From Rhodospirillales bacterium (GTDB taxonomy: Bacteria > Pseudomonadota > Alphaproteobacteria > BOG-932 > Roseiterribacteraceae), in NCBI GenBank assembly GCA_028291365.1, contig JAQGIE010000176.1:1-32507 (forward strand): a DNA stretch of 32,507 bases, written 5' to 3'. This document shows positions 1 through 32,507 of this stretch, in pieces. How positions within the stretch are numbered: the stretch's first letter is position 1; every line of letters begins with the position of its first letter. The position numbers were made by a program, and so were the translations under genes. The notes under the pieces were generated by a model. That model was not told the DNA's origin and searched no databases. It worked only from the letters and a program-made list of their open reading frames with translations.

Positions 1-2117
1 AGACGGCAACGCGAGCCGTGCCCGGCGTGCTCGACGTGCTGACCTATGAAAGCAAGCTGACGCTCGAGCCCGACACGATCATGGCCGAAGGCGGCTTCAG
101 CCAGACCTCGATCATGCCGCTGAGGGGACCTGAGATCGCGCATGACGGGCAGATCGTCGCCGTCGTGGTCGGCGACACGTTCGAAGCGGCGCGCGAAGGC
201 GCCTATGCGCTGCGCGTCACCTACGAGGCGGCGCAGCCGGCGGCGGGATTCGACGCGCCAGGCGCGACCGAAGTGAAGGCCAAGGACGCAAAAAAACAGT
301 ACGAAGATCTCAAGGTCGGCGACGTCGAAACCGCCTTGCGCGGCGCCGACACGGTGCTCGACGCGGTCTATGAGACGCCGACGCAGCACCACAACCCGAT
401 CGAACTGTTTTCGAGCACCGCCGTCTGGGTCGACGGCAAGGTCACGATCTACGAGCCGAGCCAGAACGTGTACGGCTTCAAGAACGGGCTCGCCAAGAAT
501 CTCAAGCTCGACCCCGACCAGGTGCGCGTGGTCAGCGAATTCGTCGGCGGTGCGTTCGGCTCGAAGGGCAGTCTCCATCCACGCACGGCGCTGGCGGCGC
601 ATGCGGCGTGGCGGCTGCAGCGGCCGGTGCGGCTGGTGCTGACGCGCGATCAGGGTTTCACCAACAACACCTATCGCGCCGAGACGCGGCATCACATCCG
701 GCTCGGTGCCAACAAGGACGGCAAGCTGGTCGGCTATGCGCATCAAGGCTGGGAAGTGACGTCGCGGGCCGACCCGTATCTGGTCGCCGGGACCGACACG
801 ACGGCGCACATGTATGCGTTCGGGGCCGTCGGTACCGAGGTCAGCATCATCCACGCCGACCGCAACACGCCGGGCTTCATGCGCTCGCCGCCCGAGACGC
901 CGTATATGTACGCGCTGGAACAGGCGATGGACGAGATGGCGGTCAAGCTCGGCCTCGATCCGGTCGAGTTCCGCCGCATCAACGACACGATGAAGGACCC
1001 GATCAGCGGCAAGCCCTATTCGTCGCGCAAGCTGATGCAGTGCTATGACGCGGCCGCGGCTGCGTTCGGCTGGGCCGCGCGCGATCCGCGACCGGGTTCG
1101 ATGCGCGACGGCGACTGGCTGATCGGCTGGGGCTGCGCCACCGCATGCTATCCGACCTCGATCGCGCCGGCAGCGGTGCGCGTGCGGCTGACGTCGGAAG
1201 GCCACGCCCGCGTGCAGATCGCCGCGCATGATGTCGGCACCGGCCTCTATACGGTCGCGGCGCAGCAGGCGAGCGAAGCGCTGGGCGTGAAGGTCGCGAA
1301 CGTCACAGTGGAGCTGGGCGACAGCGACCTGCCGCCGGGGCCGGTGGCGGGCGGTTCGAATTCGACGGCCAGCGTGTGCTCGGCCATCCTCAAAGCCTGC
1401 GGCGTGATCCGCGCCAGGTTGGCCAACGCCGCGGTCGCGACCAACGAGGGGCCTCTGGCAGGCTTGAAGCCTGCCGATTTGCGGCTGACGGACGGCAAGA
1501 TCGTTTCGAGCGAGGGCAAGAGCGAGCCGTTGCCGGCCGTGTTCGACCGCCTCGAGAGCGATGCGATCGAGGAATATGCCGAGAACGTGCCCGAGGGCGG
1601 CGACAAGGACGGCGTCAGGAAACTCTATCACGGCCATACGACGATGGTGCGCGGCGGCAAGGCGCCCAAGCTGCGCTATTCGTTCGGCGCCGAGTTCGTC
1701 GAAGTTCGCGTCCATGCGCGCACGCGCGAGGTCCGCGTCCCGCGCATCGTCGGCGCCTTCACCGCCGGCAAGATCATGAATCCGCGCACCGCGCGCAGCC
1801 AGCTGATGGGCGGCATGATCTGGGGCATCGCATCGGCGCTGCACGAAGCGACCGAGATCGATCCGGGCGCGGCGCGCTACGTCAACCACAACATCGCCGA
1901 GTATCTGATCCCGGTGAATGCCGACGTGCGGGACGTGCAGGTGCTGCTGCTGTCGGAAACCGACACCGAGCTGAATCCCGCCGGCGTCAAAGGCCTCGGC
2001 GAACTGGGCAATGTCGGCACCGCCGCCGCCGTCGCCAGCGCGGTGTATCACGCCACCGGAAAACGCATCCGCAACCTGCCGATCCGGATCGACGATCTGC
2101 TGGAAGCGACGGCGTAA
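1..2117 (+). CDS. Xanthine dehydrogenase-family molybdopterin-binding subunit (5' partial)
   Basis: Large catalytic subunit of a molybdenum hydroxylase (xanthine dehydrogenase/aldehyde oxidase family). It would hold the Mo-molybdopterin cofactor and hydroxylate an aldehyde or N-heterocycle, working with FAD and 2Fe-2S subunits that must lie outside the window. The frame is open from base 3 (ATRAVPGVLDVLT, a typical near-N-terminal segment), so the gene begins upstream; the GTG at 18 is probably internal. Family signatures are GGAFGSKG (about residue 180 of the visible part) and a C-terminal GVKGLGELGNVGTAA, whose Glu matches the catalytic glutamate position. About 700 residues are visible of an expected 730-780. 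The substrate cannot be read from sequence. The family call is firm; calling it xanthine dehydrogenase itself would overreach. Confidence 0.9.
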   Translation, partial: TATRAVPGVLDVLTYESKLTLEPDTIMAEGGFSQTSIMPLRGPEIAHDGQIVAVVVGDTFEAAREGAYALRVTYEAAQPAAGFDAPGATEVKAKDAKKQYEDLKVGDVETALRGADTVLDAVYETPTQHHNPIELFSSTAVWVDGKVTIYEPSQNVYGFKNGLAKNLKLDPDQVRVVSEFVGGAFGSKGSLHPRTALAAHAAWRLQRPVRLVLTRDQGFTNNTYRAETRHHIRLGANKDGKLVGYAHQGWEVTSRADPYLVAGTDTTAHMYAFGAVGTEVSIIHADRNTPGFMRSPPETPYMYALEQAMDEMAVKLGLDPVEFRRINDTMKDPISGKPYSSRKLMQCYDAAAAAFGWAARDPRPGSMRDGDWLIGWGCATACYPTSIAPAAVRVRLTSEGHARVQIAAHDVGTGLYTVAAQQASEALGVKVANVTVELGDSDLPPGPVAGGSNSTASVCSAILKACGVIRARLANAAVATNEGPLAGLKPADLRLTDGKIVSSEGKSEPLPAVFDRLESDAIEEYAENVPEGGDKDGVRKLYHGHTTMVRGGKAPKLRYSFGAEFVEVRVHARTREVRVPRIVGAFTAGKIMNPRTARSQLMGGMIWGIASALHEATEIDPGAARYVNHNIAEYLIPVNADVRDVQVLLLSETDTELNPAGVKGLGELGNVGTAAAVASAVYHATGKRIRNLPIRIDDLLEATA

Positions 2118-2120
2118 CCA

Positions 2121-2155
2121 AAACCGCCGCGACACAGGCGTGCCGCGGCGGCTTT
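2121..2155. terminator. Hairpin between convergent genes, probable bidirectional terminator
   Basis: Arms CCGCCGCG (2124-2131) and CGCGGCGG (2144-2151) form an 8-bp GC stem with a 12-nt loop, flanked by AAA on the left and CTTT on the right. It fills the 42-nt gap between the stop at 2117 and the opposing stop at 2160, so it could end transcription from both sides. Confidence 0.6.
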
Positions 2156-2159
2156 CAGA

Positions 2160-3368
2160 TCAGCTCTTGAGCAGCGGGCATCCGCCGTCAGCGAGCGGGC
2201 GGAACGCTTCGTCCGCCGGAATGGTGGTGCGCAGCTTGTAATAGTCCCACGGCGCTTTCGACTCCGCCGGCGACTTCACTTCGAACAGATGCATCGGGTG
2301 CAGCTTGCGCCCGTCCTCGCGAATGCTGCCCTTGCCGAACAGCGGATCGTCGGTCGGCATCTTCTTCATCTGCGCCACGACCTTGGCGCCGTCATGCCCG
2401 TCGCCCAGCGCGGCCGCGGCTTTCAGGTAATGCAGCACCGAAGCATAGACGCCGGCCTGCACCATGGTCGGCTTGACGCCTTTCATCTTGTCGGCGAACC
2501 GCTTGGAGAAAACGCGCGTGCCGTCGTCGAAGTCCCAGTAGAAGGGCGACTGCAGCAGCAGGCCCTGCGCGATGTTGAGTCCGATCGCGTCGATGTCGGT
2601 GATGTAGACGAGCAGCCCGGCCAGGTGCTGTCCGCCTTTGACGATGCCGAACTCGGCCGCCTGCTTGATCGAGTTGGTGGTGTCGATGCCCGAATTGGCG
2701 AAAGCGACGATCTTGGCTTTCGACGCCTGCGCCTGCAGCAGGAAGGACGAGAAGTCGGCGTTGTTGAGCGGATGCCGCACCTTGCCGAGCACCTTGCCGC
2801 CATTGGCCAGTACGACGGCCTCGGTGTCGCGTTCGAGCGCCAGGCCGAACGCATAATCGGCGGTGAGGAAGTACCAGCTGTCGCCGCCGGTCTTGACGAT
2901 CGCCTTGCCGGTGCCGTTGGCGAACGACCAGGTGTCGTGCGTCCAATGCACCGTATTGGGCGAACAGGCTTTCCCGGTGAGATCCGAGGTGGCAGGGCCC
3001 GAGGCCAGAACCGCCTTGTTCTGGTCGCGTGCGAGCTGGCTCACGGCCAGCGCCACCGCCGAATTGGTGACGTCGGTGATGACGTCGACATGGTCGACGT
3101 CGAACCATTTGCGCGCCGTGTTCGACGCGACGTCGGGCTTGTTCTGGTGGTCGGCCGAAACGACGTCGATCTTCCAGCCCTTGGCGGCAAGACCGGAATC
3201 CTCCACCGCCATCTGCGCTGCGATCACCGAGCCCGGACCGCCCATCGCGGCATAGGGGCCGGACTGGTCGTTGAGCACGCCGATGCGGATCTGCTTGTCC
3301 GGAGCGGCGTCGGCAGGGCCGCCCAGGATCAGTGCCGCGACGATCGCGGCGACGAATTGCTGCTTCAT
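2160..3368 (-). CDS. ABC transporter substrate-binding protein, branched-chain amino acid type
   Basis: Periplasmic ligand-binding protein of the LivJ/LivK-like family (Peripla_BP_6), 402 aa. A signal peptide (MKQQFVAAIVAALILGGPADA) precedes the mature start, followed by IRIGVLNDQSGPYAAMGGPG, the typical first strand and ligand loop. The start is supported by GGGAGGAAG just upstream of the ATG. Related proteins bind amino acids, amides or aromatic acids; the ligand is not predictable here. It is downstream of and codirectional with mmsA-mmsB (78-nt gap), so it may be cotranscribed and deliver a branched-chain amino acid or related acid to that pathway. No permease or ATPase gene is visible, so the rest of the transporter is elsewhere or this is an orphan binding protein. 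Confidence 0.85.
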   Translation of the reverse strand: MKQQFVAAIVAALILGGPADAAPDKQIRIGVLNDQSGPYAAMGGPGSVIAAQMAVEDSGLAAKGWKIDVVSADHQNKPDVASNTARKWFDVDHVDVITDVTNSAVALAVSQLARDQNKAVLASGPATSDLTGKACSPNTVHWTHDTWSFANGTGKAIVKTGGDSWYFLTADYAFGLALERDTEAVVLANGGKVLGKVRHPLNNADFSSFLLQAQASKAKIVAFANSGIDTTNSIKQAAEFGIVKGGQHLAGLLVYITDIDAIGLNIAQGLLLQSPFYWDFDDGTRVFSKRFADKMKGVKPTMVQAGVYASVLHYLKAAAALGDGHDGAKVVAQMKKMPTDDPLFGKGSIREDGRKLHPMHLFEVKSPAESKAPWDYYKLRTTIPADEAFRPLADGGCPLLKS

Positions 3369-3446
3369 GTTCTTCCTCCCAGTCTGGTTTCGTGCGCGTT
3401 CATTCGAGGAACGTCGCTACGTTCGGTATGCGTGCTGAACTCCCTG

Positions 3447-4433
3447 TCAGGCGGCGCGCGTCGGACTGCGCGCTTCGCTTGCCGGACTGCGCGCTTCGCT
3501 TGCTGGACTGCGCGCTTCGCGCGGGGCAGCGGCGAGAAATTTCACGATGGCGGAATAGTCGCTGCCGGTGCCGCCGTCGGCGGCGAAGCGCGCATAGAGG
3601 CTCGCCGCCAGCTCGCCGAGCGGCGTGGCGACGCCGACCGCGCCGGCGGCTTCCTGCGCAAGCTTCAAATCCTTCAGCATCAGCTCGGTGGCGAAGCCGG
3701 GCTTGTAGTCGCGATTGGCGGCCGAACCCGGCACCGGTCCGGGGACCGGGCAATGGGTCGTCAGCGCGTAGCATTGGCCGGACGAGGTCGAGACCACGTC
3801 GAACATCGACTGCGCCGACAGGCCGAGCCGCTCGGCGAGCAGGAAGGCTTCGCTCACCGCCGCCATCGACACGCCGAGGATCATGTTGTTGCAGATTTTC
3901 GCGGCCTGGCCGCTGCCGGCATCGCCGCAATGGATGATCTTGCGGCCCATGCGCTGCAGGATCGGATGCCCGGCCTGGAACGCATCGACCGTTCCGCCGA
4001 CCATGAAGGTCAAGGTCGCGGCCTTGGCGCCTTCGGTGCCGCCCGACACCGGCGCGTCGAGCGCGGCGAAGCCGGCGTCGCGCGCCAGCGCATGCGCGCT
4101 GCGCGCGCCCATCACGTCGATGGTCGAGCTGTCGATGAACAGCGCGCCGCTGCGCGCCGCCGCGACCGCGATGCGCCACACGTCGAGCACCGCGGCGCCC
4201 GCGGGCAGCATCGTCATCACCAGGTCGGCGTGCCGCACCGCGTCTTCGACGCCGGCGCTGACCGTGACGCCCGCAACGGCCGCCATGGCGCAGCTCGCCG
4301 GATTGAGATCGAAGCCGTAGACGCGGTGACCGGCGGCGGCGAGATTCGCCGCCATCGGTCCGCCCATATTGCCCAGGCCGATGAAGCCGATCGTGGCGAG
4401 ATCGCCGGGAGAAGCTGGCGCCATCGCCGTCAT
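3447..4433 (-). CDS. mmsB: 3-hydroxyisobutyrate dehydrogenase-type oxidoreductase
   Basis: Predicted to oxidise 3-hydroxyisobutyrate to methylmalonate semialdehyde with NAD+ in valine catabolism. The N-terminal Rossmann motif is GFIGLGNMGGPMAAN (residues 16-30). The substrate-binding signature DAPVSGGTEGA is near 127-136, and the catalytic Lys179 sits in GSGQAAKICNN. The start ATG overlaps the mmsA stop (ATGA, 4430-4433), indicating translational coupling, and supports mmsB over other beta-hydroxyacid dehydrogenases. The protein is 328 aa against the usual 290-300. The excess is a C-terminal tail from about residue 305 made of SEARSPA repeats, encoded by a 21-bp tandem repeat. The core looks complete, so the tail is probably a tolerated addition. 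Confidence 0.87.
   Translation of the reverse strand: MTAMAPASPGDLATIGFIGLGNMGGPMAANLAAAGHRVYGFDLNPASCAMAAVAGVTVSAGVEDAVRHADLVMTMLPAGAAVLDVWRIAVAAARSGALFIDSSTIDVMGARSAHALARDAGFAALDAPVSGGTEGAKAATLTFMVGGTVDAFQAGHPILQRMGRKIIHCGDAGSGQAAKICNNMILGVSMAAVSEAFLLAERLGLSAQSMFDVVSTSSGQCYALTTHCPVPGPVPGSAANRDYKPGFATELMLKDLKLAQEAAGAVGVATPLGELAASLYARFAADGGTGSDYSAIVKFLAAAPREARSPASEARSPASEARSPTRAA
3463..3520. repeat. 21-bp tandem repeat inside the 3' end of mmsB
   Basis: About 2.8 copies of a 21-bp unit starting GGACTGCGCGCTTCGCTTGC: copies at 3463-3483 and 3484-3504 differ at one base, and a partial copy covers 3505-3520. The unit is a multiple of three, so it adds SEARSPA heptapeptides to the end of mmsB without shifting frame. 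Confidence 0.9.
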
Positions 4434-5926
4434 TTCATCGTCGGAATGACGAACTCGGCGCCTTCCTTGGTGCCCGACGGCCAGCGCGACGTCACCGTCT
4501 TGGTCTTGGTGTAGAAGCGGATGCCGTCGGGACCGTGATTGTTGAGGTCGCCGAAGCTCGAGCGCTTCCAGCCGCCGAACGTGTAGTAGGCGAGCGGCAC
4601 CGGGATCGGCACGTTCACGCCGACCATGCCGACATCGACCTTGCTGGTGAAATCGCGTGCCGTGTCGCCGTCGCGCGTGAAGATGGCGACGCCGTTGCCG
4701 TATTCGTGCTCGTTGGGAAGCCGCAACGCCTCGTCATAGTCCTTGGCGCGCACCACCGACAGGACCGGACCGAAGATCTCTTCCTTGTAGATCGTCATGT
4801 CGGACGTGACGTGGTCGAACAGGCAGCCGCCCATATAGAACCCGCCTTCGTAGCCCTGCAGGCGGAAGTCGCGACCATCGACGACCAGCTTGGCGCCTTC
4901 CTTGACGCCCTGGTCGACGTAGCCGCGCACCTTGTCGCGATGCGCGCGCGTCACCATCGGGCCGAAATCGGCCGACGGATCGTTGGCGGGGCCGATCTTG
5001 AGCGACTCGACGCGCGGCGCGAGTTTCTCGACCAGCGCGTCGGCGATCTTCTGGCCGACCGGCACCGCGACCGAGATCGCCATGCAACGCTCGCCCGCCG
5101 AGCCGTAGCCGGCACCGACCAGCGCATCGACCGCCTGGTCGAGATCGGCGTCGGGCATGATGATCATGTGGTTCTTGGCGCCGCCGAACGCCTGCACGCG
5201 CTTGCCGTTGGCGGTGCCGCGCGTGAAGACATACTCAGCGATCGGCGTCGAGCCGATGAAGCCGACCGCCTTGATGGTCGGGTGATCGAGGATGGCGTCG
5301 ACCGCTTCCTTGTCGCCGTTGACGACGTTGAGCACGCCGGCAGGCAAGCCTGCTTCCATCAGCAATTCGGCGAGGCGCATCGGTACGCCGGGATCGCGCT
5401 CCGACGGTTTGAGGATGCAGGCATTGCCGCAGGCGATGGCGGGCGCCAGCTTCTGCAGCGGGATCATGCCGGGGAAGTTGAACGGCGTGATGCTGGCGAC
5501 GACGCCGAGCGGCTGGCGCATCGAGTACATGTCGATGGCGGGGCCGGCGCCTTCGGTGAACTCACCCTTCATCAGATGCGGGATGCCGCAATAGAACTCG
5601 ACCGCTTCGACGCCGCGCTGGATGTCGCCGACCGCGTCGGGAATCGTCTTGCCGTGCTCGGACGAGAGCAGCGACGACAGCGCGCCCATGTCGCGCGCGA
5701 TCAGGTCGAGGAATTTCAGCAGCACGCGGGCGCGGCGTTGCGGGTTGGTCGCGGCCCAGCCCGGCTGTGCCGCGCGCGCATTCTCGACCGCCTGGTTCAG
5801 CTCGGCGCGCGAGGCCAGCGCGACCCGTCCCTGCGGCGCGCCGGTGCTGGGATTCACCAGCTCGGCGAAACGACCCGACGTGCCGACGACGATTTTGCCG
5901 CCGATGAAGTGACCATAATCCGCCAT
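4430..5926 (-). CDS. mmsA: Methylmalonate-semialdehyde dehydrogenase (CoA-acylating)
   Basis: NAD-dependent aldehyde dehydrogenase that converts methylmalonate semialdehyde plus CoA to propionyl-CoA (valine, also myo-inositol catabolism). Length is 498 aa, normal for the family. The NAD-binding segment is ITPFNFPGMIPLQKLAPA (about 146-163). The FGGAKNH motif (248-253), found in MmsA in place of the LELGGK of hydrolytic ALDHs, and the catalytic Cys281 in AGYGSAGERCMA are present. The C-terminal YYTFGGWKRSSFGD is also typical. The first gene of the mmsA-mmsB-binding-protein operon, it diverges from a LysR gene across 122 nt. The Shine-Dalgarno sequence is weak (GGGAGCGG about 10 nt upstream). 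Confidence 0.93.
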   Translation of the reverse strand: MADYGHFIGGKIVVGTSGRFAELVNPSTGAPQGRVALASRAELNQAVENARAAQPGWAATNPQRRARVLLKFLDLIARDMGALSSLLSSEHGKTIPDAVGDIQRGVEAVEFYCGIPHLMKGEFTEGAGPAIDMYSMRQPLGVVASITPFNFPGMIPLQKLAPAIACGNACILKPSERDPGVPMRLAELLMEAGLPAGVLNVVNGDKEAVDAILDHPTIKAVGFIGSTPIAEYVFTRGTANGKRVQAFGGAKNHMIIMPDADLDQAVDALVGAGYGSAGERCMAISVAVPVGQKIADALVEKLAPRVESLKIGPANDPSADFGPMVTRAHRDKVRGYVDQGVKEGAKLVVDGRDFRLQGYEGGFYMGGCLFDHVTSDMTIYKEEIFGPVLSVVRAKDYDEALRLPNEHEYGNGVAIFTRDGDTARDFTSKVDVGMVGVNVPIPVPLAYYTFGGWKRSSFGDLNNHGPDGIRFYTKTKTVTSRWPSGTKEGAEFVIPTMK

Positions 5927-6048
5927 TTGCCGTTCCGCTCCCGGGGGTCTTTTTTGAATTCCGGGTCATGGTAGGGTGCCCGGATTTTTGCAGCCATTGG
6001 CAAAGATCGGGAATAGGTTGTGCAGAAACGGGCAGGCGTCGCGTGGGC

Positions 6049-6954
6049 ATGAACTGGGATCACCTGCGCTCGTTCCTGGGTGCGGCGCGCGGCGGCACCT
6101 TGTCGGCGGGCGCGCGCAAGCTCGGGCTCAAACATTCGACCATCGCGCGTCACGTCGCGGCGCTGGAGGAGGCGAGCAGCGCCAAGCTGTTCGAGCGATC
6201 GCCCAGCGGGCTGGTGCTGACCGCGGCGGGCGAGCGCCTGCTGCAAACCGCCGAAGCGGTCGAAGCCGACGTCGAACGCGCCCAGGCTGATATCGGCGGA
6301 CGTGATCTCGCCATCAGCGGGTCGGTGCGGATCGGCGCGCCCGATGCGTTCGGCTCGTTCTTTCTGGCGCCGCGCCTGGCGGCCTTGTCGAGCGCGCATC
6401 CGGCGCTGTCGATCCAGCTCGTCGCGACGCCGCGCACCTTCAACCTGACCAAGCGCGAAGCCGATATCGCGGTGTCGCTCCAAATGCCCGAACGCGGCCG
6501 GCTGATGGCACGGAAGCTCGCCGACTACGGGCTCGGCGTCTACGCCGCGCCGTCCTACCTCGAACGCGCGCCGCGCATCACCGGCAAGGACGACCTGCGC
6601 CGCCACCCGTTCATCAACTATATCGATGACCTGATTTTCACGCCCGAACTCGCCTATCTCGACGAGGTCGCGCCCGACGCGTCGACCCCGTTCCAGAGTT
6701 CGAGCATCATCGCGCAGCTGAACGCGACGCGGGCCGGCGAGGGGTTGTGCATCCTGCCGCATTTCCTGGTCGCGGGAATCGAGGGGCTGGTGCCGGTGCT
6801 GCCCGGCCGCGTGCATCTGGTTCGCACCTGGTGGGTGACGGTGCACGAAGAACAGAAGGACCTGGCGCGCATCCGCCTCGCCATCGATTTCATCTTCGAA
6901 CAGGCCCAGCGCGAACGCGCGCTGCTGCAGGCGACGCCGCGGAAGCGTCCGTAG
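6049..6954 (+). CDS. LysR-family transcriptional regulator
   Basis: DNA-binding regulator of 301 aa with an N-terminal winged helix-turn-helix (MNWDHLRSFLGAARGGTLSAGARKLGLKHST type, residues 1-60) and a substrate-binding domain from about residue 90. The ATG at 6049 is chosen because the LysR fold begins right there; the frame is open further upstream but that part has no similarity to the family. It diverges from mmsA, the usual geometry for a LysR gene controlling its neighbour, so it probably senses a valine-pathway intermediate. The intergenic region has a TTGC-8 nt-GCAA inverted repeat at 5988-6003 that could be part of its operator, though the spacing is not the classic T-N11-A. Confidence 0.88.
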   Translation: MNWDHLRSFLGAARGGTLSAGARKLGLKHSTIARHVAALEEASSAKLFERSPSGLVLTAAGERLLQTAEAVEADVERAQADIGGRDLAISGSVRIGAPDAFGSFFLAPRLAALSSAHPALSIQLVATPRTFNLTKREADIAVSLQMPERGRLMARKLADYGLGVYAAPSYLERAPRITGKDDLRRHPFINYIDDLIFTPELAYLDEVAPDASTPFQSSSIIAQLNATRAGEGLCILPHFLVAGIEGLVPVLPGRVHLVRTWWVTVHEEQKDLARIRLAIDFIFEQAQRERALLQATPRKRP

Positions 6955-6988
6955 CGCAGGGCCAACTCGACCGAGTACGCCAGCATTT

Positions 6989-7111
6989 CGTCATGCCCGG
7001 GCCTGTCCCGGGCATCCACGCGATGCGATGTGTCCGCGCGCGCGATGCAACCGGCGGTGCTCGTCGATCGGACCGGTCGCGTGGATGCCAGGGACAAGCC
7101 CTGGCATGACG
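6989..7111. repeat. Paired REP-like palindromes (GTCATGCCCGGGC family)
   Basis: Two inverted modules. The left one (6989-7020) begins CGTCATGCCCGGGC; the right one (7079-7111) ends GCCCTGGCATGACG and is its near reverse complement. Each module is itself a hairpin (CCCGGG..CCCGGG and CCAGGG..CCCTGG). The same family recurs at 9552-9664. It lies between the LysR gene and mtnK. Confidence 0.85.
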
Positions 7112-7176
7112 AAAGAGGGGTTTGGACGCGCGCGCCCTCTCCCTGCCCGGCGGGGCGCCATGCTATTCCGGTCGCC

Positions 7177-8451
7177 ATGACCTATCGCCCCTTGGACGAG
7201 CACGGCCTCAAAGCCCTGCTCGGCGATCTGCCCGATCTGCGCGCCCGGCTGGGCGGGGCACAAGAGGCGTGGCGCGTGTCCGAGGTCGGCGACGGTAACC
7301 TCAACCTCGTCTTCATCGTCGAAGGCGCCGACGACGCGCTGATCGTCAAGCAGGCGCTGCCGCATCTGCGCATCGTCGGCGAGTCCTGGCCGCTGCCGCT
7401 GGCGCGCGCCTGGTACGAGCAGATGGCGCTGAAGGCGCAGGCCGAAGCGGCACCGGGCCTGCTGCCGAAAATCCATTTCGCCGATCGCGAGATGGCGCTG
7501 ACGGTGATGGAGTATCTGCGGCCGCACGTGATCGTGCGCAAACACATGATCGCGGGCGTCGAGCTGCCGCGTTTCGCCGATGACGTCGCGCGCTTCCTGG
7601 CGCAGACGCTGTTCCGCCTGTCGCCGCTCGGTTGCGGCGCCGCCGCGCACAAGGCGCGCGTCGAAGCCTTCGCGCCCAATGTCGAGCTGTGCCGCATCAC
7701 CGAAGACCTCGTCTTCACCGATCCGTATCGCGTGGCGAAGCTCAATCGCTGGACGTCGCCGCAGCTCGACGATCTCGCCGCGACGGTCCGTGCCGATTCC
7801 GAGCTCAAACGCGCGGCGCAGGAACGCAAGTTCCAGTTCCTGACCTGCGCCCAGGCGCTGATCCATGGCGATCTGCATACCGGTTCGATCATGGCAACGG
7901 TCGACGACACGCGCGTGATCGATCCCGAATTCGGTTTCGTCGGTCCGATGGGATTCGATATCGGCGCCATGCTGGGCAATCTGCTGCTCGCTTATTTCTC
8001 GCAGGAGGGACACGAGACCTCGCCGGGCGAACGCGACCTCTATCGCGTCTGGCTGCTCGACCAGCTGGTGCATGTCTGGAATGGTTTCGCCGAACAATTC
8101 CTCGCCCTGTGGCGCGCCGAATCGAATCATCCCGAGTTGCAGGGCGGCGAATGTTTCGAAGCCGAGCTGTTCGCGGATGCGGAGGGCCAGGCTTCGCTCG
8201 AAGCTTCGCGCCAGGCCTTCCTGCGCACGCTGTTCGAAGACTCGCTGGCTTTCGCCGGGGCCAAGATGATCCGCCGCGTCTTCGGTCTCGCCCACGTCGC
8301 CGATCTGGAGTCGATCACCAACTCCGGTCGCCGCGCGGTATGCGAAACGCGCGCCGTCGCGCTGGCCCGAACCCTGCTGGTCACTCCGCGGCAGTTTTCC
8401 AGCATCGAAGACGTGGCCGACGCGGCCGCGCTGGTCAGCGCGGTGCGCTGA
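7177..8451 (+). CDS. mtnK: S-methyl-5-thioribose kinase
   Basis: Phosphorylates S-methyl-5-thioribose at C1 with ATP in methionine/MTA salvage; some relatives also take 5-deoxyribose. 424 aa, with a choline-kinase/APH-like fold. Seen: the nucleotide-binding segment SEVGDGNLNLVFIV (near 37-50), the catalytic loop LIHGDLHTGSIM (about 228-239) and the metal motif DPEFGFVGPMGFDIG shortly after. The ATG at 7177 is chosen because the conserved MtnK N-terminus starts there; upstream codons of the same frame run through the palindromic repeat. No strong ribosome-binding site is visible. The stop overlaps the mtnA start by one base (TGATG), so the two are coupled and act in sequence. Confidence 0.93.
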   Translation: MTYRPLDEHGLKALLGDLPDLRARLGGAQEAWRVSEVGDGNLNLVFIVEGADDALIVKQALPHLRIVGESWPLPLARAWYEQMALKAQAEAAPGLLPKIHFADREMALTVMEYLRPHVIVRKHMIAGVELPRFADDVARFLAQTLFRLSPLGCGAAAHKARVEAFAPNVELCRITEDLVFTDPYRVAKLNRWTSPQLDDLAATVRADSELKRAAQERKFQFLTCAQALIHGDLHTGSIMATVDDTRVIDPEFGFVGPMGFDIGAMLGNLLLAYFSQEGHETSPGERDLYRVWLLDQLVHVWNGFAEQFLALWRAESNHPELQGGECFEAELFADAEGQASLEASRQAFLRTLFEDSLAFAGAKMIRRVFGLAHVADLESITNSGRRAVCETRAVALARTLLVTPRQFSSIEDVADAAALVSAVR

Positions 8452-9539
8452 TGCGGGTCGGTTCGCGCGATCTGCGCACCATCTGGGCCGACGGCGACGC
8501 GGTCGCGGTGATCGACCAGACGCGCCTGCCGCATGCGCTCGAAATCCTTCATTGGCGCACGCTCGACGATGCGGTCGCCGGCATTCGCAACATGGTGGTG
8601 CGCGGCGCGCCGCTGATCGGCGTCGCGGGCGCCTATGGGCTGGCCCTGGCGCTCCGCGCGGATTCGAGCGACGCGTCGCTCGCCCGTGCCGCTGCTGCGC
8701 TGCTCGCGGCGCGTCCGACCGCGGTCAATCTGCGCTGGGCGCTCGAACGCGCGCGAGACGCCGTCGCGTCGCAGCCCGCGTCGCAGCGCGCCGACATCGC
8801 GTGGGACGAAGCGGCGCGCATGGCCGACGAGGATTGCGCGACCTGCGAGGCGATCGGCCGCCACGGCAGCGCCTTGCTGCGCGCCACCGCCGAGACGCGC
8901 GGGCGCGTCGACGTGCTGACGCATTGCAATGCGGGCTGGCTCGCCACGGTCGACTGGGGCACGGCGCTGTCGCCGGTCTATGCCGCGCATCGGGCCGGCA
9001 TCGACGTGCATGTCTGGGTCGACGAGACGCGGCCGCGCAACCAGGGCGCCTCGCTGACCGCGTGGGAACTGGCGCAGGAAGGCATCCCGCACACGCTGAT
9101 CGTCGACAATGCCGGCGGGCATCTGATGCAGCAGGGGCGCGTCGACCTGGTGCTGGTCGGCAGCGACCGGACCACCGCGACCGGTGACGTCTGCAACAAG
9201 ATCGGCACCTACCTGAAAGCGCTGGCCGCGCACGACAATGGCGTGCGCTTCTACGCGGCGTTGCCGGCTTCGACGATCGATTTCCGCCTGCGCGACGGGC
9301 GCGCGATTCCGATCGAGGAGCGCGGCGCCGAAGAAGTCACCCACATCACCGGTGTCGATGCGCGGGGCGCGACCTCGACGGTGCGGATCGTGACCGACGG
9401 CACGGTCGCGGCCAACTGGGCCTTCGACGTAACGCCGTCGCGGCTGGTGACCGGCCTCGTCACCGAGCGCGGCCTGTGCGAGGCGAGCGAGGCGGGGATT
9501 CGGGGACTGTTTCCGGATCTGGTGGAAGCGGTAGCGTGA
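8451..9539 (+). CDS. mtnA: S-methyl-5-thioribose-1-phosphate isomerase
   Basis: Isomerises methylthioribose-1-phosphate to methylthioribulose-1-phosphate, the step after MtnK. 362 aa, normal length, eIF2B-like fold. Seen: RNMVVRGAPLIGVAGAYG (46-63), catalytic Cys159 in THCNAGWLATVDWGTAL and catalytic Asp239 in VGSDRTTATGDVCNKIGTY, matching Cys160/Asp240 of the Bacillus enzyme. The start is fixed by the TGATG junction with mtnK. The next gene downstream is not mtnB but a fused aldolase/dehydrogenase, pointing to an aldolase-type branch instead of the universal methionine salvage cycle. The same enzyme could serve 5-deoxyribose-1-phosphate. Confidence 0.95.
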   Translation: MRVGSRDLRTIWADGDAVAVIDQTRLPHALEILHWRTLDDAVAGIRNMVVRGAPLIGVAGAYGLALALRADSSDASLARAAAALLAARPTAVNLRWALERARDAVASQPASQRADIAWDEAARMADEDCATCEAIGRHGSALLRATAETRGRVDVLTHCNAGWLATVDWGTALSPVYAAHRAGIDVHVWVDETRPRNQGASLTAWELAQEGIPHTLIVDNAGGHLMQQGRVDLVLVGSDRTTATGDVCNKIGTYLKALAAHDNGVRFYAALPASTIDFRLRDGRAIPIEERGAEEVTHITGVDARGATSTVRIVTDGTVAANWAFDVTPSRLVTGLVTERGLCEASEAGIRGLFPDLVEAVA

Positions 9540-9551
9540 GTCCTCTTGCTC

Positions 9552-9664
9552 CGTCATGCCCGGCCTCGTGCCGGGCATCCACGCTACGCCGCCCTACGAA
9601 ATCAGAGTCCGTCGCTCGACGAGAGCCCATCGCGTGGATGGCCGGGACAAGCCCGGCCATGACG
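9552..9664. repeat. Paired REP-like palindromes, second copy
   Basis: Same architecture as 6989-7111: left module 9552-9583 begins CGTCATGCCCGGCC and right module 9633-9664 ends CCCGGCCATGACG, in inverted orientation about 50 nt apart. It fills most of the 145-nt gap between mtnA and the aldolase/dehydrogenase gene and could attenuate or stabilise that transcript. Confidence 0.85.
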
Positions 9665-9684
9665 AAAGAGAAGAGCAAAACAGC

Positions 9685-11673
9685 ATGATCTCTCGCTGGA
9701 ACGACGAAGACGCACGCCGCGCGGTCGAGCGCTATGCGCAACAGGGCGTCAACGAAGACGTCGCGCTGCGCACCTACAGCGCGCGATTGCTGGGCGGCGA
9801 TCCGACCCTGGTGCTGCATGGTGGAGGCAACACCTCGGTCAAGTCGCGCGAGATCGACGTGCATGGCGATGAGATCGACGTGCTGTGCGTCAAAGGCAGC
9901 GGCTGGGATCTCGGCACGATTGAACCGCCCGGCCATCCTTCGGTGCGGTTGCAGCCGCTCTTGCGCCTGCGCGCGCTGAGCGAGCTCAGCGACGAGGCGA
10001 TGGTCAATGCGCAGCGCGCCAACCTGCTCGATTCGAATGCGCCCAATCCGTCGGTCGAGACGCTGCTGCACGCCTTCCTGCCGGCCAAGTTCATCGACCA
10101 CACGCACGCGACCGCGGTGCTGGCCTTGGCCGACCAGCCGGACTCGGAACGGATTTTCGCCGATCTCTACGGCGCGCGCATGGCCAACGTGCCCTACGTC
10201 ATGCCGGGCTTCGCGCTGGCCAAGCTCGCCGCCGAGGTGCGCGACGCCAACCCTGAGGCCGAAGGGCTGGTGTTGATCAAGCACGGCATCTTCACCTGGG
10301 GCGCCACCGCGCGCGAAGCCTATGAACGGATGATCGCGCGCGTCGACGACGCCGAGCGTTTTCTTGGCGCCAGCGGCAAGACGCACGTGCAGATCCTGGC
10401 CCCCAAGCTCGATGCAGCTGCGGTGCTGCCGCACCTGCGCGGCGCGCTGATGCGCGCGGGTGCGCGGGCGCACTGGATTCTCGACCGCCGCGACAGCGTG
10501 GTCGCCGACCATCCCGATCTTGCCGAGCTGGCGCAGCGCGGCGTCGCGACACCCGACCACATCCTCCGCACCAAGCGCGCGCCGCTGCCGATCGCGGCGC
10601 CGAACGGCGATCTCGCGCTCTGGACTCGCGACGTGGTCGAGCCGGCGCTGGCGAAATTCGCTGCCGAGTACCAAGCCTATTTCCGCCGCAACGATGCGCG
10701 CGTCGGCGGCGGCAAGAAGATGCTCGATCCGCGCCCGCGGGTGCTGGCGGTGCCGGGCCTGGGTCTCGTCGCCGTCGGGCCGCGCGCCTCCGAAGCCGCG
10801 ATCACCGGCGACATCGCGCAGGCCTGGGAAGCGACTCTGCTGGCGGCGGAGTCGGTCGGGCGCTACGAGCCGGTCGGCGAGGCGGACAGTTTCGATCTCG
10901 AATACTGGTCGCTGGAACAGGCCAAGCTGGGCAAGGCGGCGAAGAAGCGGCTTGAAGGGCAGGTGGTGGTCATCACCGGCGCCGCGGGCGCGATCGGAAG
11001 CGCGACCGCGAAGGCGTTTGCGGCGGAAGGCGCCGAGATTGCGCTGCTCGACCGCGAAGACGGCGCCGGCATCGCTCGCTGCGACGTCACCGACCCGCTT
11101 CAGGTGCGCGACGCGTTCGACCAGATCGTGCGCCGTTTCGGCGGCGTCGACATCGTGGTCTCGAACGCGGGCTCGGCGATCGGCGGCGCCATGGCGTCGC
11201 TCGACGACAAAAAGCTGCGCGACAGTTTCGAGCTCAATTTCTTCGCCCACCAGAACGTCGCGCGCGAAGCGGTGCGGGTGTTGCGCGCACAAGCGGCGGG
11301 CGGCTGCCTGTTGTTCAACGTGTCGAAGCAGGCGATCAATCCGGGCCCCGATTTCGGTGCCTACGGCACCGCCAAGGCGGCGTTGCTGGCGCTGGTGCGG
11401 CAGTACGCGCTCGAACATGGGCGCGACGGGATCCGCGTCAACGCGGTCAATCCCGACCGCATCCGGTCGGGCCTGCTCACCGACGCGATGATCGCCGAAC
11501 GCGCCAAGGCGCGCGGCGTCGACGAGAAGACCTATCTCGCGGGCAATCTGCTGGGGGAGGAGGTCCAGGCCGGCGACGTCGCGCAGGCCTTCGTGTTCAG
11601 CGCGCTCTTGAGCAAGACCACCGGCAACGTGCTGACGGTCGATGGCGGCAACGTCGCGGCGATGCTGCGGTAA
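9685..11673 (+). CDS. Bifunctional class II aldolase / short-chain dehydrogenase fusion
   Basis: A 662-aa fusion of the type known from rhamnulose-1-phosphate aldolase/lactaldehyde dehydrogenase. Residues 1-400 are a class II (zinc) aldolase: LHGGGNTSVK near 44-53, IDHTHATAVLAL with His139 and His141, and IKHGIFTWG with His200. Residues 425-662 are an SDR domain: TGAAGAIG (431-438), NAGSAIGG and the catalytic Ser547-Tyr560-Lys564 set (YGTAK). The ATG at 9685 follows GAGAAGAG; the frame extends upstream only into the palindromic repeat. Because it follows mtnK-mtnA, I infer that it cleaves methylthioribulose-1-phosphate or 5-deoxyribulose-1-phosphate to DHAP plus methylthioacetaldehyde or acetaldehyde and then oxidises or reduces the aldehyde. 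The rhamnose role remains possible, but no rhamnose gene is nearby. Confidence 0.88.
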   Translation: MISRWNDEDARRAVERYAQQGVNEDVALRTYSARLLGGDPTLVLHGGGNTSVKSREIDVHGDEIDVLCVKGSGWDLGTIEPPGHPSVRLQPLLRLRALSELSDEAMVNAQRANLLDSNAPNPSVETLLHAFLPAKFIDHTHATAVLALADQPDSERIFADLYGARMANVPYVMPGFALAKLAAEVRDANPEAEGLVLIKHGIFTWGATAREAYERMIARVDDAERFLGASGKTHVQILAPKLDAAAVLPHLRGALMRAGARAHWILDRRDSVVADHPDLAELAQRGVATPDHILRTKRAPLPIAAPNGDLALWTRDVVEPALAKFAAEYQAYFRRNDARVGGGKKMLDPRPRVLAVPGLGLVAVGPRASEAAITGDIAQAWEATLLAAESVGRYEPVGEADSFDLEYWSLEQAKLGKAAKKRLEGQVVVITGAAGAIGSATAKAFAAEGAEIALLDREDGAGIARCDVTDPLQVRDAFDQIVRRFGGVDIVVSNAGSAIGGAMASLDDKKLRDSFELNFFAHQNVAREAVRVLRAQAAGGCLLFNVSKQAINPGPDFGAYGTAKAALLALVRQYALEHGRDGIRVNAVNPDRIRSGLLTDAMIAERAKARGVDEKTYLAGNLLGEEVQAGDVAQAFVFSALLSKTTGNVLTVDGGNVAAMLR

Positions 11674-11730
11674 TCAGGATTCGCGCGGGGACCCAGTGGG
11701 CCGAGGCTGCCGTGTCACCGGTCATAGGAA

Positions 11731-11753
11731 TGGATCCCCGCGCTCGCGGGGAA
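11731..11753. repeat. Short palindromic repeat (ATCCCCGCG family)
   Basis: ATCCCCGCG-CT-CGCGGGGAAT forms a tight hairpin between the aldolase/dehydrogenase gene and the first transglutaminase gene. The same module family appears at 17969, 22630, 22658 and 22757. It may act as a terminator-like or mRNA-stabilising element. Confidence 0.75.
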
Positions 11754-11792
11754 TAGCTTGACCCAGCCCCCGGGCCGGGGTCCTGGTAGCCC

Positions 11793-12719
11793 ATGTCGAT
11801 TCTCACCGTTCGTCATCTGACCCGCTATCGCTACCGGCATCCGGTCAGCTTCGGCGAGCACCGGATGATGTTCCGGCCGCGCGAGAGCTACGATCAGCGC
11901 CTGCTGGATTCCAACGTGATCATCACGCCGAAGCCGTCGGCGCTGCGCTACGTGCACGACGTGTTCGGCAACTGCGTCGGCATCGTGCGCTTTGACGGCA
12001 CGCTCGCCGATGAACTTACGTTCGAGAGCCGCGTCCGGCTCGAGCATCTGCCGGACGCCGGCGACTACAGCGCCGAGACCGAGGCCTATGCGCGGATCTT
12101 TCCCTTCGCCTACGGCTCGGAAGAGCTGCCCGACCTGCAACGTTCGATCGAACGGTCCTATCCCGATCCCGACCGCTCGGTCGAACGTTGGGCCCGGCGC
12201 TTTTTGAACAAGCACGGCCACACCGACACGCATCGCATGCTCGCCACCATGACCGCGGCGGTGCGCGAAGACATCGAATACGCGACGCGCACCGAACGCG
12301 GCACGCAGACGCCGGCCGAGACGCTGCGGCTTCGCCGCGGCACGTGTCGCGACTTCGCCGTGCTGATGATGGAAGGGCTGCGCGCGCTCGGCCTCGCGAC
12401 CCGCTTCATGTCCGGCTACATCTACAGCCCGCGTGCGGCCGATGGTTCCGACCGCCACCGCGGCGGCGGCCACACCCATGCCTGGGTGCGCGTCTACCTG
12501 CCGGGCTGCGGCTGGATCGAGTTCGATCCCACCAACGGCATCGTCGGCAATCGCGATCTCATCCGGGTCGCGGTAACGAGAGACCCGCATCAGGCGTTGC
12601 CGTTGTCGGGCACCTGGAACGGCTTGCCGTCGAGCTTTCTCGACATGGATGTCGAAGTCGACGTCGATGATTGTACCGGCGACCCTGGTTTCGAACCGCA
12701 ATCGCTCCAGCTTGCTTGA
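11793..12719 (+). CDS. Transglutaminase-like protein with bacterial N-terminal region
   Basis: 308-aa protein with the bacterial transglutaminase-like N-terminal beta domain (LTVRHLTRYRYRHPVSFGEHRMM, residues 4-26) and a transglutaminase/protease-like core. The catalytic triad is visible as Cys in RRGTCRDFAVLMMEGLRALG, His in HTHAWVRVYLPGCGW and Asp in FDPTNGIVGN. There is no signal peptide, so it is probably cytoplasmic. Such proteins may act as peptidases or amide-forming enzymes; no substrate is known for most. Only a weak ribosome-binding site precedes the ATG. It is followed after 31 nt by a second, diverged gene of the same superfamily, so the pair may be an operon and the products may interact. 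Confidence 0.88.
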   Translation: MSILTVRHLTRYRYRHPVSFGEHRMMFRPRESYDQRLLDSNVIITPKPSALRYVHDVFGNCVGIVRFDGTLADELTFESRVRLEHLPDAGDYSAETEAYARIFPFAYGSEELPDLQRSIERSYPDPDRSVERWARRFLNKHGHTDTHRMLATMTAAVREDIEYATRTERGTQTPAETLRLRRGTCRDFAVLMMEGLRALGLATRFMSGYIYSPRAADGSDRHRGGGHTHAWVRVYLPGCGWIEFDPTNGIVGNRDLIRVAVTRDPHQALPLSGTWNGLPSSFLDMDVEVDVDDCTGDPGFEPQSLQLA

Positions 12720-12750
12720 CTTGCCATTTGACGTTTGAGAGGACAGGACA

Positions 12751-13572
12751 TTGCGCATCCGCGCCGGCTACCGCATCGCCTATCAATGCTCGGAGCCGAC
12801 TGCGATCCTGGCCCATCTCGACCTGCACCCGTCGCGCCTGCACGATCTGGAATCACCCGATCGCATGCGCACCGATCCGCCGGTCGAAACCCATCGCTAC
12901 CAAGACATGTTCGGGAATGTCTGCACGCGGCTGGTGGCGCCCGCGGGCCCGATCACGCTCAGCAGCGAGTTCATCATCCGCGACAGCGGCCTGTTCGATC
13001 TCGTGGTTCCCGACGCGATTCAGCATCAAGTCGCCGAGCTGCCCGATGATACGCTGATCTACCTGCTCGGCAGCCGCTATTGCGAGACCGACCGCCTGTC
13101 CGACGTCGCCTGGCAGTTGTTCGGCCGCACGCCGACCGGCTGGGCGCGCGTGCAGGCGATCGTCGATTACGTGCACGGCCATATCGGCTTCGACTATCAG
13201 CAGGCACGGCCGACGCGCGGCGCGTACGACGCCTGGCTCGAGCAGGTCGGCGTGTGCCGCGACTACGCACATCTCGCCATCGCCTTCTGCCGCTGCATGA
13301 ATATTCCGGCGCGCTATTGCACCGGCTATCTCGGTGACATCGGGCCGGGCTCGACGCCCGGTCTGATGGATTTCAGCGCCTGGTTCGAAGCCTATCTCGG
13401 CGGGCGCTGGTACGTGTTCGACGCGCGCAACCGCGTGCCGCGCATCGGCCGTGCTTTGATCGCGCGCGGCCGCGACGCGACCGACGTCGCCATCACCACC
13501 AGCTTCGGCCGGCTGGATCTGCTGTCGTTCGAAGTCATCGCCGACGAGATGCCGGCGCTGCAGCACGCGTAG
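12751..13572 (+). CDS. Transglutaminase-like protein, second of the pair
   Basis: 273-aa protein starting at a TTG preceded by GAGAGGACA. It has the N-terminal beta region (MRIRAGYRIAYQCSEPT) and a transglutaminase core with the nucleophile Cys in QVGVCRDYAHLAIAFCR. At the expected histidine position the motif reads DFSAWFEAYLGGRWYVFDARN, so Ser replaces the His of the usual HAW motif, while the Asp of the FDA motif is kept. Either this subfamily uses another residue or the protein is catalytically inactive. The tail PRIGRALIARGRDATDVAITTSFG is characteristic of this alphaproteobacterial-type subfamily as I remember it. Adjacent to a paralogue with an intact triad. Confidence 0.85.
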   Translation: MRIRAGYRIAYQCSEPTAILAHLDLHPSRLHDLESPDRMRTDPPVETHRYQDMFGNVCTRLVAPAGPITLSSEFIIRDSGLFDLVVPDAIQHQVAELPDDTLIYLLGSRYCETDRLSDVAWQLFGRTPTGWARVQAIVDYVHGHIGFDYQQARPTRGAYDAWLEQVGVCRDYAHLAIAFCRCMNIPARYCTGYLGDIGPGSTPGLMDFSAWFEAYLGGRWYVFDARNRVPRIGRALIARGRDATDVAITTSFGRLDLLSFEVIADEMPALQHA

Positions 13573-13578
13573 ATCCGG

Positions 13579-15303
13579 TCAGACCGACGTATCGGGATAG
13601 ATCGACCACAGCATGTTGCCGGCGGTGTTGGCGCCGGTCAGGCCGACATTCTCGTTGCTCTCGGAAAAGTTGACCAGCAACGTGGCGCGCGACGTGCCAT
13701 CCTGTAGCGCCTTCACCTGAATTGCTAACCCGCCTGCATCCGGCGTTCGCTGCAGCACGTTCTGATAGAGCAGCGTGACGAACGCTTCGTCGCTGGGATT
13801 GGCTCCGTATTTGCCGATGAACTCGGCCGAGCCGAGGAAATTCTGAGCTAGCTGGATGTCCGCGAAATACTGCGCCTCGGTGCAGGTGAACCCACCGAAA
13901 GGACGCGCATTGTCGTGGCCCGCGGCTGCTTGCGCCGCGACCATCGGATCCAATCCTGCACGAACCTGCACCATCAGCCCGGCTTCGTCGGGCACGCGCG
14001 CGAAGGCCGCCTGGTAGAGGCGATAGGCGGGCAGGCCGTTGGTGCCCGCGTCGGCGATCAGCACGCCGTCGCTGAACACGATGCGCTCGACGCCGGTCAG
14101 ATGGTCGGTCTCGCCGCTGCGCGCGACGTTGACCGTGCCGTTGGCGAGACGCGTCGTGGTCCAGATGCTGCGCGCGCCGGTTTCGGTGAAGGTGTCGCGG
14201 CCGAACGACGTGCCGACGACTTCCTCGCTGCCGGCATGCGCGGTAAAGGCGGTGCCGGGAAAGGACGACGCGGTGAGCGTCTTGTCGCTGAATTGAATGG
14301 CCTGGATGTTGGTCAGCGTGTCGGCGCCATCGCGGCCCGAAATCTTGTCGGTGACGATCAGCGATCCGCCCGACGCGGTGATCGTGTAGTCGGTCGACTT
14401 GCCGCGATAGAATGCGGTGTTGTTGCCGGCGCCGCCATTGATCGTATCGTTGCCGCCGAACCCCATCACCAGATCGTCGCCGTCGCCCGGCGCCAGCGTG
14501 TCTGCGGTCTCGTCGCCGAAAAAATAGTCGGCGCCGGGCGTCGCGGTGTTGATCAGGCTCATGCCGAGATCGTGCAGGATCGCGAGATCGTACTTGCTGT
14601 ACTGGAACCGCATGCCGTGCGGCGTCGTGTAGTTGATCATGTCGAGACCTTCGGAGGTCGCGATATGATAGTATTTCGAGCCTTGCGCGCTCGGTTCGAG
14701 CGCGAGCGGCGTGTAGTTGTGCATCGCCTGCGTCGCTGCACCGGTGAAGAACGGCGCGCCGTTGATGAAACTGGTCAGCGCGTCGAATTCGGTCTCGCTG
14801 TTGCCGGGAAACCTGGTCGGGTCGTTGGGATCGCGCGTGCCCGACATGCCGATGAGATGCAGAATCTCGTGCACGAAGACGTGGAAGAACTCGACCTTGG
14901 CCGCCGGCACCGCATCGCTGCGATCGAGTGGCGTCGGATCGAGCCAGAAGCCCTGTCCGGTGTCGCTGAGGTTGAGCAGGTCGGCGGCGATATTGAGCTG
15001 GCCGTCGGCATTGCTGGGGCCGTTGGGATCGTTGCCGGTCAACAGCTCGGATGCGATGCCGCAGCGGGTGAGGGTGTTTCCGTCGGGTGCCTTGGTCGGC
15101 AGTCCGACGCCGCCGAGCGGCCGCGAATTGATGCCGCCGGTCGCGGTCACGTGCAGTTCGAGATCGATCGTGCCTTTGCCGGCGACATGCGCGGCCACGT
15201 ATTGCAGCGCGGCATCGACATTCGCGGTCAGCGCATCGCGCACCGCCTGCGGCAGCGTCGGGTCGTCATAAATGTAGGTGACGCGCCAAGCTGAAGCAGC
15301 CAT
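13579..15303 (-). CDS. Secreted HEXXH metalloprotease-like protein with RTX-type repeats and DUF4214 domain
   Basis: 574-aa protein with no N-terminal signal peptide. The first 260 residues contain FFHVFVHEILHLIGMSG, a zinc-protease HEXXH motif at 145-149 followed by the Gly of metzincins, but the 11th position is Gly instead of the third His/Asp ligand. Residues about 265-310 carry RTX-like calcium repeats (GDGDDLVMGFGGNDTINGGAGNNT). A C-terminal DUF4214 domain spans about 425-570 (YRLYQAAFARVPDEAGL...AEFIGKYGANPSDEAFVTLLYQNVLQRTPDAGG, broken here). RTX repeats and lack of a signal peptide imply type I secretion; no transporter genes are in the window. It may be a surface-associated or S-layer-like protease. 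The assignment of activity is an inference. Confidence 0.8.
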   Translation of the reverse strand: MAASAWRVTYIYDDPTLPQAVRDALTANVDAALQYVAAHVAGKGTIDLELHVTATGGINSRPLGGVGLPTKAPDGNTLTRCGIASELLTGNDPNGPSNADGQLNIAADLLNLSDTGQGFWLDPTPLDRSDAVPAAKVEFFHVFVHEILHLIGMSGTRDPNDPTRFPGNSETEFDALTSFINGAPFFTGAATQAMHNYTPLALEPSAQGSKYYHIATSEGLDMINYTTPHGMRFQYSKYDLAILHDLGMSLINTATPGADYFFGDETADTLAPGDGDDLVMGFGGNDTINGGAGNNTAFYRGKSTDYTITASGGSLIVTDKISGRDGADTLTNIQAIQFSDKTLTASSFPGTAFTAHAGSEEVVGTSFGRDTFTETGARSIWTTTRLANGTVNVARSGETDHLTGVERIVFSDGVLIADAGTNGLPAYRLYQAAFARVPDEAGLMVQVRAGLDPMVAAQAAAGHDNARPFGGFTCTEAQYFADIQLAQNFLGSAEFIGKYGANPSDEAFVTLLYQNVLQRTPDAGGLAIQVKALQDGTSRATLLVNFSESNENVGLTGANTAGNMLWSIYPDTSV

Positions 15304-15413
15304 CGGGGACCTCGCGCCGAGTTGCCCGTCAGAGAACCGTGAAAACCGCTGGGCCGTCCAGTCTTACCTGCTGGCGAGGTCGGCCGGCAGCCAATCGCGG
15401 CGGAGGCGCCGGT

Positions 15414-15441
15414 GTCACGCCGCTCTCGAGAGCGGCGTGAC
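15414..15441. other. Perfect 28-bp palindrome
   Basis: GTCACGCCGCTCTC (15414-15427) is followed immediately by its exact reverse complement GAGAGCGGCGTGAC (15428-15441), with no spacer. It lies 14 nt past the stop of the minus-strand gene 15456-15944 and about 110 nt upstream of the minus-strand RTX gene. It may be a hairpin terminator of the former (no T run follows) or an operator for the latter. Confidence 0.8.
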
Positions 15442-15455
15442 GTTCACTGAACAAT

Positions 15456-15944
15456 TCAGTCCGCCGTCGCTTTGCAGGCTTCGAGCTTGGTGATCGCGTC
15501 GCGCGTGTCGTCGAGCGAGAAGGTGCCCGAGTAGTTCTCTGGCTTGCCCTGCATCGTCATGTCGAGATTCTTGCCGTTCATCAGCGCGTCGATCGACGCG
15601 CCGCTGGTCTCGAACAAGGTCGCTGCGGTGTTCTTGTCGAACGCGAAGGCGTCGACGGTCTGCTTCCATTTCTTGTCGACCGCCAGGACCAGCTTCAGGT
15701 CTTCCTTCGGCGTGAAGGTCGTGTCGCTGTCGGCGAACCACAGCAGCAGCCCCTTGCCATGGCTGACATAGTTGATGCCCCAGGCGATCGTGTTCTTGTT
15801 GTCGCCGCGCCAGTTCTGCTTGATGCCGCAGGCCGGGCCGAGATCGACCGTCCACACACCGACCGCCTTAATCTGCGCCTGTGCCGGCAACGACAGGCCG
15901 GCCACCGCCAGGCACGCGAGTGCGGCGCTCTTCAATCCACGCAT
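15456..15944 (-). CDS. Small secreted protein of unknown function
   Basis: 162-aa protein with a signal peptide (MRGLKSAALACLAVAGLSLPAQAQ). The mature part starts with IKAVGVWTVDLGPACGIKQNW and ends with LEACKATAD; its two cysteines could form one disulphide in the periplasm. I do not recognise a domain. The ATG at 15944 is chosen because it opens the signal peptide and follows AAGGGAGA; the frame continues upstream without meaning. The codirectional LysR gene ends 95 nt upstream and the RTX gene begins about 150 nt downstream, so it is probably a single-gene unit. The region just upstream of the start is AT-richer than its surroundings and probably holds the promoter. Confidence 0.78.
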   Translation of the reverse strand: MRGLKSAALACLAVAGLSLPAQAQIKAVGVWTVDLGPACGIKQNWRGDNKNTIAWGINYVSHGKGLLLWFADSDTTFTPKEDLKLVLAVDKKWKQTVDAFAFDKNTAATLFETSGASIDALMNGKNLDMTMQGKPENYSGTFSLDDTRDAITKLEACKATAD

Positions 15945-16039
15945 CCGATGTCTCCCTTGACCGGGCGTTTTTGCCCAGCCGTCGTGCCTAGGGCGCGATC
16001 GTAAATGAGATCTAAATTTTGCGACTCGAGTCACGCCGG

Positions 16040-16924
16040 CTACACCAGCGACGAGGCGTGCATCGCGTCCTTGAGCCAATGCTTGAACTGCAGCGCGACG
16101 CCGGCCGGCGGTTCGCCGGTGCGCCAGACGGCGTAATAGCCGTACACGTCGGGCACCTGGGTTTCGAACAGCCGCACCAGCCGTCCGCTTTCGAGGTCGT
16201 CGGCGACCAGCAGGCCGCGCGCCAGCGCGACGCCGCGGCCGGCGGCGGCCGCTTCGAGCACCATCGCGCTGTCGCTGAGATTGATGCCGCCGCTGGGCTC
16301 GGGCAGACGCAGTCGCGCCGCGCGCAGCCAGGGCGACCAGGGCTGCCACGCATGCCGCAGCAAGGTCGCGCGGCGCAGGTCGCCCGGCCGCTCGATCTTC
16401 TGGTCGCGCTTGTATCTGGGGGCGCAGACCGGAAACAGGATTTCGTCGGCGAGACGCTCATCGACGCCGTTGGGCCAGCCGCCCGGCCCGTAGCGCAGCG
16501 CGATGTCGATGCCGGTGGCGAGAAAGTCGCCGATGTCGGCGGTCGAACGGATCTCCACCTCGGTACTCGGCATCTGCTGCGCGAAGTCGAGCATGCGCGA
16601 CACCAGCCAGCGCGTCGCCAGGGTCGGATGGACCGAGACGACCAGCCGCGACCGTCCGCGCTTGGGCTTGTCAGGAAAGGTACGTTCGAGCAGTTGCAGC
16701 GCCTGCCGGCATTGCGTCAGCAACGTCACCGCGTCGCGCGTCGGCACCATGCCGGTGCGGGTGCGGCGGAACAGGCGCACGCCGAGCCGCGTCTCGAGCT
16801 CGCGGATGCGATGGCTGATGGCGCCATGCGTCAGCGACAGCTCGTTCGCCGCCGCTGAATAGGAGCCGTGACGCGCCGCGGCGTCGAAGGCGCGCAAGGT
16901 CTGGATCGACGGCAACTGTTCCAT
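16040..16924 (-). CDS. LysR-family regulator, GcvA-like
   Basis: 294-aa regulator. The N-terminal DNA-binding domain reads PSIQTLRAFDAAARHGSYSAAANELSLTHGAISHRIRELE (broken here at will; residues 5-44), the form typical of the GcvA branch, followed by a ligand-binding domain. It diverges from the VOC-methyltransferase-cupin-TonB-MFS cluster, and the 102-nt space between the two starts holds a perfect T-N11-A palindrome. This makes it the likely regulator of that cluster, with the cluster's substrate or an intermediate as inducer. No other candidate regulator is nearby. Confidence 0.9.
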   Translation of the reverse strand: MEQLPSIQTLRAFDAAARHGSYSAAANELSLTHGAISHRIRELETRLGVRLFRRTRTGMVPTRDAVTLLTQCRQALQLLERTFPDKPKRGRSRLVVSVHPTLATRWLVSRMLDFAQQMPSTEVEIRSTADIGDFLATGIDIALRYGPGGWPNGVDERLADEILFPVCAPRYKRDQKIERPGDLRRATLLRHAWQPWSPWLRAARLRLPEPSGGINLSDSAMVLEAAAAGRGVALARGLLVADDLESGRLVRLFETQVPDVYGYYAVWRTGEPPAGVALQFKHWLKDAMHASSLV

Positions 16925-16938
16925 GACGGTCCGGCCAG

Positions 16939-16957
16939 TTGTGAGGGATTTTCACAA
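16939..16957. promoter_or_regulatory. LysR-box operator
   Basis: TTGTGA-GGGATTT-TCACAA is a perfect 6-bp inverted repeat with a 7-nt centre. It contains the symmetric T-N11-A signature of LysR-type regulators (T at 16942, A at 16954). It sits 15 nt from the divergent LysR start and 70 nt from the VOC gene start, the standard position for autoregulation plus activation. Confidence 0.72.
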
Positions 16958-17026
16958 GCTAGGCCAAATCATCTCCTTTGTCGCCGCGGCGCGATCAGCT
17001 TCACGCTTGGATTCGAGGAGGCGCGC

Positions 17027-17950
17027 TTGCTGCAACCCGCGACTGGATCTGATGTGACGGCCGAAACGGCGCGCCCGATGCTGGGCGCGATCCGCGGCGC
17101 GACCATCGTCGTTCGCGATCTGGGCGCGATCGAGCGCCCTTATGTCGATTTGCTCGAGTACCGCGTCGTCGCGCGCGGCCTGGTCGACGCCGCCACCGCC
17201 GCGATGCTCGGCGCGCCCGCAATCGCGGGACGGCGCTTTCTCGAACTCGAACCGGCCAGCGGCGAACGCGTCTATTTGCGGTTCATCGAGAATCCGTCGG
17301 CGCAATCGTGGCGTGCATTGACCACGCATGGTTGGAACGCGATCGAACTTACGGTCCAGGATGTCCGCGCCATGGCCGCGCGTCTGGAAGGCTCTGCCTT
17401 CCGCATCATCGGCGAGCCGCGCAGCCTGACGCGCTTCCCGATGATCTGCGCCATGCAGGTGATCGGCCCGGCGGGCGAGTGCCTGTATCTGACCGAGATC
17501 GGTCCCGACAGCGGTCTCGACCTTGCGCCGGCGCGTTCACGGGTCGGCCGCATCTTCATCATGGTGGCGGGCGGCCCCGATCTCGACGCGCTGTTCGCGA
17601 CCTATGCCGGCTTCGGCAATGTGATCGACCCGCCGGTCAGCACGCCGGTTCGGGTCCTGTCGCGCGCCAACGACCTGCCCGACGAGACGCTGCACGCGCA
17701 CGGGCTGATCAAGCTGCCGGGCGGCACGCTGATCGAACTCGATGCCTATCCCGCCATGACGACACCACGTGCCTGCGCGCCGGGCGATCTGCCCGCCGGC
17801 ATCGCCAGCGTGCGCTTCGCCGTGCGCGACTTGCCCGATCTCGATTATGTCGGCGTCACCGGCGCGGCGGGCAAACGTGTCGCGTGTCTGGTGGGCGCGG
17901 CGGGCGAACGGATCGAACTCGAAGAGACCGACCCGGAGAGCGTGGCATGA
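17027..17950 (+). CDS. VOC-superfamily protein
   Basis: 307-aa vicinal-oxygen-chelate (glyoxalase/extradiol dioxygenase-like) protein with two or more VOC modules. The first begins MLGAIRGATIVVRDLGAIERPYVDLLEYRVV (broken at will), the second near GRIFIMVAGGPDLDALFATYAGFG. The TTG at 17027 is chosen because GAGGAGG (17015-17021) sits 5 nt before it; upstream codons overlap the LysR promoter. The metal-binding residues cannot be assigned confidently, so the reaction (lyase, isomerase, dioxygenase or binding protein) is open. First gene of a LysR-controlled cluster with a methyltransferase, a cupin and transport genes, suggesting a role in converting an imported compound. Confidence 0.8.
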   Translation: MLQPATGSDVTAETARPMLGAIRGATIVVRDLGAIERPYVDLLEYRVVARGLVDAATAAMLGAPAIAGRRFLELEPASGERVYLRFIENPSAQSWRALTTHGWNAIELTVQDVRAMAARLEGSAFRIIGEPRSLTRFPMICAMQVIGPAGECLYLTEIGPDSGLDLAPARSRVGRIFIMVAGGPDLDALFATYAGFGNVIDPPVSTPVRVLSRANDLPDETLHAHGLIKLPGGTLIELDAYPAMTTPRACAPGDLPAGIASVRFAVRDLPDLDYVGVTGAAGKRVACLVGAAGERIELEETDPESVA

Positions 17951-17968
17951 GCGCCGCAATCCACAGCT

Positions 17969-18070
17969 CGTCATCCCCGCGTACGCGGGGATCCAGGAAC
18001 ATCCGCGACGGAAACCCGGGGTGGAAGCGCGTCGAACACCTGGGTCCCTGCTTTCGCAGGGACGACGAAG
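17969..18070. repeat. Paired palindromic repeat (GTCATCCCCGCG family)
   Basis: The left module CGTCATCCCCGCGTACGCGG continues to GGATCCAGG (17969-17997). The right module (18039-18070) is an inverted, diverged partner around TCCCTGCTTTCGCAGGGA. It occupies the 151-nt gap between the VOC and methyltransferase genes. Confidence 0.8.
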
Positions 18071-18101
18071 GTGAGGCCGGGACGACGAAGTGGAGCTTCA
18101 C

Positions 18102-19166
18102 ATGAGTGCTTCGATCGAAGACCGCGCCGGACTCGATTTCGTGCTGGCGTTGCGCCGCGCCTGGGCGACCGAGCTCTATCCGCAGCTGAAGCGCGAATTC
18201 GAGCGCAGCGGGGCCGGCGGCGATGCGGCGACGATCGCGCCGACGGTGCACCGACTCCCGGCCTATCCGTGGTTCGCCTGGCTCGAACGCGGCTCGCAGA
18301 AAATGCTGTGGCGCGCGGTGGCCGATGCGATCGAGCATCAGGGTGCGTCGCTGCCGCCGCGCGGCAACGGACCCGCCACGGTCGAGCTCGATCCGGACTT
18401 CCGTCTGCCCGGCTGGTACACGGAATGGGACATTCACGTGCAGCCGGGCGGAGTCTGGTCGAGCGCTGAAGCAGCGCTCGTTTATGAGCTTGGGGCCCGG
18501 CTGGTGATGCTGGGCGACAATGACGATTACAAATTCCACCGGCTGTTCACCGAAACCGCCATCCCGGCGCGCGACTATCGCCGCATCGTCGATTTCGGTT
18601 GCGGCTTCGGCAAATCCGCCTGGCCGCTGAAACAGCGTTTCGCCGCGGCCGAAGTGATCGGCGTCGATCTGGCAGCGCCGTGTCTCGAACTCGCCGCCGC
18701 GCGCACCAACGCGCGCGGCGTGGACGTCCGCTATCGCCAGGCCGACGCGACCGCGACCGGTCTCGAAGACAATTCCGCCGACCTCGTCACCTCGACCATG
18801 TTCGTGCACGAGATCCCGGCGCAGATCCTGCCGTCGGTCTTCACCGAAGCGTCGCGCCTGCTGGCGCCGGGCGGCGTGCTGCGCTTTCTCGACTTCCAGT
18901 TCACCGGCGATCCGTTCCGCGATCTCGCGATGATCGAGCACGGCGCGCGCAACAACGAGCCATTCCTGCCGACGATGATGCGCGAAGATCTCGCCGCCAT
19001 GGCGCGCCGCGCCGGTTTCGCCCAGGCGCGCTGGGTCGCGTTCGACGAGCGCGGGCAGGGCAGGTTGCCCGAACTCGACTGGCCGTCGCGGCCGGAATGG
19101 CATTTCCCCTGGGCGGTGCTCGAGGCGGAGATGCCCTCCCCCGCGCAGGCGGGAGAAACAGAATGA
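18102..19166 (+). CDS. Class I SAM-dependent methyltransferase
   Basis: 354-aa protein. The first 155 residues are an unassigned N-terminal region; the Rossmann methyltransferase follows. Motif I is IVDFGCGFGKS (162-172), the acidic end of strand 2 is VIGVDLAAP (185-193), motif IV is ADLVTSTMFVHEIP and motif VI is LLAPGGVLRFLDFQF. The acceptor is unknown. The long N-terminal part (PWFAWLERGSQKMLW, PGWYTEWDIHVQPGG) may bind it. The ATG at 18102 is preferred over GTG at 18090 because TGGAGC lies just upstream. It overlaps the next gene by ATGA (19163-19166), so the two are translationally coupled. Confidence 0.87.
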   Translation: MSASIEDRAGLDFVLALRRAWATELYPQLKREFERSGAGGDAATIAPTVHRLPAYPWFAWLERGSQKMLWRAVADAIEHQGASLPPRGNGPATVELDPDFRLPGWYTEWDIHVQPGGVWSSAEAALVYELGARLVMLGDNDDYKFHRLFTETAIPARDYRRIVDFGCGFGKSAWPLKQRFAAAEVIGVDLAAPCLELAAARTNARGVDVRYRQADATATGLEDNSADLVTSTMFVHEIPAQILPSVFTEASRLLAPGGVLRFLDFQFTGDPFRDLAMIEHGARNNEPFLPTMMREDLAAMARRAGFAQARWVAFDERGQGRLPELDWPSRPEWHFPWAVLEAEMPSPAQAGETE

Positions 19167-19459
19167 GCGACGATCCGTTGGCGCCCGACCTCGATTCGGG
19201 TCGCCTTGCCGCGCTGGTATTCGAACTCGCGTCGCAGCTCCACGCCGAACGCAGCGCGCGCATCGCGCTCGAGGCGGCGCTGATCCGCGCCGGGATCACC
19301 ACCGAGATCGAGATCAACCAGGCCGCCGAGGCGCCGCTGACGCGCGAGACCGTCGCCGCTGCGCTGGCGCGCTCGATGCTGAAACTGATGCGCGTGCTGC
19401 GCGAGAGCGACGACCCGCGCACGCCGACCCGACACGAAGCCGAGGAGAGAAAAGCTTGA
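19163..19459 (+). CDS. 98-aa alpha-helical protein of unknown function
   Basis: Short protein with no recognised domain. It looks mostly helical (LAALVFELASQLHAERSAR, LEAALIRAGI, LTRETVAAALARSMLKL) and has no signal peptide or membrane segment. The start overlaps the methyltransferase stop (ATGA) and its own stop overlaps the cupin start (TTGA), so it is locked between the two enzymes. I infer a small accessory subunit of the methyltransferase or cupin; this rests only on the coupling. Confidence 0.75.
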   Translation: MSDDPLAPDLDSGRLAALVFELASQLHAERSARIALEAALIRAGITTEIEINQAAEAPLTRETVAAALARSMLKLMRVLRESDDPRTPTRHEAEERKA

Positions 19460-20277
19460 CGCGTCCCTGGATCGAATTCGTCCAGTCGCAAAAGATCGCG
19501 TGGACTCGCGACGAGGGCCTGGCCACCGCGCCGGGCGCCAGCGTTCGCGTGCTGAGCCGCGATGCCGAGACCGGCGCCGCCAGCGTGATCCTGCGCTATC
19601 CGGCGGGCTGGACCGCGCCGGCCGCCGCATCGAGCTGCGACGAGGAATTTCTCGTGCTCGACGGCGCGATCGAGATCGGCGGCACGCGCTACGGCAAGCT
19701 CGGCTTCGCGCATTTTCCCGCCGGATACGATGCCGGTGCGCGCAGCGCGCCGGATGGTGCGGTCGTGCTGACCTTCTTCGACCGCACGCCCGCACGCTGT
19801 GCGCCGCGCGACTACGACAAAGCGCGGCTGGTGACGATCCAGGACGCGATGAACGTGCCCTATACCGGAAATTTTCATCCGGAGTTTCCGCCCGGTGCCG
19901 GACGCAAGCTCCTCTACACCGATCCGGCGACCAAGGACACGACGTGGATCCTCGGCACCTTGCCGCTGCGCTGGGCCGAGCGCGCCGAAATCCATCCGAC
20001 GGTCGAAGAAATGTATCTGCTGAGCGGCGAGGTGCACGGCAATCGCGGCGTGATGCGGCCAGGTGCGTATTTCTGGCGGCCTGCTTTGGTGCCGCACGGC
20101 CCGTACGGGTCGCTCACCGGCAATCTCTATTTCTTCCGCACCAAAGGCGGCGGTCTCACGACTGAATATGTCGAGCCCGAACGCAATTTTTCGTGGTGGC
20201 CGCCCTACGAACCGGTGCTGCCGCCCGAACTCGACACGGCGCGCGGCGAGACGCCGCCGGGGCCGACCTGGTGGTGA
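19456..20277 (+). CDS. Two-domain cupin protein (DUF4437/ChrR-like)
   Basis: 273-aa protein made of two cupin modules. The C-terminal one keeps likely metal ligands (AEIHPTVEEMYLLSGEVHG and ALVPHGPYGS), while the N-terminal one has SSCDEEFLVLDGAIEIGG without the usual histidine pair and may be structural. TTG start in a TTGA overlap with the previous gene; GAGGAGA lies 7 nt upstream. Cupins of this kind can be dioxygenases, isomerases or metal-dependent binding proteins. In this cluster a catalytic role on the imported compound is likely, but the reaction is unknown. Confidence 0.83.
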   Translation: MTRPWIEFVQSQKIAWTRDEGLATAPGASVRVLSRDAETGAASVILRYPAGWTAPAAASSCDEEFLVLDGAIEIGGTRYGKLGFAHFPAGYDAGARSAPDGAVVLTFFDRTPARCAPRDYDKARLVTIQDAMNVPYTGNFHPEFPPGAGRKLLYTDPATKDTTWILGTLPLRWAERAEIHPTVEEMYLLSGEVHGNRGVMRPGAYFWRPALVPHGPYGSLTGNLYFFRTKGGGLTTEYVEPERNFSWWPPYEPVLPPELDTARGETPPGPTWW

Positions 20278-20379
20278 GGTGCGCGACACGCCGACGGTCG
20301 AACGAGCGAGCTGGGGCGTGAGGGACGCGCGCCTTGTGATGTTGATGACGAAAAAAGACATGGGAACGGGAGCTGGGAT

Positions 20380-22626
20380 ATGAATCGGATTTACGCGACG
20401 ATGCTGCTGGCGAGCACGATGCTCGTTTCGACCGAGGCCTTGGCACAGCTCGAAGAAATTACCGTCACGGCGCAACGCCGCGAGCAGCAGCTGCAGTCGG
20501 TGCCCCTGGCGGTCAGCGCCTTTACCGCGACCGACCTGCAGCAGCTGCAGATCCGGCAGACCGTCGATCTGGTCCGCGTCGTGCCCAACCTGATCGGCAA
20601 CAACAATGTCGGGCTGGGCGGGTCGGCGACGTATTATATTCGCGGCGTCGGCAATACCGAGAGCTTCCCGACCCAGGACGTCCCGGTCGGCACCTATGTC
20701 GACGACGTCTTCCTGTCACGCCAGAACGGCAACAACATGAATCTGTTCGACGTCGAACGGATCGAAGTGCTGCGCGGCCCGCAAGGCACGCTGTTCGGCC
20801 GCAACACGACGGGCGGCGCCATCAACATCATCATGCGCAAGCCGGCCGATCATTTCGGCGGCTATGCCGAAGCGTCCTACGGCCGCTTCAATGACCGCGA
20901 GTTCCGCGCCTCGGTCGACCTGCCGATCGACGCCAAGGTGCTGAGCAAGATCTCGGCTTACAAAGTCGACAGCGACGGCTGGGCCAGGCAGAAGACGACG
21001 GGCAGGGATCTCAACGGCCAGGATTCGTTCGGCGTGCGCGCCGATCTGCGCTTTCTGCCGTCGAGCGATCTCACCGTCGACCTGTCGGCCTTTTATGCCT
21101 ACCAGGACATGGGCAACATCCTGAACCGGATCGATCCGGTCACCGGCGACCGCACCGTCTATTCCGGCCTCACCAAAGGCTATCTGGCGCGCTTTGGCTT
21201 CACCGGCAACAAGGTCAACAACGACCTCACCGACCTGACCAAGCTGACCGCGGTGACGTTGAACGTGAATTACGATCTCGGCCCGGTGTCGATCAATTCG
21301 ATCACCGGCTATCGCAAGACCGACCAGAACTACCTGATCGATTCGACCTTCGCGGCGCCGAACCCGGTGCCATGGGGTGGTTCGCCGACGCTCGACCAAG
21401 GCCTGATGGAGCAGTACAGCCAGGAATTCAAACTGTCGGGCAAGTCGTTCAACGACCGGCTGACCTGGGTCGGCGGCCTGTATTTCCTGCGCGAGCGCAA
21501 CATCACCGATCTCGGCACCGGCACCGGAACCGCGACCGGCTTGACCATCACCGGCGACCGCACCGTCCGCAACGTGCTCGACACCGAAGCGGCCTATGCG
21601 CAGGGCGACTACAAGCTGACCGACCAGCTCACCGCGACGGTCGGGCTGCGCTTCACGCATGAAGAGAAAAAGCTGGACGTGCGCCGCAATGCCGGCGGGC
21701 TGGGTCCCGACCTCAACACGGCGGGCATCATCGCCGCGGGCATCCCGACCCAGCTGCACGCCAATTTCATCACGCCGCGCTTCGCGCTGTCGTATCAGTA
21801 CGATCCCGACGTGATGTTCTATGTCTCGTCGACGCGCGGCGCCAAGTCGGGCGGCTGGAACGGGCGTGCGCTGGCCAACAACGCCTTCCTTTCCTTCAAG
21901 CCCGAGCGCGTCTGGTCGGAAGAAGTCGGCATGCGCGCCGACCTGTTCAACAAGCGCCTGCGCGTCAACGTCACCGGCTTCTACGCCTATACGCAGGACG
22001 AGCAGATCTCGGCGGCCTTCATCTCCAACGGCACGCGCTTCTTCACCACCACCAACCCGGCCGACCTGCGCAACTATGGCGGCGAGTTCGAGGTGACGTG
22101 GCTGGCGACCGACCAGCTGCGGTTCAACGGCAATCTCGGCGTGCAGCATGCGCGCTACACCAACATCTCGGCCGACGTGGCGGCGCAGCAGCGCAACTGC
22201 AACGTTGCGCTGTTGGCCAACAACACCGCCAACGTCGCCGCCGAGTGCAATCGCGGTTTCGTCGATGCCAAGGGCCGCATCGCGACGCCGGTGCGTGCGC
22301 CGGACATCTCGTTCAGCGGCTCGGTGACGTACGACATGCGCTTCGACGCGCTGACCGTCTCGCCGACGGTGGGGCTCACCTATAACGGTGGCTACGGCAT
22401 CGGAAATGCGGGCAATTCCGACCTGCTCGACGGATCATGGACCGGCACGCAGGTCTTGTGGGACGCGTCGGTGGCGATCGCGTCGGAACGTCTGCCCAAC
22501 TGGCTGCTCACCGTCGAATGCAAGAACTGCTTCGACCGCGCCTATAACGTGTCGTTCCTCTCGACCACCGGCATCTTCCTGAACTCGCCGGGCGTGTGGG
22601 ACGTGCGGGTGCGGTACAAGTTCTGA
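20380..22626 (+). CDS. TonB-dependent outer-membrane receptor
   Basis: 748-aa receptor for energised uptake across the outer membrane. The signal peptide MNRIYATMLLASTMLVSTEALA is followed by a TonB-box-like LEEITVTAQRREQQLQSVPL (first residues), the plug domain with GPQGTLFGRNTTGGAINI, and a 22-strand-type barrel ending in Phe (VRVRYKF). The style of the plug (QLQSVPLAVSAFTATDL) matches receptors of the sphingomonad/Caulobacter kind that import plant-derived or xenobiotic compounds, not classical siderophore receptors. Encoded 102 nt after the cupin gene and followed by an MFS transporter, giving outer- and inner-membrane steps in one cluster. Confidence 0.95.
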   Translation: MNRIYATMLLASTMLVSTEALAQLEEITVTAQRREQQLQSVPLAVSAFTATDLQQLQIRQTVDLVRVVPNLIGNNNVGLGGSATYYIRGVGNTESFPTQDVPVGTYVDDVFLSRQNGNNMNLFDVERIEVLRGPQGTLFGRNTTGGAINIIMRKPADHFGGYAEASYGRFNDREFRASVDLPIDAKVLSKISAYKVDSDGWARQKTTGRDLNGQDSFGVRADLRFLPSSDLTVDLSAFYAYQDMGNILNRIDPVTGDRTVYSGLTKGYLARFGFTGNKVNNDLTDLTKLTAVTLNVNYDLGPVSINSITGYRKTDQNYLIDSTFAAPNPVPWGGSPTLDQGLMEQYSQEFKLSGKSFNDRLTWVGGLYFLRERNITDLGTGTGTATGLTITGDRTVRNVLDTEAAYAQGDYKLTDQLTATVGLRFTHEEKKLDVRRNAGGLGPDLNTAGIIAAGIPTQLHANFITPRFALSYQYDPDVMFYVSSTRGAKSGGWNGRALANNAFLSFKPERVWSEEVGMRADLFNKRLRVNVTGFYAYTQDEQISAAFISNGTRFFTTTNPADLRNYGGEFEVTWLATDQLRFNGNLGVQHARYTNISADVAAQQRNCNVALLANNTANVAAECNRGFVDAKGRIATPVRAPDISFSGSVTYDMRFDALTVSPTVGLTYNGGYGIGNAGNSDLLDGSWTGTQVLWDASVAIASERLPNWLLTVECKNCFDRAYNVSFLSTTGIFLNSPGVWDVRVRYKF

Positions 22627-22629
22627 AAT

Positions 22630-22681
22630 ATTCCCCGCGAAAGCGGGGATCCAGAATATTCCCCGCGAAAGCGGGGATCCA
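22630..22681. repeat. Two tandem copies of the ATTCCCCGCG palindrome
   Basis: ATTCCCCGCGAAAGCGGGGA is followed by TCCA, in copies at 22630-22653 and 22658-22681 (28-nt period). Each forms a CCCCGC/GCGGGG hairpin with GAAA as loop. They start 3 nt after the TonB receptor stop and could terminate or attenuate transcription before the MFS gene. An inverted third copy is at 22757-22780. Confidence 0.9.
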
Positions 22682-22711
22682 TTCGGTCGCTGCTGCGATA
22701 GAAGAGATCCT

Positions 22712-24067
22712 ATGCGGGCTATCGAGCAGAATCGAAACGTTGAGCCAGGCTCAGACGTGGATCCCCGCTTTCGCGGGGACCTGAAGCGTGGCTGGACGGT
22801 CGCGGCGTTGCTCATGGCGACGCAGCTCGTCTCCTATGTCGATCGCTTTCTGCCGAGCCTCGTGGTCGACGCGTTTCGCGCCGATCTCGACCTGACCAAG
22901 ACCCAGGTCGGCATGTTGTTCGGTTTCGCCTTCGCCGGATTCTACGCGGTGATGGGCCTGCCGTTCGGCTGGCTCGCCGACCGGTTTCCGCGCCGCTACA
23001 TCCTGTCGGCCTGCATCGCGCTGTGGTGCTCGATGACGATGCTGGGCGGCGTGGCGCATTCCTATGCGATCTTCTTCCTGTCGCGCATGGGCGTCGGACT
23101 GGGCGAGGCGGCGGTGTCGCCCAGCGCGCTCGGCCTGATCGGCGACTATTTCAAAGGCGCACGACGCGCGCGCGCCGTCGGCCTGTTCATGTGCGGCACG
23201 TTCGGCGGCGCCGGCATCTGCTATCTGCTCGGCAGCCGGCTGGTGCGCTTCATCACCGAATGGGCGCCGTCGCAGGGATTCGAGCTGGCGCCGTGGCGCA
23301 TTTGCTTCCTGCTGATCGGTTTTCCCGGCCTGGTGCTGGCGCTGGTCTGGCTGTTCATGCCCGAACCGCCGCGCGAGCGGACCCAAGGCTATGCCTCGCT
23401 CGATCGCGCCGGGCTGTGGCGCACGCTCGGTTTCATCGCCGGCAACTGGCGTGCCTTCGGCACCTTGTTCGTGGGATCGGGCGCGACGCTGACGCTGGGC
23501 GCGCTGGCCTACTGGAACGTCACGCTGTTCCGCGAAGCCTACGGCTGGTCGGTGGTCGAAGTCGGCACCGCGATCGGTCTTCTGTTCTTCGTCGGCGGTG
23601 GCGGCGGCACCGCGCTGTCGGTGTGGCTGTCGACGCGCTTTGTCCGGGCCGGGCGCAGCGACGCCAGCATGCGCGTGTTGCTGATCGGACTCGCGATCGG
23701 CGTGCCGAGCTTCGCGCTGTATCCGCAGATGAACAGCGGGCCGGAAGCGGTCGGCATGTTGTTCTTCGCCTTCGTGGCGCAGGGCATCGCGGCGGCGGCG
23801 GGACCGGCGGCGGTGACCTTCATCGCGCCGGGCCAGATCCGCGCCCAGGCGACCGCGGTCTATTTCCTGGTGATCAACCTGACCGGGCAGGCGGTGGGGC
23901 CGCCGCTGGTCGGCTTGCTCGCCGATCATTTCGGCGGACGGCAGGCGCTCGCCACCGCGATGACGATCGAGGCCTTTGCCGTCGGCATTCCCGCACTGCT
24001 GCTGGTGGCGCTCGGATTGCGCCACTACCGCCGCCTCGCCGCTTCGTTGGCGTCGGCCGGATCCTAG
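22712..24067 (+). CDS. MFS transporter with repeat-derived N-terminus
   Basis: 451-aa inner-membrane permease of the major facilitator superfamily, about 12 transmembrane helices. Seen: TM1 RGWTVAALLMATQLVSYVDR, motif A GWLADRFPRRY between TM2 and TM3, and GVGLGEAAVSPSALGLIGDYF in TM4, typical of Spinster-like/organic anion carriers. The ATG at 22712 has AGAAGAGA upstream. An alternative GTG lies at 22757, but both starts place the palindromic repeat (22757-22780) in the coding frame, giving VDPRFRGD before TM1. Starting at 22813 would cut TM1. Probably carries the compound taken up by the adjacent TonB receptor. Confidence 0.88.
   Translation: MRAIEQNRNVEPGSDVDPRFRGDLKRGWTVAALLMATQLVSYVDRFLPSLVVDAFRADLDLTKTQVGMLFGFAFAGFYAVMGLPFGWLADRFPRRYILSACIALWCSMTMLGGVAHSYAIFFLSRMGVGLGEAAVSPSALGLIGDYFKGARRARAVGLFMCGTFGGAGICYLLGSRLVRFITEWAPSQGFELAPWRICFLLIGFPGLVLALVWLFMPEPPRERTQGYASLDRAGLWRTLGFIAGNWRAFGTLFVGSGATLTLGALAYWNVTLFREAYGWSVVEVGTAIGLLFFVGGGGGTALSVWLSTRFVRAGRSDASMRVLLIGLAIGVPSFALYPQMNSGPEAVGMLFFAFVAQGIAAAAGPAAVTFIAPGQIRAQATAVYFLVINLTGQAVGPPLVGLLADHFGGRQALATAMTIEAFAVGIPALLLVALGLRHYRRLAASLASAGS
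22757..22780. repeat. Inverted copy of the palindromic repeat inside the MFS coding region
   Basis: GTGGATCCCCGCTTTCGCGG continues with GGAC and is the reverse complement of the copies at 22630-22681. It is read in frame as VDPRFRGD at the N-terminus of the transporter. A hairpin here could also mask ribosome entry. Confidence 0.9.
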
Positions 24068-24079
24068 CGAAGCGGAGCG

Positions 24080-24121
24080 GCGCTCCCGGATTTCAGATCG
24101 AAAGCTGAAAACCGGGAGCGC
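24080..24121. terminator. Strong hairpin between convergent genes
   Basis: The left arm GCGCTCCCGG-A-TTTCAG (24080-24096) pairs with CTGAAA-A-CCGGGAGCGC (24105-24121). This gives a 16-bp stem with one A/A mismatch and an 8-nt loop. It sits 12 nt after the MFS stop and 20 nt before the stop of the opposing gene, so it probably terminates both. Confidence 0.8.
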
Positions 24122-24141
24122 GCCTTCTTCGCGCGTCTAAA

Positions 24142-24561
24142 TTACCAGGCGTCGGCGACGTCGATGCGAAGCTGGTGCGCCAGCGCGTACAGCCGGCTGT
24201 CGAGTTCTTCGCGTTCATAGGGACTCAGGCGACGATCAGCGATCGCCTGCTGTTCGCGCGCGATCAGGCGGTCGCGCTGCCACGACAGGCGGCGCACTTC
24301 GCGCGGGTTCAGTTCGCCACCACGGGCCGCTTCGTCGATCCGCATCGCGATGCGATTGAGGCGACGCTCGAACTGGTCCACCCAATCGCGGCCATCCATG
24401 CCGTCGCGGTGTTCTTCGCCGTAGCGGTGTTCTTCGCCATAGCGCGGTTCTTGCCAGCGATCGCGCTGCCAGGAGTCCTGCGCCTGCGCCGTCGCCGAGA
24501 TGCCTGCGCCGAGCGGGAGGACCACCAGCGCCAGGGCAAGAGCAGTTTTCCACCTACGCAT
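24142..24561 (-). CDS. Charged periplasmic protein of unknown function
   Basis: 139-aa protein. A signal peptide (MRRWKTALALALVVLPLGAGISATAQAQ, cut at the AQA-type site) is followed by a short repeat RYGEEHRYGEEHRDG and a helical, very charged region (DQFERRLNRIAMRIDEAARGG, LSWQRDRLIAREQQA). The ATG at 24561 is preceded by GAGGAGG, so it is preferred over upstream codons of the frame. No family is assigned; the composition recalls small periplasmic stress or chaperone-like proteins. It diverges from the glycine-zipper lipoprotein gene across 243 nt. Confidence 0.78.
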   Translation of the reverse strand: MRRWKTALALALVVLPLGAGISATAQAQDSWQRDRWQEPRYGEEHRYGEEHRDGMDGRDWVDQFERRLNRIAMRIDEAARGGELNPREVRRLSWQRDRLIAREQQAIADRRLSPYEREELDSRLYALAHQLRIDVADAW

Positions 24562-24752
24562 CACAACCTCCTCGGTTTCCAGACGCGTACAATCTCGGCG
24601 CCGATCGCGGCGGATGCAGGGCGCCTGGACGGCAGCCGCTGGGCACGTCAGATCACGCGTAGGACGCAGCAAACATGTGCAAAAAGACACCGCGCGACGA
24701 CGGCGCCCGTTGCGACATGGCCTTGGGATGGGCCGCGGTGCGCCTGGACCGG

Positions 24753-24777
24753 GGAACCCACAGGGCGGGGTCGTGTT
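24753..24777 (+). promoter_or_regulatory. Candidate EcfG-type stress promoter
   Basis: GGAAC (24753-24757), 16 nt, TGTT (24774-24777) closely resembles the alphaproteobacterial general-stress consensus GGAAC-N16/17-CGTT. It lies about 27 nt upstream of the lipoprotein start at 24805, a reasonable 5' leader. One mismatch in the -10 region. Confidence 0.45.
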
Positions 24778-24804
24778 GATGGTCGCGACAAGTCAGGAGG
24801 ACTC

Positions 24805-25011
24805 ATGCGTACCAACATGAATTTCCGCCGGATCGCGGTGCTTGCGGCCATCGTCGCGCTGCCGCTGACGCTTGCGGCGTGCGCCGAAACCGTCGGCGCC
24901 GGTGCGGGCGCTTATGCCGGCAACCAGGTCGGCAAGGGTGAAGGCAAGACCGCGGCGACGGTCGCCGGCGGTGTCGGCGGCGCGCTGCTCGGCCACGAAC
25001 TCGCCCGATAG
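24805..25011 (+). CDS. Glycine-zipper lipoprotein
   Basis: 68-aa lipoprotein. The lipobox LAAC ends the signal peptide, so Cys would be lipidated; the mature part carries glycine-zipper repeats (GAGAGAYAGNQVGKGEG, AGGVGGALLGHELAR) of the 2TM type found in SlyB/OsmB-like envelope stress proteins. The start is clear: AGTCAGGAGG directly precedes the ATG. A candidate EcfG promoter sits just upstream, fitting an osmotic or envelope stress role. Anchored in the outer or inner membrane; the partner is unknown. Confidence 0.85.
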   Translation: MRTNMNFRRIAVLAAIVALPLTLAACAETVGAGAGAYAGNQVGKGEGKTAATVAGGVGGALLGHELAR

Positions 25012-25052
25012 ATCCCGATAAAAGAAGTCACGGTTTGCCGCGCGCCGCATCG

Positions 25053-26762
25053 TCATGCGGTGCGCGGCAGGTCGAGCATCGCGGTCGTTCCCCGCCCTTC
25101 GACACTGGCGAGAACGAGTTCGCCGTCATGCAGGCCGGCAAGACGTTTGGTGATTGCAAGGCCCAGACCGGCGCCGCGCTGCTGGTTCGCCACCGAGGCG
25201 TTGCCGCATTGGAACGGCTCGAAGATGCGGTCGAGTTCGGCCGCCGAAATGCCAAGCCCCTCATCGCGAATCGAGAAGCGCACGCGATCGGCATCGAGCG
25301 TGGCGACAGAGGCGTCGACGCGGCCGCCCGGCGGCGTGAACTTGATCGCATTGCCGAGCAGGTTGAACAGGCATTGCCGCAGCGCCTTCGGATCGGCGAA
25401 GACCGTTTCGGGCGTCGCGACGGCGTCGCGCGACAGGCGTACGCCGCGCCGTTCAGCCAACGGCGCTACCAGACCGAGCGCATCGTCGAGCGCCGCAGCG
25501 GCTTCGACGCGCTGCCGTTCGAGCGGGTAGGTGCCGCCTTCGATCCGGTGCAGGTCGAGCAGGTCGTTGACCAGCGCGAGCAGGTGCGCGCCTGCGTGAT
25601 GAATCGACTCGCCATATTCGTGGGCGCGCGTCGGCACCAATTGCTGCCGGATCAGGTCGGCAAAGCCGAGCACCGCGTTCAGCGGTGTGCGCAGCTCGTG
25701 ACTCATATGCGCCAGGAATTCGCTCTTGGCGCGGTTGGCGTCTTCGGCGCGCGACCGCGCGGTGCCGAGCGCCAGCGCCCAGCGCTGCTGGGCGCGTGAG
25801 CGACGCACCAACAGCCACGTCATCGCCGCGATCGCCGCCATCGATGCCGCTGCCAGTCCGACCGTGAGCAGGGCGAGCTGGCGCCAGCGCGCCAGCAGCC
25901 GGGTTTCGCAGCGCGTGACCTGCAGCACCAGCGGCAGGTCGTGGACGCGCTGCACGCCACTGAGCTGCAGCTTGCCGCCGGTCCGGCTGTACTGGACGAG
26001 GCCGCGGTCGGGTGACGCCGCGTCGCGCATCGTCTCGGCGGGCATGGGGAGACCGGGCGGCGGCCCGACGTGCGGAAAGCGCGCCATCCGTACGCCGTCG
26101 GTTCGAAACAGCACCACCGACGATTCGGCGCCGGGATCGAGCATGGCGTAAATTTCTTCGAGCACCGACGTGTCGATGGTGGCGATCACCGCGCCGCGAA
26201 ACCGGCCGCTCGAATCGTGCAGCGGCCGCCAGAGATGGAAGACGAAATTTCCCTCCTGCCGCCGGGACGGCGCGCCGATCCGCATGCCTGGTTCGCCGCC
26301 GGTCGCGACCGCGCCGAATTCGGGCATGGCGCTGAGGTTGCGCCGCGGCGTCGGCCAGCTTTGGCTGGTCACGGCGAAGAAGCCGTTTTCATCGACCACG
26401 GCGAGCGAGTCGAGCTGCGCGAATTGCAGCCGCATCTCATTCAGCGCCGAATGGGTGCGCTGCCGCTCAGCCTCGCTGCCGAATGGCGTGAGCGTGCCCG
26501 CCGCGATCCGTTCGGCGACCAGCTGCAAGGTGGCGTCGCTTGCCGCGAGGAAGGCGTGCGTCTGCTCGACGAGCAGGCGCCGGTCCTCCGCGACGTCGGT
26601 TTCCGCCTGGGTCAGGATCGCGCTGCGCGTCTGCCAGATCACCACGCCAGCCGCCGCGCCGACCAGCACGAAGGCGAACGACCCCAGCAGCAGCCCGGTC
26701 CAGATCAAGCCGCGGACGGGGGTTGACGAGGCAAGCGGGGAAAGCGGGTGCGCGTCGAGCAT
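25053..26762 (-). CDS. Sensor histidine kinase with periplasmic Cache-like domain
   Basis: 569-aa membrane kinase. TM1 is about 18-43, an extracytoplasmic sensor region 44-304 looks like a double Cache domain, and TM2 is about 305-331. HisKA has the H-box SEFLAHMSHELRTPLNAV with His355. The ATPase domain has the N-box LRQCLFNLLGNAIKFTPPGG, G1 DEGLGISAAEL, F-box IFEPFQCG and G2 GAGLGLAITKRLAG. No receiver domain is attached and no response regulator is in the window, so the partner is encoded elsewhere. The ATG at 26762 is chosen because GGGGAG precedes it. Divergent from the hemerythrin gene; the signal is unknown. Confidence 0.9.
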   Translation of the reverse strand: MLDAHPLSPLASSTPVRGLIWTGLLLGSFAFVLVGAAAGVVIWQTRSAILTQAETDVAEDRRLLVEQTHAFLAASDATLQLVAERIAAGTLTPFGSEAERQRTHSALNEMRLQFAQLDSLAVVDENGFFAVTSQSWPTPRRNLSAMPEFGAVATGGEPGMRIGAPSRRQEGNFVFHLWRPLHDSSGRFRGAVIATIDTSVLEEIYAMLDPGAESSVVLFRTDGVRMARFPHVGPPPGLPMPAETMRDAASPDRGLVQYSRTGGKLQLSGVQRVHDLPLVLQVTRCETRLLARWRQLALLTVGLAAASMAAIAAMTWLLVRRSRAQQRWALALGTARSRAEDANRAKSEFLAHMSHELRTPLNAVLGFADLIRQQLVPTRAHEYGESIHHAGAHLLALVNDLLDLHRIEGGTYPLERQRVEAAAALDDALGLVAPLAERRGVRLSRDAVATPETVFADPKALRQCLFNLLGNAIKFTPPGGRVDASVATLDADRVRFSIRDEGLGISAAELDRIFEPFQCGNASVANQQRGAGLGLAITKRLAGLHDGELVLASVEGRGTTAMLDLPRTA

Positions 26763-26866
26763 TGCACTCCCCACGTCGGGCAAGTCGCTGAATGGAGGCT
26801 TAATGGATGTCGCGCCGACACGCGGCCGGCCGCGTTTCGGCGATCCCGTTCGGGACCGCCTGTCGT

Positions 26867-26891
26867 GGAATGTCGGCGCCGCTGCGGCGTT
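26867..26891 (+). promoter_or_regulatory. Candidate EcfG-type promoter of the hemerythrin gene
   Basis: GGAAT (26867-26871), 16 nt, CGTT (26888-26891). The -10 matches the EcfG consensus exactly and the -35 has one mismatch. The hemerythrin ATG is 35 nt downstream. Independent of, but similar to, the site at 24753. Confidence 0.45.
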
Positions 26892-26926
26892 GGCATGGAA
26901 TCGGGAACGCAAACGAGGCGGGCGAG

Positions 26927-27403
26927 ATGGCGTTGAAGGAATTGCTGGGCGTTCGGGAAGGCATTCTCGCCGACCTGCATCGCGACCATGAAGCGGTGGA
27001 CAAGCTGCTGCAGCGCGTGCTGGACAGCGATGATGCCGCCGAGCGGCGCGAGCTGTTCGCGCGGGTCCGCGCCGAGCTCAAGGCGCATGCCGAGGCCGAG
27101 GCGAGGGTGCTCTATCGCAAGCTCGACAAGAGCGACGAGGAAGCGTCGCGCCTGTTCGCGTTCGAAGGCGACGTCGAGCACGAGGTCCTGGCCGAGCAGC
27201 TCGATAAATTGTGGGCGATGCGCGACAAGACTTCGGAGAAATGGACGGCGCGCGCGCAGGTGCTGCAGGAAGTGCTGCGCCACCACGTCAAGGAAGAAGA
27301 GAGCGACGGGTTCGAGCGCGCCCACGCCGAATTTTCAAAAGACGAACTCAACAAGATGGCCGAGCGCTTCCAGCGCGAGAAGGCGAAGCTGCTGGAGGGG
27401 TAA
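26927..27403 (+). CDS. Hemerythrin-domain protein
   Basis: 158-aa four-helix protein that would bind a di-iron centre and sense or store O2, NO or iron. Likely ligands are His18 and His21 (LHRDHEAVD), His54 and Glu58 (HAEAEARVL), His85 and the HHVKEEESDGF stretch near 119-128. The ATG at 26927 is chosen because the hemerythrin fold starts right after it; the longer reading upstream is arginine-rich and overlaps the promoter. Soluble, cytoplasmic. Divergent from the sensor kinase, with an EcfG-like promoter candidate. Confidence 0.87.
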   Translation: MALKELLGVREGILADLHRDHEAVDKLLQRVLDSDDAAERRELFARVRAELKAHAEAEARVLYRKLDKSDEEASRLFAFEGDVEHEVLAEQLDKLWAMRDKTSEKWTARAQVLQEVLRHHVKEEESDGFERAHAEFSKDELNKMAERFQREKAKLLEG

Positions 27404-27535
27404 GCCGGCAGCGATGCTCCCCGCCTAGCAGACACCCGATTCGGGTTCGCGGGACGCCCGGAGAGGCATGCACGTTCCTCGACCGATGCGCCGGGATCCT
27501 CCCGACGCGCAACGCTGTGAACGTGAGGACCTGCC

Positions 27536-28825
27536 TTGGACTCGTGCGTTCGCGTGCGGTCTTTGCCCTTGCCTCGGGCCGCTGCGATCGTCCTGCTCGC
27601 GGCGTTGCCCTCGATGGCGCACGCCGCCGATCCCGATCTCGCGGCGGAACTGGCGCAGCTCCGTCGTGAGCTGGCCCGACAGGCCGACCGGCTCAGCGCG
27701 CAGGAGAAGGCCCTGGCAGCGCAGGCCGCGTCGCTGGCCGAGCAGCGCGCCCAGCTCGCGCGGCAGCAGCGCGACCTGGAGACCCGAACCGCGGTGCGCT
27801 TCGACGACCGGCGACTGGCTGCCTTGCGCGGCGCCGGAAGCGCACAGGAGCGGAGCGCCGAGCTGCCCGGCGGTCCCGTCGGCGAAGCGCCCAAGGCGCC
27901 CGAAATCGCCCCGGAATACGCAGCCCTGCCGCAGGACGTTTCCGTCCTGCTGCGCAAGAACCAGTTCGTGATCGAGCCGTCGATCGAATATACGCGCTCG
28001 TCGCAGAACCGGCTCGTGTTTCGCGGCATCGAGGTGACGGCGGGCGTGCAGCTCGGCGTCATCGAAGCGTCCGACGCGAGCCGCGATACGCTGGTCGGCG
28101 TCGCCACGCTGCGCTACGGCGCGACCGACCGGCTCGAATTCGAAGCCCGCGTGCCCTATGTCTATCGCGCCGATCGCATCACCACCTTGCAGCAGCGCGA
28201 CCAGACCGTGTCGCGCAACATCTCGCTCGACGGGCGAGAGCTCGGCGACGTCGAACTGGGCGCGCGCTACCAGCTCAATCGCGGTCTGAACGGCTGGCCG
28301 GTGCTGGTCGGCAGTGTTCGCTACAAGAGCGATACGGGCTCAAGCCCGTTCGAGATTCCGCGCGACGAGTTCGGCATCGCGCAGCGGCTCAATACCGGCT
28401 CGGGCTTTCCCGGCATCGAAGGCGGTTTGACCGCGCTGCTGCCGTCCGACCCGGTCGTGCTCTATGGCAGCTTCAGCTATCTCTACAACATGCCGAAGAC
28501 GATCGGTAAGACGATCGGCGGCGTGCTGGTCGGCGAGGTCGATCCGGGCGATTCGATCGGCATCGGGCTGGGGTTCGGTTTCGCGTTGAATCAGGATTTC
28601 TCCTTCTCGCTCGGGTACCGCCACAACTTCCTGTACGGCACGCACACGCAGCTCAACGATACGAGGCAGCGCTCGACCAGCCTGCATGTCGGCGCGATGA
28701 CGATGGGCCTGTCCTACCGGCTGTCGCAGCGCACGTATATCAACGCCGGCTTCGAGTTCGGCGCCACCAGCGACGCGCCGGACATGCGCTTCATCCTGCG
28801 CGTGCCCTTCACCTTTTCGCCGTAG
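27536..28825 (+). CDS. Outer-membrane beta-barrel protein with N-terminal coiled coil (FapF-like architecture)
   Basis: 429-aa protein. The signal peptide (about 1-31, ending PSMAHAA) is followed by a coiled coil of Ala/Gln/Arg heptads (LAAELAQLRRELARQADRL to QRDLETRTAV, residues 34-88), a Pro-rich linker and a C-terminal barrel of alternating strands (FVIEPSIEYTRSSQNRLVF, LEFEARVPYVYRAD, FSFSLGYRHNFLYG) ending in Pro after FTF. The layout and length match FapF, the Pseudomonas amyloid exporter (about 430 aa), though sequence homology cannot be verified here; the Phenol_MetA_deg/transporter family is the alternative. TTG start with GTGAGGA 6 nt upstream. It converges on the C39 peptidase operon. 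Confidence 0.78.
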   Translation: MDSCVRVRSLPLPRAAAIVLLAALPSMAHAADPDLAAELAQLRRELARQADRLSAQEKALAAQAASLAEQRAQLARQQRDLETRTAVRFDDRRLAALRGAGSAQERSAELPGGPVGEAPKAPEIAPEYAALPQDVSVLLRKNQFVIEPSIEYTRSSQNRLVFRGIEVTAGVQLGVIEASDASRDTLVGVATLRYGATDRLEFEARVPYVYRADRITTLQQRDQTVSRNISLDGRELGDVELGARYQLNRGLNGWPVLVGSVRYKSDTGSSPFEIPRDEFGIAQRLNTGSGFPGIEGGLTALLPSDPVVLYGSFSYLYNMPKTIGKTIGGVLVGEVDPGDSIGIGLGFGFALNQDFSFSLGYRHNFLYGTHTQLNDTRQRSTSLHVGAMTMGLSYRLSQRTYINAGFEFGATSDAPDMRFILRVPFTFSP

Positions 28826-29126
28826 CCGGCGGCTGAGGAAAGACTCGATCGGTTTGCGATTTGCGGGCATTCGGGTCGCCGTAAAGCATTTGCCACAGAG
28901 GACGCAGAGAAACGCAGAGAACACAGAGGTGCCCGTCGTGTGGCCCGATGCGCATGGTTTTCGATTGAGTTCCTGACGCGCGCTTGCGCGCGTCGATCAA
29001 AACCGAGTCTGGTCGTCGGTCGTTGCAGTCCCTCTGTGTTCTCCGCGTTCTCTGCGTTCTCTGTGATGAAATCTGCGATCTCTGACGAAGAAAATTCCTT
29101 GCAGACAGCGTTTTTCGACAGCGCTG
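28826..29126. other. 301-nt intergenic region between convergent units
   Basis: No credible gene. It holds the long inverted repeat 28894-28929 / 29031-29065 and a short unremarkable spacer (about 100 nt) between the arms. Its position between the stops of the barrel gene and the 178-aa gene suggests transcription termination. Confidence 0.75.
28894..29065. repeat. Long near-perfect inverted repeat (CACAGAG...CTCTGTG type)
   Basis: The left arm (28894-28929) begins CACAGAGGACGCAGAG and the right arm (29031-29065) ends GCGTTCTCTGTG. The arms match over about 35 nt with one substitution-like difference in each half and one single-base length difference. Each arm also contains short internal repeats of GCAGAGAA/ACAGAG. 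A similar dispersed repeat is found in many bacterial genomes. Confidence 0.85.
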
Positions 29127-29663
29127 CTAGCGGCGCAGCGCGGCCGCCTGCGCCGCCTGGACGTCGCTGCCGAGCCGGAAGCCCGCGAGATCGTTGTTCC
29201 AGCCGGTCTGGAGCTGGGCGAGGGCAGGGATGGTGAGCGTCACCGAGGTGTCCTGGCGCACATTCTGCCCGTCGGCCGTGTTGAGCACGAAACTGCCGAG
29301 CCGGCCGGGTTCGATCTGGTGCAGCACCGCCGTGGCACCGTTGTTGAGCAGCACGCCGTCGGCACCCGGGGCCAGGTCGACCCGGATACGCGTTGCGTTG
29401 GCGGCGGTGAATGGTGTCGTGCCGGCGCCGGCAAGGCGCTGCACCTGGCTGCCATTCGCGTCCAGCGTCATGCGCGTCTCGAGCGCGACGCGTCCATCGA
29501 CCACCGTGCGCAGCACGACCCCCAGGCTGATTTCGACCCCGTCGATGGAAAAGCCGCCACGCATCTCGTTGAGTTCGGCGTCCGCGAGACGTTGCGCGGC
29601 ATGCAGCGGAAGGGCGGGCGCGAGTGCGAAAGCGGCGACGAGTGCAAGGGCGGAGATCCTCAT
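29127..29663 (-). CDS. Secreted 178-aa protein with Sec signal plus double-glycine leader
   Basis: The signal peptide MRISALALVAAFALAPALPL is followed by a 12-residue leader LADAELNEMRGG (26-37) that fits the C39 recognition pattern LSxxELxxIxGG, and then by a mature part starting FSIDGVEISLGV. The remaining 140 residues have beta-type alternation (GVVLRTVVDGRVALETRM, TSVTLTIPALAQL) and no cysteine. The start overlaps the C39 peptidase stop (ATGA, 29660-29663). I infer that it is cut after Gly37 in the periplasm and is a candidate minor subunit or nucleator. No family is recognised. Confidence 0.82.
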   Translation of the reverse strand: MRISALALVAAFALAPALPLHAAQRLADAELNEMRGGFSIDGVEISLGVVLRTVVDGRVALETRMTLDANGSQVQRLAGAGTTPFTAANATRIRVDLAPGADGVLLNNGATAVLHQIEPGRLGSFVLNTADGQNVRQDTSVTLTIPALAQLQTGWNNDLAGFRLGSDVQAAQAAALRR

Positions 29664-30388
29664 CGCAGCACCTGATCGAGCGAGAAGGTGGTGGTCACCT
29701 GCCACAGGGTCGGCGTATCGCGCATCAAGGTCGCGGCGGAAGCCGGCATGATCGAACCGAAGGGCGAGGTGCGCCCGCGCCATTCAGCGTCGCGATTGAA
29801 GCGGTCGCGCGCGCCGTCGCTGCCGGGCCCACCGCGTATGGCGAGCACGACCCCGGTCCAGCTGCGCGCGAAGTCGTCGGCCGGCATCTGCAACAGGCCG
29901 CGCGCCGGATCGCCGAGCAGCACCCGGCCCTGGCGCAGCCCCTTCACCACGACGAAATGTTTGTACCCCTCGACGTCGAGCAGCGTGATGACGGGCACGG
30001 CAGCCGCCGCCAGCTCGTCGAGTGTGATCCGCCATCCGTCGGCTTCGAACCCCTCGCGCTCGAGGAACAGTTTCATATCGAGCAGGGAAAAACCGACCTG
30101 CTGGATGCGGGCCTGGTCGCCGCGCGCATACATCGAGCGGAATGCCGCTTCCTCGCTGGTGTCGCGGCCATAGTGATGGCGCAGCAGCGTCGCCACCGCG
30201 GCCGAACCGCAACTGAAATCGAAGCGCTGCCGCACCACGGTGCGAAACGGCATCTCGCGCCACGACACGACGCGCACCGCGAAACTGCCGCCGACATCGC
30301 CGCCGGCCAGCCGAACCTCATCGGCTCGTGCCGGCGCGGCGGCGTGCAGGAACATCGCGACCGTCGCGGAGATCGCGATGCGTTTCAT
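29660..30388 (-). CDS. Sec-exported C39 family cysteine peptidase (FapD-like)
   Basis: 242-aa protein with a signal peptide (about 1-22, ending APARA). The C39 fold shows Gln54 (oxyanion), Cys60 (RQRFDFSCGSAAVATLLRHH), His144 (GYKHFVVVKG) and Asp160 (LLGDPARG), a complete catalytic set. No ABC-transporter domains are attached, unlike bacteriocin exporters; it would act in the periplasm. It is coupled by ATGA overlaps to both neighbours, each of which carries a double-glycine leader, so these are the obvious substrates. Stand-alone exported C39 proteins are known as FapD in Pseudomonas amyloid operons. About 70 residues follow the peptidase core (TLMRDTPTLWQVTTTFSLDQVLR at the end, cut here) with unknown role. 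Confidence 0.88.
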   Translation of the reverse strand: MKRIAISATVAMFLHAAAPARADEVRLAGGDVGGSFAVRVVSWREMPFRTVVRQRFDFSCGSAAVATLLRHHYGRDTSEEAAFRSMYARGDQARIQQVGFSLLDMKLFLEREGFEADGWRITLDELAAAAVPVITLLDVEGYKHFVVVKGLRQGRVLLGDPARGLLQMPADDFARSWTGVVLAIRGGPGSDGARDRFNRDAEWRGRTSPFGSIMPASAATLMRDTPTLWQVTTTFSLDQVLR

Positions 30389-30729
30389 CGTCCGGACACC
30401 ACGCTGACGCTCAGTGTTCCCTGCAGCGTGTTGTTGTGCCCGGTATTGATCACCCAATTGCCGATGCCGCTGAATCCCGACAGCGCCCCTTGCGTAAGGG
30501 CGATGTCGCCGGAGCCGATCGCGGCACCGGTGATGCTGTTGCCGCTCGAAATGGCGGTAACGGTCTGCGAGGTGATCGTTCCCTGGTTCGGCACTTCGCC
30601 GCCCGTGAGCCTGGCCAGCTCGTCGGCATGGAGCGCCGGCCGCGCGAACAGGTCCTTGTCGGCTGCCGGCGCGGGTGACGTCGCCGCGGCCACGACCGCG
30701 ACGGCAATCACAATCGATGCGTACTGCAT
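30385..30729 (-). CDS. 114-aa secreted protein with double-glycine leader, candidate fibre subunit
   Basis: The signal peptide MQYASIVIAVAVVAAATSPAPA is followed by the leader LHADELARLTGG (33-44), again fitting LSxxELxxIxGG, then a 70-residue mature part rich in Gly/Ser/Thr/Asn (EVPNQGTITSQTVTAISSG...). It ends in SGFSGIGNWVINTGHNNTLQ followed by GTLSVSVVSG, a motif shared with the Thr/Asn/Ser-rich protein encoded upstream. No cysteine. GGAGAAGAAC precedes the ATG. The stop overlaps the C39 start (ATGA). Size, composition and motif suggest an extracellular fibre subunit; that is inference. Confidence 0.82.
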   Translation of the reverse strand: MQYASIVIAVAVVAAATSPAPAADKDLFARPALHADELARLTGGEVPNQGTITSQTVTAISSGNSITGAAIGSGDIALTQGALSGFSGIGNWVINTGHNNTLQGTLSVSVVSGR

Positions 30730-30793
30730 GTTCTTCTCCTTCGCGATCGGGAGACCGGCGATGCGGGTGCATCGCCGGTCGCAGCGAAAGAGA

Positions 30794-31297
30794 TCAGTGA
30801 CCGAACGTGATGTTGGCGTTGGCGGCCAGCGAGGTGCCGGCCTGGTTGACCGAGCCCAAGCCCGTATTCGCAATCGACGTCTGCACGCCCGAGAAGCCCG
30901 AGAAGGAGCCGCCGCTGTTGGTGATCGCGCCGGTGGCGGCCGATCCGGCCGTGCTGCTGGTGCTGTTCAGGTTGAAGCTCACACCCGAAACCTGACCGCT
31001 CAGCGTCTGGTTGGAGGCCGTCGTGGTCGTCGTGTTCGTCGACCGGTTGGAGTTGTCCGTCGTTGTGGTCGAGCGGTTCGAGTTGTCATTGTTCGAATTC
31101 GACGTGTTGGTCGAACGGTTCGACTGATCGCGGCTGTCGGTCGTGGTGGTGGTCGTCGTCTTCGCCGAGCTGTCCGTGTTGGTGGAGCTGGCATCGCGAG
31201 CGGCTGTCGTCGTCGATGTGACCTGCGCTTGCGCGACGTCCGCGAAGCCGAGCAGCAACGCAACGACAGCCGCACCGGTAAGGAGCTGTGCCTTCAT
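30794..31297 (-). CDS. Thr/Asn/Ser-rich secreted repeat protein, candidate fibre protein
   Basis: 167-aa protein, first of the minus-strand operon. A signal peptide (1-24, ending VAQA) is followed by about 75 residues of low complexity dominated by Thr, Asn, Ser and Asp with three DNSNRST/DQSNRST units, and then a Gly/Ser/Asn-rich C-terminus with FSGFSGVQTSIANTGLGSVN and a hydrophobic NITFGH end. The C-terminal motif resembles that of the 114-aa protein. There is no double-glycine leader. GGAG lies 7 nt before the ATG. Asn/Ser-rich sequence of this kind is frequent in amyloid or adhesive fibre proteins. It is separated from the next gene by 64 nt and is presumably cotranscribed. Confidence 0.8.
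   Translation of the reverse strand: MKAQLLTGAAVVALLLGFADVAQAQVTSTTTAARDASSTNTDSSAKTTTTTTTDSRDQSNRSTNTSNSNNDNSNRSTTTTDNSNRSTNTTTTTASNQTLSGQVSGVSFNLNSTSSTAGSAATGAITNSGGSFSGFSGVQTSIANTGLGSVNQAGTSLAANANITFGH
31038..31129. repeat. 20-nt repeat units encoding (D)xSNRST
   Basis: Three units on the minus strand, at 31038-31057, 31068-31087 and 31110-31129 in plus coordinates, encode DNSNRST, DNSNRST and DQSNRST. Synonymous differences between the copies (for example AACTCCAACCGG against AACTCGAACCGC) indicate an older, selected protein repeat, not a recent slippage. Confidence 0.85.
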
Positions 31298-31963
31298 TTC
31301 GGGTCTCCGTTGGAGGGAACTCGGCTCGTTGTTCTTGCGGCCGAGACGCCCAGAAAGCAGGCAATAAAAGGGCCACGCGAGGCAAAGCGCCGCCGGCGAA
31401 GGCTGCCAGAATCGAGGCGTCAAATTTTGTCCGACACCTGTTGCGCGCGAAGGGCGCGGCGGCGAAGCGGACTCGGCGATGAATCACGCTTCAGCGCGAC
31501 GAATTGAGAACGCGACGTTGTCCCGCTCGTTTGCTCGCGCTCGTCGAAACGGCGAAAAAACCAGACGGAGTCGAGCTAGTTAGATCGAATCGTACGTACC
31601 TGGGCAGGAAAAATAATCCGACGCAGACTCGGTAAATAAAAAGAACCAACAACACCGAGAATTCGATCCCGGCTGAACCGGGTTCGCGCTCGTATGTTGA
31701 CCGCGCGCGTCCCGCCGTCAACGTCCTGTTGAACCGGCGTTACGACCGGTGCGATGAATTGGGTCGAGCGACTCCGCGCCAGCCAGCGCGCTTCGGCGTC
31801 GGCGAGTTTGCATCGCGCCTTTCATCTTCGTTCTGCGATGGGATCCGTCACCGCGCCGACGATTCACGGCGAAGTTCGCTGGCCACCGCGAGCTGGTCCG
31901 CGAAGGCGCTTCAGCCGATAAATTAGCATTGACTAATTGATTAGCGGTCGCTAATCGGTCCGC
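31298..31963. other. 666-nt intergenic region with AT-richer core
   Basis: No credible gene. A short 76-codon minus-strand frame (31491-31721) has no supporting start signal or family. Around 31570-31650 the base composition is clearly less GC-rich than the rest of the window (GGAAAAATAATCC, GGTAAATAAAAAG), which suggests the promoter and regulatory region of the minus-strand operon. No sigma-54 site was seen. The last 43 nt hold the arsR promoter/operator. Confidence 0.6.
31921..31956 (+). promoter_or_regulatory. Tandem palindromic operator overlapping the arsR promoter
   Basis: Two abutting inverted repeats: AATTAG-CATTGA-CTAATT (31921-31938) and GATTAGCG-GT-CGCTAATC (31939-31956). A -35-like TTGACT (31929-31934) and a weak -10-like TAATCG (31952-31957) with 17-nt spacing lie within them. 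That places the transcription start near 31964, the ATG itself. Binding by ArsR would block RNA polymerase, the usual autorepression. Confidence 0.65.
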
Positions 31964-32293
31964 ATGACTGAAGCAGCTGCCGTTACCGCGGTCATGCGCA
32001 CGCTCGCCGATCCAACGCGGCGCGCGGTGTTTGAGCGGATCGTCCAAACCGGCGAGATCAGCGTCGTCGAACTGACGCGCGGTGCCGGCGTGACGCAGTC
32101 GGCGGTCTCGCAACATCTGCGCTCGCTGAAGCAGGCGGGCCTGATCACCGACCGCGCGCAAGGCCGCAACGTTTTCTATCGCGCCGAGCCGAAGGGGCTC
32201 GGCCCACTTCTCGATTGGATGAGCCACTACGGCGTCTTCTGGCGTGAGCGGTTCGCCGACCTCCGAACCCTCCTCAAGGAAATCGATCCATGA
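31964..32293 (+). CDS. ArsR-family transcriptional regulator
   Basis: 109-aa winged-helix repressor. The helix-turn-helix is ISVVELTRGAGVTQSAVSQHLRSLKQAGLI (about 32-61, broken at will) and the wing is TDRAQGRNVFYRAEP. No metal-binding CVC motif is present, so it belongs to the ArsR type paired with AHSA1/SRPBCC genes and not to a metal sensor. The ATG at 31964 is only 8 nt after the operator with no ribosome-binding site, which suggests a leaderless mRNA. It overlaps the next gene by ATGA (32290-32293). Confidence 0.9.
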   Translation: MTEAAAVTAVMRTLADPTRRAVFERIVQTGEISVVELTRGAGVTQSAVSQHLRSLKQAGLITDRAQGRNVFYRAEPKGLGPLLDWMSHYGVFWRERFADLRTLLKEIDP

Positions 32294-32507
32294 ACGACGC
32301 CGCATTGAAAACCGACACGCAACAGATCGTGGTCGACGAAGTCTTTCCACACGCGCCGGAGACGATCTGGAAAACGCTGACCACCGGCGAGCTCATCGGC
32401 CGCTAGCTGATGGCGCCGACCGGGTTCGAGCCGGTGAAAGGCAAGCACTTCACCTTCCAGACCAGCCCGCCGGTGCGTGGGACGGGACCATTCGCTGCCA
32501 GGTGTTG
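32290..32507 (+). pseudogene. AHSA1/SRPBCC-domain gene, broken and cut by the window end
   Basis: The start overlaps the arsR stop by ATGA, the standard arsR-SRPBCC pair. Translation gives MNDAALKTDTQQIVVDEVFP... up to GELIGR, then TAG at 32404-32406 where the family has Trp (xRWLM). The same frame continues LMAPTGFEPVKGKHFTFQT, then shifts by one base near 32465-32480: the next segment AWDGTIRCQVL is in another frame. Two lesions in 80 codons imply a pseudogene or, since this is the end of the sequence, assembly or read errors. If intact it would be a START-like ligand-binding protein. Confidence 0.8.

Follow-up and report, generated by a model that had tools for sequence, protein, structure and literature searches.

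A probable Fap-like secretion locus in an alphaproteobacterium belongs to a widespread and apparently undescribed sister branch of Fap

FapD activity is essential for secretion of Fap amyloid, and passages of two papers (PMC5557850, PMC6173800) leave the substrate of FapD as an open question and report no canonical C39 site in Fap proteins. In Pseudomonas, mutation of the FapD cysteine blocks secretion of FapC, no peptides were seen from the N terminus of FapE, and the linker of FapF may undergo processing; mass spectrometry found peptides throughout FapA-D, a point against a model in which leaders are cleaved (PMC5557850). Published Fap work also ties the coiled coil to plug release. Beyond classical Fap, co-location of fapD and fapF was noted in 2018 (PMC6173800), and such matches were counted as nonspecific HMM hits in 2013 (PMC3792158); the passages concerned treat co-location only. 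As far as the D-F pair goes, these are very probably the same loci as the clade considered here, a sister of Fap; our description of it extends to its leaders, its FapE-like gene, and its small-subunit and repeat proteins. We found no open-access paper that describes substrates or a leader for this sister clade (subscription papers and preprints lay outside the search), and our literature search found no observation of cleavage, secretion, or fibers for its members.

Here, we analyzed a 32,507-nucleotide stretch of DNA (the window) on contig JAQGIE010000176.1 of a Rhodospirillales bacterium (GCA_028291365.1), in which an initial annotation had proposed a fiber secretion system of five Sec-targeted genes. 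The repeat protein, two proteins with double-glycine leaders, C39 peptidase, and outer membrane barrel all lie where that annotation had placed them (Table 1), each with a hydrophobic Sec-type signal at its N terminus, and the claimed absence of cysteine was confirmed for the repeat, small, and FapE-like proteins. Three features had escaped that annotation: the leader-like motif in the barrel linker, the unit common to the repeat and small proteins, and the lack of any second PF03412 match in the genome. On the minus strand, the order is repeat protein, small protein, C39, and FapE-like protein, and the plus-strand barrel gene converges on them. ATGA stop/start overlaps, read from the sequence, link the C39 gene to its neighbors on either side (small protein and FapE-like protein), so these three genes form one operon; promoter and terminator scans at the locus gave no signal exceeding chance. 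Copies of an intergenic repeat (positions 28894-29065) are also present on many further contigs of this genome, which makes contamination of the contig unlikely.

Table 1. Features of the locus, in positions of the window
Feature	Position	Strand	Details
FapF-like outer membrane barrel with N-terminal coiled coil	27536..28825	+	429 aa, TTG start
Leader-like C39 site RFDDRRLAALRGAG in the FapF-like linker	27797..27838	+	Residues 88-101, directly after the coiled coil; PSSM
FapE-like secreted protein	29127..29663	-	178 aa; FapE profile and family profile
Double-glycine leader of the FapE-like protein, RLADAELNEMRGG, then F	29553..29591	-	Residues 25-37; fits PSSM
Periplasmic C39 peptidase, FapD-like	29660..30388	-	242 aa; PF03412, NF058616, 6mpz
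Small secreted protein with leader and one Fap-type unit, putative FapB-like minor subunit	30385..30729	-	114 aa; family alignment
Double-glycine leader of the small protein, PALHADELARLTGG, then E	30598..30639	-	Residues 31-44; family alignment
Thr/Asn/Ser-rich secreted repeat protein, candidate main subunit	30794..31297	-	167 aa; S+T+N 72% in residues 25-95

The annotation had likened the parts to Fap in kind, and relatives of FapD, FapE, and FapF are indeed all present. Its suggested check of the peptidase against FapD gave a FapD-like result: the protein matches PF03412 (2e-20) and NCBIfam NF058616 FapD (1.6e-44), with FilB next at 8.9e-30. The C39 family profile matches solved double-glycine proteases (PDB 6mpz, 1.5e-14), and Cys60, His144, and Asp160 are invariant in the alignment columns of relatives. 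A profile search found this C39 to be the sole PF03412 match in the genome, which leaves no C39 ABC exporter for which the leaders could be meant. The corresponding check of the barrel, by structure prediction and profile, returned FapF (PDB 5o65) in both cases. The barrel matches NCBIfam NF058560 FapF over its full length (residues 16-427, 6.8e-40), and a profile built from eleven related barrels (two belong to loci of the true Fap clade) reaches 5o65 at 3.8e-87. In the AlphaFold model (pLDDT 86.8), a coiled-coil helix (residues 33-88) and a short helix (residues 91-98) precede the barrel, and 5o65 is the best Foldseek match (E = 3.8e-22, TMt 0.83); as modeled, the protein has the FapF fold. 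A COG4313-type uptake channel was rejected, since matches to the FapF fold rank far above 4rl8 and the linkage to C39 also speaks against it.

Judged from its sequence, the gene after C39 is a FapE relative. The protein itself matches NF058559 FapE weakly (E = 0.0016, residues 8-55), and its family profile aligns with Pseudomonas FapE at an hhalign probability of 94.7 (E = 6e-8); the homology spans the leader and about 40 residues (the strands that follow), and the remainder has diverged. The predicted model is confident (pLDDT 85), with a helix at residues 28-35 that stops at the GG, and as a query it found no PDB match at E ≤ 0.001.

Classical double-glycine leaders carry hydrophobic residues at -12, -7, and -4, an acidic residue at -8, and GG at -2 and -1. 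The consensus recovered from these loci, EAVSDEELAELRGG, agrees with that form, following the pattern L/V(-12)-S-D-x-E(-8)-L(-7)-x-x-L(-4)-R-G-G, and is found on both the small subunit and the FapE-like protein and, in about one-third of loci (the window among them), in the FapF linker; the two leaders of the window may also be written LHADELARLTGG and LADAELNEMRGG. Each protein group was scored with a PSSM made from other proteins, and P values came from shuffles. With the FapE-like PSSM, 53 of 62 loci had a leader on the small protein at P < 0.05; in this set, the row for the window is its repeat protein (the leader of its small protein was read separately), and, as in the counts that follow, independent events are overstated because rows are related by descent. 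With the small-protein PSSM, the first gene downstream of C39 had a leader at P < 0.01 in 69 of 76 loci versus 3 of 100 control genes, and 16 of the 100 controls scored at P < 0.05, above the nominal rate. FapE-like and small proteins were combined in the PSSM for FapF, whose N-terminal region carried the motif in 31 of 87 loci at P < 0.05 and in 24 at P < 0.01, compared with 1 of 87 when the barrel half was scored; the linker of the window, RFDDRRLAALRGAG, scored better than its shuffles (P = 0.003). Since the linker motif is missing from most loci, it cannot be obligatory. It is concentrated in Cupriavidus, Lysobacteraceae, Rhodanobacteraceae, and several single alphaproteobacterial lineages, and several of the matches are from close relatives (Cupriavidus, Lysobacteraceae). 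An invariant RGG in one alignment (A4) was disregarded as evidence, its rows having been picked by the RGG motif.

All six Pseudomonas FapE sequences, which lay outside the PSSM training, also carry the leader, in the form LKDAEMADLRGR, with R or K at -1, a position held by G or A in the classical leader; leaders of the window's clade end in RGG, whereas those of Pseudomonas FapE end in RGR or RGK. The presence of this leader suggests, at the level of sequence, an answer to the question of what FapD cleaves.

In the alignment of the small-protein family, there is a common C-terminal unit, GAFxxxxGIxTVIQNTGNNVxIQ, with a weak likeness to both FapB repeats (hhalign E = 8e-4, probability 24); hhalign gave no match between this family and FapC. 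A Fap-type C-terminal unit is shared by the repeat and small proteins (repeat protein residues 122-157, E = 0.0017) and occurs in 18 of 188 upstream entries of at least 150 aa, among which the repeat protein of the window is counted twice, versus 1 of 344 control genes. Copies in the repeat proteins of these loci number up to 19 in one relative and one in the window. This likeness in sequence supports, without proving, a fiber built of Fap-type repeats. The repeat protein of the window combines its one weak unit with a Ser/Thr/Asn core (residues 25-95) of little hydrophobicity, and no DNA tandem array was found in its gene. Such a low-complexity core is not typical of amyloid.

When named genomes were scanned with the C39 alignment, more than 590 matches came up, and the best 80 of these were taken. 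The annotation had staked its proposal on co-occurrence of the barrel and operon in related genomes, and 75 of these best 80 have a FapF-like barrel no more than 8 kb from C39, the other five being on short contigs. Most loci follow a common plan of N/T/S-rich repeat protein, small protein, C39, FapE-like protein, and FapF, and they occur in Alpha-, Beta-, and Gammaproteobacteria, Acidithiobacillia, Desulfuromonadia, and Myxococcota. Within the best 80 of more than 590, the nearest relatives are in Caulobacteraceae and Sphingomonadales, and Alphaproteobacteria account for 23 named barrel-bearing loci. Of 385 genomes sampled from the window's class, 26 had a FapF-family match, and three of these 26 (L042-L044) bear C39s of the true Fap clade. 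The supposition that an alphaproteobacterial version would be new is thus not supported, nor is the proposal of a new fiber secretion system, given that related loci are common in Alphaproteobacteria and that co-located fapD and fapF had been mentioned by 2018 (PMC6173800). In the window's own family, C39 or the barrel occurs in just one of five genomes examined, from which we infer that the role of the locus there is dispensable or that the locus was recently acquired.

In a tree of 118 C39 rows, the Fap clade comprises 19 rows (support 99/97), the three alphaproteobacterial loci included, and the C39 of the window falls in a 93-row sister clade (support 99/92) in which its exact neighbors are not resolved. 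The row G335, from the window's class, groups almost identically with Pelagibius, in support of that class being Alphaproteobacteria. The fapF gene is co-directional with C39 in 19 of 19 Fap-clade loci, whereas 52 of 83 loci in the sister clade have it on the other strand, so inversion of fapF is frequent across that clade. The annotation was correct that the barrel gene of the window is on the opposite strand, an arrangement that is usual in the clade and not peculiar to this DNA; its claim of a gene order different from that of Fap falls away, as the D then E order is identical. The peculiarities of the locus belong to the sister clade and not to this genome, and the locus is Fap-related but sits on a distinct branch, sister to Fap, that is widespread and apparently undescribed.

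We consider it likely that the window holds a Fap-like secretion locus of this sister clade, in which C39 cuts leaders and a FapF-like pore exports subunits. All five proteins would cross the inner membrane via Sec, as their signals indicate. Periplasmic C39 would recognize the double-glycine leader on the small and FapE-like proteins and cut after it; in the window and about one-third of related loci, it may also cut the FapF-like linker, releasing or resetting the gate, since the linker of FapF lies between coiled coil and barrel, a place where cleavage would affect gating. Once matured, the subunits would exit, together with the Thr/Asn/Ser-rich protein, through a trimeric FapF-like barrel and assemble at the surface, with the repeat protein as the putative bulk subunit and the small protein, with its one Fap-type unit, as a nucleator or minor subunit. 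Sec export, a trimeric pore, and a need for C39 activity in secretion would carry over from Fap as it is described in parts of PMC5557850 and PMC6173800, and we infer cleavage, secretion, and amyloid or fiber formation by the locus.

A true Fap family member altered by ordinary divergence would fit the presence of FapD, FapE, and FapF relatives in D then E order. With Pseudomonas Fap, the window shares a Sec-targeted periplasmic C39 with an intact catalytic Cys, like FapD; a coiled coil with a FapF-fold barrel of the 12-strand type; and a FapE relative with a matching leader motif. Of the Gln/Asn-type repeat unit of exported subunits, the small and repeat proteins have one each, with weak similarity to FapB. 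We regard a true Fap system here as improbable, because the C39 lies outside the 19-row Fap clade and within its sister, and because the scores fall far below the NCBIfam equivalog cutoffs (FapD 152/330, FapE 17.7/250, FapF 137/700 bits); as none of the three reaches the curated cutoff, they are relatives and not equivalogs. The small subunit bears its own double-glycine leader, the main protein is Thr/Asn/Ser-rich, and the inverted fapF leaves no single co-directional operon. FapA and FapC are not recognizable, and profile and hhalign comparisons found no FapA-like gene in the locus. FapA is often missing from Fap loci themselves. The putative Fil pilus of Acinetobacter, compared on C39 and barrel, has the same pairing (FilB 8.9e-30, FilC 4.2e-25), but the window scores far below the Fil cutoffs (FilB 104/475, FilC 89/630 bits) and more weakly than against Fap. 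C39 ABC exporters (PCAT1, ComA) share the protease fold and the logic of the double-glycine leader (6mpz, 1.5e-14), whereas the C39 of the window is a stand-alone protein of 242 aa without an ABC transporter, and protease and substrates would be periplasmic after Sec export. Double-glycine leaders and C39 peptidases are typical of bacteriocin and microcin export, which would explain the leader motif and the C39 fold; it is a very remote prospect here and was dropped, as the genome has no C39 ABC transporter, the stand-alone C39 and all substrates are Sec-targeted, Sec signals precede the leader on the substrates, and 75 of the best 80 of more than 590 matches have a FapF barrel close by.

The same machinery could instead deliver a soluble or non-amyloid adhesive matrix, the Thr/Asn/Ser-rich protein being a disordered, perhaps glycosylated surface polymer. 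We think this rather unlikely, while taking it seriously: the 72% S+T+N core, little hydrophobicity, and single weak amyloid-like unit of the window would suit such a product, whereas relatives hold up to 19 unit copies at the same gene position, and the unit resembles FapB repeats, if weakly. C39 might also serve as a docking factor or chaperone, binding leaders without cutting them, like the C39-like domain of HlyB, and noncatalytic C39-like domains do exist in type 1 secretion (PMC5557850). The invariant Cys, His, and Asp in the alignment and the loss of secretion in the Pseudomonas FapD Cys mutant (PMC5557850) make that role hard to credit.

For a Fap-like secretion locus in which C39 cuts leaders, comparison with the sister clade bears on Fap itself. 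Across classes of Proteobacteria, a canonical double-glycine leader is kept on defined partners and at a defined residue, and Pseudomonas FapE is among its bearers, with the last position altered, so that the question of the FapD substrate becomes one of peptide cleavage. A further suggestion from the comparison is that these envelope secretion loci form a family overlooked as unspecific FapD/FapF matches. More tentatively, and somewhat short of an even chance in our estimate, one C39 would read one leader code on three partners (the nucleator-like subunit, the FapE-like protein, and the pore), with a cut in the linker switching the gate; if true, the leader code on Pseudomonas FapE would make FapE the substrate of FapD. 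FapA was rejected as the counterpart of the small protein: hhalign gave no match, and the PSSM did not reliably find a leader on Pseudomonas FapA (none of six sequences at P < 0.05, one at 0.053). By eye, the SDxDIxxIxSG stretch of Pseudomonas FapA resembles the leader.

Two clades of C39 peptidase, the Sec-targeted, FapD-like enzyme of these loci, were distinguished in the tree: a true Fap clade and a sister clade that includes the window. Members of the true Fap clade were present in three alphaproteobacterial genomes (loci L042, L043, and L044), where FapF neighbors the C39 gene and FapE- and FapB-like genes are, at least in part, also adjacent. This alphaproteobacterial occurrence is at odds with the class range given in a 2013 survey, which described Fap as confined to beta-, gamma-, and deltaproteobacteria (PMC3792158). 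The true-Fap-clade locus with duplicated genes (L182) additionally encodes a 108-aa protein with the leader SLEDGDLASIRGRF.

Coordinates of the features discussed
Feature	Location	Remarks
Paired inverted repeats, AGAGAACGC type	window 28894-29065	between barrel and FapE-like genes
FapE-like gene	window 29127-29663 (-)	
Enlarged gene after C39	L052:6345-7358; L047:5837-7234; L045:4643-5584	314-466 aa
Duplicate FapE and C39 genes	L182:1840-9539	true Fap clade
Paired C39 and FapF-like barrel	L056:879-3118	more distant clade

The window's FapE-like protein was modeled confidently (pLDDT 85) as a leader helix, beta strands, and a long C-terminal helix; a comparison of this model with the PDB matched nothing below an E value of 0.001, and the protein possibly has an unsolved fold. 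In the enlarged genes present after the C39 in some loci, a large extra part surrounds the FapE-type leader.

C39 and a FapF-like barrel are also paired in a more distant clade (L056, L057, and L061, with L058 to L060 as more distant relatives). A small protein encoded upstream in L056, L057, and L061 carries a leader of the form LSATQMDAVAAGG, and the leader logic may have originated before both Fap clades.

The inverted repeats between the barrel and FapE-like genes are a dispersed repeat element: in a whole-genome pattern count, their 18-base pattern occurred at 56 places, versus 0 for the reversed control.
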